From contig JADLCY010000010.1 in the NCBI GenBank assembly GCA_020846935.1, forward strand, positions 62,001-126,000: a stretch of 64,000 nucleotides of DNA, in the 5' to 3' direction. Positions 1-64,000 of this stretch are shown one piece after another. The stretch is from Gemmatimonadaceae bacterium. Its GTDB lineage: Bacteria > Gemmatimonadota > Gemmatimonadetes > Gemmatimonadales > Gemmatimonadaceae. Position 1 is the first letter of the stretch, and every line of letters starts with the position of its first letter. Under the pieces are notes generated by a model. The model was not told the DNA's origin. It was given only the letters and a program-made list of their open reading frames with translations, and searched no databases. The position numbers were made by a program, and so were the translations under genes.

Positions 1-287
1 CGATGGGGAGTCGCATCACGAGGTTGCGCCCGGTGGGTGGCTGCGCGGCCGAAACCGGTGGCGCGATGGCGATCCTCATCGCGACCCGATTCGGCATTCC
101 GGTGAGCACGACGCACACCATCACCGGGGCGATCGTGGGGGTAGGGGCCACCACGCGGCTGTCGGCGGTGCGCTGGGGCGTGGCGGGTCGCATCGTCTGG
201 GCATGGATCCTGACCATACCGGCTGCTGCCTCGATCGGCGCGCTGTGCGTGTGGATCCTCGAGCGGCTCGTGGTCATTCCATTGTAA
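1..287 (+). CDS. PiT-family inorganic phosphate transporter, C-terminal part
   Basis: The gene enters from the left edge, so only about 95 C-terminal residues are visible. The stretch LRPVGGCAAETGG followed by GIPVSTTHTITGAIVGVG is the conserved second signature repeat of PiT (PF01384) phosphate permeases. These are inner-membrane proteins that import phosphate with a cation. Two hydrophobic segments follow, and the protein ends at VVIPL with TAA. The Met at position 3 is probably internal, because homologues have several hundred residues before this point. The ppk gene lies 395 nt downstream on the same strand, which suits uptake followed by storage as polyphosphate. Confidence 0.88.
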   Translation, partial: MGSRITRLRPVGGCAAETGGAMAILIATRFGIPVSTTHTITGAIVGVGATTRLSAVRWGVAGRIVWAWILTIPAAASIGALCVWILERLVVIPL

Positions 288-682
288 GGAGTCGCGGGAC
301 GGGCGCGGCGCCAACCATCGGAATCACACGGACGAGGTCGGCGAAGTCCGGGCGTAGCCGGCGCGCTTTCCCTGGGTAGCTCCTGATCCTTCGGAGGCCC
401 CGAGAGAGCGCTGTGCGGGGTGCTCGTCGCTAGCTCCAACATCGCAGGCCGCGCGGTCCTGCCGGCGTGCGTGGGGTCGCGGTTCGCGGGCGTGCGGGTG
501 GTCTCCGGCACACGCACCCCGTATCCCGCCCGGTAGCGCGGCCGCAAGATGCCATCTGGCAATGGGTTGCGAGCGACTGGCGACCGTTGTCGTGGCGAAG
601 CGGTGGCCGTTGGCCCATCTTCCTTGCGCCGGACTTCGACGGGCGCCACCGACGCGCCCAACGCTGGTCGCCCCCCTTCCGC
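288..682. other. Intergenic region upstream of ppk
   Basis: About 395 bases separate the transporter stop from the preferred ppk start. An open frame in phase with ppk reaches back to 467, but its translation is arginine-rich and does not resemble the kinase family, so it is read as non-coding. I looked for Pho-box-like CTGTCAT direct repeats and saw none. No convincing promoter or terminator is visible. Confidence 0.5.
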
Positions 683-2908
683 ATGGCTGACGGACCTTCA
701 CGCGCGCAGTTCATCAATCGCGAGCTGAGCTGGCTCGAGTTCAACGCCCGCGTGCTCCACGAGGCGCTGGACGAGCGGACGCCCCTGCTCGAGCGCCTCA
801 AGTTCCTGGCGATCTTCACGTCCAACCTGGACGAGTTCTATCAGGTGCGCGTGGCCGGCCTTCGCCGGCAGGTCGCCGCCGGAGTCACACAGGTACCGGC
901 TGACGGGATGCTTCCCGGGGTGCAGCTCGATGCCATCGACGAGCGCGTGCGGGAACTGGTGCTGCGACAGGAACGCTGTCTGCACGAGGAGGTGCTGCCG
1001 AGCCTGGCCGAGCATGGCATCCGACTGGTGGGCATGCAGGATCTCACCGCCGGCGAGCGCGCGGGGGTGGAAGCCTTCTTCACGCGCGAAGTCTTTCCCG
1101 TGCTTACGCCGCTCGGCGTCGACCCGAGCCACCCCTTTCCCTACATCTCGAACCTGTCGCTCTCGCTCGCGGTGGCGATTCGCGACCCCGACGATGGGAG
1201 CGAACGTTTCGCGCGCGTGAAGGTGCCGCGCAGTCTGCCGCGCTGGGTGCCGCTCGGTCGCGTGAACCATTTTCTGCCGCTCGAGCTGCTCATCGGCGCC
1301 AACCTCGGCGCGCTCTTTCCGGGGATGGAGGTCGTGGGTTGTCACGCGTTCAAAATCACGCGCTTTTCAGACCTCGACGTGCCGGCCGATGACGAGCCGG
1401 AAGATTTGCTGGCGAGCATCGAGGAGCAGGTGTTCCAGCGCCGATTTGGCGAGGTTGTGCGCCTCGAGGTCCAGGCGGGCACGCCGGCCTACCTGCGGGA
1501 CCTGTTGCTCGAGGAGTTGCGCGAGTCCGGAGGCCCCGACGTATTGCCGCTCACCGCCCGCGACGTGCACGAGGTGGGCGCACTCGTCGAGCTGAGCGAC
1601 CTGATGACGCTGGCGACGCTGGAGGTCCCGGCGCTCCGCGACACCCCGTATGCCCCGTTGATTCCTCCCGAGCTTCGCGACCCCGAGCGCTCGATGTTCG
1701 ACGTGATCCGCGAGCGCGACGTCCTCGTGCATCACCCCTTCGAGTCGTTCGCGCAGAGCGTCGAACGCTTTTTTGAGTCGGCGGCGGCGGACGAACACGT
1801 GCTCGCCCTCAAGACGACGCTCTATCGCACGTCGGGCGACACCGCGATGGTGCGCGCCCTCACCGAAGCGGCGCAGAGCGGCAAGCAGGTCGCGGTACTG
1901 GTCGAACTGCAGGCGCGGGGCGACGAAGCCAACAACATCAACTGGGCGCGCACGCTCGAGAACTACGGCGTGCACGTGGCGTACGGGCTGCCGGGACTCA
2001 AGACGCACGCCAAGGTCGCGCTCGTGGTGCGTCGCGATCCCGACGGCATCCGGCGTTACGTGCATATCGGGACCGGCAATTACAACTCGAAAACGGCGCG
2101 CATCTACACGGACATCGGGCTGTTCACCGTCGATGAGGAGATTGCCGCCGACATCAGCGACGTCTTCAATCTCCTGACCGGGTTCTCGCGGCAGCGCACC
2201 TATCGCCGGCTCCTCGTCGGGCCGGCGAACATGAAGGAGCGCTTTCTCGCACTGATTGCCCGGGAGGCAGCCCACGCCAGGGACGGGCGACCGGCGCGCG
2301 TTACCGCCAAGCTCAATGCACTCGTCGCGCCCGACATCATCGCCGCACTTTACGACGCCTCGCGGGCCGGCGTGGAGATCGAGTTGATCGTGCGCGGCAT
2401 CTGCTGTCTGCGACCGGGCATCGAGGGGGTGAGCGAGCGCATTCGCGTGCGCAGCATCATCGGTCGGTTCCTCGAGCACTCGCGCGTGTTTCACTTCCTC
2501 AACGGGGGCGACGAGGAGTTCTACATCGGTTCGGCGGACTGGATGCCGCGGAACCTCGAGCGTCGCGTCGAAGTCATCACCCCGGTCCGCGACCGCGTGC
2601 TGCAGGGTCGATTGCGCACGTTGCTCGACGCCTGTCTCGACGACAACCGCCAGGCGTGGGAGCTGGATGCCGATGGCCGCTGGACGCAGCGGACGCCGGT
2701 CGTCGGCGAGGACGAGGTGGCCATCCATCGGCGGCTGCTGCGCGACCCGTGGGGGTCGGATCGCACCTCGTCGCGGTACGCGACCTCGGAGATGCGGACC
2801 GTGCCGCTCGCCGAATACGATCACGCGACCGGCAACGGCAAGGTGCGAGAGACCGTGCCTCGCAAGGCGCGGCGCAAGCGCGACGGACGGAGTCGCGAGC
2901 GCGGCTGA
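683..2908 (+). CDS. ppk: Polyphosphate kinase 1
   Basis: Polyphosphate kinase reversibly transfers the gamma phosphate of ATP onto inorganic polyphosphate. From the ATG at 683 it encodes 741 residues, near the family's usual 690-720. That start is chosen because the family N-terminus (FINRELSWLEFNARVL) begins a few residues later. The expected active-site features are present: YVHIGTGNYNSKTARIYTD with the phosphorylated His at about residue 461, the second conserved His at about 599 in LEHSRVF, and GLKTHAKVAL between them. The C-terminus has a short basic tail. The stop lies 2 nt from the end of the convergent ppx gene, so synthesis and degradation of polyphosphate are encoded side by side. 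Confidence 0.96.
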   Translation: MADGPSRAQFINRELSWLEFNARVLHEALDERTPLLERLKFLAIFTSNLDEFYQVRVAGLRRQVAAGVTQVPADGMLPGVQLDAIDERVRELVLRQERCLHEEVLPSLAEHGIRLVGMQDLTAGERAGVEAFFTREVFPVLTPLGVDPSHPFPYISNLSLSLAVAIRDPDDGSERFARVKVPRSLPRWVPLGRVNHFLPLELLIGANLGALFPGMEVVGCHAFKITRFSDLDVPADDEPEDLLASIEEQVFQRRFGEVVRLEVQAGTPAYLRDLLLEELRESGGPDVLPLTARDVHEVGALVELSDLMTLATLEVPALRDTPYAPLIPPELRDPERSMFDVIRERDVLVHHPFESFAQSVERFFESAAADEHVLALKTTLYRTSGDTAMVRALTEAAQSGKQVAVLVELQARGDEANNINWARTLENYGVHVAYGLPGLKTHAKVALVVRRDPDGIRRYVHIGTGNYNSKTARIYTDIGLFTVDEEIAADISDVFNLLTGFSRQRTYRRLLVGPANMKERFLALIAREAAHARDGRPARVTAKLNALVAPDIIAALYDASRAGVEIELIVRGICCLRPGIEGVSERIRVRSIIGRFLEHSRVFHFLNGGDEEFYIGSADWMPRNLERRVEVITPVRDRVLQGRLRTLLDACLDDNRQAWELDADGRWTQRTPVVGEDEVAIHRRLLRDPWGSDRTSSRYATSEMRTVPLAEYDHATGNGKVRETVPRKARRKRDGRSRERG

Positions 2909-2910
2909 TC

Positions 2911-4587
2911 TCAGTCCGGCGTGACGACGCCGTCGGGGCCGATCACCTCGACCGGCAGCCCGGTGACACGCGCGAGCAGGTCCGACTTGCGGTTGGCGCC
3001 CCAGAGCTCGAGGCGCACGACCTTGGCGCGCGGGTTGGGCGTCGCGGTGAGTCTGAGCGCCCGTTCCGTCCAGCGTACCTTCACGCCGCTGATGCCTCCC
3101 ACGTGTCCGCGGTCGAACCCGTCGGCGACGCGCAGCACGGCACTGAGGATCTCGATCCGGCGCTGGGTATCGCCATCGAGACTCGCGAACTCGCGATGCT
3201 TCTGTCGTGGCGGCGACCCCCGATGGTAGCGCGCGACGTGCGCGACCATCACCTGCTCGTCCGGGGTCATGCCGAGGAAGTCGGCGTGGTAGATGAGGTG
3301 AAACGAGTGCTTGTGGTGCCGGTCGTAGTTGATGTGGTAGCCCACATCGTGCAGCAGCGCGGCGTCGGCGAGGATCTCGCGGTCGGTCGATGTGCAGCCC
3401 AGCCGCGGGCCGATCGCATCAAAGAGCTGCAGCGCGAGCTTCTGCACGTGTTGCGCATGCGGCGCCTCGTAGTGACAGCGCTCGGCGAAGAGCCGGACCG
3501 AACGCTCCCGCGCCACGCCCGGGTCGGCGGGCGTCGATGCCACCCTGGCGCTCTCCAGCAACACGCCCTCGCGGATGCCGTAGCCGGAGACGACGAGCGC
3601 GCGGGCCTCGATGCGGGCCATGACTTCGGCGGCGACCGCGAGGCCGGCAACGATGATGTCGGCGCGATGCGCGTTGAGTCCCGGCACCTGCACCCGTTCG
3701 GCGGGCGATGCGGACTGCAGGAGGTCGATGATGTGCTCCAGATCCTCGCGCGGGACTCGCGTGCCATGGACACGTCCGGCCGCGCTCGCGACGCCCTGCC
3801 GGTAGAGGTGCATGCCGGCGAGGTTGGTGAACGTGCCGCCGGAGCAGATGAGTTGTGCGCGGCGCCAGTCCCTGAGCGGGAGCGCCTCGCGGATGTCGTC
3901 GCGCACGAACTTGCGGAGTCGCCGCACGTCCTTGCGTGACGGCTTCGTCCCCAGGAACTGCTCCGTCATCCGGATCGCGCCAAAGGGGAAGCTGGCGAGG
4001 CGATCGATGAGGCCGTCGGCGCTCGTGGCGAGTTCGAGCGAGCCGCCCCCGATGTCCATGACCACCGCGCGCGATCGGGCAAGGTCGAAGTGCGCGAGCG
4101 CGCTCCGAAAGGCGAGCCGAGCCTCGTCCTCGCCGTCGAGCACGCGCACGCGGAGGCCGCACTCGCGGCGGACGAGGTCGAGGAAGCCACGCGCGTTGGC
4201 GGCATCGCGCACCGCGCTCGTCGCGATGGCTTCGGTGCGCACCGCCTGATGCCGCTTCGCGAGTGTTGTCATGCGTTGCAGGACGCGCAGCGCCTCGTCG
4301 ATCGCGTCCTCGCCCATGATGCCGTTCATGTCCACGCCGGAGCCGAGGCGCGGGGCGGCCTTCATTTCGTCGACGATGCGGATCTGCCCGTCGGGGAAGA
4401 CGTCGGCGATGATCTGGCGGACCGAGTGCGAACCGATGTCGATCGCGGCGAGCCTTGTGCCTGCCCTCGCGCTCGCGGGACGTTCACTCGCTGCCCGGGG
4501 CAGCGGCGCCGGTGTCGACCTCGACGCGATGCTTGATCGACGTTCCTTCTGCGAGGAAGACGGCGACTTCGCCGATGTTCGTTGCAA
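2911..4587 (-). CDS. ppx: Exopolyphosphatase / GppA phosphatase with HD domain
   Basis: This enzyme releases terminal phosphate from polyphosphate (or hydrolyses pppGpp). The N-terminal Ppx/GppA actin-like ATPase fold starts at LAAIDIGSHSVRQII (about residue 46) and contains the phosphate-binding DIGGGSLEL. A C-terminal HD domain carries LLHDVGYH near residue 410 and further His residues, as in long Ppx proteins. The first 45 residues are Ser/Arg-rich and unlike the family, so the start is uncertain. No better in-frame ATG or GTG is visible, and ATG 4587 would overlap the phoU remnant by about 100 nt. It converges on ppk with a 2 nt gap. Confidence 0.93.
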   Translation of the reverse strand: MQRTSAKSPSSSQKERRSSIASRSTPAPLPRAASERPASARAGTRLAAIDIGSHSVRQIIADVFPDGQIRIVDEMKAAPRLGSGVDMNGIMGEDAIDEALRVLQRMTTLAKRHQAVRTEAIATSAVRDAANARGFLDLVRRECGLRVRVLDGEDEARLAFRSALAHFDLARSRAVVMDIGGGSLELATSADGLIDRLASFPFGAIRMTEQFLGTKPSRKDVRRLRKFVRDDIREALPLRDWRRAQLICSGGTFTNLAGMHLYRQGVASAAGRVHGTRVPREDLEHIIDLLQSASPAERVQVPGLNAHRADIIVAGLAVAAEVMARIEARALVVSGYGIREGVLLESARVASTPADPGVARERSVRLFAERCHYEAPHAQHVQKLALQLFDAIGPRLGCTSTDREILADAALLHDVGYHINYDRHHKHSFHLIYHADFLGMTPDEQVMVAHVARYHRGSPPRQKHREFASLDGDTQRRIEILSAVLRVADGFDRGHVGGISGVKVRWTERALRLTATPNPRAKVVRLELWGANRKSDLLARVTGLPVEVIGPDGVVTPD

Positions 4588-4753
4588 GGTCAGCGACGTG
4601 CTCCTGGGTGCGGCTCACGAGCAAAAGCGACCGACGAATGCGCGGCCTGGGACATTCGCCACCTGGGTGCGTCAACAGTATGCGCACGAGGCAGTCGTGC
4701 AAGACGCCGAGGACGACTCCAGCGCCTGCGACCCGCTGGGCCGAGAAGACCGG
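4484..4753 (-). pseudogene. PhoU C-terminal remnant
   Basis: In the frame ending at TGA 4484-4486, about 90 residues resemble the last helices of the phosphate-transport regulator PhoU. The clearest part is LLLVSRTQEHVADLATNIGE followed by VAVFLAEG and IKHR, which matches the family pattern LLLVxRxLERIADHATNIAE then VIFLVEG. Upstream of about 4753 the frame turns into Pro/Ser/Arg-rich sequence with no PhoU character, and the other roughly 130 residues of PhoU are absent. It overlaps the 5' end of ppx. A remnant is the simplest reading. A functional short protein is less likely. Confidence 0.6.
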
Positions 4754-4980
4754 CAGCCCGGCTCGGGCGCAGTTCGCCGCGGGGTCGGAACCCGAGGACG
4801 GCGGCGGAGCCGGGTCAGAGGTGGATGAGGCTCCCGTGAACGCCCCGTCGGTGTTCGTGTTGCGACATGGTGGCATGTACGTCGAAGGACTCGGTGCTGC
4901 GCGCGGCATTCCCGGCGCCCGTGGACGAGCTGGGCGGGAGACGTGCGCGGGCCCCGCGGGGGCGACTAACCTTCGTCGGC

Positions 4981-7434
4981 ATGCGCCTCCACCCAACTCA
5001 TTTCCGTTTCATGTTGCCGCTTCGCTTCCTGGGCTCCGCCCTCCTGTCGCTGAGCATCACGTCGAACGCAATCGGACAGGCCCCCAGTGGCGGCGCCACG
5101 CTGTCCGGGAGGGTCGAAGACGCGCAGACCAGAGCGCCGTTACCGTTCCTTCCGCTGCAGCTCCTGCTCGAGAAGGACAGTTCATTCGTCGCGGGCAGAC
5201 TCACCACCGAAGACGGGGCCTTCTCGTTCGCGGGAGTACGCCCGGGTTCCTACGTCCTGCTCGTCAGATCGCTGGGCTACCGCCCGATCCGTCAACGTGT
5301 CCTCGTCGGTGAACTGAGCCCGTTCCTCGACCTGGGCGCCATTGCGATGACGAGGGAGCCCCAGACGCTCGCAGGCATCGCGGTCACCGGCGAGGCAGAC
5401 GCAATGGCGGCTACGATGGACCGCCAGACCTTCTCCATTTCCGGCAACATCAGCCAGGCCGGCGGCTCCGTCCTCCAGGCCATGGCCATCGTTCCGGGGG
5501 TCACGATCGGTCAGGACGGCAAGGTTCTGGTGCGCGGCAGCGACAAGGTGCTGGTATTGATCGACGGCAAGCAGACGGCGCTGACCGGCTTCGGCTCCCA
5601 GAGTGGCCTCGACAACCTGCCCGCGTCCGCCCTCGAACGCATCGAGATCATCAACAACCCGTCGGCGCGGTACGACGCCAACGCCAGCGCCGGCATCATC
5701 AATCTCGTGCTGAAGAAGGAGGATCAGGACGGCTTCAATGGAAGGATCGGGATGATGGGTGGTGCGGGCGCACTCTGGGTGCGCAGGGAGAACCTCCCGA
5801 CGATCCGTCCCCAATACCGGGGAACGCCCAAGCTCAACCCGTCGCTGTCGCTCAACTACCGGAGCGGCGAAACAAACACGTTCATGCAGGCCGACTGGCT
5901 GCACTCGCCCACGCTCAACAAGAACGAGTTTGCTACGCGCACGTACGACGACGGCAGGGTCATCACCCAGCAGATCAAGCGCAACCGGCGCACGGACTAC
6001 GCGACGCTGAATGCGGGTGTCGATCACACGTTCCGCACACACAACACGCTCACCGTCTCCGGCCTCTTCAACAAGGAGACGATCATCGATCACGGCGACA
6101 ACCCGTACTTCGACGGGTCGCTGCAGAATCGATACCGGTTGTGGCAGTTCCTCGAGGACGAGATCAAGTACACCGCGTTCGCGACCGCGTCCCTCGTCCA
6201 CAGGTATCCGCAGCCCGGACACACGCTGACGTTCACCAGCAACTATTCGTTCCACCGCGAGGACGAGAAGTACTTCTTCACCAACACACTGCCCGCGTTC
6301 GTCGGCAAGGACGCGTTCAAGCTGCTCTCCGACGAACACGTCGTGGACCTCAACGCCGACTATGTCAAGCCGCTGCGGCAGGGACGCGTCGAGGCTGGTT
6401 TCAAGGGCCGCTATCGTTCGATCCCGGTGAACATGCGCTTCTTCCCGGGACAGAATTCGCCCATCGACAGCGGGGCCGGTGGCTGGGCCGACTACCGTGA
6501 GACGATTCCGGCGCTGTACGCCAACTATGTCTACGAGGCAGATCGCCTCGAGCTCGAGGGCGGCCTGAGGGTCGAGAACGTGCACGTGAACTACGACGTG
6601 AACCCCAACCACAATACCTACAAGAGTGATGGCTACCGCTACTTCCAGCCGTTCCCGAACGTGCGCGCGGCGTGGAAGTTCGACGGCTCCAACAAGCTGT
6701 CGGTGTTCTTCAACCGCCGCGTCGATCGGCCAAACGAGGTCGATATTCGCATCTTCCCCAAGTACGACGAGCCCGAACTGATCAAGGTCGGCAATCCCGC
6801 GTTGCAGCCGCAGTACTCCACGTCGGCGGAGGTCGGATACAAAACGTCGCATGCCATGGGCAGCGTGTACGCCGCGGCCTATCACCGGATCGTCGATGGC
6901 ACGATCACCCGCATCGCCACGCAGGCGCCGGGTAGCCCGTTGCTCTACAACGTCTTCCAGAACGCGGGACGCAGCTGGAGCACGGGCGCTGAGCTGACCT
7001 GGCAACGCGTGGTGTCGTCGAAGCTGTCGTTCACGGCCAACGGCAATGCCTATCGGCGCACCGTCGGTGCCTTCACCGTCGTCAACCGCTACCCGGTGCC
7101 CGTGCCGTATTCGGCGCCGCGCGCTCAGCTCACGTCAGGCAGCGTGAAGGTCAACGCCACGACGGAGCTTCCGTTCGTGTGGCAGGTGCAGGTGGCCAGC
7201 ACGTGGCTCGCGCCGGACCTCCTTCCGCAGGGTCGCGTCGGCAGCCGCTATGGCCTCGACCTCGGGGCAAAGAAGAGCGTGCAGCGGGGCAGGGGCGAGC
7301 TCGTGGTGAACGGGACGGACCTGCTGAACACGATGCAGGTGAGGCGCACGATCCGCGGATCGAACTTCCGCATGGTGAGCACGGACTACGCGGAGACGCA
7401 GGTCGTCCGGGTGGGGTACAACTGGAAGTTTTAG
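4981..7434 (+). CDS. TonB-dependent outer-membrane receptor (CarboxypepD_reg + plug + barrel)
   Basis: This is an 817-residue outer-membrane receptor. The preferred start is ATG 4981 (MRLHPTHF), with a second ATG at 5011. Either gives a hydrophobic signal peptide ending near NAIGQ. A carboxypeptidase-regulatory-like beta-sandwich follows (LSGRVEDAQTRAPLPF to SLGYRPIRQRV), then a plug domain with KVLVLIDGKQT and ALERIEIINNPSARYDANAS, and a long barrel with alternating aromatic residues. The C-terminus, VRVGYNWKF, ends in Phe as expected for BAM recognition. It resembles the OMP_b-brl_2 group. The substrate is unknown. Its place between phosphate genes may hint at a phosphorylated ligand, but this is speculation. 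Confidence 0.9.
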   Translation: MRLHPTHFRFMLPLRFLGSALLSLSITSNAIGQAPSGGATLSGRVEDAQTRAPLPFLPLQLLLEKDSSFVAGRLTTEDGAFSFAGVRPGSYVLLVRSLGYRPIRQRVLVGELSPFLDLGAIAMTREPQTLAGIAVTGEADAMAATMDRQTFSISGNISQAGGSVLQAMAIVPGVTIGQDGKVLVRGSDKVLVLIDGKQTALTGFGSQSGLDNLPASALERIEIINNPSARYDANASAGIINLVLKKEDQDGFNGRIGMMGGAGALWVRRENLPTIRPQYRGTPKLNPSLSLNYRSGETNTFMQADWLHSPTLNKNEFATRTYDDGRVITQQIKRNRRTDYATLNAGVDHTFRTHNTLTVSGLFNKETIIDHGDNPYFDGSLQNRYRLWQFLEDEIKYTAFATASLVHRYPQPGHTLTFTSNYSFHREDEKYFFTNTLPAFVGKDAFKLLSDEHVVDLNADYVKPLRQGRVEAGFKGRYRSIPVNMRFFPGQNSPIDSGAGGWADYRETIPALYANYVYEADRLELEGGLRVENVHVNYDVNPNHNTYKSDGYRYFQPFPNVRAAWKFDGSNKLSVFFNRRVDRPNEVDIRIFPKYDEPELIKVGNPALQPQYSTSAEVGYKTSHAMGSVYAAAYHRIVDGTITRIATQAPGSPLLYNVFQNAGRSWSTGAELTWQRVVSSKLSFTANGNAYRRTVGAFTVVNRYPVPVPYSAPRAQLTSGSVKVNATTELPFVWQVQVASTWLAPDLLPQGRVGSRYGLDLGAKKSVQRGRGELVVNGTDLLNTMQVRRTIRGSNFRMVSTDYAETQVVRVGYNWKF

Positions 7435-7594
7435 CGCTTCGCTCCGACGCTCGCCCACCGCCGCGCTCCCTGGGTCTGAATTCCCCCACACTGGGCCCGT
7501 CTTTCGCCGAGACGACGGGCAGAGAGCGGGGGGGGCAGCCGTCGCGACATCGTTCTGGCCCTACGCGAGGCACATGCACTCCCGCGGCTTCGTG

Positions 7595-9294
<1,700 letters not shown>

Positions 9295-9298
<4 letters not shown>

Positions 9299-10014
9299 GC
9301 ACTCCGTGGTTGGGACGCTGCCAATCGGTAGCCAAAACCGCGCACGGTCTCGATCAGGTCCCCGGCCGGCCCCAGCTTGCTCCGCAGACGCTGCACGTGC
9401 ATGTCGACCGTGCGCGTCTGGATGTCCGGGGCCGCCTCCCACACGGTCTCGAGGAGCAGGCCGCGCGCCTGCACCCGGCCGCGTCGCTCGGCCAGCGTCA
9501 GGAGCAGCCGGTATTCGGTCGGCGTGAGCTCCACGTCCCCGGCACCGTCCACGGTCACCCGGTGCGCGGCACGCTCGATCCGGATCGGGCCGACCTGCAA
9601 CGTGTCGTTGGCCAGCGGACGCGCCTGCTGCACCCGCCGAAGGATCGCCCCGACGCGAAGGACCAGCTCCTGCGGCGAGAACGGCTTGGTGAGGTAGTCG
9701 TCCGCACCGAGCGAGAGCCCGCGGATGCGGTCCGGTGCTTCGCGCCGCGCGGTGAGCATCAGCACCGCCACATCCCGCGTGGCCACGTCGGCGCGGAGTG
9801 CCTCGAGCACCTCGAACCCCGACATCCCAGGCAACATCAGGTCGAGGACGATGAGCGACGGCGCATCCTGTCGCGCAACCGCGAGCGCCGCCGGCCCGGT
9901 TGCCGCCGTGGAGGTGTGGTAGCCCGCCTTCACGAGATGAAACACGACCAGCGCCACGATGTCCGGTTCATCGTCGACGACCAGGATGCGCTCGCCGGTC
10001 GGGGGCGGCGTCAT
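9295..10014 (-). CDS. phoB: PhoB-type response regulator
   Basis: This 239-residue OmpR/PhoB-family transcription factor starts at ATG 10014, which overlaps the udk stop as ATGA. The receiver domain begins ILVVDDEPDIVAL, has the phosphorylated Asp at about residue 58 in LIVLDLMLPG, and ends with the conserved Lys in DDYLTKPFSPQEL. A winged-helix DNA-binding domain follows, with ELTPTEYRLLLTLAE and TRTVDMHVQRLRSKLG. Its stop is coupled to phoR. It probably controls phosphate-starvation genes, although no clear Pho box is seen in this window. Confidence 0.92.
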
Positions 10015-10640
10015 GGCGAACGATGTTCCAGGCGCCGATGCACCTGTGCGGCGATCATCTCGATGGCGACCGGATTGTGCCCGCCCTCCGGCACGATGAC
10101 GTCCGCATACCGCTTGCTCGGCTCGACGAACTGGAGGTGCATCGGACGCACGGTCGACAGGTACTGCTCCAGGATCTCGGGCAGCGGACGCCCGCGTCGC
10201 CCCATGTCCCGACGGATGCGCCGTGCCAGCCGGATGTCGGCATCCGCATCGACAAACACCTTCACGTCGCACAGCGCGCGGGTCCGTTCGTCGCTGAACA
10301 GCAGGATGCCGTCGACCACGATCACGTCGGCCGCGGCCACGTGAACCGTGTGCGGAGATCGCGTGTGCGTCACGAAGTCGTAGACCGGCTTGTCGACTGG
10401 CTGTCGGGCGCGCAGGTGCTCGAGGTGACGGATGAACAGTTCGAGATCGAGGCGGTCAGGATGGTCCCAGTTGAGGTGGCGACGCTCTTCGATCGGCAGG
10501 TGCGCATAGTTGTGGTAATACGCGTCCATGTCGATGAACGCGACCGAAGCCCGGCGCAGCATCTCGGCGACCTTTCGCGCGACGGTGGACTTGCCGGACC
10601 CCGTCCCTCCCGCGATTCCCACCACGAGGGGGCGCGTCAT
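10011..10640 (-). CDS. udk: Uridine kinase
   Basis: Uridine kinase phosphorylates uridine and cytidine in pyrimidine salvage. The 209 residues begin with VGIAGGTGSGKSTVA (Walker A), then FIDMDAYYHNY and NWDHPDRLDLELF (nucleoside-binding region), VVDGILLF, and the lid segment RLARRIRRDMGRRGR, all typical of Udk. It is the first gene of a three-gene operon with phoB and phoR, joined by 4 nt overlaps. The coupling of a nucleoside kinase to a phosphate two-component system is unusual. The divergent nucleotidase operon starts about 190 nt away. Confidence 0.95.
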   Translation of the reverse strand: MTRPLVVGIAGGTGSGKSTVARKVAEMLRRASVAFIDMDAYYHNYAHLPIEERRHLNWDHPDRLDLELFIRHLEHLRARQPVDKPVYDFVTHTRSPHTVHVAAADVIVVDGILLFSDERTRALCDVKVFVDADADIRLARRIRRDMGRRGRPLPEILEQYLSTVRPMHLQFVEPSKRYADVIVPEGGHNPVAIEMIAAQVHRRLEHRSP

Positions 10641-10833
10641 GCCGAGGGACGCGCTCGCCGAAGCGCTGCAGTGTCGGTTGCTGGAGGATCGAAGGGAAGC
10701 GGCAGGCGTGTCACGGTCCTGTATCTGCGGGTGGCTGGCGGGCGGCGCGGTTTCGTAAGTGCAAGCTCTCGCGCCACTTGCCTCTCGTCAATCGCGCCTC
10801 CCGCGTGCTCGATGCGACCGCTACGTTTCGCCC

Positions 10834-13800
10834 ATGCGTGCCTCACTGATCCTCGCGGGCCTGCTGCTCGTCGCGTCGAGTGCAACGGCGCAGCAGCGGA
10901 TGGACCTCGTGGTCGCGGCGACGACCGACGTCCACGGGAGGCTCCGCGGCTGGGACTACTACGCGGATGCCCCGGACAGCGCGCGCGGGCTCGCGCGCGC
11001 GGCCACCATCGTCGACTCGGTGCGTGCCGCGAACCCTGGCCGGGTCGTGCTCGTCGACGCGGGCGACCTGCTGCAGGGCAATCCCCTGACCTACGTGGCT
11101 GATCGCCTCGACACCCTGGGCGTGCATCCGGTGATCGCGGCCATGAACGTCATGCGGTACGACGCGGCGGCCGTCGGCAATCACGAGTTCAACTACGGAC
11201 TGCCGCACCTGCGGCGGGCCATTCGGCAGGCGGAGTTTCCCTTTCTCGCCGCCAATGTTGAGGTGCCGGGGCGTGAGCGCCGGCTCGGTCCGCGCTTTGC
11301 GCCCTCACGCATCGTCACTCGCGCGGGTGTACGCGTGGGCATCGTGGGCGCCACCAACCCCGGGGCCAACGTGTGGGATCGTGACAACCTCACCGGTCGC
11401 CTCCGCATCACCGACATCGTGCCGGCCGTGCGGCGCGCCGTGGCCGACGTCCGCCGCCGCGGCGCGCAGGTCGTCGTGGTCGTGATGCATTCGGGGCTTG
11501 GGGAGGCGAGCAGCTACGACACCGTGGCCACGCACCTTCCGTCGGAGAACGTCGCGGCCCGCGTCGCTCGCGAAGTGCGCGGTATCGACCTCGTCGTGTT
11601 CGGCCATTCGCACCGCGAGGTCGCGGACACGACGGTCAACGGTGTGCTGCTGATGCAGCCGCGCAACTGGGCCACCTCGGTCGGTGTCGCCACGCTCTCG
11701 CTGGAGCGCGCCCGAGCCGGCTGGCGCGTCACCGCCCGTCGCGGCCAGGTGGTGCGCGCGGCGGGGCACGCCGAGCATCCCGCCGTCGTGGCCGCGGTGG
11801 AGCGCACACACCGCGCCACCGTCGCCTGGGTGAACACGACGCTGGGCTCGACGCCCGTCGCCTGGTCGGCCGACTCGGCGCGAGTCAAGGACACGCCACT
11901 CATCGACTTCATCAACGAGGTCCAGCGCAAGGCGAGCGGCGCCGACCTGTCCTCGAGCGCGGCGTTCGATCTCAACGCGTCGCTCGACGCCGGCCCCGTC
12001 ACGATCGCCGAAGTCGCACGACTCTACCCATACGACAACACGCTGCGCGCCATCCGCATCACCGGCCGTCAGCTTCGCGAGTACCTCGAGTTCTCCGCGC
12101 GCTACTATCGACAGCTGGGCTCGCCCGCGGCCGGCAGCGCGCTCGTCGACCCGTCGATCCCCGGCTTCAACTTCGACATCGTTTCCGGTGCGGACTACGT
12201 GCTGGACCTGTCGAAGCCGGTCGGGCAGCGCGTCACGGCGCTGAGCGTGCGCGGGCGCCCGGTCGTCGCTGCCGATTCGTTCACGCTCGCGTTGAACAAC
12301 TATCGGCAGGCGGGCGGCGGCGGCTTTGCGATGCTGCACGGCGCGCCGGTCGTGTTCGAGACGCAGGAAGAGATCCGGGATCTGCTCATCGCCGAGGTGC
12401 GTGCGCGCGGCACCTTGCGACCTCAGGACTACCATGTCGTGAACTGGCGCCTCGCGCCTGATGGCGTGGAGGGAACGGCGTACCGCGCGATGCGGGCCCT
12501 TCCGTTCGATCGCGCGACGGGGCCCTCGCGTCCCGTGGCAGCGGACGCCGCGGCGCACCTCAGGTCGGGGCAATGGGTGCGCGTCATCGGGACCAACGAC
12601 TTTCACGGCGCGCTCGAGCCGCAGGACCCGGGTGCTGAGGGCATCATGCGCGGTGGTGCGGCGTCCCTGGCGACCGCGATCCTTGCCGCGCGCGCCGAAT
12701 GCGTCGCGCCGGCGTGCGTGAGCCTGTGGGTCGATGGAGGAGACCAGTGGCAGGGCACGGCGGCATCGAACACGACGTTCGGTCGATCCGTGGTGGAGAT
12801 CTTCAATCGGCTCGGCCTCGCCGCCGCGGCGTTAGGCAACCACGACCTCGACTGGGGCCAGGACACCCTGCGCGCCCGCATGCGTGAGGCGCGCTACCCG
12901 ATCCTGGCTGCGAACGTGGTCGACTCGCTCGGCCGCGACGTGTCGTGGATCCCGGACGACACCCTGATCGACCTTGGCTCGGCGCGCGTGGGCGTGATCG
13001 GCGTGACCACCACCGAGCTGACGCGCGTGCAGCGACCGTCCAACCTCAAGGGGATGACGGCCGTCGATCCGGCCGGGCCGGTGATCGCGCGCGCCCGTGC
13101 GCTGCGCGCGCGGGGCGCAGACGTGGTCGTCGTGGCGGCGCACCTCGGCGCGTCGTGCGATCGCGAGACGCGCTCGCGCTGCACCGGCGAGGCGATCACG
13201 CTCCTGCCACAGCTGAACGGACTCGTCGACGCCTTCGTGGCCGGCCACACCCACCAGGCGGCGGTCACCCAGGTCGGGGGCGTCGCGCTCACCGAGGCCT
13301 GGCAACGCGGGACGGCGATCGGCATCATCGACATCCCGATCCGCGGGACCAACGGCCAAGTGCATCGCGCCCTGCGCAACGTGCGACCTGACTCGCAGCC
13401 GGCCGATCCGGTGATCGGGGCGCTCGTCGAGCAGGCGGCGAGCGTCGTCCGCGCGCGCTTTGCCGTGCCGGTCGCGACATTGCGCGAGGTCATGCGCCGC
13501 GGGGACGCGGGGCGACTCGGTGACCTCGTGGCGGACGCGCAACGCTGGGCGGCAGGGGCCGACGTGGCGGTCATGAACCGCGGCGGCGTGCGGCAGGATC
13601 TGCGCGCCGGCCCCATGACGTATGGCGACGCCTTCCAGGTGCAGCCGTTCGACAACATGATCGTTCGCGTCACGGTGAATGGTGCGGCGCTGCTCGCGTA
13701 CCTGGAGCGCCTGGCCGGCAGCACGTCCACCTCGTTCCATCTGAGCGGAGTCCGCGTTGAGGTCGACACGTCGCGCCCCGTTGGTTCACGGGTGGTTCGC

Positions 13801-14016
13801 GCGGTGCTCGACGACGGGCGGGCGGTGGGCGCCGCCGGCACCTATCGCGTGGCCATGACCGACTTCCTTGCCGAGGGTGGCGACGGACTCGGACTCGACG
13901 GCCGCATCGAGTCGACCGGGGTGCTCGATCGCGACGCGTTGGCCAACTATCTGAAGCAACTCCCGCAGCCCGTTGCCCCGCCTGACGGTCCGCGCTTCAT
14001 CCGACGACCTGAATGA
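10834..14016 (+). CDS. Secreted bifunctional 5'-nucleotidase, two tandem UshA-like modules
   Basis: This 1060-residue exported protein starts at ATG 10834, which gives a signal peptide (ASLILAGLLLVASSATAQQ). It contains two complete metallophosphatase plus 5'-nucleotidase C-terminal modules. Module one has TTDVHGRL (about residue 31), DAGDLLQG, GNHEFNYG and GHSHRE. Module two begins near residue 586 with GTNDFHG, DGGDQWQG, GNHDLDWG and GHTHQA. Both metal sites look intact. UshA-type enzymes hydrolyse nucleotides, 2',3'-cyclic nucleotides or UDP-sugars outside the membrane. The stop overlaps the next start as ATGA. The operon then continues with adenosine deaminase and purine nucleoside phosphorylase, which would process the nucleosides released. 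Confidence 0.92.
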   Translation: MRASLILAGLLLVASSATAQQRMDLVVAATTDVHGRLRGWDYYADAPDSARGLARAATIVDSVRAANPGRVVLVDAGDLLQGNPLTYVADRLDTLGVHPVIAAMNVMRYDAAAVGNHEFNYGLPHLRRAIRQAEFPFLAANVEVPGRERRLGPRFAPSRIVTRAGVRVGIVGATNPGANVWDRDNLTGRLRITDIVPAVRRAVADVRRRGAQVVVVVMHSGLGEASSYDTVATHLPSENVAARVAREVRGIDLVVFGHSHREVADTTVNGVLLMQPRNWATSVGVATLSLERARAGWRVTARRGQVVRAAGHAEHPAVVAAVERTHRATVAWVNTTLGSTPVAWSADSARVKDTPLIDFINEVQRKASGADLSSSAAFDLNASLDAGPVTIAEVARLYPYDNTLRAIRITGRQLREYLEFSARYYRQLGSPAAGSALVDPSIPGFNFDIVSGADYVLDLSKPVGQRVTALSVRGRPVVAADSFTLALNNYRQAGGGGFAMLHGAPVVFETQEEIRDLLIAEVRARGTLRPQDYHVVNWRLAPDGVEGTAYRAMRALPFDRATGPSRPVAADAAAHLRSGQWVRVIGTNDFHGALEPQDPGAEGIMRGGAASLATAILAARAECVAPACVSLWVDGGDQWQGTAASNTTFGRSVVEIFNRLGLAAAALGNHDLDWGQDTLRARMREARYPILAANVVDSLGRDVSWIPDDTLIDLGSARVGVIGVTTTELTRVQRPSNLKGMTAVDPAGPVIARARALRARGADVVVVAAHLGASCDRETRSRCTGEAITLLPQLNGLVDAFVAGHTHQAAVTQVGGVALTEAWQRGTAIGIIDIPIRGTNGQVHRALRNVRPDSQPADPVIGALVEQAASVVRARFAVPVATLREVMRRGDAGRLGDLVADAQRWAAGADVAVMNRGGVRQDLRAGPMTYGDAFQVQPFDNMIVRVTVNGAALLAYLERLAGSTSTSFHLSGVRVEVDTSRPVGSRVVRAVLDDGRAVGAAGTYRVAMTDFLAEGGDGLGLDGRIESTGVLDRDALANYLKQLPQPVAPPDGPRFIRRPE

Positions 14017-14243
14017 CGAGCGTCCGAGTCTACGTGAACGGCAAGGGGGTTGATGCCCCCGCCATGAGCACCGCTGTCGAGGCCGTGCGCCTCCTCGATC
14101 CGGGACTGGCTGATGCGGTGCGCAGCGGATCGCGCGCGCTCACCGACAGTCGCGGGCTGCACGTGCCCGACGACGCCCCGGTGTATGGCGGCGCGATCTT
14201 CCGGGTGGTGAGCGGGCGCGTGCGCGAGGCGTCGGACGCGTGA
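14013..14243 (+). CDS. Small beta-grasp-like (ThiS/MoaD-like) protein of unknown function
   Basis: This 76-residue cytoplasmic protein is coupled at both ends: its ATG overlaps the nucleotidase stop and its TGA overlaps the adenosine deaminase GTG. The order VRVYVNGKGVDAP, a helix around AVEAVRLLDPGLADAV, then ALTDSRG, PDDAPVYGG and IFRVV resembles the small beta-grasp fold of sulfur-carrier proteins. The C-terminal Gly-Gly those carriers need is missing: the tail is VSGRVREASDA. A carrier role is therefore unlikely and the function is unknown. The double overlap argues strongly that it is a real, co-translated gene. Confidence 0.75.
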   Translation: MTSVRVYVNGKGVDAPAMSTAVEAVRLLDPGLADAVRSGSRALTDSRGLHVPDDAPVYGGAIFRVVSGRVREASDA

Positions 14244-15280
14244 GCAGCCCGGTCCTCACGCGCACGCTGCTCGAGCGACTCCCAAAAGCCGAACTGCATT
14301 GCCACCTCGACGGGTCGCTGCGACCCGGCACCATGCTGGAGCTCGCGCGCGACCATCGCGTGCGCATGCCCCGCGATGACGCCGAAGCGCTCGCGACCTA
14401 CATGCTGGTGAGCGATGCCAGGAACCTCGAAGACTACCTCGCGCGCTTCGACGTGACGCTCTCGGTGATGCAAACGGCTGATGCGATCGAGCGGGTGGCG
14501 TTCGAGCTGGCGGAGGATGCAGCGCGCGAAGGCGTGCGGTATATCGAGACCCGCTTTGCACCGATCCTCAACACGCTCAAGGGTCTCGAGCTCGGGGCGA
14601 CCATCGAAGCCGCCGTCCGAGGGCTGGATCGCGCCGAGCGTGAGCACGGCATCGTGGGCCGCGTGATCGTGACCAGCCTGCGACACCTGCCGCTCGAGAC
14701 ATCCATGGAGTTGGCGCGCCTCGCAGTGGCGTATCATGGCCGCGGGGTCGTAGGGTTCGATCTCGCGGGTGGCGAAGCCGGCAACCCGGCCGCGACACAC
14801 GCGCCGGCGTTTGCGTACGCGCAGGCCCACGGCGTGGCATGCACCTGCCACGCCGGCGAGGGCGACGGCGCTGGCTCGGTGGCGCAGGCGATGCACGCCT
14901 GCCGCGCCCATCGCCTCGGCCACGCCACCCGTCTCGTCGAGGACCAGGCGCTCGTGCACGAAGCGCGCGACGCCGGCGTGGCTCTCGAGATCTGCCTGAC
15001 GAGCAACGTGCAGACCCACGCCACCGAGTCGTACGAGCATCATCCGCTGCGCCGCTACTTTGACGCGGGTCTCACGGTGGTGCTCAACACCGACAACCGG
15101 CTGATGAGCGGCGTGAACCTGGTCGACGAGTACCAGGTGGCGGCGAGCACGTTCGGCTTCACGTTCGACGAGTTGGCGAAGATGGCGCTCAATGGATTCG
15201 AGTCGGCGTTCATCGCCGGCCCGGAGCGCGAGGCGCTGCTCGCGCGCGCCCGGGCCGACATCGAGGCCCTGCGCGCATGA
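14240..15280 (+). CDS. add: Adenosine deaminase
   Basis: This enzyme deaminates adenosine to inosine (or acts on a related aminopurine). It has 346 residues from a GTG start in a GTGA overlap. Metal and catalytic motifs are in order: LPKAELHCHLDGS (zinc His pair), DLAGGE, CTCHAGEGDG (His and catalytic Glu), HRLGHATRL (His), LTSNVQT and VVLNTDNRL (zinc Asp). No signal peptide is visible, so it acts in the cytoplasm on nucleosides imported after extracellular dephosphorylation. The closely related adenine deaminases share this fold, but the neighbouring phosphorylase supports a nucleoside substrate. Confidence 0.93.
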   Translation: MSSPVLTRTLLERLPKAELHCHLDGSLRPGTMLELARDHRVRMPRDDAEALATYMLVSDARNLEDYLARFDVTLSVMQTADAIERVAFELAEDAAREGVRYIETRFAPILNTLKGLELGATIEAAVRGLDRAEREHGIVGRVIVTSLRHLPLETSMELARLAVAYHGRGVVGFDLAGGEAGNPAATHAPAFAYAQAHGVACTCHAGEGDGAGSVAQAMHACRAHRLGHATRLVEDQALVHEARDAGVALEICLTSNVQTHATESYEHHPLRRYFDAGLTVVLNTDNRLMSGVNLVDEYQVAASTFGFTFDELAKMALNGFESAFIAGPEREALLARARADIEALRA

Positions 15281-16083
15281 GTGTCGCGGCCGCGGTCGAG
15301 CGGATTCGCGAGCGAGGCCCCGTGCGGCGCCCCGTTGCCGCGATCGTCCTCGGGTCCGGGCTCGGCGGGCTTGCGGCCCGCATCGACGATGCCCGGCGCG
15401 TCATGTACGCGGATATCCCCGGCTTCGCGCCGTCGGGGGTTGCTGGACACGAAGGGGCGCTCATTCACGGCATGCTCGGTGGTCGCGATGTGCTCGCCTT
15501 CGCGGGCCGATTCCATGTTTACGAAGGGCATACGCCGGCGCAGAGTGCGTTCCCCATTCGGGTTGCACACGCGCTGGGTGCCGGTGTGCTGCTGCTGTCC
15601 AACGCGGCTGGTGGTGTCCGGCGCAGTCTTCGTCCTGGTCAGCTGATGCTCGTGCGGGACCAGCTGAACCTCACGTTCGACAGCCCGCTCATCGGTGCGC
15701 TCGTGTCGGGTGACCACCGGTTTCCCGATATGTCCACGCCGTTCGATCCGACGCTGTGCGCGCTGCTGCACGACGTTGCAACGGAGCAGGGCATTTCGCT
15801 CGAAGATGGCGTGTATGGTGGCCTCACGGGCCCCGCGTACGAGACGCCGGCCGAGGTGCGGATGCTCGAGCGCTTTGGCATCGACGCGGTGGGCATGTCC
15901 ACGGTGAGCGAAGTGCTCGTGGCGCGTGCGATGGGATTACGCGTGGCGGCGGTCAGCTGCATCACCAACCCGGCTGCCGGGCTCGCGCCCGTGAAGGTCG
16001 ACCACGCGGATGTGATCGCCGTCACCCGTGCCGCGGCGCGCGCCTTTGAGGAACTCGTGATCGCTGCGGTTCAGCGCTTGTAG
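15277..16083 (+). CDS. punA: Purine nucleoside phosphorylase
   Basis: This 268-residue enzyme cleaves inosine or guanosine with phosphate to give the free base and ribose 1-phosphate. The ATG at 15277 overlaps the adenosine deaminase stop. Motifs of the trimeric class include VLGSGLGGLA (phosphate loop), FAGRFHVYEGH, LSNAAGGV, YGGLTGPAYETPAE and the base-site VGMSTVSE, then SCITNPAAG. It is the last gene of the nucleotidase operon and completes a route from extracellular nucleotide to free purine base. A 32 bp imperfect tandem repeat begins 15 nt after its stop. Confidence 0.94.
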   Translation: MSVAAAVERIRERGPVRRPVAAIVLGSGLGGLAARIDDARRVMYADIPGFAPSGVAGHEGALIHGMLGGRDVLAFAGRFHVYEGHTPAQSAFPIRVAHALGAGVLLLSNAAGGVRRSLRPGQLMLVRDQLNLTFDSPLIGALVSGDHRFPDMSTPFDPTLCALLHDVATEQGISLEDGVYGGLTGPAYETPAEVRMLERFGIDAVGMSTVSEVLVARAMGLRVAAVSCITNPAAGLAPVKVDHADVIAVTRAAARAFEELVIAAVQRL

Positions 16084-16098
16084 GGCGGACGACCTCGC

Positions 16099-16185
16099 TC
16101 GCATCACGCCTGCCACTCAGACGACGCCGTTCGCGTCACGCCCACGACTCAGACGACACCGCGCGCATCACGCCCACCACGCGAC
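16099..16185. repeat. Three imperfect 32-bp tandem repeats
   Basis: Units beginning at 16099, 16131 and 16163 share the pattern TCGCATCACGCC, then CACTCAGACGAC and CGC, at an exact 32 bp spacing. The third unit is incomplete. The array lies directly after the purine nucleoside phosphorylase gene and before a convergent barrel gene. There is no hairpin with a T tract. The copies differ too much from each other, and lack spacers, to be a CRISPR array. Confidence 0.65.
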
Positions 16186-16334
16186 GGCACACGGGCTCGT
16201 GCGCCCCGGCCCTCGCCGCACTCGACAAGAAGCGCGAAGAGCTTCAGCGCGAGCCCGATGCCTCATTGCTTCGCACAATGGGCAACCCCCGCAGTGCGCC
16301 GCGTCGCACGCCGTGGGACGGCCGCCGCGAGTCG

Positions 16335-16955
16335 CTAGAAGCGAACGCCCACCGTCACGGGGATCATCTTGTACGTGGACTTGATGTCCGCGCCGCTCTC
16401 GTCCTCGGCGGTGATCGAGAACTGGTGGTAACGCGCCTCGATGAACACGCCGGCCCCGCGGCCGATACGCATCCCGGCGCCCCCGTTGAATCCGAACCCG
16501 TTCTCCGCGGCGCTCAGCGAGAACGCACCACTCGAAGCGCTGACGCTCACGCGATACATGCCGAGACCCGCCAGCGCGTACGGCGTGACCGATCGTCCAC
16601 GGTTGCCACCGATCAGGAGCGCGGTCGCCCCGACGTGCGTGACGCTGTTAATGATGTCGGCTCCCGGGGGCGCGCCCACATCGGCCAGCGCCTCGTCGGT
16701 GAAGTCGGACCGATGATACGAAACCTCGCCGCGCACGCCCCAGATGCCGCGTGCCGGTTCGTACTGCAGGAACGCGGCGCCGTGGTAGCCGGCCTTGGTG
16801 TCATCCGCGAACTCCGAAATCGGCATCGTTGCTCCAACCGCGATACCCACCGCCACGGGCCGCGGTGTCTGTGCGGTCGCCTCTGCCGTGGCGAGGGCGG
16901 AAGCGAAGCAGCCGGCGGTCATGAGCACGCGCAGTGTGCACCGAAAGAGTGTCAT
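16335..16955 (-). CDS. Outer-membrane beta-barrel protein
   Basis: This 206-residue protein has a signal peptide (FRCTLRVLMTAGCFASALA to TAQ). It then shows short alternating strands typical of small eight-stranded OmpA/OmpW-like barrels (PF13505 type), for example GIWGVRGEVSYHRSDF, PYALAGLGMYRVSVS, FGFNGGAGMRIG and FIEARYHQF. It ends with VTVGVRF, a C-terminal Phe typical of outer-membrane proteins. The function is unknown. It stands alone, convergent with the nucleotide operon and separated from the next gene upstream by 287 nt. Confidence 0.8.
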   Translation of the reverse strand: MTLFRCTLRVLMTAGCFASALATAEATAQTPRPVAVGIAVGATMPISEFADDTKAGYHGAAFLQYEPARGIWGVRGEVSYHRSDFTDEALADVGAPPGADIINSVTHVGATALLIGGNRGRSVTPYALAGLGMYRVSVSASSGAFSLSAAENGFGFNGGAGMRIGRGAGVFIEARYHQFSITAEDESGADIKSTYKMIPVTVGVRF

Positions 16956-17242
16956 CGAGCGATCGGTTGAGGTCAGAATCCGAAAGAGTGCGGCGTAGCA
17001 GACATCCAGGTGCGTCCGACGTTCAGTCGTGAGAAGGTTCGGGAAACGCGGGTTGCGGTGTCAGCTGCCATGCCCACCAGGACGACCCTGCGTCCCGCTG
17101 CCCACGCGCGGCGGCCTGCGCCGTCGCCCGCCCGTGCCTCCGGCCACGTTCCAACGAAACCGCTTCAGCCCGGCACCTGCCGTGATGACGGTTACGTCCG
17201 CCAAACGTATCGGGCTCACCAAAGGACACCTCGGGCCGCGAC

Positions 17243-18079
17243 CTACCCTGCCGCCACCCGGCGCCTGAACTGCTGGAACCGCTCGGAATCCGTGGAGAGA
17301 CCACGCAGTTGCGCCGGAGGAATCCGGGCAATCTCGGCTTCGGTCGCCTGCACGCGATCTTCCTCGAGCGGGTGGGTTCGGAACCAGGCGTCCGGACCGC
17401 TCGGTCGCGACTCACGCTCCTTCAGCAGGATGCGGAACATCTCCGGGATCCCCCGCGGGTCGATGCGGGCGCGCAGCAGGTACTGCACCGCGACTTTGTC
17501 CGACTCCGCCTCGTCGCCTCGCGAAAACGCCGCGAACGCGAGCCCACCACCGATCTGCACCGCCGCGCCTGCCATCTGCGACTCACACACGTTTGTGAGG
17601 ATGCACGCCAGGGTGAGGCCCGCGTTGGCGCGCTGTGCCGCCTGCATCTGTTTCACGGAGTGTCGCTGCGTGACGTGCCCGATCTCATGTGCGAGGACAC
17701 CGGCCAGCTGGTCCATCTTCGTCGTTCGCTCGATGAGGCCGCGGTTCACGTAGACGAATCCCCCCGGCACCGCGAATGCGTTGACCTCGCGGCTGTCGAC
17801 GACGAAGAAGCTCCAATCGAGCGACCGATCGTCGGCCACGCGGGCGATGGAATCACCAAGCAGGTTGATATATCTGACGATCTCCGCGTCTTTCATGAGC
17901 TTGAGCTGCTTGTTGATCTGGGCGCTGTAGTTCTGACCCAGTTCCACCTCCTGCTGGGTGGAGACGGCGCACGCACCGGCGAGGGCGAGAGTGCCCGCGG
18001 CGACACTGCCTCGCAGCATGCGGATCGCGAACCGCAGGGTGTTTCTTCTCGTGTGGCGCAGCATGTCGGACGTGCTCAT
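17243..18079 (-). CDS. M48-family zinc metalloprotease, lipoprotein
   Basis: This 278-residue periplasmic or outer-membrane lipoprotein resembles BepA/LoiP-type M48 proteases. From ATG 18079 a basic N-terminus precedes a hydrophobic segment with lipobox LALAGAC. The zinc motif HEIGH is near residue 130 in VLAHEIGHVTQRHS, and the third ligand is the Glu in DEAESDKVAV. NAFAVPGGFVYVNRGL is the conserved substrate-binding strand. A C-terminal segment WFRTHPLEEDRV is also family-typical. Such proteases handle misassembled outer-membrane proteins. It diverges from the SpoU methyltransferase gene. Confidence 0.9.
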   Translation of the reverse strand: MSTSDMLRHTRRNTLRFAIRMLRGSVAAGTLALAGACAVSTQQEVELGQNYSAQINKQLKLMKDAEIVRYINLLGDSIARVADDRSLDWSFFVVDSREVNAFAVPGGFVYVNRGLIERTTKMDQLAGVLAHEIGHVTQRHSVKQMQAAQRANAGLTLACILTNVCESQMAGAAVQIGGGLAFAAFSRGDEAESDKVAVQYLLRARIDPRGIPEMFRILLKERESRPSGPDAWFRTHPLEEDRVQATEAEIARIPPAQLRGLSTDSERFQQFRRRVAAG

Positions 18080-18165
18080 CAGCGGTGTCGGGTGCTCCCG
18101 TCGAAACGGTGACCAGTGGCCGGACGTAGATTCCACAGGATGATACCCCCACTGGCCAGGATTCG

Positions 18166-18924
18166 ATGCGCATTCTGACGCGCGCGCGTGATCTGTCGCG
18201 CCGAAAGGCAAGGGACCGTGACGGACTCTTCGTGGCCGAGGGTGTGCGCGCGGTCGAGGAGCTGCTCGCCTCCCCATTGACGATCGACGGCGTGCTCTGC
18301 GCGCCACAGCTCATGGATGCCCCACGCGGAGCGCGATTGCGCGCCGACCTGGAGGTGCGGGGCCTGACGGTGAGCGACGTGACGGAACGGGAGTTCGCGA
18401 GCGCGGCAGCCACCGAGTCACCTCAGGGCATTCTCGCGATCGCACGCGTTCCAGGGCGCTCGCTGGCCGACCTCGTCGATCGCACCCCGCTCCGCCTGCT
18501 CGTGATCGACGCCGTTCAGGACCCCGGCAACGTGGGGACACTGGTTCGCACCGCGCACGGGCTGGGTCTCGATGGTTCGGTCGCCCTGCCCGGCACGGTT
18601 GACCTGTGGAACGCCAAGGTCGTCAGGAGCGCAATGGGATCCCTCTTTCGACACCATGCCCTCTCGGCGAGCCTGGAGGAGCTTTCGGCGTTCCTGACGC
18701 GCGCGTCGTGTCCCCTGTGGTGCGCCGACGTGGCTGGTGCGCCGCTGGAGGACACCCCGGCGCCTCCCCGCCTCGCGATCGCCGTCGGCAATGAGGGCGC
18801 GGGACTGACCCCGGCGGTGCGTGCGATGGCCTCGCGGTTCGTGGCCTTGCCGATGCGCGGTGATGCGGAGTCCCTGAACGTTGCCGTGGCGGCCGGTATT
18901 CTGCTCTGGGTGCTCCAACCGTGA
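18166..18924 (+). CDS. SpoU/TrmH-family RNA 2'-O-methyltransferase
   Basis: This 252-residue SPOUT-class methyltransferase has an N-terminal substrate-binding domain (RKARDRDGLFVAEGVRAVEE). It has the three SpoU motifs: VIDAVQDPGNVGTLVRTAH, IAVGNEGAGLTP and PMRGDAESLNVAVAAGI. The last two form the trefoil knot that binds S-adenosylmethionine. The target nucleotide (tRNA or 23S rRNA) cannot be assigned from sequence alone. Its stop overlaps the prepilin peptidase GTG, so the two are co-translated. Confidence 0.92.
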   Translation: MRILTRARDLSRRKARDRDGLFVAEGVRAVEELLASPLTIDGVLCAPQLMDAPRGARLRADLEVRGLTVSDVTEREFASAAATESPQGILAIARVPGRSLADLVDRTPLRLLVIDAVQDPGNVGTLVRTAHGLGLDGSVALPGTVDLWNAKVVRSAMGSLFRHHALSASLEELSAFLTRASCPLWCADVAGAPLEDTPAPPRLAIAVGNEGAGLTPAVRAMASRFVALPMRGDAESLNVAVAAGILLWVLQP

Positions 18925-19784
18925 GTCCGGCCTTTCTCATCGCGTGGGCGTTCGTGCTCGGCGCCTGCATCGGATCGTTTCTCAACGTGTGTATCGCGCG
19001 CTGGCCTGCCGAGCTGTCCGTCGTGAAGCCGCGCTCGCGCTGTCCGCAATGCAAGCGGGAGATCGCGTGGTACGACAATTTGCCGATCCTGAGCTGGATC
19101 CTCCTGCGCGCGAAGTGCCGTGGCTGCGGGTTGGGCATCTCGGTCCAGTATCCGCTGGTCGAGCTCATCGTGGGCATCGTCTGGGCGGCGAGCGTGTACC
19201 AGTTTGGTCTGGGGCTGACCGGGGTGAGAGTGGCGGTGTTCGTGACGATCCTCCTCGGCATCGCGATCACGGACGCGAAGCACTATTTGATCCCTGACGG
19301 CTTCACAGTGAGCGGATTGGTGTTCGTGCTCGTCACCGCGCTCGTCGCGGGGTTCCGGCTCGAGCCTTCGCCTTTCGCCGGCCCGTGGGCGGCCATTGTG
19401 GGAGCGTGCGCAGGTGCCGGCGCCGTCTCGATCATTGGCTGGCTGGGTGAGGTAGCGCTCAAGAAGGAGGCCATGGGCTTTGGCGACGTCACCTTGATGG
19501 CGGTCGTGGGCGGCGCGGTTGGGCCGGGTCGAGCGCTGCTGGTGCTGTTCCTGGGCGCCGCGTTAGGCGCGGCGGCATTCGCCCTGGTCGTCTATCCCGT
19601 TGTGCGCCTTCGTAGGGCGCCGGCCGGGACGGCCCCCGCCGATGTCGAGGGGACAGACGCCGCCGCGGGGCAGAGCCTCCCGCACGTGCCGTTCGGGGTC
19701 TTTCTCGCGCCTGCGGCGGTGGTCGCGCTCCTGTGGGGCGATGAGTTGATTTCCTGGTACCTCAACCGCATGGTGACCGGGTGA
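18921..19784 (+). CDS. pilD: Prepilin peptidase / N-methyltransferase
   Basis: This 287-residue inner-membrane aspartyl protease cleaves and methylates type IV prepilins or type II pseudopilins. The N-terminal domain has two CxxC pairs (SRCPQCKREI and AKCRGCGLGI). The two catalytic aspartates lie in ITDAKHYLIPD and GFGDVTL. Eight or so hydrophobic segments are visible. It starts with GTG in a GTGA overlap with the methyltransferase gene. No pilin or pilus assembly genes are in the window. Confidence 0.95.
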   Translation: MSPAFLIAWAFVLGACIGSFLNVCIARWPAELSVVKPRSRCPQCKREIAWYDNLPILSWILLRAKCRGCGLGISVQYPLVELIVGIVWAASVYQFGLGLTGVRVAVFVTILLGIAITDAKHYLIPDGFTVSGLVFVLVTALVAGFRLEPSPFAGPWAAIVGACAGAGAVSIIGWLGEVALKKEAMGFGDVTLMAVVGGAVGPGRALLVLFLGAALGAAAFALVVYPVVRLRRAPAGTAPADVEGTDAAAGQSLPHVPFGVFLAPAAVVALLWGDELISWYLNRMVTG

Positions 19785-20968
19785 TGAGTGAAGTGGATCT
19801 GGGGCGACCGGTCACCGGGGCCCTGGCGCGATTCACGCGGGACCTGACACGCGAGGCGACCGCCGGACGGCTCGAACCGGTGCGGTGCCGCGACGAGGAG
19901 ATCGCGCGCCTCATGGACATCCTCCTGCGCCACGGCAAGAACAACGCGGCGCTGGTGGGGCCTGCCGGTGTGGGGAAGACCGCCATCGCCGAAGGACTCG
20001 CCCAACGCCTGCTCGCCAACGGCGTCCCACTGATGTTGCGATCCGCGCGGATCCTCGCGCTCGATCACGTGGCGCTCCTGGCCGGGACCGCGTATCGGGG
20101 ACAATACGAAGAACGCATCCGGGCGCTCGTCGCGGAGGCGTCGGCCGATCCGGACGTCGTGCTGTTCATCGATGAGCTGCATAACCTCATTGGCCAGGGA
20201 AGCGGACTCGGTGTGGCCATGGACGCCGCCAACATGCTCAAGCCGGCCCTCGTGCGCGGCGACTTCCGTGTCATTGGCGCCACCACCACGGAGGAGTACG
20301 AACGGTGGATCCAGGGCGACCCCGCCCTCGAACGTCGCTTCCAGCGCCTGATCGTGCGCGAGCTGACGTCGGAGGAAACCATCGACGTGCTCGAGGCGCG
20401 CCGTGAGCGACTGGAGAGGCACCACCACGTGATCATCAGCACCGAGGCGCTCCGCGCGAGCGTGACACTCACCGACGAACACGTGAAGGATCGGCGCCGG
20501 CCCGATCGCGCCATCGATGCGCTCGATGAGGCCTGCGCGCATGTGCAGGCGACGACGAGCTACTCGGTGGAGGCCGAAGCGCTCATACAGGCCGCCCGCC
20601 GCGCCCGCCGTCTTCGGGTGCATGAAGTGCGCCCGGCGGAGAATCCTGCACCCTCCGTGGAACCGATCGCCGCGCCGGAAGGCGAAGAAGACTCGCTCGG
20701 CCGTTTCGCCCGCGACGGCTTTGCCGCGCTGCAGCAGTTTGGAGCAGAGCTCGAGGCGATCATCGCCGGCGGGCCCGATGATCCGCCGCCCGCTCGAACG
20801 AGCGTGGCCGTCTCTCCGGTCGTGCAGGTGGCGCCGACACCACTGGTGGTGCCCGCGTCGCCGTTGCTGACCGACATCCTTCAGCGCGACGGCGTGTACG
20901 TGCGCGCGACCGACGTGGCCCGCGTGGTCGCCGTCGCGACGGGCCAGACCGTGAGGTGGACCGAGTGA
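19784..20968 (+). CDS. Single-module AAA+ ATPase, ClpB/ClpC D1-like
   Basis: This 394-residue ATPase corresponds to the first AAA+ module of Clp/Hsp100 chaperones. It has VRCRDEEIARLMDILLR, Walker A GPAGVGKTAIAEGLA (about residue 60), the pore-type loop GTAYRGQYEERI, Walker B VVLFIDELHNLIG, sensor FRVIGATTTEEY and the Arg finger DPALERRFQ. The N-terminal Clp domain, coiled-coil M domain and second AAA+ module are absent. The protein ends just after VARVVAVATGQTV, which resembles the linker (IAxVVSxWTGIPV) that normally leads into D2. ATG 19784 is preferred to GTG 19781. It follows pilD with a 1 nt overlap. Confidence 0.85.
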   Translation: MSEVDLGRPVTGALARFTRDLTREATAGRLEPVRCRDEEIARLMDILLRHGKNNAALVGPAGVGKTAIAEGLAQRLLANGVPLMLRSARILALDHVALLAGTAYRGQYEERIRALVAEASADPDVVLFIDELHNLIGQGSGLGVAMDAANMLKPALVRGDFRVIGATTTEEYERWIQGDPALERRFQRLIVRELTSEETIDVLEARRERLERHHHVIISTEALRASVTLTDEHVKDRRRPDRAIDALDEACAHVQATTSYSVEAEALIQAARRARRLRVHEVRPAENPAPSVEPIAAPEGEEDSLGRFARDGFAALQQFGAELEAIIAGGPDDPPPARTSVAVSPVVQVAPTPLVVPASPLLTDILQRDGVYVRATDVARVVAVATGQTVRWTE

Positions 20969-22206
20969 CGCGCCTGACCACGGTGTTGATCCTTGCCGCG
21001 CTCAGCGCGTGCAGCCGCGAGCGCCGGGAGACTCCGGTCGCCGATCGCGTGTCGGCGGCCGTGCCTCGCCTGGAGAAAAGCATCGGCGTCCCGTTCAAGA
21101 CGCCGCCAAAGTTCGAGATGCGCTCGAAGGAGGAAGTCCGGAAGTTTCTCGAGTCGCAGTTCGCCACCGAGGTGCCTGATGAGGATCTCCGAGGCAGCGA
21201 ACGCGCCTACAAGCGCTTTGGACTCATTCCCGACACGCTGGACCTCAAGCGGTTCATGCTGACGCTGCTCACCGAGCAGGTGGCCGGGTTCTACGATCCG
21301 GCGACCAAGGTCCTCTATATCGTGCAGGGCGCCTCCGACGACATGGTGTCGGTGACCGTGTCGCACGAGCTGGTCCACGCGCTGCAGGATCAGTACTTCG
21401 ACCTCGATTCGCTCCGAAAGATCAAGCGCCACAACGACCGACAGGTCGCCGCCCAGGCCGTGATCGAGGGGCAGGCGACCCTCGAGCAACTGGCCAGCAT
21501 GTTGGGCAGCGGTACCGCGGTCGCGAACATCCCCGGCGGCTGGGACCGCGTGCGCGAGGTGATCCGTGGCAGCCAGGGGGCCATGCCCGTGTTCGCGGGC
21601 GCGCCGATGCTCATTCAGGAGACGCTGCTCTTTCCCTACCTGAGTGGCGCGGAGTTCATGCGGAACTTCAAGGAGAAGAACGGTGGCGCGTTGCCGTTCG
21701 GCAACATGCCGCAGTCGACCGAACAGGTGATGCACGAGGATCGGTTCTTCCTGAACCGGGACGTGCCCACCACGGTAACGCTGCCTCCGGTTTCAGGCGG
21801 CGAGGCCTACGAAAACGACCTCGGCGAGTTCGAGACGCGCCTCTTCCTCTTCCAGCACCTCAAGGACCGCGACGCGGCCTACCGAGGGGCAGCGGGCTGG
21901 GACGGCGACCGCTTCGTGTCATTCACCACCGGCCGCGGCGACGGACTCGCCTGGCTCACCGTGTGGGACACGGCCGTCGACGCGGCCGAGTTCGTCGATC
22001 TGATCGACACCGCTCTGCTCAAGCGCTTTGACGACCTGAGGCCGGGAGTGTCGTCGGGAACGCGACGTACCTGGACCACACGTGGGCGCACCATCGCCCT
22101 GACGGCGGTCGAGGTTGGCGGCCGGCCCTGCGTGCTGTTTGTCGACGTTCCCGCCGGATCGAGCACCGACGTGATCGACCTCGCGAAGGTGAAGCTCGAG
22201 GAGTAG
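20965..22206 (+). CDS. Putative zinc metallopeptidase lipoprotein
   Basis: This 413-residue protein starts at GTG 20965 in a GTGA overlap with the ATPase gene. It has a short lipoprotein signal (VLILAALSAC). The centre carries VTVSHELVHALQDQYFDLD near residue 134, an HExxH zinc motif. A conserved-looking Glu follows in AVIEGQATLEQL, the arrangement of gluzincin peptidases. AGFYDPATKVLYIV precedes it. The substrate is unknown. I recognise the general type from secreted proteins of unknown role but can give no characterised homologue. Confidence 0.7.
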   Translation: MTRLTTVLILAALSACSRERRETPVADRVSAAVPRLEKSIGVPFKTPPKFEMRSKEEVRKFLESQFATEVPDEDLRGSERAYKRFGLIPDTLDLKRFMLTLLTEQVAGFYDPATKVLYIVQGASDDMVSVTVSHELVHALQDQYFDLDSLRKIKRHNDRQVAAQAVIEGQATLEQLASMLGSGTAVANIPGGWDRVREVIRGSQGAMPVFAGAPMLIQETLLFPYLSGAEFMRNFKEKNGGALPFGNMPQSTEQVMHEDRFFLNRDVPTTVTLPPVSGGEAYENDLGEFETRLFLFQHLKDRDAAYRGAAGWDGDRFVSFTTGRGDGLAWLTVWDTAVDAAEFVDLIDTALLKRFDDLRPGVSSGTRRTWTTRGRTIALTAVEVGGRPCVLFVDVPAGSSTDVIDLAKVKLEE

Positions 22207-22211
22207 GCCGC

Positions 22212-23582
22212 GTGGACTCCGGCCTCACCCCACGCGTGCAGGCGGAGCCAGCGCCGCTCGCCCCCGCCACACCTGCCGGGGCGTCCCGCGGCCTTCGTCC
22301 TGCGCCCGACCCGCGAGCGCTGTCAGAACCGCAGCCGCTGCGACCCGACGACGAAGCGCTCCGACAGGCGCGCCTGACGAGCATGAAGCGCTGGGCCACC
22401 GGGCTCCTCGTCGGTGCCACGGTCGTGTTCCTCGTTACGCTGTGGCTCGAACCGCGCTTTCCCTGGCTCGACATCGTACGGGCGACCGCCGAAGCCGCGA
22501 TGATCGGCGGGCTTGCGGACTGGTTCGCGGTGACCGCGCTCTTCAAGCACCCGTTGGGGTTGCGCATCCCGCACACGGCCATCATCCCGGCGCGAAAGGA
22601 CCGCGTGGGCGTCACGCTGGGCACGTTCGTCGAGCGCAACTTCCTCAACCGCGATGTCATCGTCGCCAAGCTGCACTCGCTGAACGCGGCCGAGCGGGTC
22701 GCGCGCTGGATGATCGAGCCGGACAACGGCCGCCGGATCGCCAGGCAGATCGCCCGCTCGCTCTCCGCGGCGGCCAACGTGTTGCGCGACGAAGACGTCG
22801 AAGACGTCATCACCCGGACCGTCGTGGGGCGCGTGCAGGCCACCCAGGCGGCGCCGCTCATCGGCCGGTTTCTGTCGGTACTCACCGCCGACAACCGGCA
22901 CCAGGCGCTGCTGGACGACGCCATCCGGCTGACCGCGAAGTTCCTCTCCGAGAACCAGGACCTGATCCGCGAACGGGTGGAAAACGAGAGCCCGTGGTGG
23001 GTCCCCGGGGTCTTTGACGATCGTATCGCGAAGAAGATCGTCACCGGCCTGGAACGCACGATGCAGGCGGTCCATGAGGACCCCAACCATCCGTTGCGAC
23101 TCCGATTCGACGCGGCGCTGGACGAGTTCATCGTCAAGCTGCAGGCCTCGCCCGCGGTCATCCTCAAGGCCGAGCAGATCAAGTCGGACGTGCTGGACGC
23201 GCAGGCGGTTCGTGGATTCAGCGCGTCCATCTGGGCTGACGTGAAGGCGGCGATCGCCCGCTACGCCGACGACCCGGAGGGCTTCAAGCCGGAGGCGATC
23301 CAGAAAGGACTCACCGCGTTCGGCGAGGCCGTGCTCCGCGACCCTGCGCTCATGGAGAAGCTCGACGCCTGGCTCATCGAGGGCGTCGTGGCCGTGGTCG
23401 AACGCTACCAGAGCGAAGTCGGTGAGTTGATCGCAAGCACCGTGAAGCGCTGGGATCCCGTCGCCACCTCAAAGCGCATCGAGCTTGCCATCGGCCGCGA
23501 CCTCCAGTTCATCCGCATCAACGGGACGATCGTGGGTGGGCTCGCGGGGATGGCGCTCTACCTGCTGCAGAAGTTGCTCTGA
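22212..23582 (+). CDS. DUF445 family membrane protein
   Basis: This 456-residue protein of the DUF445 (YjiN-like) family starts at GTG, 5 nt after the previous gene. After a Pro/Ala-rich N-terminus there is one membrane helix (ATGLLVGATVVFLVTLWL) and the family signature EAAMIGGLADWFAVTALFKH, then PHTAIIPARKDRVG. A long helical domain follows, ending with a second hydrophobic segment (GTIVGGLAGMALYLLQKLL) at the very C-terminus. No biochemical role is established. It appears to end the operon begun by the SpoU methyltransferase. Confidence 0.88.
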   Translation: MDSGLTPRVQAEPAPLAPATPAGASRGLRPAPDPRALSEPQPLRPDDEALRQARLTSMKRWATGLLVGATVVFLVTLWLEPRFPWLDIVRATAEAAMIGGLADWFAVTALFKHPLGLRIPHTAIIPARKDRVGVTLGTFVERNFLNRDVIVAKLHSLNAAERVARWMIEPDNGRRIARQIARSLSAAANVLRDEDVEDVITRTVVGRVQATQAAPLIGRFLSVLTADNRHQALLDDAIRLTAKFLSENQDLIRERVENESPWWVPGVFDDRIAKKIVTGLERTMQAVHEDPNHPLRLRFDAALDEFIVKLQASPAVILKAEQIKSDVLDAQAVRGFSASIWADVKAAIARYADDPEGFKPEAIQKGLTAFGEAVLRDPALMEKLDAWLIEGVVAVVERYQSEVGELIASTVKRWDPVATSKRIELAIGRDLQFIRINGTIVGGLAGMALYLLQKLL

Positions 23583-23617
23583 GCGCCGCGGCCCGTACCG
23601 TGCCGGGGCGCCGGGTA

Positions 23618-23755
23618 CGCGCCCGACCTCGCTCAGCAGTGCGCGCGAGCTGGTGGGGCCGCCGGCGTCACGTCAGGGCACCGGCCTCGCGCCCAACCGC
23701 GCTCAGTGGCGCGCGCGAATTCATGGGCCACCGGCGTCGCGTCAGGGCGCTGGGG
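23618..23755. repeat. Two diverged 70-bp direct repeats at the 3' end of lon
   Basis: Copies begin at 23618 and 23688, both with CGCGCCC, then CGCTCAG, GCGCGCGA, GGGCC, CCGGCGTC and CGTCAGGGC at matching positions. They are similar over most of their length. The second copy contains the lon stop codon and its last few codons. The first copy lies in the gap between the convergent DUF445 and lon genes. This may be a partial duplication of the lon 3' end or an extragenic repeat element. Confidence 0.6.
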
Positions 23756-26201
23756 TGTGCGTGTCGGCGCGACCCCCCGATCGCGGCTCACGCGCCTCGG
23801 TGGTGGCCTCCGGCGCCACATCCACGATCTCCGGCGTCACCCGGGGCAGCAGGGCGTGGCGAAGCACCTCGTCCATGGCGCTCACGAACGTGAACGCCAT
23901 GTTCTTGCGCACCTCCTCCGGCACGTCGCGCAGGTCCTTCTGGTTGCCCGCCGGCAGGATCACCTCGCGCAGGCCGGCACGATACGCCGCGAGCGTCTTT
24001 TCCTTCACGCCGCCGATCTCGAGCACACGGCCACGCAGGGTCACTTCGCCCGTCATCGCCACGTCGCGCCGCACCGGTCGGCGACTCAGCACCGACGCCA
24101 GCGCGAGCGTGACGGCGACACCGGCACTCGGCCCATCCTTGGGCACTGCGCCAGCAGGAAAGTGGATGTGGAAGTCCGTTTCCTTGAACTCGCGATCGCC
24201 CACGTTGAGCGCGTCGGCGCGGGACCGCACGAACGAGAGCGCCGCATCCACGGACTCGCGCATCACGTCGCCGAGTTGCCCGGTGACCGTGAGCTTGCCG
24301 CTGCCGGGCATGCGCAGCGCCTCGATCGTCATGATGTCACCACCCAGTGACGTCCAGGCGAGCCCGGTGACTGTGCCGATCTCCGGTTCCTTTTCCGCCT
24401 CCTCCATCGCGTGCTTCGGCACGCCGAGGTGGTGTTCGACAAGGGCGTTGTCCACGACCCACGCGCCCTCCTCGCCATCGGCCTTGCGACGCGCCCGCTT
24501 GCGCATGATGGCGGCGAGGTTGCGTTCGAAATTGCGCAGCCCCGCCTCACGCGAATACCTGCTGGATACAAAGCCCAGCACCTCGTCGGTGAACTGGATG
24601 TCCTTGTCGGTGATGCCGTGTTCTTCCAGCAGGCGCGGGATCAGGTAGCGCCACGCGATCTCGACCTTCTCTTCGACTGTGTACCCGGCGATGCGAATGA
24701 CCTCCATGCGATCGCGCAGCGGTGCCGGGATGTCGAACAGGTTGTTCGCCGTGCAGATGAACAGGACCGACGAGAGGTCGAACGGGAGGTTGAGGTAGTG
24801 ATCGACGAAGTCGTGGTTCTGCGACGGGTCGAGCACTTCGAGCATCGCGGCGGTCGGGTCGCCGGAAGCGCCGCCGCCGGACATCTTGTCGATCTCGTCG
24901 ATCATCAGGACCGGATCGCGCAGTCCAACGCGCCGCAGGGCCTGGATGAGGAGCCCGGGCATCGCGCCCACGTAGGTGCGCCGATGGCCGCGGATTTCCG
25001 CCTCGTCACGCACGCCACCCACCGCGATGCGATAGAAGGACCGGCCGATGGACGTCGCGATGGCCTCGCCTAACGACGTTTTTCCTGTCCCCGGCGGGCC
25101 GACGAAACAGAGGATCGGGCCGTGCGGGTCGCCGCCACGCAGCTTGCGCACCGCCAGGAACTCGATGATGCGCTCCTTCGCCTCGTTGAGTCCGTAGTGC
25201 TTGCCCTCGAGCGCCAGCTCCACCCGGGCCAGCTCGATCTGCTCGTCGCCCGAGCGCTTGTGCCACGGCAGCGACAGGATCCAGTCGAGATAGTTGCGGA
25301 TCACCTGGTATTCGCTCGACGCCGGTGAGAGCATGCGCAGCCGCTCCGTTTCGCGTCGCGCCTCCTGCCCCACGCGCTCCGGGAGCCTGGCCTCGTCGAC
25401 CTTCTTGAGCAGCTCGATCGCTTCCTTCTCGCCGGGGTCGGTTTCGCCCAGCTCGGCCTGGATCGCCCGCAGCTGCTGGCGCAGGTAGAACTCGCGCTGG
25501 TGCTGCTCGATCTTGACCTCGGTCTGCTTCTTCACGTCCTCCATCACGCGGGCGCGCGCTACCTCGCGCTCGAGGCGCGACAGGATGAAGCGCAGCCGCT
25601 GCCCGATGTCGAGGCGCTGGAGGACCTCGTCCTTGTCCGAGATCCGGAAGTTCATGTTCGTGGCCGCCAGGTCGGCGAACCGCCCGGGGTCGGACACGTT
25701 CATCTTCAGGATCTGTGGCACTTCGTCCGGGATGCGCTCCACGAGATCGGCGAGCGTCTCGGCGGCCGACACGATGCGCGCGACGAGGTCGTCCAGGTCG
25801 TTCGGATCGGCGGGGAGATCCCGCGCCGGTCGAACCCCGGCGATCACGTAGGGCGCCTCCTGTTCGATCGACTCGATCGAGATGCGACGCAAGCCCTGCA
25901 GCGTGATCTGCACGGTGTCGCCCGGGAGATTGATGCGCTCGTGCACGCGGGCCGCCACGCCGACGCGCCCCACGAACCGCTGGTTCTCGACCGGATCTTC
26001 GGCGTCTCCGCCCGTGACGACGAGGGCGACGATGAGCCCCGGGTCTTCGTTTGCCCGGAGCAGCGCGAGGTTCTCGGGGGCTCCCATCTGGACGGCGATG
26101 GTGCCGAGCGGGTAGACGATCGTCGAGCGAAGCGCCATGAGCGGAAGCTGAGGCGGCAGCTCCTGGCCGAGGATCTCCTCACGGCGCTGGGGACGTGGCA
26201 T
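23742..26201 (-). CDS. lon: ATP-dependent protease La (Lon)
   Basis: This 819-residue cytoplasmic AAA+ serine protease degrades misfolded and regulatory proteins. It has the N-terminal LON substrate-binding domain (LPLMALRSTIVYPLGTIAV), a helical linker (FYLRQQLRAIQAELGE), Walker A GPPGTGKT, Walker B VLMIDEIDKM and an AAA lid. The protease domain has catalytic Ser about 692 (PKDGPSAGVAV) and Lys about 735 (GGVKEKTLAAYRAG), with the usual 43-residue spacing. A rare TTA codon occurs in the Walker region as part of the octamer CGTTAGGC. It is transcribed towards DUF445. Confidence 0.97.
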   Translation of the reverse strand: MPRPQRREEILGQELPPQLPLMALRSTIVYPLGTIAVQMGAPENLALLRANEDPGLIVALVVTGGDAEDPVENQRFVGRVGVAARVHERINLPGDTVQITLQGLRRISIESIEQEAPYVIAGVRPARDLPADPNDLDDLVARIVSAAETLADLVERIPDEVPQILKMNVSDPGRFADLAATNMNFRISDKDEVLQRLDIGQRLRFILSRLEREVARARVMEDVKKQTEVKIEQHQREFYLRQQLRAIQAELGETDPGEKEAIELLKKVDEARLPERVGQEARRETERLRMLSPASSEYQVIRNYLDWILSLPWHKRSGDEQIELARVELALEGKHYGLNEAKERIIEFLAVRKLRGGDPHGPILCFVGPPGTGKTSLGEAIATSIGRSFYRIAVGGVRDEAEIRGHRRTYVGAMPGLLIQALRRVGLRDPVLMIDEIDKMSGGGASGDPTAAMLEVLDPSQNHDFVDHYLNLPFDLSSVLFICTANNLFDIPAPLRDRMEVIRIAGYTVEEKVEIAWRYLIPRLLEEHGITDKDIQFTDEVLGFVSSRYSREAGLRNFERNLAAIMRKRARRKADGEEGAWVVDNALVEHHLGVPKHAMEEAEKEPEIGTVTGLAWTSLGGDIMTIEALRMPGSGKLTVTGQLGDVMRESVDAALSFVRSRADALNVGDREFKETDFHIHFPAGAVPKDGPSAGVAVTLALASVLSRRPVRRDVAMTGEVTLRGRVLEIGGVKEKTLAAYRAGLREVILPAGNQKDLRDVPEEVRKNMAFTFVSAMDEVLRHALLPRVTPEIVDVAPEATTEAREPRSGGRADTHTPAP

Positions 26202-26355
26202 GGATTCCGGCGTTTGGGGTCGTCAGGCCCGGGGGTCGCCGGCGCCCGTGAGTTGCTGGAAGGTACTCGCAGAGTCGACGCGGCGCACGCTCGCGCGCCC
26301 GGTGAGTGCGGTCGACACCCGGCCCCCGCGGGCCTAACGAACGTGACGGGCGCCG

Positions 26356-28167
26356 TCAGCGTCCGCCGTACCGGTACTGAAGGAGGGAATCGACCACGTG
26401 ACGCGCGGCTGCGAGCACGGTCGCGTGCCCGGGGTCCGCGGCGAGGTTGTGCTGCTCGGCACCGTCGGTCGCGAGGTTGAAAAGCAGCTCTTCGCGCGGG
26501 TGCCGGATGTAGTGCATGGAGTCCACCACAAGCGAATACAGGGGCCCGGTCGAGTTCGGAAACCGCGCTTCCACGTTCGATCCCTGCTGGGCATACGAAA
26601 ACACCGGACTCGTCGCGGCGTCGCTGGCGCCGCGCGCCAACGGCAGCAGCGACGTCCCCGGGATGGTGTGCCCCGATGGCTCCACGCCCGCGAGGTCGAG
26701 CAGCGTTGCCCCGAGATCCCGCAACGAGACCGGCGTGGCGACGTGCGCGCCTGACGGCAGCCGCGCGCCGTACGAGACCACGAACGGCACCCAGAGCAGG
26801 TCGCGGTACACCATGTTCGAATGGCCGACGAAATCATGTTCGCCAAGCAGCTCGCCGTGATCGCCCACGATCGCCACGATCGTGCGATCGAGATCGCCGC
26901 GGGCGCGGAGCGAGTCGAGGATCACGCCCACCTCCGAATCGACGTACGACACCGCGGCGTCGTACCGGTCCACGGCGGGCCGACCGCCGCTGTCGAATCG
27001 CGCGGCCACCTCCGGCGGCGCGTACCGCGGGCGGTGGGCGTCGTACAGGTTGATGAACGCGAAGAAGGGGCGTCCGTCGATACCGGACTCCCAGTCGAGA
27101 AACTCCTCCGACACCATGTGCCCGCGCTTCAGGTGGAACGAGAGATTGGCCGGGGCGCGCAGGGGCAGGTAGCGCAGCGTGACCCACACGTCGCGCAGCG
27201 TGCGCGCGTCCAGCAGCTCCCGGATCTTTGTCGTTTGCCAGGGAAGCCCGCTGTAGCGTACCTGCGTTGGGGTGCGTCGATAGTCCGACCAGCGCTCGAA
27301 TCCCCGGTTGATGCGCGAGTCCCAGGCCGTGTACACCTCGTTCGCGGTAAAGCCGCCCGTGCGATAGCCGCGTAGTCTGAACGCCTCGGCCAGCGTCTCC
27401 GGCGCGCTCTCGAGCGCACGTCGATAGCCCGCGCGCAGCTCGGTCGGATATCGGCCCGTGAACATCGACGCGTGCGACGGCAACGTCCACGGCGCCGCGG
27501 CATACGCCCGGTCGAACTGCACGCCAGTGCGCGCGAACGCCTCGAGGACCGGCGAGGTCGGTCGCGCGTAGCCGTATGCGCTCAGGTTGGCGGCCCGCAC
27601 CACATCGAGGACGATCAGGAGCACGTTAGGCGCCCCGTCGCGTGCCGCGCCCAGGGCGTCAACGGCGCGTCGCTCACGCAAGCCGCGCAGCGCCGCGGCG
27701 CCGGTCCCGACGAGCGCAAACGCCACGACGAGCGCGGTGGAAACGCGACGCAAGCGTGGTGGCCACGACGCGCCTTCGGGACGCAGCCAGCGCGAGAGCT
27801 GCACCCCGATTCCCAGCGAGACCACCGTCGCCGCCCATGTGGCGATCTGCTCGAACGGCGCGAGCAGCACGGCCCCGGTTACCGTGACAAAGCCCACCAG
27901 CGACATCGTCGCCCACGGGAGCCGCGGCACGAGCAGCGCGCCAACCGCGCCGAACACGGCAAGACCGAGCGAAAACGCGAGCCACGCGATCGGCGCCATC
28001 CACACCACGTCGCGACTGCTGAAGATCAGCCGCGCGAGGATCAACGCATTGACCATCTGCACGGCGACCTGCACGGCCGCGCCGATCAATCCCGCGGCGA
28101 GGCCCGTCATCAGGACCACAAGGGCCACGTGGATACGGGATCGGTGGGCGGGAACCGGATTCGTCAT
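26356..28167 (-). CDS. Membrane-anchored sulfatase/phosphodiesterase of the alkaline phosphatase superfamily
   Basis: This 603-residue protein has about five membrane helices in the first 180 residues and then an extracytoplasmic sulfatase domain. The domain begins APNVLLIVLDVVRAANLSAY. The active-site region PWTLPSHASMFTGRYP has Thr (about residue 228) where classical sulfatases have Cys or Ser. That fits LtaS/EptA-type phosphodi- or transesterases better than a formylglycine sulfatase. Metal ligands appear in VAIVGDHGELLGEHDF and VGHSNMVYRDL. It may act on lipids or glycans at the envelope. It is divergent from ffh. Confidence 0.85.
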   Translation of the reverse strand: MTNPVPAHRSRIHVALVVLMTGLAAGLIGAAVQVAVQMVNALILARLIFSSRDVVWMAPIAWLAFSLGLAVFGAVGALLVPRLPWATMSLVGFVTVTGAVLLAPFEQIATWAATVVSLGIGVQLSRWLRPEGASWPPRLRRVSTALVVAFALVGTGAAALRGLRERRAVDALGAARDGAPNVLLIVLDVVRAANLSAYGYARPTSPVLEAFARTGVQFDRAYAAAPWTLPSHASMFTGRYPTELRAGYRRALESAPETLAEAFRLRGYRTGGFTANEVYTAWDSRINRGFERWSDYRRTPTQVRYSGLPWQTTKIRELLDARTLRDVWVTLRYLPLRAPANLSFHLKRGHMVSEEFLDWESGIDGRPFFAFINLYDAHRPRYAPPEVAARFDSGGRPAVDRYDAAVSYVDSEVGVILDSLRARGDLDRTIVAIVGDHGELLGEHDFVGHSNMVYRDLLWVPFVVSYGARLPSGAHVATPVSLRDLGATLLDLAGVEPSGHTIPGTSLLPLARGASDAATSPVFSYAQQGSNVEARFPNSTGPLYSLVVDSMHYIRHPREELLFNLATDGAEQHNLAADPGHATVLAAARHVVDSLLQYRYGGR

Positions 28168-28393
28168 GGCGCGGCAACGGAGTGGGTGGTGGGGAACGGA
28201 TCATCGTACCGCTGGCCGCGATCCGGGATCTCGACGTTCCCGGGCGCGGCGCCGGCTCTCTCGACATCCCGCGCCTCGCCCCCCGTGCTGCACGATGCGG
28301 TCCATCGGAGCTTCCTGCCCGGGGGCTGGCACGGCGCCATTGCGCTAACCCGTTTTCTTGCTGGGAGTTGAGGAGTCCACTAGGCTAGTGACC

Positions 28394-29716
28394 ATGTTCG
28401 ATGAACTTTCAGACAAGATCGCCGGGGTCTTCTCCCGGCTGCGGGGCCGCGGCGTCCTCACCGACGCCGACATCAAGGACGGCCTTCGCGAGATTCGCCG
28501 CGTCCTGCTCGAAGCCGATGTCTCGTTCCAGCTGACGCGCGAGTTCATGGAGCGCGTGGAGCGCAAGGCGGTCGGCGTCACGCAGATCAAGTCCGTGTCG
28601 CCAGCGCAGCAACTGGTGAAGATCGTGCACGACGAACTCACCGCCATGTTGGGTGAGCAACGCGAAGGCCTCAAGCTCAGCTCCGTTCCGCCAACGGTAG
28701 TCATGATGGTCGGGCTCCAGGGCTCGGGCAAGACGACGACCTCCGGTAAGCTGGCACGCAAACTCAAGGCCGAAGGGCGGGCCACGCGACTGGTCGCGGC
28801 GGACGTGTATCGTCCGGCGGCCATCGATCAGCTCGAGACGCTGGGGACGCAGCTGGAGGTGCCGGTCTACGCCGACCGGAGCACGAAGGACGTGGTGAAG
28901 ATCGCGCGCGCCGGCATCGACGAAGCGCGCCGCAACCGCGACCGGGTCGTGATCCTCGACACCGCCGGGCGGCTGCAGATCGACGAGGACATGATGCACG
29001 AACTCGTGCGGGTGAAGGACGCTGTACACCCCGACGAGATCCTGCTCGTGGCCGACGGCATGACCGGGCAGGATGCGGTGAAGATCGCCGACGGCTTCAA
29101 CAAGGCGTTAGGCATCACCGGCGTCATCCTCACCAAGATGGACGGCGACGCCCGGGGTGGCGCGGCGCTCTCCATCTACGGCGTCACGAAGAAGCCGATC
29201 AAGTACATCGGCGTCGGCGAGAAGGCGGACGCGCTCGAGGACTTCCATCCCGACCGCATGGCCGGGCGCATTCTGCAGATGGGTGACGTGCTGTCGCTCG
29301 TCGAGAAGGCGCAGGAAGCGATGGACGTCGCCGAAGCGAAGAAGCTCGAGAAGAAGGTGAAGAAGGAAGGGCTCGACCTCGAGGACTTCCTGACCGCCAT
29401 GAAGCAGATGTCCAAGCTCGGCCCGCTCGAGGGCGTCCTGAAGATGCTCCCCGGCGTGAATGCGAAGATGCTCAAGCAGGCGAACCTCGACCCGAAGCGC
29501 ATGCGCCACGTCGAGGCCATCGTGCTCTCGATGACGCGCGAGGAGCGGAAGAACCCGCAGCTGATCAACGGCTCGAGGCGCTCCCGGATCGCCAAGGGGT
29601 GCGGCCGGCCCATCAGCGAGGTGAACCGCCTGCTGGAGCAGTTCCGGGACATGCAAAAAATGATGAAGAAGGCCGCCGCCGGGGGCCGAATGGGGCTGCC
29701 GTTTGGGCGGGGGTAG
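28394..29716 (+). CDS. ffh: Signal recognition particle protein Ffh
   Basis: This 440-residue GTPase binds 4.5S RNA and delivers nascent membrane proteins to FtsY. ATG 28394 is chosen because the family starts MFDELSDKIAGVF. It has the N domain, the G domain with GLQGSGKTTTSGKLA (G1), DVYRPAAIDQL, LDTAGRL (G3) and ILTKMDGDARGG (G4), and a methionine-rich M domain with MLPGVNAKML, RRSRIAKGCG and QFRDMQKMMKKA that binds RNA and signal sequences. It heads the rpsP-rimM-trmD-rplS-rnhB block. Confidence 0.98.
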   Translation: MFDELSDKIAGVFSRLRGRGVLTDADIKDGLREIRRVLLEADVSFQLTREFMERVERKAVGVTQIKSVSPAQQLVKIVHDELTAMLGEQREGLKLSSVPPTVVMMVGLQGSGKTTTSGKLARKLKAEGRATRLVAADVYRPAAIDQLETLGTQLEVPVYADRSTKDVVKIARAGIDEARRNRDRVVILDTAGRLQIDEDMMHELVRVKDAVHPDEILLVADGMTGQDAVKIADGFNKALGITGVILTKMDGDARGGAALSIYGVTKKPIKYIGVGEKADALEDFHPDRMAGRILQMGDVLSLVEKAQEAMDVAEAKKLEKKVKKEGLDLEDFLTAMKQMSKLGPLEGVLKMLPGVNAKMLKQANLDPKRMRHVEAIVLSMTREERKNPQLINGSRRSRIAKGCGRPISEVNRLLEQFRDMQKMMKKAAAGGRMGLPFGRG

Positions 29717-29739
29717 GCGCTAGCTTTCTCGGCTCCCCA

Positions 29740-29781
29740 ATCGGGGCCCCGATCGACCGGGTGCGGCTCGGACCTTCCGAG
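29740..29781 (+). promoter_or_regulatory. Structured leader upstream of rpsP
   Basis: Between ffh and rpsP there is a 14 bp perfect palindrome, ATCGGGGCCCCGAT (29740-29753), followed by a hairpin CTCGGA-CCT-TCCGAG (29767-29781) about 50 nt before the rpsP start. Neither is followed by a T tract. They could be part of a ribosomal-protein leader or an attenuator, but a role is only inferred. Confidence 0.35.
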
Positions 29782-29830
29782 AGGCGCGAAGAGCCCGGAG
29801 CCTGACCTGTTCTCCCGACCACACACTGCC

Positions 29831-30154
29831 ATGGCCGTCCGTATCCGCCTGCGCCGCGAGGGCCGCAAGAAGTCGCCCGCGTATCGCATCGTCGTCACCG
29901 AGTCCACGATGCCGCGCGATGGGCGCTTCATCGAGATCATCGGGACCTACCAGCCGCAACTCAAGGGCAACAGCGTCACGCTCAAGGGCGATCGGGCCAA
30001 CCACTGGCTCGACGTCGGCGCGCAGCCGAGCGACACGGTGCGCTCCATCCTCCGACGCGCCGGGGTGCTCAAGGCCCGCCACGAGGCCCGCCTCGCGAAG
30101 AAGCTCCAGGCCGCGGCCGTGCCGCTGGCCGAGAACAAGCCCGAAGAGGCGTAA
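29831..30154 (+). CDS. rpsP: 30S ribosomal protein S16
   Basis: This 107-residue S16 is a primary binding protein of the 30S subunit. The start [20 protein letters not shown] and the block [12 protein letters not shown] are diagnostic, as are [19 protein letters not shown] and the basic C-terminus. The length fits the longer bacterial forms. rimM follows 8 nt later, in the usual gene order. Confidence 0.98.
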
Positions 30155-30162
30155 CCGTCGGC

Positions 30163-30708
30163 GTGAGCACGCCGGCGCCTGACGAGACGCCGCTCATCAT
30201 CGTGGGCCGGCTGCGACGAGCGCACGGCATCCGCGGTGAACTGCTGGTGGAACCGATGACCGAAACGCCGGACGCGATCTTCGCGCCCGGCGCTCGTGTT
30301 TTCGCCGGAACCGCCACAGGTGACCCGGGCCCGTCGCCCCGCACGCTCACCGTCGAAGATGCGCGGGAGTTCAGGGATCTCCTGCTCGTGACGTTCGAGG
30401 AGATCGTCGATCGCACCGAAGCCGAGAAGTGGCGCGATCGCTACCTCCTGGTCCCGGAAGCGGACGTCGAGGCCCCCGCGGATGACGAGATCTTCGTCCA
30501 CCAGCTCGCCGGCCTCGAGCTGTTTGCCGGCGATGGAACGCACATCGGAACGGTCCTCGGGAGCTATGATGTTGCCGGTCGTTTGCTCCTCGAGGTGCGC
30601 CGCGCGCAGGGCACCGTGCTCCTGCCCTACGAAGCGCCGTTCATCTCCGCGGTGGACGTCCCCGGACGGCGCCTGGTCATGACGCTCCCCGACGGCATGC
30701 TCGACTGA
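30163..30708 (+). CDS. rimM: 16S rRNA processing/maturation factor RimM
   Basis: This 181-residue assembly factor binds S19 and helps mature the 30S head. It starts at GTG. The N-terminal RimM domain has IIVGRLRRAHGIRGELLVEP. The C-terminal PRC barrel has HQLAGLELFAGDGTHIGTV and LLPYEAPFISAVDVPGRRLV. It sits between rpsP and trmD as in most bacteria. Confidence 0.96.
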   Translation: MSTPAPDETPLIIVGRLRRAHGIRGELLVEPMTETPDAIFAPGARVFAGTATGDPGPSPRTLTVEDAREFRDLLLVTFEEIVDRTEAEKWRDRYLLVPEADVEAPADDEIFVHQLAGLELFAGDGTHIGTVLGSYDVAGRLLLEVRRAQGTVLLPYEAPFISAVDVPGRRLVMTLPDGMLD

Positions 30709-30733
30709 CGCCCGCCCCGTTTCCCGCCCGCCG

Positions 30734-31411
30734 GTGCAAATCACCATCGTCACGATCTTTCCCGAGTTCTTCCACACGCCGCTGTCGCTCAGCATCCCGG
30801 CGCAGGCGGCGGCCGCGGGCAGTGTGTCGTTCCGGGTGGTCAACCTCCGCGACTACACGCACGACCGGCACCGCACGGTCGACGACTATCCGTACGGGGG
30901 TGGCGCGGGCATGGTCATGAAGCCCGAGCCCTTCTTCGAGGCTGTCGAGGCACTCGGCTGCGTGGCGCCCGTCGTGCTCCTTTCACCGCGTGGACGCACC
31001 TTCACCCAGGCCGACGCGCAGCGCTTCGCCGACGGCGCGGAACTCACGCTCCTCTGCGGCCACTACAAGGACGTCGACCAGCGCGTGGCCGATCACCTGG
31101 CCACCGAGGAACTCTCGCTCGGAGATTTCGTACTCAGTGGTGGCGAGCCGGCTGCGCTGGCGATCGTGGATGCCGTGGTGCGCCTGCTCCCGGGCGCCAT
31201 GTCCGATCACGAGAGTGCGCGCACCGACTCGTTCTACCTGCCCCAGCAGGGACTGAGCGCCCCCAGCTACACTCGGCCCCCCGAGTATCGCGGGCACGCG
31301 GTCCCGGAGGTACTGCTCTCGGGGCACCACGAACGGATCGCGCAATGGCGAGCGCAGGAAGGCGCGCGGCTCACCAGGGAACGGGCGGACGGGGTGGGGC
31401 GCCGGGACTAG
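30734..31411 (+). CDS. trmD: tRNA (guanine-N1)-methyltransferase TrmD
   Basis: This 225-residue SPOUT methyltransferase makes m1G37 in tRNAs and prevents frameshifting. It starts at GTG 30734 with the family N-terminus ITIVTIFPEFF. Conserved elements are RTVDDYPYGGGAGMVMKPEP, LLCGHYKDVDQRV and LGDFVLSGGEPAAL (knot), then SYTRPPEYRGHAVPEVLLSG. It is followed by an unrelated lipoprotein gene before rplS, which breaks the usual trmD-rplS adjacency. Confidence 0.97.
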   Translation: MQITIVTIFPEFFHTPLSLSIPAQAAAAGSVSFRVVNLRDYTHDRHRTVDDYPYGGGAGMVMKPEPFFEAVEALGCVAPVVLLSPRGRTFTQADAQRFADGAELTLLCGHYKDVDQRVADHLATEELSLGDFVLSGGEPAALAIVDAVVRLLPGAMSDHESARTDSFYLPQQGLSAPSYTRPPEYRGHAVPEVLLSGHHERIAQWRAQEGARLTRERADGVGRRD

Positions 31412-31474
31412 TCTCGGCGAGCTCTGGCGTGCACGTTCTGGCGCGATCGCACGAATTCTGCTGTCCCATCCCAC

Positions 31475-31978
31475 ATGGCGTGTTCGACTCCCCTCGTTCT
31501 GGCCCTCGTGGTCAGCGGTGCCGGCCTGTCGGGCTGCACCGCGGCCTCGTATGCGCCGAGCGGTGAGCTCAGGACCGTCTCGGTACGAAGCGGCAACGCG
31601 GCGCCGACCGCTTTTCACGCCGAGGTGACGGCGGGGGGCCAGGCCGGGCAGGGAGCGAGCCGGCTGCGTGCCAAGGTCACGCTCGAGCTCAAGGGCGACG
31701 CGCTGGAATACCGGATGCACCTGCAGAACCCGAACGGGGAGCTGGTGACCGAGGCAGCCGTGGTCCTCGCGTCCGACGCGGGCGCGCCGGTGATCGCGCT
31801 CTTCTCGGACGGGAGATTCCGGAATGAGATTCTGGAGCTGCGGGGGACGGCCACGGTCCGGGCCTCGGAGCGCGCGGCCGTGATCGCGGAGGAGTTATCG
31901 GCCACGCCGGCCCGGTTTGCCGTGGTGCTGCGTGGGGGTGGGCAAGCCTGGACCGGGGCGGTCAAGCTCGGGAGATAG
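31475..31978 (+). CDS. CHRD-like lipoprotein inserted in the trmD-rplS operon
   Basis: This is a 167-residue secreted lipoprotein with a signal ending in GAGLSGC. The mature part, ASRLRAKVTLELKGDALEYR followed by MHLQNPNGELVTEAA and VIALFSDG, has the beta-strand pattern of CHRD domains (chordin-like; PF07452 type). Some residues of that family, such as the HIH motif, are not obvious, so the assignment is tentative. It lies 63 nt after trmD and 226 nt before rplS. No role in translation is apparent. Confidence 0.6.
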   Translation: MACSTPLVLALVVSGAGLSGCTAASYAPSGELRTVSVRSGNAAPTAFHAEVTAGGQAGQGASRLRAKVTLELKGDALEYRMHLQNPNGELVTEAAVVLASDAGAPVIALFSDGRFRNEILELRGTATVRASERAAVIAEELSATPARFAVVLRGGGQAWTGAVKLGR

Positions 31979-32072
31979 AGCCGGTCCGGCCCAGGCGCGA
32001 CATCCGGGCGTCTCAGTGGGCTGGTCTTGTGGTCCGGCGCTGCCCGCTGGTCTCGCGCACGCCGGCGCGGGC

Positions 32073-32092
32073 GGCCTCCGAGGTAGGAGGCC
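32073..32092 (+). promoter_or_regulatory. Hairpin upstream of rplS
   Basis: GGCCTCC-GAGGTA-GGAGGCC forms a perfect 7 bp stem with a 6 nt loop, 113 nt before the rplS start and about 95 nt after the lipoprotein stop. There is no T tract. It could end the upstream transcript or act as an L19 leader element. L19 leaders are known in other phyla, but this one has not been matched to them. Confidence 0.4.
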
Positions 32093-32204
32093 GACCCACT
32101 ACCGGCCTCTGAGCTGCCCTACCACCAACCACCACAAGGGTTTACTTTGCAGGTCTCCCTGAAACGACCTGATTCCGGGCCGACCACCACACGCCCTGCG
32201 CCAT

Positions 32205-32585
32205 ATGCATCCGTTCATCGAAACCCAGAAGGAGTGGATGAAGTCGAACGTCCCTCCGTTTCGCCCCGGCGACACCGTTCGCGTCAACGTGCGCGTGAAG
32301 GAAGGTGACAAGGAGCGTCTGCAGGCGTTCGAGGGCGTGTGCATCGCGCGCCGTGGCGGCGGCATCGGCGAGACGTTCACGGTGCGGAAGATTTCGAATG
32401 GTGTCGGGGTCGAGCGCATCTTCCCGGTGCACTCGCCGATGCTGGCGGAGATCAGCGTGGTGCGTCGCGGCCGCGTGCGTCGGGCCAAGCTCTATTACCT
32501 GCGCAATCTCGTTGGCAAGGCGACACGCATCCGCGAGAAGAAGACGCGCGTCGCGGTGCCGGCCACCGGGACGTCCGAGGGCTAG
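32205..32585 (+). CDS. rplS: 50S ribosomal protein L19
   Basis: This 126-residue L19 sits at the interface of the ribosomal subunits. The core is diagnostic: [59 protein letters not shown] and [20 protein letters not shown]. rnhB starts 11 nt after its stop. Confidence 0.98.
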
Positions 32586-32596
32586 GCGGGCGCAGT

Positions 32597-33220
32597 GTGA
32601 GCTCCCGCTGGACCGGAATCGAGAAGCAGCTCCGAGCGCAGTTCGGACCGCAGCTCGCCGGAATGGATGAAGTTGGACGGGGCCCCCTCGCGGGCCCCGT
32701 CGTCGCGTGTGCCGTCATCATGCCCGCGGATGTGCGGGCGATCCGGGGGGTCGACGACTCCAAGCAGCTCGCGCCGGCCGTGCGCGAGACCCTGGCGCGC
32801 CGGATCCGCGAACGCGCCGTGCGCATCGGCCTGGGCGCAGCGTCCCCGCGCGAGATCGATCGCATCAACATCTATCACGCCACCACGCTGGCCATGCGTC
32901 GGGCGCTGGCCGCGTTAGGCGTCGCCCCCGACCACCTCGTGGTCGACGGCCGGCAGATCCGGACCCTTGGCACCACGCACACGGCGGTCGTTGGCGGCGA
33001 CGGGAAGTGCTATTCCGTGGCCTGTGCGTCGATTCTCGCCAAGGTCGCGCGGGATCGCCTCATGACGCGCCTGGCCGCACGGTATCCCGTGTACGGGTGG
33101 GACCACAACGCCGGATATGCCACGGCTCATCATCTCGCGGCCATCGACGCGCACGGGGTGACGCCGCACCACCGGGCGAGCTTCTGCACGAAGCAGTTGT
33201 CGTTCGATTTCTCCGGTTAG
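32597..33220 (+). CDS. rnhB: Ribonuclease HII
   Basis: This 207-residue enzyme removes RNA from RNA-DNA hybrids and misincorporated ribonucleotides. GTG 32597 is chosen because the frame upstream of it overlaps rplS and is arginine-rich noise. The active-site motif GMDEVGRGPLAGPVVACAV (Asp, Glu), then GVDDSKQL, HLVVDG, ASILAKVARDRLM and YGWDHNAGYAT are all present. Its TAG stop is followed at once by a strong hairpin that likely ends the operon. Confidence 0.96.
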   Translation: MSSRWTGIEKQLRAQFGPQLAGMDEVGRGPLAGPVVACAVIMPADVRAIRGVDDSKQLAPAVRETLARRIRERAVRIGLGAASPREIDRINIYHATTLAMRRALAALGVAPDHLVVDGRQIRTLGTTHTAVVGGDGKCYSVACASILAKVARDRLMTRLAARYPVYGWDHNAGYATAHHLAAIDAHGVTPHHRASFCTKQLSFDFSG

Positions 33221-33244
33221 GCGCGTTGGAACGCTCCAACGCGC
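33221..33244 (+). terminator. Hairpin terminator after rnhB
   Basis: GCGCGTTGGA-ACGC-TCCAACGCGC is a perfect 10 bp stem with a 4 nt loop, placed immediately after the rnhB stop codon. The downstream sequence is only mildly T-rich. It separates the ribosomal block from the CRP-type promoter of the next gene. Confidence 0.65.
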
Positions 33245-33264
33245 GTCATGCGTCAATATTGCCG

Positions 33265-33357
33265 TGTGAGTTCCCGCACAGTGACGGTTCGGTTCGATTA
33301 GGTGATGGTTATCGTGTGATAGCGGTCACACGCGGAATTCCTTGCCGTGCATATACT
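33265..33357 (+). promoter_or_regulatory. Class II/III CRP-type promoter with two operators
   Basis: A perfect CRP/FNR-family palindrome TGTGA-TAGCGG-TCACA lies at 33315-33330 (GTGTGA/TCACAC when extended). A second site with one mismatch, TGTGA-GTTCCC-GCACA, lies at 33265-33280, exactly 50 bp upstream. A -10 element TATACT is at 33352-33357. If transcription starts near 33364, the operator centres are at -41.5 and -91.5, the classic spacing of tandem CRP-activated promoters. The target is the OmpA-like lipoprotein gene starting at 33445. The regulator is not in the window. Confidence 0.7.
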
Positions 33358-33444
33358 TCGCGCGTGCCTGGACCGCCTGCCCGCTCTTCCTCCCAGACCG
33401 GTGGCGGCACATCCAACCTGACTTGCCTACCTGAGGGGTACGCC

Positions 33445-34107
33445 ATGATGACCATTCGCAATGTCTCGGCAGCAGCGCTGGCCGCCGTCGTTCTGAGTGC
33501 CTGCGCCACGAAGGGCTTCGTTCGCAAGGAGCTCGCGACCGGGATCACCACCGAGCGCACGGAGCGCGTGAGCGCCGACAGCACGATCACGAACGAAATG
33601 CGCACGGAGTTCACCGGGGTGAAGGGCGAGATCGCGACGCTCAAGACCGACGTGGCCTCGCTTCGTCGCGACCTGACCGCGCTGCGCACCGAGTTCGGCG
33701 CGAAGATCACGGCGATGGAAAACGGCATGAAGTTCGCCTTCCCGGTGAACTTCGCGTACGACGATGCGTCGGTGCGTGATAGCGATCGTCCGTCGCTCGA
33801 TCGCTTCGTGCAGGTGGTCAACAAGTACTACGGCGGCGCGCTGGTGACGGTGGAAGGCTTCGCCGATCCGGCCGGCTCGTCCTCGTACAACCTCGCGCTG
33901 TCGCAGCGTCGCGCCGAGAGCGTTTCGTCGTACCTGACGCAGGCCGGCATCACGGGCGTGTCGCTCCGTGCGATCGGCCTTGGTGAGACCCGCCAGGTGA
34001 TCGAAGGCGCCGAGCGTGACCAGCCGGGCGCCGAGGCGAACCGCCGCGTGGTCTTCGTCGTCGAGACGAAGGGTGCCGCGACGAACGCCGTCAGCTCGAT
34101 GCAGTAA
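33445..34107 (+). CDS. OmpA-family (Pal-like) lipoprotein with coiled coil
   Basis: This 220-residue lipoprotein starts at ATG 33445, about 6 nt after a GAGGGG ribosome site. The lipobox is VLSAC with Cys 20. Residues 25-90 form a predicted coiled coil (heptad-like TDVASLRRDLTALRTEFGAK). Residues about 95-212 are an OmpA peptidoglycan-binding domain with VTVEGFADPAGSSSYN, LSQRRAESVSSYL and EANRRVVFVVET. It probably anchors the outer membrane to peptidoglycan, reaching through its coiled coil. It is monocistronic, with a CRP-type promoter and a strong terminator. Confidence 0.9.
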   Translation: MMTIRNVSAAALAAVVLSACATKGFVRKELATGITTERTERVSADSTITNEMRTEFTGVKGEIATLKTDVASLRRDLTALRTEFGAKITAMENGMKFAFPVNFAYDDASVRDSDRPSLDRFVQVVNKYYGGALVTVEGFADPAGSSSYNLALSQRRAESVSSYLTQAGITGVSLRAIGLGETRQVIEGAERDQPGAEANRRVVFVVETKGAATNAVSSMQ

Positions 34108-34130
34108 GCTGCACAGAACAGTTTGACTGG

Positions 34131-34170
34131 AACGGCCCCCGCGGATTCGCGGGGGCCGTTCTTGCGTTTT
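34131..34170 (+). terminator. Rho-independent terminator
   Basis: AACGGCCCCCGCG-GATT-CGCGGGGGCCGTT is a perfect 13 bp stem with a 4 nt loop, followed by CTTGCGTTTT. It lies 24 nt after the OmpA-like lipoprotein stop and is the clearest intrinsic terminator in the window. Confidence 0.92.
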
Positions 34171-34293
34171 CCCCGGCGTGCCGCACGGCTCCCCCGGTCC
34201 GGTCGACTCGGCGAGACCAGCGTGGGGGCTGTGCCGGACGCTGCCGAGACCGGGTGGGATCGAATAGGTTCCGCGATGGTCCTGGCAGTGCCA

Positions 34294-34366
<73 letters not shown>

Positions 34367-34509
34367 TACCGCCTGTCCCACGGCTCAGCACGTGCGAACG
34401 GCGCGTTCGCTGGCCCTTCACGCGGCGGCAGTCCGCCTGACGAGTGCCGGCGTAGGCGAAGCACGGAGCGGAATCCCGCCCGTCGCCACACCACATCCGA
34501 GGAACCACC

Positions 34510-35459
34510 ATGCCGCAGCCACGCGAGTGGCGGATCGCGCGCGTTGCGCGCGCACTCGCCTGGAGCACTGTCCTCGCCTTCACCGCCGCCTGCACCGGCG
34601 ATGACGGCGCCGTTGGGCCGCCCGGCCCGCCGGGTACCACCGGCGCCCAGGGTCCGGCCGGGCCACCAGGTCCGCAGGGCCCCACCGGCCCGACCGGACC
34701 GACGGGATCGTCTGCGGGCCGGACGATCTACGCCGTCGACGCCACTAACGCGCTCCTCAGCTTCGGCGCGCTTCGCCCCGACCTCGTGCGCCGCACTGCG
34801 ATCACGGGACTGCAAGCCGGTGAGTCGGTGCTCGGCATCGACTTCCGACCCGTTGATGGCAAGCTCTACGCGCTGGGATCCACGAGCCGCGTGTACGCCA
34901 TCGACACCGCGACCGCGGTGGCCACCGCGGTCGGGCCGGCGGCCTTCACTCCGGCGATCGCCGGCACGAACGTCGGCTTCGACTTCAACCCGGTCCCCGA
35001 TCGGATCCGCATTCATACCGATCAGACGCAGGACATTCGGCTGAATCCAGTCACCGGTGCGCTCGCCGCGACGGACGTCCCGCTCGCCTATCGCACTGGC
35101 GATGCCGGCTTCGGCATCACGCCCACGGTGGCGGGGACCGCCTACACGAACAGTGTGGCCGGCGCGACACCACCGTGCTCTTTGCGATCGATGCGGCCCG
35201 TGACGTCCTGGTGACGCTCGCAAACCCCAACGATGGGCAGCTGTCCACGGTTGGCCCGCTCGGTGTCAACACGAACCTGGACATCGGCTTCGACATCGCC
35301 GGTGTCAGCGGCGACGCGTTCGTCACGCTCACCACGGGCGCGGGAGCCGGTGGCACGGGCTCCACGCTCTACGTGATCAACCCGTCGACCGGTGCGCTCT
35401 TCGTGATCGGCAACGTTGGCTCTGCTGCTCCGGTGCGCGGGATCGCCATCGCACCTTGA
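34510..35459 (+). pseudogene. DUF4394-like lipoprotein with collagen-like repeat, frameshifted
   Basis: The frame from ATG 34510 (with GAGGAACC upstream) encodes a lipoprotein signal ending FTAAC, then twelve Gly-X-Y triplets (GAV to GSS), then a DUF4394 beta-propeller-like domain ([30 protein letters not shown]). Near 35168 the frame changes. The continuation, [19 protein letters not shown] to GIAIAP at 35459, is in another phase. Restoring one base in GACACCACC would rejoin them into about 316 residues. It is either a real frameshift or a base-calling error. An intact gene would encode an exported collagen-stalked protein. Confidence 0.75.
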
Positions 35460-35489
35460 GGCAGCCCGCCCCAGCGCCGGCGATCACCG

Positions 35490-35936
35490 TCAGGCGCGGG
35501 GCGCAGCCGGCGCGGCGGGGACGCACATCACGAATGCATGATATCGGCGCTCGCCCTGGCGAGGTTCCACCACCGTGGCGGCGCGCGCTTCGGCTTCCGT
35601 GTTCAGGACCGCACCCTCGTAGACGTTGAAGAGGCAATCCACGGCGGCATGTCGGAAGCGCAGGCTCGCCTCGTTTGGGGCATCGATCGGGTCCGGGGTG
35701 CGCGTCCAGCCAGCGGCCCGAAGTCGCTGGTAGAAGTCCTCGGCGGCTCTTCGAATGCCGACCGCGGTTGCCCCGGCGGCCGTCACGCGACAGCCCGGTG
35801 TGCGCTGTCTGGTGCGCCAGTCGTCGATGGTATCGCGCTCGACCACGGCCACCATGCCGGAGCGCTCGACGAAACGCCGGGCCTCGGCGCAGAGCGGCTG
35901 GGGCTGGAGCGCGAAGACAAGCAGGAGCCGGACCAT
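35490..35936 (-). CDS. Hypothetical secreted protein
   Basis: This 148-residue protein has a short hydrophobic N-terminus (RLLLVFALQPQPLCAEA) that could be a signal peptide. The mature part has VERDTIDDWRTRQRTPGCRV, then YQRLRAAGWTRTPDPID and HAAVDCLFNVYEGAV. I do not recognise the family. It converges on the DUF4394-like gene, with 30 nt between the stops. Among the overlapping frames here this one has the most protein-like composition. Confidence 0.5.
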   Translation of the reverse strand: MVRLLLVFALQPQPLCAEARRFVERSGMVAVVERDTIDDWRTRQRTPGCRVTAAGATAVGIRRAAEDFYQRLRAAGWTRTPDPIDAPNEASLRFRHAAVDCLFNVYEGAVLNTEAEARAATVVEPRQGERRYHAFVMCVPAAPAAPRA

Positions 35937-36132
35937 GGATCGAATGTCGCGCGGTCACGCCGCCTTCACGCCGTCGTACCCCTCAAGCGAGCAGCGGACG
36001 TAACGCCCTCACGTCCGCGATTCGCACGAGCCGTGGGCGCGACTCAAGGAAAGCGCGGAAAGGGTGACCTTGGCATCGGGCGGGCGTGCAGCGCCTTGGC
36101 GGCCGGCGACTGCCCTTGACGTGCCCCAGAAG

Positions 36133-36163
36133 GGCCGCGCGACCCCGCGGCGGGCGCGCGGCC
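36133..36163 (-). terminator. Hairpin after the small-peptide gene
   Basis: GGCCGCGCG and CGCGCGGCC form a 9 bp stem around a 13 nt loop, 18 nt beyond the stop of the small secreted peptide gene in its direction of transcription. There is no strong T tract, so it is called a probable terminator of the three-gene cassette. Confidence 0.45.
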
Positions 36164-36180
36164 GCTCTGGCTCGCGGCCC

Positions 36181-36402
36181 CTAGAAGTTGCCGTACCCAA
36201 TGTGTGCGGCACCGCATGAGTCGTAGCCCAGCCCCGCATGCGCAGTCCCCTGATGGGTTGCTGGCCACTGAATTCCTTCCCAGTCGTCATGTCGCCAGCT
36301 CCCGGTCGGTATCTGCCAATCTTCGCAACAGAAGCAGCCATCCACACCGGTTGCGGCCACGTTGCCAATCAGTAAAAGAGCCGCGAGCAGAATCCTCCGC
36401 AT
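36181..36402 (-). CDS. Small secreted Cys/Trp/His-rich peptide
   Basis: This is a 73-residue precursor. Residues 1-19 form a signal peptide (RRILLAALLLIGNVAATG). The roughly 54-residue mature part has Cys 23, 25, 26 and 63, four Trp at 29, 36, 41 and 46 at spacings of 7, 5 and 5, four His, and a Gly/Tyr-rich tail ending IGYGNF. A near-perfect ribosome site, GGAGGTGG, sits 4 nt before the ATG and overlaps the stop of the propeller gene, so strong translation is expected. It is the last gene of a cassette with a di-heme enzyme and a beta-propeller. I recognise no named family. A modified or exported peptide is an inference. Confidence 0.7.
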   Translation of the reverse strand: MRRILLAALLLIGNVAATGVDGCFCCEDWQIPTGSWRHDDWEGIQWPATHQGTAHAGLGYDSCGAAHIGYGNF

Positions 36403-36413
36403 GATCCACCTCC

Positions 36414-37514
36414 CTAGCGTTTGAATGTCGCACGATACACTTCCACGCCCGACGTCTCGGCGCTGTCCGCGGGCAACGCGAACAGATACCCTCCAGATAG
36501 TGGTGAACCCACAAAGCCCTCAAACCTCTTGCTAGCCAACACGCGGTGATTCGCGAGGTCGATCACTTGGATGAGCGTGGCTACTCGCGGTCGACGCTCC
36601 AGGGCAGCGAATTCCGCAGGCGTTGCCTCCCGTCGCGATTGACGCACGGGTCTCCATGAGGCGCTCGGCACCGTCGAGACGGTCCATAAGTGATTCTCCG
36701 GCCCTTCCCACAGGCCCCACAGTCGCGGCGCTACTGGCTGGTCGAAGACTCCATCAGAGGGAAGGTCATCCGGGTTCTCCGCAGGTATCCACTCCGCGGT
36801 CTCGAGAAGGGATCTACGCTTCGCCAGCGCCGCATCGTAGACATCGATGCGGAAGATGTAGGGATGCGCGATGAGCACCTCGCCATTCGGCCGCACTGCC
36901 AGCAGCCGGTGCTGGAGCCACGACTTGCGCCACTGCGGGCCCGCGTCATCGAATCGTTTTATGGACGCTCCGTGCTTGTCGATCTGTTGCACTACAAGCG
37001 AAGCACCGCCTCCCGGCAACGACCTCTCGTTTAGCAACAGGTTACCGTTCGGAAGGCGAATGGCGGCCATGCCCTGACCACCCCGAACCCGGATTGGCGT
37101 GCTTCCAAGGAAATTCCCATCCTTCGAGAAGCGGGAGCTTCTCCCCAGCGCAGCATCGATGATCTGCACTTCACCACCCGGACCAGGGACGATGTTGCGC
37201 ACAACTTCGTACTCTCCTGGCCCCCCGCCTTTCCTCCCCAGCTGCCGAAGAAACATTCCGGAGGAGTCGAACAGTCGAACTACACGCTCGCGAGGGTCAA
37301 GGACGTAGAATCGACCGAACACGTCGCGTGCCAGCCACGTGCTGGGTGCGGACGACAGGTCCGTGTCCGTTCGAAGCGTTACCACCCTCTCGAGTACGAT
37401 CGTGCATGATCCACACGAAGGCTCGGCCGACATTCGTATCACAGGCTGTGCCGAGAGCGTAATGCCTCCAATCGAAGAAGCGACGACGGCATATCTGAAG
37501 CTAAGAGGAGTCAT
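36414..37514 (-). CDS. 6-bladed beta-propeller (NHL-like) protein
   Basis: This 366-residue protein has a weak N-terminal export signal ending near TLSAQ, then repeated propeller blades. The visible blade motifs are DVFGRFYVLDPRERVVRLFD, GEVQIIDAAL with RSSRFSKDG, IRLPNGNLLL, LAVRPNGEVLIAHPYIFRID and LWTVSTVPSASW. The type is common beside small secreted peptides in other phyla. Its ATG overlaps the di-heme enzyme stop as ATGA. Codon use is less GC-rich than in the neighbouring blocks. The ligand is unknown. Confidence 0.78.
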   Translation of the reverse strand: MTPLSFRYAVVASSIGGITLSAQPVIRMSAEPSCGSCTIVLERVVTLRTDTDLSSAPSTWLARDVFGRFYVLDPRERVVRLFDSSGMFLRQLGRKGGGPGEYEVVRNIVPGPGGEVQIIDAALGRSSRFSKDGNFLGSTPIRVRGGQGMAAIRLPNGNLLLNERSLPGGGASLVVQQIDKHGASIKRFDDAGPQWRKSWLQHRLLAVRPNGEVLIAHPYIFRIDVYDAALAKRRSLLETAEWIPAENPDDLPSDGVFDQPVAPRLWGLWEGPENHLWTVSTVPSASWRPVRQSRREATPAEFAALERRPRVATLIQVIDLANHRVLASKRFEGFVGSPLSGGYLFALPADSAETSGVEVYRATFKR

Positions 37515-38584
37515 CTGAATCGTCGCGGAAAGAAGTGGAGACCTAGCGCGTGCGGATGCGCGATATGCGTTCCGATTGCTGAATCACGAGCTGGGGTAGG
37601 CCAAAGGCTCTGCCAATCGTTCGTCAGGGTCATGAGGAAGGCTTCAAGATCCTCCATCTCGCTAACTGACAGGTCGATGGGGCGAACGACCGGATCGAGG
37701 TTGGGATTGGCCACCCCGCCGTTTGAGTAGAACTTGATCACGGCGGCAAGAGTCGGGAGGCTCCCATCGTGCATGTAGGGTGCAGTCACTCCAATGTTCC
37801 AGAGCGAAGGTGTCCGGAATGCTCCCCAGTCTCGCCTGTTCCCGGTGACCTCGTAGCGCCCCGCATCAAGCATGATGGAGTCAGCGTAACCCACTCCGAT
37901 GTTGTGAAACCTGCCATCGTGAAACGCAATGATTCCAGATCCCATTGGATCGGGAAGTGGCAAGTGGCAACCCGAGCAGCCAGTCCGATTGCTTCGAAAG
38001 AGTCGCCAACCGCGATGCTCGGAATCGGAGAGCAGTGGTTCTGCCCCGAGGTAGAAGCGTTCGAAGCGCGAGCCCGTCGTCACCAAGGTGCTTTCGAATG
38101 TTGTGAGCGCGTCAAGGAGGTCTTTCGCCTGAGGCATTCTCCCATAGGCGGCGCGAAAATGGCGTCTGTAGTCTGTGCGTGCTCGCAAACGCGCAGCAGC
38201 TTCTGGCGCAGTGATCCCCATGTCCCCTGCCTCGGAGAACACGAACGACAGCTGGTGCGCGAGGGACGTCGCGCGGCCATCCCAGTCGAACGTCGTGCGA
38301 AACACCGTAGCGTTCACAAGGGATGGCGCATTTCGCCGGCGTGCATCGACCCCTATTCCAGCACTAACTGCGCGCGGCTCAGCGAATGCATGGCGCGGGT
38401 CATGGCATGTCGCGCAGCTCAGGGTCGAATCTCGAGAAAGCAGAGGTTCGGCGAACAGCGCTCGACCCAAGGCAACGCGCGCCGCGTGAAATCCTTCGTG
38501 TGCCTTGCGCGGAACGGGACCTTGGACCGCCGGCCCGAAGAAGGCCGGCGTCGCGAGCAACAGTGCGACAGCGATAGCAGGCAT
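37511..38584 (-). CDS. Di-heme cytochrome c peroxidase / MauG-like enzyme
   Basis: This 357-residue periplasmic enzyme starts at ATG 38584 with GAGGGTG upstream. A signal peptide (MPAIAVALLLATPAFFG) precedes two c-type heme sites: CATCH at residues 57-61 and CSGCH at 203-207. Family blocks include NAPSLVNATV with FDWDGRATSL, and FRTPSLWNIGVTAPYMHDGS followed by LPTLAAVIKFYSNGG. The superfamily includes hydrogen-peroxide-reducing CcpA and MauG/MbnH, which oxidise tryptophan in partner proteins. It heads the cassette and has its own promoter. Confidence 0.9.
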   Translation of the reverse strand: MPAIAVALLLATPAFFGPAVQGPVPRKAHEGFHAARVALGRALFAEPLLSRDSTLSCATCHDPRHAFAEPRAVSAGIGVDARRRNAPSLVNATVFRTTFDWDGRATSLAHQLSFVFSEAGDMGITAPEAAARLRARTDYRRHFRAAYGRMPQAKDLLDALTTFESTLVTTGSRFERFYLGAEPLLSDSEHRGWRLFRSNRTGCSGCHLPLPDPMGSGIIAFHDGRFHNIGVGYADSIMLDAGRYEVTGNRRDWGAFRTPSLWNIGVTAPYMHDGSLPTLAAVIKFYSNGGVANPNLDPVVRPIDLSVSEMEDLEAFLMTLTNDWQSLWPTPARDSAIGTHIAHPHALGLHFFPRRFR

Positions 38585-38615
38585 GTTCACCCTCACGCCA
38601 TGACGCGGCCGACTC

Positions 38616-38644
38616 ACTATTGGCCCGTCTCTCGCGATTGTCAA
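38616..38644 (-). promoter_or_regulatory. Sigma-70-type promoter of the di-heme/propeller/peptide cassette
   Basis: On the minus strand a perfect -35 TTGACA (38644-38639) is followed after 17 bp by AATAGT (38621-38616), a 4/6 match to TATAAT. Transcription would begin about 25 nt before the ATG at 38584. It is one of the few textbook promoters visible here, suggesting housekeeping-type expression. Confidence 0.65.
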
Positions 38645-38932
38645 GCAGGGCCATCCTTTTCCGCCTTCCCACGGTTTCTTGCGGGCGGCGCCAGGCGCGA
38701 GGTCGTGCCACAGTGGCTACAGCGACCTGGGCATCACGGGAGTCGAACGCCGCCTCGGGCGCGGGCGAGGGTTGCGATGACTCCGAGGTCGTGAGAGCTG
38801 CGGCGAACTGCAGCGGTCCTGTTGTTTGGGCAGGCGATGTGTTGAAGAGGCTGGCTCCCGGTGCGACACTGTTCGCTGCACGCCGACAAGGTGCCGATAA
38901 TGAACGTGTCCCGGCGCACAATGCCTCGGCCC
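38645..38932. other. Intergenic region between the cassette promoter and the beta-helix gene
   Basis: About 290 bases lie upstream of the cassette promoter and downstream of the beta-helix gene stop. Several frames are open but none has protein-like composition or a ribosome site. No hairpin with a T tract and no repeat is seen. Confidence 0.4.
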
Positions 38933-40612
38933 TCAGCGTGCGATCACGACCGCGGACACGCCGGCATCGATCCGCGCGCGCGCGATGCCAGCCGAACCTA
39001 ACGCGTCGGCCAGGGTGGCGTGCCACGTGGTGCCAGGAGGATAGGTGACCGTCGCCCGCCCGACGAAAGCGTTCCCCGTCCACTGTGACGCGCCGAGTGC
39101 GCCGGCCTGCCACGCGACCAATCCCTCGCCCACGCCACTCGCGCCCACACCATATTGCCCGCGCGGGAACACGTTCCGGTCGAACACGAGATTCCCGACG
39201 GCCTTGAGGCGGCCGCCGGAGATGTCGAACAGCACGGCCTCCCGGATCCTCGCCCCTTCCTCGAAGGTGTTCCCCCGAACGACGACGTCATCGTTCTCCG
39301 AGAGAAAGATCATCGGCCGCGCATCCCCTTCGAAGGGCGCGACGTTGAGCGGGCCGATCCAGTTCTCGAGGATGGCAAACCGGCGGTTGCTGGAATCGGT
39401 CACCGTGACGCCATTCTGGTCGGCCCGACCGGCGATCGAAAAGCCCGCGCCGGTCTGGCGTACGAGGTTGCGCCGGATCGTCCAGTCCGACGTGCCGCAC
39501 GCCGGACATCCGAGGTTCTGCGATGTGGACTTCAGCACGAACGCATAACCCGTCTGGCCGTCCGTCCACGATCCCTCGATCACGTTCTGCTCCACGAGCA
39601 CACGCGCCGAGGACTTCGTCTCGATCAGGTTCTTCACGTTCCAGTTGGCGCCCTTCCACGCGAGCGGCTTCGCGATGTGGTTACGTCTGATGGTCACGTC
39701 GCTCGGTACGAGCCCTGGCACCCTGGGGTCGGCACCACCAAACATCACGTTCTCGCTCGCCGCTTCGAGCGTGTTGTTCTCGATGAGGATGGGTCCGGAC
39801 GCATTCCAGCTGATCCAGCACTGGCTGTCGAATCCGGATGCGTGAATCTCCTCACACCAGGAATCGCGGAGCGTCTGCGCGCCGCCATTGCCGGCCACGG
39901 CTCGTCGCACGTGTTGACGCGGCCATCCGTGCAGGTACACCTGCTGGAGCACGATGTCGGTCGGCAGGTCCGAGGCGAGTCGCTCCTGTGCGGTGCCGAT
40001 CTGGACGAGCGCGACCGGACCCTCGACCATGGTCGAGTCGGTCGTGACCTCGACGCCGAGGAGCATGGTGCGCGTCGCGCGTGCGGCGAATGTGAGCGGC
40101 GTGGTGCGGTTGGCGCTGACGATGCGGGCGAGTCCAGGCGCGGTGGAGGGCCGCATGCGGCCCGGGGGGATCGTGCTCGCCGAGCGGATGACGACCCAAC
40201 CCGGGTCGACGCGTGGCGGAACGGTGAACGTCCCCTGGTACGTGCCCGCCAGGCAGAGCACATCTCCGCCGCGTGCGGCGTTGAGTGCGCCCTGCAACTC
40301 TCCGGTACCTACACGGACCGTGCAGGCGCGATCATCCAGGTCGTCGGGCACGAGCGGCATCGACCGCGGCAGGTGGACGCCGCTGGCGCTCGGCATCGTG
40401 TCGGTCGGGGCGGTCGTCGTGTCGGTCTTCGCCGTGTCCGGCACGTTGATCGGCACGATCGGGAGACCGACGAGGCGTGTGAGCACGACGCCGCCAGGCG
40501 CGATCGGATCCACCGCACAGCCCGCGAGGGCCGTGAGCGTGAGCAGGATCGCGAGTGGTGCCCGGGCGACTGGCAGGAAGGGCGGGGCGCGGGTAGGCGA
40601 AGTTGGCGTCAC
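38933..40612 (-). CDS. Right-handed beta-helix lipoprotein
   Basis: This 559-residue exported lipoprotein starts at GTG 40612, with AAAGGG upstream. A basic N-terminus leads into PLAILLTLTALAGC. A Thr/Pro-rich linker follows, then the start of a parallel beta-helix, GELQGALNAARGGDVLCLAG. Repeated helix turns such as GPILIENNTLEAASENVMFGG, DVTIRRNHIAKP and VLVEQNVIEG come next, then DWTIRRNLVRQ and DVVVRGNTFEEG. These resemble pectate-lyase/right-handed parallel beta-helix repeats (PbH1), often found in polysaccharide-active or adhesive proteins. Catalytic residues are not evident. It is divergent from the Ig-like lipoprotein gene. Confidence 0.8.
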   Translation of the reverse strand: MTPTSPTRAPPFLPVARAPLAILLTLTALAGCAVDPIAPGGVVLTRLVGLPIVPINVPDTAKTDTTTAPTDTMPSASGVHLPRSMPLVPDDLDDRACTVRVGTGELQGALNAARGGDVLCLAGTYQGTFTVPPRVDPGWVVIRSASTIPPGRMRPSTAPGLARIVSANRTTPLTFAARATRTMLLGVEVTTDSTMVEGPVALVQIGTAQERLASDLPTDIVLQQVYLHGWPRQHVRRAVAGNGGAQTLRDSWCEEIHASGFDSQCWISWNASGPILIENNTLEAASENVMFGGADPRVPGLVPSDVTIRRNHIAKPLAWKGANWNVKNLIETKSSARVLVEQNVIEGSWTDGQTGYAFVLKSTSQNLGCPACGTSDWTIRRNLVRQTGAGFSIAGRADQNGVTVTDSSNRRFAILENWIGPLNVAPFEGDARPMIFLSENDDVVVRGNTFEEGARIREAVLFDISGGRLKAVGNLVFDRNVFPRGQYGVGASGVGEGLVAWQAGALGASQWTGNAFVGRATVTYPPGTTWHATLADALGSAGIARARIDAGVSAVVIAR

Positions 40613-40816
40613 GAATCTAGCCCTTTCGGGGGACACGCAAGTACTCCCATGACGCGCGCCGTCACCCTGGGGCAAAGGGCCGAGTCCGGCGGCGGGGGGA
40701 ACCGAGCTCTGCCCGGGACGCGGCCCGGGCGAGGGGCATTCGGGCTTGTGGATTGGCCGGATTGCCGGGGCTTTGGCGCGTAGCCAGTGGCCCGTCAACG
40801 TCCACCGGAGCTGGTC

Positions 40817-43800
40817 ATGCATCCGCGCGCCTCCCGTTCGCTTTGCCTCGCAACCTTCGTGCTCCTGGCCGCGTGCGGCGGTGGAGTCGAGGCCACGACT
40901 CCGCCGGTCCCGGTGGTCGCCTCGGTGACCGTCACCCTGGCCAGCGCCACGATCGCGATCGGGCAGACGACCGTGGCTACCGCGGCGGCGCGGGATGCAC
41001 AGGGCGCCAGCGTGACGGGCCGCACTGCGGCGTGGTCCTCCGGGACGCCATCGGTCGCGAGCGTCGACGCGTCCGGAACCGTCACGGGGGTCGCGGCAGG
41101 GACGTCGGTGATCACCGCGACCATTGATGGCCGAACGGGTCAGGCGACGGTGACCGTCACGCCACCGCCCGTGGCGACCGTGACCGTAGCGCTGGCGGCA
41201 CCGATGATCGCGATCGGACAGACGACGCAGGCAACGGCGGTGTTGCGTGACGCGGCCGGTGCCGCGCTGACGGGTCGCGTGGTTGCGTGGACGAGCGCGT
41301 CGCCGGCGGTGGCCACCGTGAATGGCTCCACGGGCCTGGTGACCGGTATCTCGGCGGGCAACGCGATCATCGTCGCGACGAGCGAGGGCCGGACGGGGCA
41401 AGCGACCGTGACCGTGCGGGAGCCCGTGGCTCTTGGGGCGGTCTCGTTGCAGCGGATGGACGGCCAACCGATCGATCCATCCAACGTCGCCGGTCGAATC
41501 AAGCACTCCGTCGATCCAGTGCTACCTGCCGGGTTTCGAGGTGTCATCGAGGTGAAGGTGCGCGGGCGCGTGATGCGCACCGACTCGGTCTTTGGTGCGG
41601 CCACATCGGGCCGAACCCTCGCGCGCACAGGCGATATCGATCGTGAACTCGACACGGCGTCGCCGGTCACGGTGCTCACCGCGCGTGAGCTCACGTCGAC
41701 CGTGCTGGCCAACGGCGCTACGGACATCGAGACGACGCTCCGCGGCCTCCCCGCGGGGGGCCCGCCGGTGTCGACGACGGTCCGCACGGCGATCACGCTG
41801 CGCAATGACGATGCCGTTCGGCTCTTCGTACAGCCGGCGCGAACCACGGTGATCAACGGCACGCCGGTCTATTCGGGCAGCACGAACATGTACGTGCAGG
41901 ATCTTGCGTACTCCGGCATCGCCATTGATCAGGTCGAGGTGATCGCCGTGGGAGCGCAGTCCACCTATGGGAGCCAGCCGATCGGCGGCGTGATCAACCT
42001 GATCACCAGGACCGCGGGCGACGTCGGGAAGGAGTTCACGGTGACGGTGCCAGGCGAATCGCCGCAGAACGGGATGCGTTTCGCGATTGGTCTCGTCAGT
42101 CGTGGGCCGCTGTCCTATCGGATCGGCGACATCCCCCGCACCAATGGCAACGCCGCCAGCATCGACGGCTCGCTCCTGGCGACGACGCTTCAGGAGTCGG
42201 CGACGATCACGTTGCCGCAGGGGATCTCCTACCAGTACATCCCGCCCCAGGATCTCGGGATCTTTCCGGCCGGATACACGCCAGTGGACGCATCCCCTCG
42301 TTGGAGCGACAATCAGGCGCCGGTCGCGAGTCCCACCGCGGTCGCTCCGTTGCAGCGGGCGCTCGTCGTCGGTCAGCGCGCATGGGGGTCGACGGGCAAG
42401 CTTGGTCTCTCCGGCAACTACTTCGGCAACGAATACTCGGCGGCGACCTTCGTGAGCCCTGGCGGATTCACCGACAACGTCGCCGGCGTGCCGTCGGCGC
42501 CCTCCTACACGTGGTACGCCTCGAAGGCTCGGAGCACCCTCTTTGCGCCGTCGAGTCGCGTCAGCGACTTCGGCGTCATCCCCCAAACGTTCAGCAGGGA
42601 GTGGTATCTCGGTGTATCGCTGAGCGATCGGGCGGGGAATGCCGGCTTCTATCCCGTGAAGACCAATGCGGCCAATCCATACACCACGGGCAACGTCATG
42701 ACCCCGTCGGCACAATTGGGCCAGACCGACGGCCTGTTCGGGCGCATCACGTCGGCCGACAACGTGACAAACTCCGGCGTGCTCTCGGGCGCCGTGTTCT
42801 CGAACCCGGCAACGCTCGGCAACTGGAAGCTCTCCGTCAGTGTGACGGGCCTCAACTATGCGTCGAACATGATGACCGGACTGGTGTCCCGGTACGGCGC
42901 GCGGGCGGACTGTCTGTACGGATTCAGTGGATGCACGGTGCCCGAGGTACTCGGGAGCACGGCCAACGCGCAGGGCACGCAACTCGGCTTTGACCTGACC
43001 ATGGCCGACCTGAACAACCGCTGGCGGGCCAACCTTGGCGGCACGGGCGAGGGCGTGGTCGAGGGCGCCTTTGTGCCGTACAACGCGGCGGGGATCGAAG
43101 GGATGAACGCGCACAGTTGGCAACGCCCGTTCATTTCCCTCTTCGACTTCACGTCTCCCACCTCGCAGGTTGCCGTGACGACCACCACGCCCGGGAACGT
43201 GAACGTGAAGCTCACGGGCGCAGACAACCTCGGGCTCGAGGGGTTCGAAGTGGGCGCGTACTGGAACTGGCCGAACCCGCGCAGCGGTCAGGACCTTCGC
43301 ATTCCGTTCTACGTGGGTTCGGCCGGCGGGAACCTGGCGCAGGGCTTCGACACGAACATGCAGCTGGATATCGCGGGCGCGTATCCACGCATCGGGTCGT
43401 TCTTCGATCCGGTCAGCGGCGCCGTCACCGGACCGCATTTCGACATCAAGGGAGTGTACAGCCGCTGGCGCGACTGGTCGCATCGGTGGAGCTCCGTGTC
43501 GCAGGTGGCGTGGTCCAACACGGAGCCGATCCCGCCCATCGCGAGCGGTCTCCAGATCCGGCACTCCACCTCCACGCAGACCGTGTGTGGGGGGACGGTG
43601 TGCCAGGGCAACGTGCCGATGACGGCAACGTTCGTGCTCGAGGCGTTCACCCCGGTTCGTGTGATTCCGTTCCCCAAGGGCAAGGTGGTGCTGATCGGCC
43701 CTGGGGGTGACATCTCGTTTCTCGATGAAGACGAGGATCCGGACGAACTCCAGGTGACCGGCGGATGGAGGTACACCTACACATTCGGCGCGGACGGGGC

Positions 43801-43960
43801 GCAGCTCCGGCTGCCGGCGGGCAACTACCTGGCCAAGTACGTGATGCCGGACAAGGACGGCAAACGCGTGTTCTTCTCGGGGCAGTTCGGCGGGCTGAAC
43901 ATCGTGGCTCCCGCGCAGCCAAACCCATGGTTGACGCGCCCCATGCGTCCGCTGTTCTGA
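40817..43960 (+). CDS. Large lipoprotein with two Big_2 domains and further Ig-like regions
   Basis: This 1047-residue lipoprotein starts at ATG 40817 (GGAG 9 nt upstream), and the lipobox is FVLLAAC. Two tandem bacterial Ig-like (Big_2) domains follow, each with IAIGQTT, TGRxxAWxSxxPxVAxV and GRTGQATVTV patterns. The rest (about residues 230-1047) is beta-rich and includes SLSDRAGNAGFYPV, typical of extracellular Ig repeats, with a C-terminal segment ending RPMRPLF. Between about 41660 and 42015 the sequence oddly resembles a TonB-receptor plug. It is probably a surface adhesin or structural protein. The function is unknown. Confidence 0.75.
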   Translation: MHPRASRSLCLATFVLLAACGGGVEATTPPVPVVASVTVTLASATIAIGQTTVATAAARDAQGASVTGRTAAWSSGTPSVASVDASGTVTGVAAGTSVITATIDGRTGQATVTVTPPPVATVTVALAAPMIAIGQTTQATAVLRDAAGAALTGRVVAWTSASPAVATVNGSTGLVTGISAGNAIIVATSEGRTGQATVTVREPVALGAVSLQRMDGQPIDPSNVAGRIKHSVDPVLPAGFRGVIEVKVRGRVMRTDSVFGAATSGRTLARTGDIDRELDTASPVTVLTARELTSTVLANGATDIETTLRGLPAGGPPVSTTVRTAITLRNDDAVRLFVQPARTTVINGTPVYSGSTNMYVQDLAYSGIAIDQVEVIAVGAQSTYGSQPIGGVINLITRTAGDVGKEFTVTVPGESPQNGMRFAIGLVSRGPLSYRIGDIPRTNGNAASIDGSLLATTLQESATITLPQGISYQYIPPQDLGIFPAGYTPVDASPRWSDNQAPVASPTAVAPLQRALVVGQRAWGSTGKLGLSGNYFGNEYSAATFVSPGGFTDNVAGVPSAPSYTWYASKARSTLFAPSSRVSDFGVIPQTFSREWYLGVSLSDRAGNAGFYPVKTNAANPYTTGNVMTPSAQLGQTDGLFGRITSADNVTNSGVLSGAVFSNPATLGNWKLSVSVTGLNYASNMMTGLVSRYGARADCLYGFSGCTVPEVLGSTANAQGTQLGFDLTMADLNNRWRANLGGTGEGVVEGAFVPYNAAGIEGMNAHSWQRPFISLFDFTSPTSQVAVTTTTPGNVNVKLTGADNLGLEGFEVGAYWNWPNPRSGQDLRIPFYVGSAGGNLAQGFDTNMQLDIAGAYPRIGSFFDPVSGAVTGPHFDIKGVYSRWRDWSHRWSSVSQVAWSNTEPIPPIASGLQIRHSTSTQTVCGGTVCQGNVPMTATFVLEAFTPVRVIPFPKGKVVLIGPGGDISFLDEDEDPDELQVTGGWRYTYTFGADGAQLRLPAGNYLAKYVMPDKDGKRVFFSGQFGGLNIVAPAQPNPWLTRPMRPLF

Positions 43961-44033
43961 CCCAAGCGGGCGCTTGCGCCTTCGCGTCGAGCAGGCGATG
44001 ATGCGCCCCTGATCTCTGCCACGAGGATCCGGT

Positions 44034-47000
44034 ATGTCGCGTCTCGTTGCCCTGCTGTCCGTCGTTGCCTCCACCGCGGTCAGTGTGCCGGGGGTGTGGG
44101 CCCAGGCGCCAGCGCCCATCAGGTTCGCACGCTTTCCACATGTCGCGAACGACGGCCGGCTGGCCTTCACGTACGCCGATGACATCTGGATCAGCGACGC
44201 AAACGGCGCCAACCCGCGTCGACTGACGGCCCATGTGGCCCGCGACATCGCGCCGCGCTTTTCGCCGGATGGCCAATGGATCGCCTTCACCAGCAACCGC
44301 AACGGCAACAACGACGTCTATGTGGTGGGCGCCGCCGGGGGCGAGCCGCGCCAGCTCACGTGGTTCTCCGGGGACGACCAGGCGCTCTATTTCGCGCCCG
44401 ACGGTCAGTCGATCATCATGACGTCGACGCGCGGGCCGAACCCCTGGGGGTCTCCGCTCTATCGCCTTCCGCTCGACGGCACGATCCCGATGCCGTTAGG
44501 CATGGACATCGGGCGCAGCGGCATGATGAAGCAGGACGCGACCGCGGTGGCCTTCAACCGCGTGCTGCCGACGTATTGGCGGAAGGGATATCGCGGCAAC
44601 AACAGCGGAGACATTGCCGTCCAGGACGTTCGCACCGGCGAGATCCGCGAGATCACGGACACGGACCTGCAGCAGTACAAGGGCCACGTGAACGACGTGC
44701 ATCCGATGTGGGGCGCCGACGGCATGATCTACTTCGCGTCGGAGCGGGATGGCACGCTCAACATCTGGCGGACCTCGGCGGCCGGCGGTGCCGCGCAGCA
44801 GGTCACGCGTCACCGGAATGACGGCGTGCAGTTCCCGTCGATGTCGCCCGATGGCCGCCACCTGGTGTACGAGAACGAGTTCGAACTGTGGACGCTCGAC
44901 GTGCCCGGTGGCACGCCACGCAAGGTGCCGATCACGCTCGCCTTCGATCCCAAGGAGAACGACGCCCAGGTCGTCACGAGCGACAGCCGCGCCGAGGGCT
45001 TCGCCGTGTCTCCGGACGCCGGCGCGCTGGCGGTCGACTATCACGGCGAGATCGTGATCGTCCCGGTCGAAGCGGGCGTCGGTGAGCGACTGCAGCTCTC
45101 CAACAGTCCGTGGCGTGAGCGATTCCAGGTCTACTCCCCTGATGGAAGAAGGCTCGCGTACGTGTCCGATGAGTCGGGCGAAGAAGAGGTGTGGGTCATC
45201 GAGGTGGCGACGATGCAGCGCCGCAAGCTGACCACCCACGAGTCGGTCAAGGCCGACCTGACCTGGGCGCCCAACTCGCAGAAGCTGGCCTACACGGCGT
45301 CCAACCGACTGTTCGAGGTGGACGTGTCGGGCGCCAGCGCGGCGCGTGAGGTGGCGTCCAACCCCGCGGGTGGCTTCGCCAACGTGCAGTACGCATCCGA
45401 TGGATCGTGGATGATCTACGTCAGGCGCGATGACGACCAGAATGCCGAGGTGTTTGCGCTCGACGTCGCGGCGAAGCGGGAGTACAACCTGACGCAGAGC
45501 CCGTTCAACGAGACGAGTGCGCAGCTCTCGGCGGATGGTCGCACGATCGTGTTCACGTCGAACCGCGATGGCGGTACCACGCAGCTGTTCGCGGCTTCAC
45601 TGGCCCGTCTCACCGAGGATCCCAACGACCCGCTGGTGCGCGAGCGCCTGCGTCGTGCGAGCGCGCGGCCAGACAGCGCACCGGGCGCTGGGGCGCTGAG
45701 GATCGACGCGGTCGGCATCGACCGCCGCGCCGTGCAGCTGACGCGCGGGACGAGCGCGGTGGGCGTGTTCTTCCTCTCGCGGGATGGACGCACGGTCTTC
45801 TTCAGTCAGGGCACGGGGGGCGGCCCCGGCGGTGGTGCGCCGGCCGCGGGAGACAATCCGGACGCGGGCCTGTATGCCGTGAACATCGATGGTCGTGAGC
45901 GACGCCGGATCGCGCAGGGCACGTTCACCGGCATGGTGCCTTCGATGGACCGGCGCACCGTGTTCTTCCGCAGCACTCCACGCGCCGGCGGAGACGACGG
46001 CGCTGCCGAGCCCGGGTTCGAGATCCACAAGCTGGTCGTGGCCGCGCCGCAGCGGACGGAGCGGGTGAACTTCACGTTTCCGGTGCGCGTCGACCGACGG
46101 GCGGAGTGGAATCAGCTGTTCGAAGAGTCGTGGCGCGTGATGAAGTACCGCTTCTATGACGAGAAGATGCACGGCTACGACTGGGATGCGATCCGCACGC
46201 GCTACCGGCCGCTGCTGGCGCACGTGGGCACGAACGAGGACCTCTACGACCTCACCAACGAGATGATCGGTGAGTTGAATGCCTCGCACACCGGCGTCAG
46301 CGGACCGCCGACGCGCCCGATGCCTGCGATCTACCGCACGCGCTTTCCGGGTTTCGAAGTCGAGCCAGCCAACGGCCGCTATCGCGTGACGCACATCTAC
46401 AAGGACGGACCAGCAGATCGCGAATGGATCGACCTGTCCGTCGGTGACTACGTCCTGGCCATCGACGGTCAGGAGCTGAAGGCGGGCGACAACTACTGGA
46501 AGCTCCTCAGTACGACCGCAAACGATTACGTGCCGGTGCGCTACGCAAAGACGCCGGACGGCGCCGGTGCACGGACCGTGCGTGTCGCGACGGTGACGTC
46601 TCTGACTGACATCCGCTATGAAGAATGGGTCGCCAGGAACCGGGACGAGGTGACCAGGGCCACGAACGGCGACATCGCCTACGTACACATCCGCGCGATG
46701 AACCAGCCTTCGCTGGCGCGCTTCCGAAACGAGATCGACCAGTTCTCCAACGCCAAGGGGATCATCGTCGACATCCGCTTCAACGGTGGTGGCAACATCG
46801 ATCAGGAGCTCATCGACATCCTCGAGCGTCGTCCCTACCAGTTCTGGAACAACCGGAGCGGTTCACGCGTGTGGGGTCGTCGCCCGCGTCAGGCGATCGC
46901 GGGCCCCAAGGTCATGCTCATCAATCACCGCTCCGGCTCGGACAGCGAAGTCACGCCGATGGGGTTCCGGCAGCTGGGGCTTGGGCGCATCGTCGGCAAC

Positions 47001-47273
47001 CCGACCGCGGCCGCGGTGATCGCGACCGGCAGCTACGCCCTCATCAATGGCGGGGCAATTCGCACACCGGGCTCCCTGGTGATCACCTGGGATCCGTCGA
47101 AGCCGAACAACTATGGCGTCAATCTCGAGAACCTCGGCGTGCCGCCCGACGTGTGGGTGGAGAACTCACCCATGGACGAGGTGAAAAAGGTCGACCGGGA
47201 ACTGCGCACGGCGATCGATGAGGCGCTCAGGATGCTGCGGGCCTCGCCGCCGCGGGTGTCGAGCGACCAGTGA
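44034..47273 (+). CDS. Tricorn-like protease (S41), secreted
   Basis: This 1079-residue exported protease degrades peptides. It has a signal peptide (SRLVALLSVVASTAVSVPGV to WAQ). The first half is propeller repeats of the PD40/TolB type (PRFSPDGQWIAFTSNRNGNN, FPSMSPDGRHLVYENEFELW). The second half has a tricorn C1-like segment (WRVMKYRFYDEKMHGYDWD), a PDZ domain (YKDGPADREWIDLSVGDYVL) and an S41 catalytic domain. That domain has DIRFNGGGNIDQ and the likely nucleophile Ser about 971 in HRSGSDSEV. Unlike archaeal tricorn it carries a signal peptide, as bacterial homologues often do. Confidence 0.92.
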   Translation: MSRLVALLSVVASTAVSVPGVWAQAPAPIRFARFPHVANDGRLAFTYADDIWISDANGANPRRLTAHVARDIAPRFSPDGQWIAFTSNRNGNNDVYVVGAAGGEPRQLTWFSGDDQALYFAPDGQSIIMTSTRGPNPWGSPLYRLPLDGTIPMPLGMDIGRSGMMKQDATAVAFNRVLPTYWRKGYRGNNSGDIAVQDVRTGEIREITDTDLQQYKGHVNDVHPMWGADGMIYFASERDGTLNIWRTSAAGGAAQQVTRHRNDGVQFPSMSPDGRHLVYENEFELWTLDVPGGTPRKVPITLAFDPKENDAQVVTSDSRAEGFAVSPDAGALAVDYHGEIVIVPVEAGVGERLQLSNSPWRERFQVYSPDGRRLAYVSDESGEEEVWVIEVATMQRRKLTTHESVKADLTWAPNSQKLAYTASNRLFEVDVSGASAAREVASNPAGGFANVQYASDGSWMIYVRRDDDQNAEVFALDVAAKREYNLTQSPFNETSAQLSADGRTIVFTSNRDGGTTQLFAASLARLTEDPNDPLVRERLRRASARPDSAPGAGALRIDAVGIDRRAVQLTRGTSAVGVFFLSRDGRTVFFSQGTGGGPGGGAPAAGDNPDAGLYAVNIDGRERRRIAQGTFTGMVPSMDRRTVFFRSTPRAGGDDGAAEPGFEIHKLVVAAPQRTERVNFTFPVRVDRRAEWNQLFEESWRVMKYRFYDEKMHGYDWDAIRTRYRPLLAHVGTNEDLYDLTNEMIGELNASHTGVSGPPTRPMPAIYRTRFPGFEVEPANGRYRVTHIYKDGPADREWIDLSVGDYVLAIDGQELKAGDNYWKLLSTTANDYVPVRYAKTPDGAGARTVRVATVTSLTDIRYEEWVARNRDEVTRATNGDIAYVHIRAMNQPSLARFRNEIDQFSNAKGIIVDIRFNGGGNIDQELIDILERRPYQFWNNRSGSRVWGRRPRQAIAGPKVMLINHRSGSDSEVTPMGFRQLGLGRIVGNPTAAAVIATGSYALINGGAIRTPGSLVITWDPSKPNNYGVNLENLGVPPDVWVENSPMDEVKKVDRELRTAIDEALRMLRASPPRVSSDQ

Positions 47274-47282
47274 TGGATGGTG

Positions 47283-47306
47283 CGGGCGCCCGGGGCCGGG
47301 CGCCCG
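47283..47306. terminator. Bidirectional terminator-like hairpin
   Basis: CGGGCGCCCG and a second CGGGCGCCCG (itself a palindrome) form a 10 bp stem with a GGGC loop, midway between the convergent tricorn-like and beta-lactamase-like genes. No T tract is present on either side. Confidence 0.5.
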
Positions 47307-47324
47307 TGGCGGCGCCGGCGCAGC

Positions 47325-48233
47325 CTAACGCGCCAGCGCCTCCCACGACAGGCGCGCGATGTCCCGGATGAGCGCCCGCGCGATGGCCGGGTCAGGGATG
47401 TTCCGCGTCAGTACCACCAGCACAAAGGGCGGGCGTCCGTCGTCGGGAAAGACGAGCGCGGCATCGTGCAGGACTCCGGTGATGTTGCCGGTCTTGTGTG
47501 CGACGCGGGTGCCGGGCGGGAGGCCGGCGGGTATCTCCTCGTTGAAGGCCTGGTGCTCCAGGATCGCGAGCATCTCCCGCGTGTGCGGCGGCGATGCGGC
47601 GCGATCCAGCGCAATGGCTTCGAGCAGCGCGCCCAGGTCGCGCGCGGTCGTGGTGTTGTTCAGCCCCTGTGCGAACGCCTTGCCGTCTTCGACGCCACGC
47701 CGGACCATCATCGTGTGGGCGCCCAGGGCACGCGCCGTGGCCTGCGCGCGCGGGGCGCCGACCAGGGCGATCACGGCATTCGTCGCCAGGTTGCTCGAGT
47801 GCGTGATCATGCGGTCCACCAGCTCGAGCACGGGTACGTCCGAGCCGATCCGCCCGTACGTGGCGCTGTCGGAGTCCTCGCCGGCATCAAGCGTGTAGGG
47901 CGATCCGTCCACGATCGAGGCAAACCGATTCTCGAGCCGGAGCGTCGCCGAGCGCGCGATCCGACCGTCTTCGATCGCCCGGAACACCTCGATCATGACC
48001 GGGATCTTCATCGTGCTCGCGGCGTGAAAGACCGTGTCGGCGTGCCACGCGACGGTCGTGCCGCTGGCGAGATCCTTCAGGTACACGCCCACCTCGGCGC
48101 CGGGGACCTGGGCAACGCGCGCGGCGATGCGGTTCGGCAGCCGGTCGACCGCGGTCCCACACGCGGAAAGCAGGAGAAGGGCGCCACCAATGGCGGTGGC
48201 CCCCGGGCGAGGGATCGTATGGGATGACGGCAT
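47325..48233 (-). CDS. Class A beta-lactamase-like serine hydrolase, lipoprotein
   Basis: This 302-residue lipoprotein starts at ATG 48233, with a signal ending GGALLLLSAC. It has the penicillin-recognising motifs in order: STMK (Ser about 73) in HAASTMKIPVM, SSN where class A enzymes have SDN, and KTG in VAHKTGNITG. The omega-loop region reads RRGVEDGKAF, then GLNNTTTARDL. The Glu of VED may serve as the deacylating base. This layout is common in chromosomal class A-like hydrolases that are not proven resistance enzymes. It stands alone, and no regulator is seen. Confidence 0.85.
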   Translation of the reverse strand: MPSSHTIPRPGATAIGGALLLLSACGTAVDRLPNRIAARVAQVPGAEVGVYLKDLASGTTVAWHADTVFHAASTMKIPVMIEVFRAIEDGRIARSATLRLENRFASIVDGSPYTLDAGEDSDSATYGRIGSDVPVLELVDRMITHSSNLATNAVIALVGAPRAQATARALGAHTMMVRRGVEDGKAFAQGLNNTTTARDLGALLEAIALDRAASPPHTREMLAILEHQAFNEEIPAGLPPGTRVAHKTGNITGVLHDAALVFPDDGRPPFVLVVLTRNIPDPAIARALIRDIARLSWEALAR

Positions 48234-48354
48234 GCGGAGAATCTGACCCGGTGGCGACCACATGGCCAAAACCCGCGTTGCCTCAGGAGGGGGTCAGTCG
48301 TGTGGAAGGGGATGACCCTCCGCTGATCCGGGCCCCTTCGACGTCCCCGCTGGC

Positions 48355-48834
48355 ATGGCCGACTTCCCAACTGACGAGCAGGAGAGCGCTGCCGAGGCCG
48401 CTCCCAGAGCCCCAGGCGGCATCGAAGAGCCGAGGCGCAGCCGGCTGCGGTTCACCAACCTGCAGTTCGAGCGGTCACCCGCCGCGCGCTGCTCCGCAGC
48501 GGTCGAGCTCGAGTGGCTGCCGGGAGAGTCCGTGGTCGGTCGTGCCGACGGCGTGGCATCCCCCCTCGGCGACCTGCGTGTGGTCGCCGATGCCACGTTG
48601 CGGGCCATCGAGGCGTTCTCCGGCCGATCGGTCTCGCTCGAACTCATCGGGGTCAAGACCATGCGCGCCTTCGACGCAAACATCGTGATGGTCAGCGTGC
48701 TTGCCAATACGCCGGAGGGCCAGCGTCGTCTGCTCGGTTGCCATCTCACCGACGACGACATGCTGCGCAGCGCCGTGGTCGCGACATTGCAGGCCACCAA
48801 TCGCGTGCTGGGCAACGCCATCGCGACCCGGTAG
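48355..48834 (+). CDS. Conserved-looking hypothetical protein
   Basis: This 159-residue cytoplasmic protein has a charged, Ala/Pro-rich N-terminus and an alpha/beta core. The core has SVVGRADGVASPLGDLRVVA, DATLRAIEAFSGRSVSLEL, then IVMVSVLANTPEGQ and LLGCHLTDDDM, with a final helix VVATLQATNRVLGN. The repeated pattern (strand, then an ATLRAI or ATLQAT helix) suggests a duplicated small alpha/beta unit. I cannot name the family. It lies upstream of the MltD-like gene with a 109 nt gap. Confidence 0.6.
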   Translation: MADFPTDEQESAAEAAPRAPGGIEEPRRSRLRFTNLQFERSPAARCSAAVELEWLPGESVVGRADGVASPLGDLRVVADATLRAIEAFSGRSVSLELIGVKTMRAFDANIVMVSVLANTPEGQRRLLGCHLTDDDMLRSAVVATLQATNRVLGNAIATR

Positions 48835-48943
48835 GCGTCGCGGCCACACTCGTAAGGCACGGACCCGGGCGAATCGGGTTCCGAAACCCGGCACCCGCGC
48901 CCACATTGCGGGTAGACTAGGCGACTTGCTGGAGGAACTGCCT

Positions 48944-50557
48944 GTGAAGGCATTGCGCGCCGTCCGCCCCTCGTTCGTTCTGTGCCTGGCAGCCCTCGCG
49001 GCGTGCGGGACCGGTCGTGCACCAGCCGCTGGCCCTCCGGCGCCCCAGCCACGGTCCACCATGGGCCCCGTGGGGGGTGCACCTCCCGAGGTCATCGCGG
49101 CGGCTCCGGTGCCCGCCCTTCCGGCGCTTCCGCGGACGGATTCTCTCGATGCAGCCATCGACGCGGCGCTGCGCGAGATGGGACAGGCCCTCGGCCTCGC
49201 CGCAGTTCCAGCGTCTACGGCGGGCCCCGTGACCGTCGACTCGGCGAACGGCGAAACCGAGGTTACGTGGGATATCGACGTGACCTCGTACGCAACCCAT
49301 GAGCGGGTCGCGAACTACGTCGCGCTGTTCACGGGCCCCGCAAAGGAGCGCATCCAGACCCGCCTGCAGCGGGGCAAGCAGTACGAGCGGATGATCCGGG
49401 AGAAGTTCCGCGCGCAGGGCATTCCCGAGGACATGTACTACCTCGGCCTCGTGGAGAGCGGTTACGACCCGCACGCGTACTCGCGCGCTGCGGCGGTTGG
49501 CATGTGGCAGTTCATGAGTTCAACGGCGAGGGGCGTTGGGCTCCGTGTGGATTGGTGGGTCGACGAGCGACGCGACCCGGTCAAGTCCACCGATGCGGCC
49601 GCGCGGTTCCTCAACATCCTGCACAACCAGTTCGGCTCCTACTATCTCGCCGCAGCGGCCTATAACGGCGGCCCCGGGCGTGTCTCGCGCGGCCTCGCGC
49701 GTTTTCAGGACGAACTCGAGGACGCGGAGGGCGACGATCGATTCTTTGCGCTCGCCGAGCAGTCGTACCTGCGCTCGGAGACCCGGAACTATGTCCCACA
49801 GCTCATTGCGGCCGCCCTGATCGGGAAGGAGCCATCGCGGTACGGCCTCGTGGTATCCGATTCAGTCGAGCCGTTCTTGTATGACAGTGTTCGCGTGGGC
49901 GAGTTGGTGTCGCTGGGCGCGGTGGCCCGCGCGGTCTCGATTGACCCGGCCCAGGTGCGCGACCTCAATCCCCACCTGTTACGCGGGGCCACCCCGCCAC
50001 GGGCTGACGCCTGGGTCCGTGTCCCGAGCGGTCGCGCCGTGGGCTTCGACAGTGCGTTTCTCGCGATCCCCGATTCCGAGCGCGTCGGGATCAAGCGAGT
50101 GAGAGCGAAAAAGGGGCAGCAGACGCTCAAGAGCATTGCCGCGGCGCATGGCCTCGATACCCGGCGGCTGGCGTGGTACAACCCCGGCGTCTCGACCACC
50201 AAAAAGCTCCCGGTGGGGAAGGAATTGCTGGTTCCGTCGGGCGACGTGCTGCTCGCTGCGCGCGACGTTCCCGATCCGGACATCGAGCGATACGGAACGT
50301 CGGGGCGCAGCGGCGGTCGCGTCGTACACGTCGTTCGTCGCGGTGAGTCGCTCGGCCTGATCGCCCGCCGCTACCGCACGTCCGTGGCCTCATTGCAGCG
50401 CGTCAACGGGCTCAAGAAGACGATCGTGTACCCCGGACAGTCGATCATCGTGCGGGGTGGCAGCTCGGCGCGATCCCGTTCCGCGGCGGCACGGAAGCCC
50501 GCCGCTCGCACGGCGCCCGCGCGAAAGCCGGCAACCTCCGCCAACAAGGCACCCTAG
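48944..50557 (+). CDS. MltD-like lytic transglycosylase with LysM domains
   Basis: This 537-residue lipoprotein cuts peptidoglycan glycan strands. GTG 48944 is chosen for the ribosome site GGAGG 8 nt before it and a clean lipobox (LAALAAC). The SLT domain has the catalytic Glu about 171 in YYLGLVESGYDP, then AVGMWQFMSSTARGVGLRVD and AAAAYNGGPGRVSRGL. Two LysM peptidoglycan-binding modules follow (KKGQQTLKSIAAAHGLDTRR, and HVVRRGESLGLIARRYRTSV). The C-terminal tail is Ala/Arg/Pro-rich. It converges on a second lytic transglycosylase. Confidence 0.92.
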   Translation: MKALRAVRPSFVLCLAALAACGTGRAPAAGPPAPQPRSTMGPVGGAPPEVIAAAPVPALPALPRTDSLDAAIDAALREMGQALGLAAVPASTAGPVTVDSANGETEVTWDIDVTSYATHERVANYVALFTGPAKERIQTRLQRGKQYERMIREKFRAQGIPEDMYYLGLVESGYDPHAYSRAAAVGMWQFMSSTARGVGLRVDWWVDERRDPVKSTDAAARFLNILHNQFGSYYLAAAAYNGGPGRVSRGLARFQDELEDAEGDDRFFALAEQSYLRSETRNYVPQLIAAALIGKEPSRYGLVVSDSVEPFLYDSVRVGELVSLGAVARAVSIDPAQVRDLNPHLLRGATPPRADAWVRVPSGRAVGFDSAFLAIPDSERVGIKRVRAKKGQQTLKSIAAAHGLDTRRLAWYNPGVSTTKKLPVGKELLVPSGDVLLAARDVPDPDIERYGTSGRSGGRVVHVVRRGESLGLIARRYRTSVASLQRVNGLKKTIVYPGQSIIVRGGSSARSRSAAARKPAARTAPARKPATSANKAP

Positions 50558-50566
50558 AAAAGGACC

Positions 50567-50596
50567 GAGGGGATCCGGCGCTTGCCGAATCCCCTC
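50567..50596. terminator. Terminator between convergent transglycosylase genes
   Basis: GAGGGGATCCGGC and GCCGAATCCCCTC pair over 13 positions with one mismatch and a 4 nt loop. On the minus strand the stem is followed by GGTCCTTTTCT, giving a T-rich tail, so it should end the minus-strand transcript best. Confidence 0.7.
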
Positions 50597-50620
50597 GCAC
50601 GCCCCGAAGCCGACGGCCCG

Positions 50621-51316
50621 CTAGTCCAGGACCCCGCGCCCGCGGTACCCCTTGAGCAGCACGCGGTCGTAGCCGTTGGAAGCATCGAGATCGAGCTCGC
50701 GAGCCGTGATTACCGCGGCCGGCCCGCGATTGTATGCCAGCAGCGCCATCTGGACGTCGCCGCGCTGCCACTTGATGAGGCTACGCAGGTACCTGAAGCC
50801 GATCCGAAGGTTGGTTTCCCGGTCGTAGAGCGACTCCTTCGTGAGCGACTTGTCGTACTCACGAGCCGTGGCCAGCATGAGTTGGGTCAGGCCGGTCGCG
50901 CCGACCGGAGAGGTTGCGCGCTCGTCAAAACCGCTCTCGAGCTTGACCAAGGGGAACGCCAGCTCAGGGTCGATGCCCTCGATGACGGCGGTGTCATAGA
51001 TCGACGCCGAAAGGTCGGAGGCGATCCGGTACTCGCGGGCATAGCCAAAGATCCGGTTCCACCGCTCAAGGTGGGCCGTAGCCACCCGAAGCTCTCCGCG
51101 GGCGGCCTCCAGCTCGCGCTGCAGGCCCGTGAGCTCCGCCGAATCCCGGTTGACCGGCGTAAGTACTGGTGCAGCACCAGCTTCGCCCGGTGCCCAGGAC
51201 TGCACCGCCGCCATCAATGTGATGCCAAGACCGACGAAGAGGAGGCCACCGCGAACCCTCCGCGCGCGACGCTCGACGTCTCCTCGGTGTACGTACGTTC
51301 CGCTCAGATCTTTCAT
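50621..51316 (-). CDS. Membrane-anchored lytic transglycosylase (SLT domain)
   Basis: This 231-residue protein has a basic N-terminus and one membrane helix (GGLLFVGLGITLMAAVQSW), a coiled-coil-like stretch (LQRELEAARGELRVATAHLE) and a C-terminal SLT domain. The domain has AFPLVKLESGFDERATSPVG (catalytic Glu about 127), ATGLTQLMLATAREY and ALLAYNRGP. It lacks LysM repeats. The ATG is 85 nt downstream of moaC. The CRP-like palindrome inside moaC lies about 190 nt upstream of this start and could serve its promoter. Confidence 0.88.
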   Translation of the reverse strand: MKDLSGTYVHRGDVERRARRVRGGLLFVGLGITLMAAVQSWAPGEAGAAPVLTPVNRDSAELTGLQRELEAARGELRVATAHLERWNRIFGYAREYRIASDLSASIYDTAVIEGIDPELAFPLVKLESGFDERATSPVGATGLTQLMLATAREYDKSLTKESLYDRETNLRIGFRYLRSLIKWQRGDVQMALLAYNRGPAAVITARELDLDASNGYDRVLLKGYRGRGVLD

Positions 51317-51400
51317 CTATCACCTCGATCGCAGGGCGACCGCCGCGCACGCAGGGGCGTACGTCGAGCGGAAGCGCCGTGTGATGGTGCCAGGGAGAGC

Positions 51401-51880
51401 CTACCCCGTACGGACCCAGTCCCCGCTCTTGCCCCCCCGTTTTTCGATCAGGGAAATCTCTCCGATCTCCATACCCTTATCCACCCCTTTGGCCATGTCG
51501 TAAAGTGTGACCAAGCTCACACTTACGGCAACAATTGCCTCCATCTCGACCCCAGTCTGGGCCTCGGTCGAAGCGCTGGCCACCACGCGCACTCCGGGCA
51601 AGGACTGATCCAGTTCGAAGTCCAGCGTGACCGCGCTGAGGGGGAGCTGGTGGCAGAGGGGAACCAGATCCGCCGTTTTCTTGGCTGCCATGATGCCGGC
51701 GATTCGGGCCACGCCGAGCACGTCCCCCTTTGCCAGGGAGTTCCCGCGGATGGCATCGAGGGTTTCCCTCTTCATGCGGATGCAACCCGAGGCTCGCGCG
51801 GAGCGAGCGGTGACGGGCTTCCCTGAGACATCCACCATGCGGGCTTTGCCGCTGGGATCGACGTGTGAGAGTTCGGACAT
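51401..51880 (-). CDS. moaC: Cyclic pyranopterin monophosphate synthase MoaC
   Basis: This 159-residue enzyme makes cyclic pyranopterin monophosphate, an early molybdenum-cofactor intermediate. ATG 51880 fits the family N-terminus (MSELSHVDPSGKARMVDVSG). Conserved blocks are GNSLAKGDVLGVARIAGIMA, AKKTADLVPLCHQLPLS, QTGVEMEAIVAVSVSLVTLY, then DMAKGVDKGMEIG and the Lys-rich C-terminus. No other moa or moe genes are in the window. The codons for VSVSLVT are unusually AT-rich and form a perfect 8 bp inverted repeat. Confidence 0.96.
   Translation of the reverse strand: MSELSHVDPSGKARMVDVSGKPVTARSARASGCIRMKRETLDAIRGNSLAKGDVLGVARIAGIMAAKKTADLVPLCHQLPLSAVTLDFELDQSLPGVRVVASASTEAQTGVEMEAIVAVSVSLVTLYDMAKGVDKGMEIGEISLIEKRGGKSGDWVRTG
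51503..51524. promoter_or_regulatory. CRP/FNR-type palindrome inside moaC
   Basis: AAGTGTGA-CCAAGC-TCACACTT is a perfect inverted repeat with 8 bp arms that contains the TGTGA-N6-TCACA consensus. It lies in the coding sequence of moaC, where it forces rare codons (GTA, AGT, TTG, ACA, CTT). A GATAAG sequence about 40 bp towards the downstream transglycosylase gene could be a -10 element. Regulation of that gene from inside moaC is an inference. Confidence 0.5.
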
Positions 51881-52176
51881 TGGCCGTTTCAGGTTCCGGA
51901 TGGCGGGGCGCCGCCACGACGGAGGATACCCAGCGCGCCGCACTCGGAAGAACCCCTCGATGATTTCCCCATCGGACGTTTCGGCCGACCTCCCCCACGG
52001 GTACCTCACCAGGACCAGCTCTCGGCGGTCCGTCAATCGGGCATTTGGGCGCTGATCGCGCGCCGCGGGCATGGTCATCAGGGGTTCCCTCCACGAACGA
52101 GTCCACCGGTCTGCGGACAAGAGTACCGAACGGCGGGAGGCGTGTGCCCTGTGGCAAACCCCAGCAGGGGTGAACG
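51881..52176. other. Region upstream of moaC
   Basis: The moaC frame stays open back to an ATG at 52120, adding 80 codons (for example RRELVLVRYPWGRSAETSDG). This segment has a partly protein-like composition, but MoaC homologues do not carry it, so it is left outside the gene. It could be an untranslated leader or an unrecognised small gene between holB and moaC. Confidence 0.35.
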
Positions 52177-53265
52177 TCAGCCCCGGCGGGCGGTGGCAAA
52201 GGTGTCGCTCAGCGTCGCCAGCAGGGAGGCCACAATGAGCTGCGGGTTCACGTTGTTGTAGGCGAGCTGCTTGGCGTCTTCGAGGGACTCGACCGCCATG
52301 GCAGCGCCGCGCGCACCAGCGTCGTCGGCGCGCTCGATGTCGCGCTTCATCCGAGCCCGCAGTTGGGTCTCGATGGCCTCGAGGAAATCCGCGAACACTC
52401 CACGGGCACCAGCCCGCCCCTGCGCCATGGCGAGCTTTGCGATTTGTTCCAGGTCCCCCGACGCCGCGACCTCGATGAAGCGACGCGCCGCATCGATGTG
52501 GAGAGAGGACGTCGAGGCGGCAAACAGCCGACCCGGCGCGCCGGCGGCCATGTCGGCTCGCTGGTCATCGTCACCCGGGAGGTTCTGCGCATCGAGGAAC
52601 GCGCGGACCCGCGTATCGCCGAGGAACTGCCTCACGTCGTCGCGGGGGAGCGGTGCCACGCGAATGGCGGCGACGCGCGAGCGGACCGTGGGGAGCAATC
52701 CCCCTGGTGTGCTCGTGGTGAGGATGAGGAACGTGTTGGGGTAAGGCTCTTCCAGGAGTTTCAGAAACGCGTTCGCCGCCTGATCCGAGCCTTCCTGTGG
52801 CACCATGCGTTCGGCCTCGCCAACGATGACCACCTTGCGACGGGCCAGCGCGGGCGTGCGCCCGGCGTGTCGGAGCATCATGCGAACGGTCTGCACGAAG
52901 ATGCCGTCCGAGCCCGAGGGCGCGGGGTACAGCCCGTGCTGCTCCATGCGCTCGACGGTGCCATCGATCAGGTCGTTGCGGATATCGTCGGGTGAGGCGT
53001 CGGAGTCCTTGAGGCGCGGCCGCGGGAAGATCCAGAGGAGGTCAGGGTGCGTGAGGTCGCCGGCCATGCGGCAGTGCCGGCATTCGCCGCAGGGCGCATC
53101 GCTGCGTTCGCACACGAGGGCGGTCGCGAGCCAGATGGCGAGTCGTTGCTTGCCAATGCCCGCGTCGCCGTGCAGCAGCAGGCTTTGCGGCAGCGTTCCC
53201 CGGCGCAGCGCATCGAGGAGGCGCGTGCGGAGCGCGGTGTGACCGTAGAGCGGGACGAGGGGCAT
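52177..53265 (-). CDS. holB: DNA polymerase III delta' subunit
   Basis: This 362-residue subunit of the clamp loader places the sliding clamp on DNA. ATG 53265 gives the family N-terminus (VPLYGHTALRTRLLDALRRG). It has a Walker A-like GDAGIGKQRLA, a zinc-binding CGECRHCRMAGDLTHPD, VVIVGEAERM, NAFLKLLEEPYPNTFLILTT and the SRC-like VRSRVAAIRVAPL, all as in HolB/DnaX relatives. It lies downstream of the amidase gene, 74 nt after its stop. Confidence 0.9.
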   Translation of the reverse strand: MPLVPLYGHTALRTRLLDALRRGTLPQSLLLHGDAGIGKQRLAIWLATALVCERSDAPCGECRHCRMAGDLTHPDLLWIFPRPRLKDSDASPDDIRNDLIDGTVERMEQHGLYPAPSGSDGIFVQTVRMMLRHAGRTPALARRKVVIVGEAERMVPQEGSDQAANAFLKLLEEPYPNTFLILTTSTPGGLLPTVRSRVAAIRVAPLPRDDVRQFLGDTRVRAFLDAQNLPGDDDQRADMAAGAPGRLFAASTSSLHIDAARRFIEVAASGDLEQIAKLAMAQGRAGARGVFADFLEAIETQLRARMKRDIERADDAGARGAAMAVESLEDAKQLAYNNVNPQLIVASLLATLSDTFATARRG

Positions 53266-53338
53266 GTGGCAGAACGGCGGGAATGTGGGACGGGAACGGG
53301 AATGAGGGGATGTTGGAGAAGCAATGGGCAGCGGTGAG

Positions 53339-54895
53339 CTATGGCGCCTCACCGACGAGTCGTGGTGGACGTCGGTGCCTGGTTGCCTGTTCGTAGGCGA
53401 ATGCGAGGCGATACAGCGTCCCCTCGCTCCACGGGCGACCGAGCATCTGCAGCCCCGCCGGGAGTACGCGTCGGGTGTAGCCCATGGGAACGGTGATCGC
53501 CGGAAACCCGGTCGCCGGAGAAAAGACCTGTGAGTTGTCGCCGGCGGGTGTGTTGAGGTCGCCGATGAGCCGTGGCGGGTTGCTCCAGGTCGGGTAGATC
53601 AGCGCGTCAAAGTCACCCGCATCCATGGCGCGTGCGACTGCCGTTCGCAGCGCGGCCCGGTACGCCTCACGGGCGCGACACCCGGCGCTGGCCTCAGGAG
53701 CTTCGCTCACGTCGCGCGCCTGTTCGAGCCGGCGTTGAACGGAGGGATGAAAGCGGCCGGAGCGAAGCACCTCGTCGAGGGTTCGCACGGGTGGCGGTGT
53801 TCCCGGGACGCTCGCGAGGAACTGCTCGACGTCGTGCTTGAAGGGCGAACACGCGCCGGCCTGCAGCCGACGGATCGAGTCGAGGCCCGGAATGATGACG
53901 GTGTCGATCACCGTGGCGCCCCGGGTCCGGAGGTCGGCGACGGCGCGTGCAAACACGCGCACGACTTCGCTGTCGAGCGTCGGCGACTCGTACGCTGCGC
54001 GGAGCACGCCGAGTCGCGCGCCTCGCAGTCCGGAGTTTGTGAGCGAGTCCGCATACCGGGGAATCGGGCGCTCGCGGCTCGTCGCCGTGACCGGGTCCAG
54101 GGAGTCTGCGCCAACGACCACCTGGAACACCGCGACGTTGTCGGCCACGGTCCGCGTCATCGGGCCGGCGATGTCCTGCGAGAGGAAGAGCGGCACCACG
54201 CCGGCGCGGCTCGTGAGCCCCATGGTCGAGCGCATTCCCACGAGCGCCTGGTGCGCCGAGGGTCCGCGGATCGAGTTACCCGTGTCTGTGCCGAGGCCGA
54301 CCGCGCCAAAGCTGCTGGCCACCGCAGCCGCGGTCCCGCCGCTGGACCCGGCGGTCACGCGATCGAGCGCGTAGGGATTCCGCGTGTAGCCCGGTAGCGC
54401 GGAGCTCACGGTCTCCACGGGCGAAAACGCCCACTCGGCCATGTTCGACTTGGCCAGGACGATCGCTCCGGCGGCGCGCAGTCGCTGCACCATCGTCGCA
54501 TCGTGCGACGGTTGCCAATTGGCGAGTGCGAGGGAGCCTGCGCTGGTCGGCAGGTCCGCGGTCTCGAAGTTGTCCTTCACGATCACCGGGATGCAGTGCA
54601 GCGGCCCAACCAACCCCTGGCGGAGCCGACGACGATCGAGGGAGTCGGCCGTGGCGAGCGCTGCATCGTTCACCACCACGCTTGCGTTGATCGCGGGGCC
54701 CCGCTTGTCGAAGGCGGCGATTCGCTGCAGGTACGCCTGAACCAGCTGACGACAGCTCAACGCTCCTCGTCGCATCGCGGTGTGGATCTGCGCGATGGTG
54801 GCCTCTTCCACGCGAAAGGCCTGTGCCTCTGCCGAACGGGTCAGCGCCAGGAGCAGCAGCGGTAGCGCGAGACGGAAGTCAGGGGAGCGGGACAT
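53339..54895 (-). CDS. Secreted amidase (amidase signature family)
   Basis: This 518-residue hydrolase starts at ATG 54895, which gives a signal peptide (LALPLLLLALTRSAEAQ). The Ser-cisSer-Lys catalytic triad is visible: Lys in IPVIVKDNFET, the Gly/Ser-rich AGSSGGTAAAVA, and the nucleophile region GLGTDTGNSIRGPSAHQ. Such enzymes cleave amides of small molecules or peptides. Asn replaces the usual second Gly of GSDTGGSIR, a minor change. It lies 45 nt downstream of an ABC permease in a hydrolase and uptake operon, so it may process the same peptides. Confidence 0.92.
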   Translation of the reverse strand: MSRSPDFRLALPLLLLALTRSAEAQAFRVEEATIAQIHTAMRRGALSCRQLVQAYLQRIAAFDKRGPAINASVVVNDAALATADSLDRRRLRQGLVGPLHCIPVIVKDNFETADLPTSAGSLALANWQPSHDATMVQRLRAAGAIVLAKSNMAEWAFSPVETVSSALPGYTRNPYALDRVTAGSSGGTAAAVASSFGAVGLGTDTGNSIRGPSAHQALVGMRSTMGLTSRAGVVPLFLSQDIAGPMTRTVADNVAVFQVVVGADSLDPVTATSRERPIPRYADSLTNSGLRGARLGVLRAAYESPTLDSEVVRVFARAVADLRTRGATVIDTVIIPGLDSIRRLQAGACSPFKHDVEQFLASVPGTPPPVRTLDEVLRSGRFHPSVQRRLEQARDVSEAPEASAGCRAREAYRAALRTAVARAMDAGDFDALIYPTWSNPPRLIGDLNTPAGDNSQVFSPATGFPAITVPMGYTRRVLPAGLQMLGRPWSEGTLYRLAFAYEQATRHRRPPRLVGEAP

Positions 54896-54939
54896 GTGGC
54901 ACCGGGGCAGGGACAAAGAGCAAGCGGCAGCGAATGGTC

Positions 54940-55755
54940 TCAGGTCTCACGGCGCGGGGCCAGGGCGTCGGCGAGGACGTTGACGGCCACGACGGTCATC
55001 AGGATCATCACGCCAGGGGCGATGGCGAGCCGGGGATACGTGAACAGGTACGACTGCGCGCCGCTCAGCATGTTGCCCCACGAGGCCGCGGGGGGTTGCA
55101 CCCCGAGTCCAAGGAAGGAGAGCGTGGACTCCATGAGGATCGCTGTTGCGACGCCGATCGCCGACGCGACGAGCAGCGTGGGCACGAGGTGGGGCAGCAG
55201 ATGGCGCACGAGGATCGGCCCGGGTCGGCAGCCGAGTGCGCGCGCGGCTTCCACGAACGGTTGCTCACGCAGCACCAGGAGCTCGCCTCGCACCACGCGT
55301 GCGGCGCCCATCCACGACGTGGCCCCGATCGCGAGCACCAGCGTGGGCACGGACGGACCCAGAAACGTGAGGACGGCGATCACCACGAACAGCACCGGAA
55401 TCGCGAGCGCCGAATCGGTGAAGCGCATCAGGACCTGATCGACCCAGCCGCCGCGATACCCGGCGATCGCACCGACCGTGCCGCCGACGGTGAGTGCCAC
55501 CAGCATCGCCAGGAGGCCCACGGCCAGCGACACGCGACCGCCGGCGAGCAGGCGACCAAGGACGTCACGGCCGCTCTCATCCGCGCCTAACGGGTGCAGC
55601 GCACTCGGCGGCGCCCCGGAGAGCGCGAGGTCCATGCGCACCGGATCGACGGTGTAGACCAGCGGCCCGGCGTACGAGGCCGCGGCGATGGCGATGAGGA
55701 CCACGAGTGCCACCCGGGCGCGGCGCGTGGCCAGCAGGCTCCGGGCGGCGCTCAC
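54940..55755 (-). CDS. Oligopeptide/dipeptide ABC transporter permease (DppC-like)
   Basis: This 271-residue inner-membrane permease has about six hydrophobic segments. The N-terminal conserved part HPLGADESGRDVLGRLLAGG is typical of DppC/OppC. The EAA loop that contacts the ATPase is present as EAARALGCRPGPILVRHLLP. It starts at GTG, overlapping the partner permease stop as GTGA. TTA (rare here) encodes the Leu of HPLG within a CGTTAGGC octamer. No ATPase gene is adjacent. Confidence 0.93.
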   Translation of the reverse strand: MSAARSLLATRRARVALVVLIAIAAASYAGPLVYTVDPVRMDLALSGAPPSALHPLGADESGRDVLGRLLAGGRVSLAVGLLAMLVALTVGGTVGAIAGYRGGWVDQVLMRFTDSALAIPVLFVVIAVLTFLGPSVPTLVLAIGATSWMGAARVVRGELLVLREQPFVEAARALGCRPGPILVRHLLPHLVPTLLVASAIGVATAILMESTLSFLGLGVQPPAASWGNMLSGAQSYLFTYPRLAIAPGVMILMTVVAVNVLADALAPRRET

Positions 55756-56699
55756 GAGGCGCGGATGCGCGGATCGAGCGCCATCTGCACGACGTCGACC
55801 ACAAGACTTGCCACGACGACGGCCGCCGACACGAGCAGCGTCACGCCCATGACGAGTGGATAGTCCCTGCCGAGCGCTGCCTCCACGCCAAGACGGCCCA
55901 TGCCGGGCCAGGAGAACACGGTTTCCGTGATCGCGGCACCGCCGATGAGGCGAGGCAACTGGAGCCCGACCACGCTCGTCACCGTGATGAGCGCGTTAGG
56001 CACCGCATGGCGCCAGAGGAGCGCGTTGACCGGTACCCCGCGCGCACGCGCGACACGCAGGAAGGGCTGTGCCAGGGCGGCGCGTGTCGCCGACCGACTA
56101 TAGCGGACGAGCTCGGCGAGGCCGGCGGCCGCCAGCACCGTGGCGGGCAGCACGAGGTGGCGCACGCGGTCAGCCAGGGCACCGTCACCGCCGTCGGTGG
56201 TGGCGCCACCGGCCGGGAGCAGCCGCAGCTGCACGGCGAACACCAGGATGAGCATGATGCCGAGCCAGAAGGCGGGGGTCGAGAGCAGCAGCACGCTGCC
56301 CGTCGAGGCGACGCGGTCCACGAGGCTCCCCGGCCGCGATGCCCCGAGCGCGCCCAGCGGCACGCCGATGACAAGGGAGAGCAGGATCGCCGAGCCAGCC
56401 AGCGTGAGTGTGGCGGGCAGCCGCGCACTGATCGTCGCGAGCGTTGGCGTCTGGTAGAGAAAGGAGTGCCCAAGATCCCCGCGGATGGCGCGGCCGAGCC
56501 AGCGCGCGTATTGCACCGTCGCGGGCTGGTCAATGCCAAGCCGCGCTTCGATGGCCTGGCGTTCTTCACGGCTGAGTTTGGGGTCGGCGAGCAGGCTCGG
56601 GCCGCCGGGCGACGCCATCATGATCCCAAAGGTCGCCACGCTCACCACCAGGAGCACGAGCGCGCCGTGGGCCAGTCGTCGCAGCACGAATGCGATCAC
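55752..56699 (-). CDS. Oligopeptide/dipeptide ABC transporter permease (DppB-like)
   Basis: This 315-residue inner-membrane permease has the DppB/OppB N-terminus (FVLRRLAHGALVLLVVSVAT), the following ASPGGPSL and LGIDQPATVQYARWLGRAIR, and the EAA-type loop FLRVARARGVPVNALLWRHA. Its start lies 12 nt after the solute-binding protein gene. It is paired with the DppC-like permease by a 4 nt overlap, forming the membrane channel of a peptide importer. Confidence 0.93.
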   Translation of the reverse strand: MIAFVLRRLAHGALVLLVVSVATFGIMMASPGGPSLLADPKLSREERQAIEARLGIDQPATVQYARWLGRAIRGDLGHSFLYQTPTLATISARLPATLTLAGSAILLSLVIGVPLGALGASRPGSLVDRVASTGSVLLLSTPAFWLGIMLILVFAVQLRLLPAGGATTDGGDGALADRVRHLVLPATVLAAAGLAELVRYSRSATRAALAQPFLRVARARGVPVNALLWRHAVPNALITVTSVVGLQLPRLIGGAAITETVFSWPGMGRLGVEAALGRDYPLVMGVTLLVSAAVVVASLVVDVVQMALDPRIRAS

Positions 56700-56711
56700 G
56701 GGACCACTCCG

Positions 56712-58259
56712 TCAGCGGAGGCGGAGCCGCTCGCTGTAGCGGAGCGCGTCGCGGACGCCGAGTGCGGGCAGCCCCGTCAGGCGCGAGGACACGGCCTGGA
56801 TCTCGCGTGGATAGAAGAGCACGAGCACGGGCGGGTCGTCGCGCTCGAGCCGCTGGAATGCGCTGTAGATCGATCGGCGCTGCGCGGTGTCGAGCGTCGC
56901 GCGGCCGGCGGCGAGCAGCGAGTCGGCCGTGCGGTTCTTCCACCCCACGTTGTTGTTGTCCTGGCCGGAGGCGTAAAACGCGAACTGATCCGGATCGCCG
57001 GGCGTGGTCCACCAGATCAGGACCGCTTCGAACGTGCCGGGCAACACCTTGTCGCGGACGAGCGCGGCGAACTCCATCGCGCGAATCGTCGCGGTGATGC
57101 CCACGGCACGGAGGTCTTGCTGCACGGCGAGCGCGGCCTGCTCGCGAGCCGGATTGCCTTTGTCTGTCAACAGCTCGAACGCGAATGGCCGGCCGGCGGC
57201 GTCCTGCAGTTGTCCGTTTGGCCCCGGCCGCCAGCCGGCGGCGGCGAGCAGGGCACGCGCCGAGTCCGGCGCATGAGGCACCGGCGCGAGAGCAGAATCG
57301 AAAAAGGCCCGCAGGGCAACGGGAATCGTGCCGCGCGGCAGGTCAGCGTGGCCCTTGAGGACGCCCTGCACGATCGCTTCGCGGTTCACCGCGTACGCCA
57401 GCGCGCGCCTGACACGCGGACTGGCGAACATCGACAGGCGATTGTTGAAACCGACATAGGTGTGTTGCACGACCGGCACCTCCCGGACCGAGATGCCGTC
57501 CACGTCCTGCACGCTGCCCAGGTTGGCCGGCTCGATGGTGACCAGGTCGAGTTCGCCGGCGCGCAACTGCGCGACCTGGGCGTTCACGTCCGGGACGACC
57601 TTGAACACCAGGCCGGTGAGGGCCGGGGGATCGCCGTACCAATACGGGTTGCGCGTCAGCGTGATGTTCGCCCCCGGTGACACGTGTTCGACCTTGAACG
57701 GACCTGTGCCGATTGGTGTCGAGCGATTGAACGTCGTCGCGTCGCTGAGTGCCGTGCCCGCGAACGCGTGACGGGGCAGGATCCCCGCGTTGTAGCCGAG
57801 CAGGGTGAGGAGCGGCGCGAACGGCGCCTTGAGACGGAAGCGGACGGTCAGTGAATCGACCACATCGACCCCTTCGATCGCCGCGAAGTCCGAGCGCAGA
57901 CGCGAGCCCGAGTGCACGTCCGCCACCTGATCGAACGTGAACTTCACGTCGTCGGCACTGAACGGCTGACCGTCGTGCCATCGGACGCCCGGTCGCAGGT
58001 GAAACGTCCACGCCTTGCCGTCCTCCGACGACTCCCAGGACAGGGCGAGGTCCGGCGTGGGGCGCAGCTGTTCATCGGGGCGCACCAGTCCCGGGAAGAG
58101 CACCTTGTTCACCATCACCGACCCGATGTCCGGCGCGATGATCGGATTGAGGATCGGGTCGTTGATCAGCGGAAGGCGAAGGATGGCCGCGCGTTGCGCG
58201 TCGCCACCGCCGCAGGCGATGGTCGCGAAGACGGCAAGGCCCGCGAGGCGTCGCATCAT
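56712..58259 (-). CDS. Peptide ABC transporter solute-binding lipoprotein
   Basis: This 515-residue SBP_bac_5 (DppA/OppA) family protein has a lipobox near AGLAVFATIAC. Family blocks include GLVRPDEQLRPTPDLALSWE, FHLRPGVRWHDGQPFSADDV and STPIGTGPFKVEHV, then RRALAYAVNREAIVQGVLKG and a C-terminal lobe with WWTTPGDPDQFAFYASGQ. It presents peptides to the two permeases encoded after it. Two adjacent ATGs (58259, 58256) overlap the M28 peptidase stop. Confidence 0.94.
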   Translation of the reverse strand: MMRRLAGLAVFATIACGGGDAQRAAILRLPLINDPILNPIIAPDIGSVMVNKVLFPGLVRPDEQLRPTPDLALSWESSEDGKAWTFHLRPGVRWHDGQPFSADDVKFTFDQVADVHSGSRLRSDFAAIEGVDVVDSLTVRFRLKAPFAPLLTLLGYNAGILPRHAFAGTALSDATTFNRSTPIGTGPFKVEHVSPGANITLTRNPYWYGDPPALTGLVFKVVPDVNAQVAQLRAGELDLVTIEPANLGSVQDVDGISVREVPVVQHTYVGFNNRLSMFASPRVRRALAYAVNREAIVQGVLKGHADLPRGTIPVALRAFFDSALAPVPHAPDSARALLAAAGWRPGPNGQLQDAAGRPFAFELLTDKGNPAREQAALAVQQDLRAVGITATIRAMEFAALVRDKVLPGTFEAVLIWWTTPGDPDQFAFYASGQDNNNVGWKNRTADSLLAAGRATLDTAQRRSIYSAFQRLERDDPPVLVLFYPREIQAVSSRLTGLPALGVRDALRYSERLRLR

Positions 58260-60004
58260 CCGGCGATCGCCCGCTCTGCCGTACGCCGTGCGTCGCGAAG
58301 CGCGGCGACGAGCCGGTTCTCCCCGCGTACGAGGTGCGTGCGCAGGAACCCGCGGTCCGCCGGCGTCATCGACGGGGCCTGTAACGCCACCGCGAGATCG
58401 GGAAGCGCTGGCGTCGTCTCGGCGGGATCATGGAAAAACGCGGGGCCGCGCGTGTAGTTCACGGGCACGAGGAGCCGGGCGAGCCGACGGAGGGCGCGAT
58501 TGGTGCGGCGCGTGCGCGGATCGGTGACCGGGAGCGTGGACACGTGGCGGGCGTGGGTGTCGAGCGTATCGAGCGCTCCTTCGAGGTCGGCGATCGCGGA
58601 ACGCGCGGCGGTGAAGTCGTAGAGGCCGTCGAGTGGCGCCTCGTAGGCATCCAGCGTTCGCCGGAACGTGGCGAGCGTTCGCCGGAAGTCGAACGGCGCG
58701 ACCGTCGCGTTGGCAGCGCCCATCACCGCGGCCAGATAGATCCGCATGTCGGTCAGCAGGACGTCACGGTCGGCGATGTGCAGCAGATCCTCTTCCGTAT
58801 GCCACTCGATGTTCGCCCCGCAGCCACCTACGGCGTAGTAGCCGAGTTGCTCGCGGTGTTCGTGCGTCATCGTGGAGAGCAGCATGAAGAACGACGAGAT
58901 GCCGATGTTGTTGAACGAGTAGTCGCCGGCCTGGTGCGGTCGCTCGCCCTTGAGTTCCTTGCCCGCGATGTCGCGGATCACGTCGGCGCAGAACGCTTCG
59001 GTCTCGTCCATGAGCGAGACGTCGATGTATTCGGTGGCCCACCGGCACCCCGGCGAATCGCAGTTCACCTGCGCGATGCAATGTTCGTAGAGGTCGATCG
59101 CGAAGTGGTCGGCAAACCACGTGCTGCCGGCATAGCGCCCGGTGGAGTGCCCGGGCCACCACGCGATGCGCACCGAGCGCTTGAGGTCTGCCCGGTGCTG
59201 CCACAGGACGCGCGCCACCTCGAGCATCGTCGCGTCGCCCACCGCGTTGTCCCCGATGCCGTAGTCCCAGGAGTCGTAATGGCCGTGAAGCAGGACGAAC
59301 GCGCCCGGTTCCTCGGTGCCCGGGATCGTCACCACCGGCACGGGCGACTCGAACCAGCCTTCCGTGACTTCGGAGTGAAGCGTCACGCTCGATCCGGTGC
59401 GGGCGAGTTCGATCAGCGCCTGGCCGTCCGGGTTGTTCACCGCGACCACCGCGATGCGGGGCTTGCGGGGCAGGTCACGAAGGTCCGGCGTCCCCCAGAC
59501 GGTGGTGCAGATGCCCCAGTGGGCGTTCCTGCCGGGATTCACCGCGATCATGCCGATGGCGCCCCGTTGCTCGAAGTACGCGACCTTGCCCGGCATGCCG
59601 AAGCCTTCGCTCACGACGATCTTCCCGCGCAGGTCGACCTCGGTGTCGTGCACAAAGCCCTTCGTGAACATCTCGTCGGCGTTGCGTGCATAACGAGCAG
59701 GAACGTGCACGAGCGGGGCGGTGACGCCGTCGGGGAACGCAACGCTCATCGCCATCGGCTTGGCGCGGAAACTCTGCGCGCCGGCCCGCAGCGACGCCTG
59801 CCCCGGAAGGCTCAGGAACAGCTTCGGACGATGAACCTCCACCGGTACGCCCTGCGAGTGCAGCCGCTGCACGATCTCGTCGGCCGCGGTGGCGACGTCG
59901 GTGGGATGTTCACGACGCAGCGTCGAGTATCGCTCGATCAGTGGCCAGGGGAAGGTGAGGGAAACGTCGGCAACGGCAGCGGCGATGGCGGGAGGCAGCG
60001 TCAC
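58256..60004 (-). CDS. M28-family zinc aminopeptidase with PA domain
   Basis: This 582-residue metallopeptidase has a protease-associated insert (about residues 100-190: GAIGMIAVNPGRNAHWG) and an M28 catalytic domain. The metal ligands include VLLHGHYDSWDYGIGDNAVG (His, Asp), VNCDSPGC, and a late His. THEHREQLGYYAVGGCG and EWHTEEDLLHIADRDV are also family-like. No clear signal peptide is visible, so the location is unsure. It heads the peptide-uptake operon, suggesting hydrolysis of imported or extracellular peptides. Confidence 0.88.
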   Translation of the reverse strand: MTLPPAIAAAVADVSLTFPWPLIERYSTLRREHPTDVATAADEIVQRLHSQGVPVEVHRPKLFLSLPGQASLRAGAQSFRAKPMAMSVAFPDGVTAPLVHVPARYARNADEMFTKGFVHDTEVDLRGKIVVSEGFGMPGKVAYFEQRGAIGMIAVNPGRNAHWGICTTVWGTPDLRDLPRKPRIAVVAVNNPDGQALIELARTGSSVTLHSEVTEGWFESPVPVVTIPGTEEPGAFVLLHGHYDSWDYGIGDNAVGDATMLEVARVLWQHRADLKRSVRIAWWPGHSTGRYAGSTWFADHFAIDLYEHCIAQVNCDSPGCRWATEYIDVSLMDETEAFCADVIRDIAGKELKGERPHQAGDYSFNNIGISSFFMLLSTMTHEHREQLGYYAVGGCGANIEWHTEEDLLHIADRDVLLTDMRIYLAAVMGAANATVAPFDFRRTLATFRRTLDAYEAPLDGLYDFTAARSAIADLEGALDTLDTHARHVSTLPVTDPRTRRTNRALRRLARLLVPVNYTRGPAFFHDPAETTPALPDLAVALQAPSMTPADRGFLRTHLVRGENRLVAALRDARRTAERAIAG

Positions 60005-60212
60005 GAGCGGAAAGGCAGAGCGGGGGAGAGCGCGGAGAACGAAGGTTCGATCAGCGACGCGGCATGCCGCGCGTCGGTCGCCACACGAACGATGCAGGCC
60101 GCGCGGGTGCCGGCATCGCGCTGAATCGAGAACGCCGCTGCATGGTCGTCAAGTGGCCCTGTCGAGCGGCGCGATCGACCCACAGTTTCGCGCACTCCTC
60201 ACCGCCGGTGCC

Positions 60213-61685
60213 ATGCGTTCCCGACTCGCGTTGCTGCTGCTCGTCCTTCCCCTCACGTCGGCGTTCGCGCAGCGGCGTGACTCCGTGCTCGCCCTGGTCG
60301 GCGGGACGATCATCGATGGGAACGGCGGGCCTCCGCTGCGCGACGCCACGCTGATCGTGCGCGGGGACCGGATCGCCGCCGTCGGTCCGCGCGCCACCAC
60401 CGCCGTGCCGCGCGGCGCCCGCGTGATCCCGGCGACCGGGAAGTTCATCACGCCCGGATTCGTCGACGGCAACGTGCATGTGTCGATCTACAGCGGACTC
60501 GAGAACTTTGCCCGCTATCAGGACCGGTTCACCGATGTCGTCGTGGAGGCCGCGCAGCGCCACCTCAAGGTGGGCGTGACCACGATCCGCGATTCGTACG
60601 GCATGCTGGAGCCGCTCCGGCAGGCGCGCGAGATCTTCCGGCGCGGCGAGGCGCCCGGACCCCGCCTCATGTTCGCCGGGAACATCGTGGGTTGGGGCGG
60701 GCCGTGGTCATTCTCGTTCACCGGCCGACCCCCGGAAAACCTCGGCCTCCTGCAGGAGCAGATGAACGACGCCATCACGCGCGGCGGCGGCGAGGAGCTC
60801 GTGAACCTGGAGCCCGATTCCCTGCGCTCCGCCATCAACCGCTACCTCGACCTCGGCGTCGACTTCCTCAAGTACGGCGGCACGTCGCATTTCGGCTATC
60901 CGGTGTTCATCGGCTTCTCCGAGCGCGCGCAGCAGGTGATCGTCGAGGCGGTGCATGCGCGCGGACTGGTGGCTGAGACGCATTCCACGACCCCGGAGGG
61001 GCTCCGCATCTCGCTCCTCGCCGGTGTGGACCTCGTACAGCACCCCGAGGTGCTCGACGTCCCGATGTCCGATGAGCTCGTGCAGCTCTTCATCGACCGC
61101 AAGGTCGTGTGCGGCATGCTGGCCAACACGATGACCGGCGCGCCGTGGCGCGAATACGCGAGCCGCCGCGCCCGCGAGGACTCGCTGCGACGCGTGCGAC
61201 GTGACAGTGTGCAGCAGCTGGCGGCCCGCCAGCGCACCGAAGCCGAACAGCGCCGCGATCGTGGCGACCAGGGCCTCGCCATCCGTCGTGCCAATGCGCA
61301 GAAGCTCATCGGGGCCGGGTGCATCACGGTCCCTGCCACCGACAACTATCTGGGCCTCGCCCCTGAGTTCCGACGCGACCCCAAGCCCGACTGGCAGGAG
61401 CCGGGACTCGGTACGCTGGCCGCGATCGAAGGGCTCGTGGAACTGGGCATGACGCCCATGCAGGCGCTGACCGCGGCGACGAGGAACGGCGCCATCGCTG
61501 CGAAGATGCTCGACCGCTTCGGCACCCTGGAACAGGGAAAGGAAGCCGACATCCTCATCCTCGGCGCCGACCCGCTGGCCGACATCCGCAACATCCGGCG
61601 ACTCGAGGTTCTGATCGCCGATGGTGCCGTGGTCGATCCCGCCGCTCTGCCGACGCGGCCCGTGTGGACCAGGGCGCCGCGTTAG
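60213..61685 (+). CDS. Secreted amidohydrolase with altered HxH motif
   Basis: This 490-residue metal-dependent hydrolase starts at ATG 60213 with a signal peptide (RSRLALLLLVLPLTSAFAQ). It has the two-part beta-sandwich (ALVGGTIIDGNGGPPLRDAT) around a TIM barrel. The metal-site motif that is normally DxHxH reads FVDGNVHVS: Asn 87 replaces the first His and His 89 is kept. Other ligands look present: Lys in DFLKYGGT, His in AETHSTTPEG and LVQHPEV, and Asp in VPATDNYLG. Activity may be altered, or the enzyme may bind a single metal. It converges on an M24 peptidase with a 5 nt gap. Confidence 0.88.
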   Translation: MRSRLALLLLVLPLTSAFAQRRDSVLALVGGTIIDGNGGPPLRDATLIVRGDRIAAVGPRATTAVPRGARVIPATGKFITPGFVDGNVHVSIYSGLENFARYQDRFTDVVVEAAQRHLKVGVTTIRDSYGMLEPLRQAREIFRRGEAPGPRLMFAGNIVGWGGPWSFSFTGRPPENLGLLQEQMNDAITRGGGEELVNLEPDSLRSAINRYLDLGVDFLKYGGTSHFGYPVFIGFSERAQQVIVEAVHARGLVAETHSTTPEGLRISLLAGVDLVQHPEVLDVPMSDELVQLFIDRKVVCGMLANTMTGAPWREYASRRAREDSLRRVRRDSVQQLAARQRTEAEQRRDRGDQGLAIRRANAQKLIGAGCITVPATDNYLGLAPEFRRDPKPDWQEPGLGTLAAIEGLVELGMTPMQALTAATRNGAIAAKMLDRFGTLEQGKEADILILGADPLADIRNIRRLEVLIADGAVVDPAALPTRPVWTRAPR

Positions 61686-61690
61686 GCGCG

Positions 61691-63019
61691 CTACCGGATC
61701 AACGCAATCCTGGACGCCACCGGATACACCCACTCCACACCGCGTGTCGTCACGACCGCGTCGTCCTCGAGCGGGATGCGCAGCTTGCGACCTCCCCACT
61801 CCGGGATCGGAGTGTAGGCGAACAGTTCGATCGAGAAGAGGTTGGTCGGCCGCATCTCGTATGTGAGGCGTCCGCGATTGAAGAACGCCATCGAGGGCCC
61901 GATGCCATGGCCCCAGTCGCCGACGGAGTGGCACCCGATGAGAAACTCGGTGCTCGCGTCCTCGCGCACCTGATTGAATCCCCGCATCTGCGTGAAGCCC
62001 GCCGCGACGATCGCCGCGTTCACTTCATCCATCATCGCCTGCGCCGTCTTGCCGGGCTTCGCCGTCCGGTGGATCACGTCGCGCACCTTGACAGCCTGAT
62101 CGAACGCGCGCTGGTAACTCGCCGGCAACCGCACCTCGCCCGGCTTGAGCACGTAGGCGATGCGCTTCTGGTCGGTGTACATGTTCAGGTAGCCGACGCC
62201 GAAGTCGATCATGACCAGGTCGCCGCGCTGGATGATGCGGTCGGTCGACGTGGCTTCGATCCCGCTCGGACCCGTGATGTAGATGCTCGGGACTTCGAAG
62301 CTGGTGCCCAGCCCGCGAACGAGCATCTGCTCCTGGATCCACCACGCCACATCGGCGAGTGACGTGACGCCGGGCGTGATCACTTCGTTGGAGAGCGCGC
62401 GCTCCGCGATCTGCCGGCCGACCTCCCCGGCATCGCCGAACGCGACGAGTTCGCTCGCCACGCGGCGGGAACTGAAGTCCGAGATCAGTTTCTCGGCCGA
62501 GACGAGACGCCCGGCGAACTCGGCGCCGAGCGACTTGACCAGGTGCGCGTGCAGGGTGTGCGTGAGGCCGTCCGCCATGCCCATCTCGTCGGACGTGTTG
62601 ATGCCGATGCGACGCGGGTTGCGCGCGCGCACGAACGCGGCGAGGTCCACGCCGCCCGAGTCGATGTCGTACGCGCCGCACGCGGCACGGTGGTGGTCCT
62701 CGATGTCGAGCGCCGCGCGTTCGATCCGGTCGCCGCCGCGGTCCGTGTAGATGTAGTAGCCGATCGAACCCACGTACCCCCCGCCGAGGGTAGGCCACAT
62801 CGGGTCGTAGTGACCCTCCTTCATGGCCACGATCCACATATCGATGCGGTTCTCGCGCATCGCTTCGGGGAGGATGCGGTCGAACTTCTCCTTGCGGATC
62901 TGGCAGAGCCGCTCCCATCGGTTGCGCGATTCCAGGTGGGACTGCGCGGGAAGGCCCGAGGTGACCAGGGCGATGGCCGGTGTGGCAAGCAGGAGGGCGG
63001 AAATGACTCGAAGCAGCAT
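61691..63019 (-). CDS. M24-family metallopeptidase (Xaa-Pro aminopeptidase-like), secreted
   Basis: This 442-residue enzyme starts at ATG 63019 with a signal peptide (LRVISALLLATPAIALVTS). The N-terminal creatinase-like domain has RKEKFDRILPEAMRENRIDM. The C-terminal pita-bread domain has the metal ligands in order: Asp in LVMIDFGVGYLNMYTDQKR, His in WGHGIGPSMAF and Glu in LFSIELFAYTPIPEWGG. A final Glu lies near the end (RIPLEDDAVVTT). The substrate could be Xaa-Pro peptides. A longer upstream frame is arginine/histidine-rich noise. Confidence 0.9.
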   Translation of the reverse strand: MLLRVISALLLATPAIALVTSGLPAQSHLESRNRWERLCQIRKEKFDRILPEAMRENRIDMWIVAMKEGHYDPMWPTLGGGYVGSIGYYIYTDRGGDRIERAALDIEDHHRAACGAYDIDSGGVDLAAFVRARNPRRIGINTSDEMGMADGLTHTLHAHLVKSLGAEFAGRLVSAEKLISDFSSRRVASELVAFGDAGEVGRQIAERALSNEVITPGVTSLADVAWWIQEQMLVRGLGTSFEVPSIYITGPSGIEATSTDRIIQRGDLVMIDFGVGYLNMYTDQKRIAYVLKPGEVRLPASYQRAFDQAVKVRDVIHRTAKPGKTAQAMMDEVNAAIVAAGFTQMRGFNQVREDASTEFLIGCHSVGDWGHGIGPSMAFFNRGRLTYEMRPTNLFSIELFAYTPIPEWGGRKLRIPLEDDAVVTTRGVEWVYPVASRIALIR

Positions 63020-63130
63020 GGCAGGGAGGCGGGGTCGGACTCCGAGTAGCCCCACGGACGACCGTCTCGCAAGGGCCGCGGGGTTCGAGGCGTGGTCCAC
63101 GGTGGTACGTCCATTGCTAAGTTTGTCGGC

Positions 63131-63613
63131 ATGTCGGACACGGCCAATCCTGCCGATCGCGCGCTCGTCGCCTTCTTCCGCAAGGCGCTGATCGCGGTCT
63201 TCCTCTTTGGGGCCATCGGTACCGCCATCGAGCTGGTGCTCCTGGAGCACGTGGACGGCTGGCGGCAATGGGTGCCGATCGTGCTGCTCGGGGTCGGCGC
63301 GCTGCTGGGCGCCGGGGCAGCGTGGCGGCCGGGCCCCGTGCTCCTGCGGTCTTTCAACGTGTTCCTGACGTTCTACATTGTCGCCGGCGCCATCGGCACA
63401 TGGTTTCACTACCAGGGCAATGTCGAATGGGAGTTGGAGCGGACACCGGAGCTGGCTGGCCTGGCGCTGTTCAAGGCCGCCATGGAGGGCGCCACTCCCG
63501 CGCTCGCCCCGGGTACCATGATCCAGCTGGGATTGATCGGACTGCTGTTTACCTGGCGACACCCGAACGCTTCGGCGGAGCGGTCGCGCCCACACCCCCC
63601 GAAAGGAGCCTGA
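63131..63613 (+). CDS. Hypothetical integral membrane protein
   Basis: This 160-residue protein starts at ATG 63131 and has four predicted membrane helices: LIAVFLFGAIGTAIELVLL, VPIVLLGVGALLGAGAAW, FNVFLTFYIVAGAIGTWF and MIQLGLIGLLFTW. I do not recognise a family. It is divergent from the M24 peptidase gene and 2 nt upstream of the helix-hairpin-helix gene, so the two are probably co-transcribed. Confidence 0.7.
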   Translation: MSDTANPADRALVAFFRKALIAVFLFGAIGTAIELVLLEHVDGWRQWVPIVLLGVGALLGAGAAWRPGPVLLRSFNVFLTFYIVAGAIGTWFHYQGNVEWELERTPELAGLALFKAAMEGATPALAPGTMIQLGLIGLLFTWRHPNASAERSRPHPPKGA

Positions 63614-63615
63614 AG

Positions 63616-64000
63616 ATGAACGCTCGTACCCTGGCGCGAGGATTCGCGCTCACAGGCCTCGTCGCGCTGACGTCAAGCGCGTCGGCTCAGGTCGGAAAGA
63701 CCTCACTCCTCGACCCCAACCTCGCGACCGAGCAGCAACTGGGCACCGTGCCGAACCTCACGCCCGCGCTCGTGAAGACCATCGTTGACAAGCGACCGTT
63801 CCTGCGCATGGCCGAGCTGCACGCGGTCCTGAGCCCCACGTTGAATGCCGATCAGCTCAAGGCGACCTACGGCAAGCTCTTCCTGCACCTCGATCTGAAC
63901 ACGGCGAGCAAGGAAGAGATCCTCCTTATTCCCGGCGTCGGCAACCGCATGCTGCACGAGTTCGAGGAGTACCGTCCCTACAAGAACCTCGCGCAGTTCC
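63616..64000 (+). CDS. Secreted helix-hairpin-helix protein, 5' part
   Basis: The gene starts at ATG 63616 behind GAAAGGAG and runs off the right edge after about 128 residues. A signal peptide (ARGFALTGLVALTSSASAQ) precedes two HhH-type units: LLDPNLATEQQLGTVPNLTP, then HLDLNTASKEEILLIPGVGN followed by RMLHEFEEYRPYKN. The second matches the ComEA-like pattern. Such domains bind DNA or act as protein modules in periplasmic proteins. The C-terminal part is not visible. Confidence 0.8.
   Translation, partial: MNARTLARGFALTGLVALTSSASAQVGKTSLLDPNLATEQQLGTVPNLTPALVKTIVDKRPFLRMAELHAVLSPTLNADQLKATYGKLFLHLDLNTASKEEILLIPGVGNRMLHEFEEYRPYKNLAQF

Follow-up and report, generated by a model that had tools for sequence, protein, structure and literature searches.

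Secreted six-bladed NHL/DUF5128 beta-propellers and small secreted Cys/His-rich proteins form a recurrent two-gene module that is widespread in Gemmatimonadota, a pattern that we establish for the protein family and infer for one peptide encoded in the 64,000-nucleotide stretch of Gemmatimonadaceae DNA analysed here (the window). At positions 36181-38644 of the window this pair is joined by a gene for a MauG-type di-heme enzyme, and the best explanation of the locus as a whole, which we hold only tentatively, is a trio that is mobile as a block and in which the enzyme oxidises tryptophans of the propeller-bound peptide. Of the two results, the propeller-Cys/His pair has the stronger support and the wider reach.

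The DNA behind other DUF5128-type propellers encodes secreted proteins of ~150-180 aa that combine a Cys/His-rich domain, with a conserved Cys/His set (CxxC..H..H..C..CxxxHxxC), and a C-terminal part resembling NxxRxALQVxGCxGxVxAxxPL. A profile of this family, which is defined here (alignment A3) and was built from six proteins, marked 40 places in 19 of the 220 genomes over which it was run. At all 30 loci found through the peptide (L222-L251), which are mostly independent of the six seeds (24 are), a propeller frame lies on the same strand within ~1.5 kb and usually directly adjacent, whereas none of the 74 controls has a propeller (0/31 chance peptide matches, 0/28 and 0/15 MauG homologues). 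Although some of these genomes contain very many propellers, even a base rate of one in four would be too low to yield 24 independent matches running. Gene order within the pair is variable, the peptide gene standing before or after that of the propeller; short overlaps are common, and a third gene is never recurrent. The converse fails, as most propellers have no such Cys/His neighbour. Both the window genome (L107, L239) and bacterium HR33, discussed below, contain another propeller beside a clear family peptide. Neither Pfam nor NCBIfam gave a meaningful match to the family, and a literature search returned nothing on such peptides in Gemmatimonadota. The family offers a lead on the very large and uncharacterised DUF5128/NHL family, of which some genomes hold more than 200 candidate propeller stretches. 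A very large expansion is seen in three genomes of one genus (G208, G263 and G341, genus g74), with 246-267 first-look candidates per genome of ~4.5 Mb.

The architecture of the window locus is largely as originally predicted: the enzyme, propeller and peptide genes are co-directional on the minus strand (Table 1), the propeller start codon lies inside the enzyme stop in a 4-nt overlap (ATGA), and the peptide ATG follows 11 nt past the propeller stop behind a strong ribosome site at 4-nt spacing, GGGAGGTG-GATC (the stretch before the ATG reads GGGAGGTGGATC). The single sigma-70 promoter that had been placed in front of the genes finds no support beyond chance, the promoter-like site being no commoner than in shuffled sequence (1 found vs 0.5 +/- 0.6). 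The TTG from which the enzyme ORF was listed, at 38644, falls within this site, and the ATG at 38584, with GAGGG in front of it and a signal peptide after it, appears the likelier start. No terminator was found behind the peptide gene, where a G+C-rich hairpin lacks a T run (z = -1.3).

That the three genes form one unit, as had also been claimed, is supported by their order and spacing in HR33, by their composition and by an empty site in a congener. Their GC3 values (0.64, 0.67 and 0.65 for enzyme, propeller and peptide) fall below the 0.82 +/- 0.06 of the other window genes, a comparison set chosen crudely. In a genome of the same genus (G447), contig 514 aligns with window 35495-35895 to the left of the block and with 38967-40324 to its right, and only ~178 nt separate the two flanks; the whole block is therefore missing there, and the three genes were gained or lost as a single block. 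Judging the direction from composition, the cassette was probably acquired horizontally. Nearby, on the plus strand, a collagen-like GPP-repeat protein (34510-35459) adjoins a tRNA-Lys gene (34294-34366) and appears to be split, perhaps by a frameshift, between the overlapping frames 34510-35214 and 35175-35459; the congener lacks it here as well, so that the stretch beside the tRNA-Lys may be a variable site.

Table 1. Positions of the cassette genes and associated features (window coordinates, except for the HR33 locus)
Feature	Position	Strand	Remarks
Secreted MauG-like di-heme c-type enzyme	37511..38644	-	likely start ATG 38584; CCP_MauG PF03150 1.1e-42
Secreted six-bladed NHL/DUF5128 beta-propeller	36414..37514	-	PF17170 4e-6; AlphaFold; Foldseek
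Secreted Cys/His/Trp peptide, 73 aa	36181..36402	-	ribosome site; same position and type in HR33
Promoter-like site TTGACA-17-AATAGT	38616..38644	-	10/12 matches, chance level
Cassette-bearing block absent from G447	35896..38966		~178 nt in its place
First heme motif CATCH, residues 77-81	38402..38416	-	conserved in HR33
Second heme motif CSGCH, residues 223-227	37964..37978	-	conserved in HR33
Tyr306 codon, predicted axial ligand of six-coordinate heme	37727..37729	-	alignment; conserved in HR33
CxxC (CGSC, residues 34-37) right after propeller signal sequence	37404..37415	-	conserved in HR33
HR33 peptide frame with in-frame TGA	L093:4503-4222	-	

The predicted secreted six-bladed propeller was confirmed by a DUF5128 match above the gathering score (26.7 vs 22.9 bits) and by an AlphaFold model that folds as a beta-propeller (pLDDT 78) and whose best PDB matches in Foldseek are NHL propellers. 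The CxxC after its signal sequence is common in its subfamily; as a mark of peptide pairing it was striking in the first loci and was set aside when all loci gave only p = 0.04.

The 73-residue peptide was correctly predicted to hold four Trp, four Cys and four His. Its codon composition equals that of the two neighbour genes, and it resembles the propeller-paired family in being secreted, in lying on the same strand 11 nt behind a DUF5128/NHL propeller, in domain length and in a CxCC..H..H..H..CxxxH pattern. It ends after the Cys/His region and lacks the C-terminal part of the family, and it scores 4.3 bits against the profile of the Cys/His domain, a value reached by 210 of 4000 shuffles. 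We consider it, from these sequence features, a probable short, Trp-rich and divergent member of the family. A contig scan and a search of 201 genomes for its homologues gave chance matches only, none of them by a propeller; TGA-containing matches, considered as a possible selenoprotein family, proved on inspection to be unrelated stretches. Tryptophan makes up 8.8% of the Cys/His domain in the two MauG-linked peptides vs 2.4% in family members without MauG (p = 0.003, a post hoc comparison with n = 2). The suggestion that the propeller may export the peptide is without support because the peptide carries its own signal sequence.

The enzyme is a clear member of the CCP_MauG family (146.6 bits, cut-off 25.6), with the predicted CATCH and CSGCH motifs beginning at residues 77 and 223, and its best PDB match is the di-heme enzyme 6e1c (1e-38). 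Tyr306 aligns with the Met of the classical peroxidase 9qdt and with the Tyr of 6e1c; a Tyr axial ligand is found in MauG, MbnH and BthA and a Met in classical peroxidases, and the bis-Fe(IV) signal of MauG and BthA requires that Tyr (PMC6405878). The Trp of a WDGR motif, which by alignment would be the Trp between the hemes, is also conserved in HR33. This His/Tyr signature supports assignment to the MauG/MbnH type, in agreement with the MauG-like enzyme originally proposed, rather than to the classical His/Met peroxidases, which carry Met at the high-potential heme where this enzyme has Tyr306. The enzyme stays below the cut-offs both of MauG (TIGR03791, 174.3 bits vs an equivalog cut-off of 443.85) and of MbnH (TIGR04039, 4e-61, 206.8 vs 362.85 bits); neither mauB nor mauA stands next to it, none of its neighbours matches a methylamine dehydrogenase subunit, and the genes examined include no MbnP-like neighbour. 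An AlphaFold model of the enzyme made from two sequences (pLDDT 30) was left out of the evidence. Among 39 Gemmatimonadota homologues placed in a tree, the enzyme groups firmly with that of HR33 only (100/100).

Bacterium HR33, which belongs to another family, is the only other genome among 201 of the order with both a close propeller (40-41% identity) and a close di-heme enzyme (54-56%). The two genes stand in the same order as in the window, ~0.3-0.5 kb apart, and are likewise followed by a small secreted peptide with the CF-C-D-W pattern behind a strong ribosome site, here TAGGAGG. A third trio was found neither in a phylum sample of ~395 genomes nor in 102 and 179 genomes of the two families concerned. 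In this sole other full trio the peptide frame, which the original prediction had expected to be kept in relatives, is interrupted: 42 codons (MSISKTFLVGAAAAGLLLVWRGKDSTVGAETVCFACTDGWDP) end in a TGA, beyond which the same frame stays open (SGWVTHIDFFWFDNNVLHGVKHPRETRGGCDHWEHFWYG...). Behind another propeller of HR33 stands a peptide (QQVCGFCIDEWDPNVGDVHIFD) that matches the interrupted one across the TGA, a match equalled by only 3 of 5000 shuffles. Both HR33 and the window genome encode a tRNA-Sec with anticodon TCA (L201, L202), so that the TGA of HR33 may be read; the stem found in a search for a bacterial SECIS behind it is weak (z = -1.1 over 41 nt, positive over longer stretches), and the codon may alike be selenocysteine, a recent stop or an assembly error. 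Beyond what composition would give, the window and HR33 peptides are only weakly alike (120/5000 shuffles as good), and their likeness downstream of the TGA alone, also tried, has no significance (2316/5000). Between the HR33 enzyme and propeller genes, at L093:5655-5897 on the minus strand, a remnant (ISSEVTCPGQSEV) looks like the N-terminal end of a further propeller copy, which suggests decay or recombination at that locus.

We regard oxidation of the peptide's tryptophans by the enzyme as plausible, although our confidence in it falls somewhat short of even. The core would be a secreted NHL/DUF5128 propeller with its dedicated small Cys/His-rich partner, in front of which a MauG-type enzyme was added. 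The three proteins would meet in the periplasm, where the peptide may be seated on the propeller and held by its Cys/His cluster or by a metal; with the bis-Fe(IV) chemistry expected of a His/Tyr di-heme enzyme from its family, the H2O2-charged enzyme could then pull electrons over a long range from Trp of the propeller-bound peptide, and the product might be an oxidised or cross-linked Trp that acts as redox centre or metal ligand. The model for this scheme is the action of MauG on pre-methylamine dehydrogenase, and the oxidation of methylamine dehydrogenase tryptophans by MauG is an established precedent. MauG-like genes also stand beside their oxidised targets in mtoX operons (PMC5739008) and in CorA/CorB (PMC3912023). 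The mechanism is favoured by the order and coupling of the trio in HR33, the empty site in the congener, the shared GC3, the pairing at 30/30 loci vs 0/74 controls, the Tyr ligand and the Trp excess. Against it stand the interrupted HR33 frame, the weak profile match of the window peptide, the post hoc nature of a Trp excess seen in two sequences, and the distribution of the trio: of the recurrent co-occurrence of three families that the original prediction had looked for, the pair of propeller and small secreted Cys-rich protein bears out its part, and the routine presence of the enzyme does not, as the trio occurs in two genomes only, none of 43 MauG-homologue loci has a propeller and none of 29 propeller-peptide loci has a MauG. 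A bolder reading, which we find unlikely, is that propeller and peptide, each as one subunit, make up a secreted enzyme or metal carrier of a new class, with a Trp-derived cofactor installed by the MauG-type enzyme as its active centre; an architecture like that of methylamine dehydrogenase would then have arisen independently, with an NHL propeller and an unrelated peptide as its parts. To our knowledge, very few proteins have been described as natural substrates of MauG-type enzymes. The superfamily has thousands of members, 6600 sequences having been placed in one network (PMC6405878), and an enzyme, propeller and peptide that move as a block represent a small, testable candidate for such a substrate.

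The main alternative, to which we give a rather low probability, is that the enzyme acts on the propeller and matures a Trp-derived cofactor there, as proposed for methanethiol oxidase, while the peptide is the usual propeller partner. In line with it, mtoX operons pair MauG with an SBP56 protein that has been argued to contain a TTQ-type cofactor (PMC5739008), and in a neighbouring clade of the enzyme a gene for a secreted Trp-rich PD40 propeller lies immediately upstream at all nine loci with room, no Cys-peptide being seen there. However, the PD40 and NHL propellers belong to separate families, the Trp excess sits in the peptides, and the MauG tree does not place the window clade within the PD40-linked one, so that it does not demonstrate a shared propeller-linked origin. 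The PD40 link, which is lacking in more distant homologues, possibly represents a second enzyme-propeller partnership. Members of the linked clade (L101, L102, L103, L209, L210, L212, L214, L215) often have TPR-PD40 proteins as neighbours, several of the loci lying behind a response regulator gene.

We also think it improbable that the enzyme is an ordinary periplasmic H2O2 reductase or thiol oxidase which shares an operon with a metal- or thiol-dependent surface module of propeller and peptide. The CCP_MauG fold does include classical peroxidases, and the Cys/His set of the family is typical of metal or disulfide sites, but the genes travel as a block, and Tyr takes the place of Met at the high-potential heme, a feature linked to bis-Fe(IV) in BthA and MauG, though BthA reduces H2O2 as well (PMC6405878). 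Less credible still is the view that the window peptide is a chance or decaying frame and that only enzyme and propeller matter: a significant relative was found in no genome, TGA stops the HR33 frame and a close propeller in another genome (G400) has no peptide behind it, but the strong ribosome sites of the two genomes, the signal peptides, the shared CF-C-D-W start, neighbour-like codon usage, clear family peptides beside other propellers of both genomes and the tRNA-Sec of HR33 speak against it.

The preferred reading, in which the enzyme would oxidise a propeller-bound peptide, has partial counterparts in several known systems. Like MauG with methylamine dehydrogenase (the MauB propeller and the small Cys/Trp subunit MauA), the cassette combines genes for a secreted His/Tyr di-heme enzyme, a beta-propeller and a small protein rich in Cys and Trp; unlike it, the propeller is NHL/DUF5128 and not of the MauB family, the 73-aa peptide has no MauA match, the enzyme lies far below the MauG cut-off (174 vs 444 bits), and the cassette is found in two genomes only. 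By sequence the closest enzymes are those of MbnH/MbnP and CorB/CorA (TIGR04039, 6e1c), which convert Trp to kynurenine and whose genes likewise accompany that of a small protein, secreted or at the surface, CorA having a kynurenine-linked copper site (PMC3912023). The cassette differs from these in an enzyme below the MbnH cut-off (207 vs 363 bits), in lacking an MbnP/CorA-like gene and in the propeller gene between enzyme and peptide. The mtoX-SCO1-mauG operon of methanethiol oxidase (SBP56) similarly joins a MauG-like gene to that of a secreted protein in which a Trp-derived cofactor has been proposed (PMC5739008). The cassette has no SCO1/SenC gene, its propeller is NHL/DUF5128 rather than SBP56, and a small peptide gene is present. 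Finally, six-bladed DUF5128 propellers of Bacteroidota occur with small exported Cys-bearing proteins of the NVEALA type, a pairing that the original prediction had mentioned and that is at best an analogy, as the Pfam NVEALA profile does not match the window peptide up to E = 1 and the Gemmatimonadota motif is its own. What the two phyla share is a propeller gene beside one for a small secreted Cys-bearing protein, an arrangement that we saw once in Bacteroides fragilis (L125).
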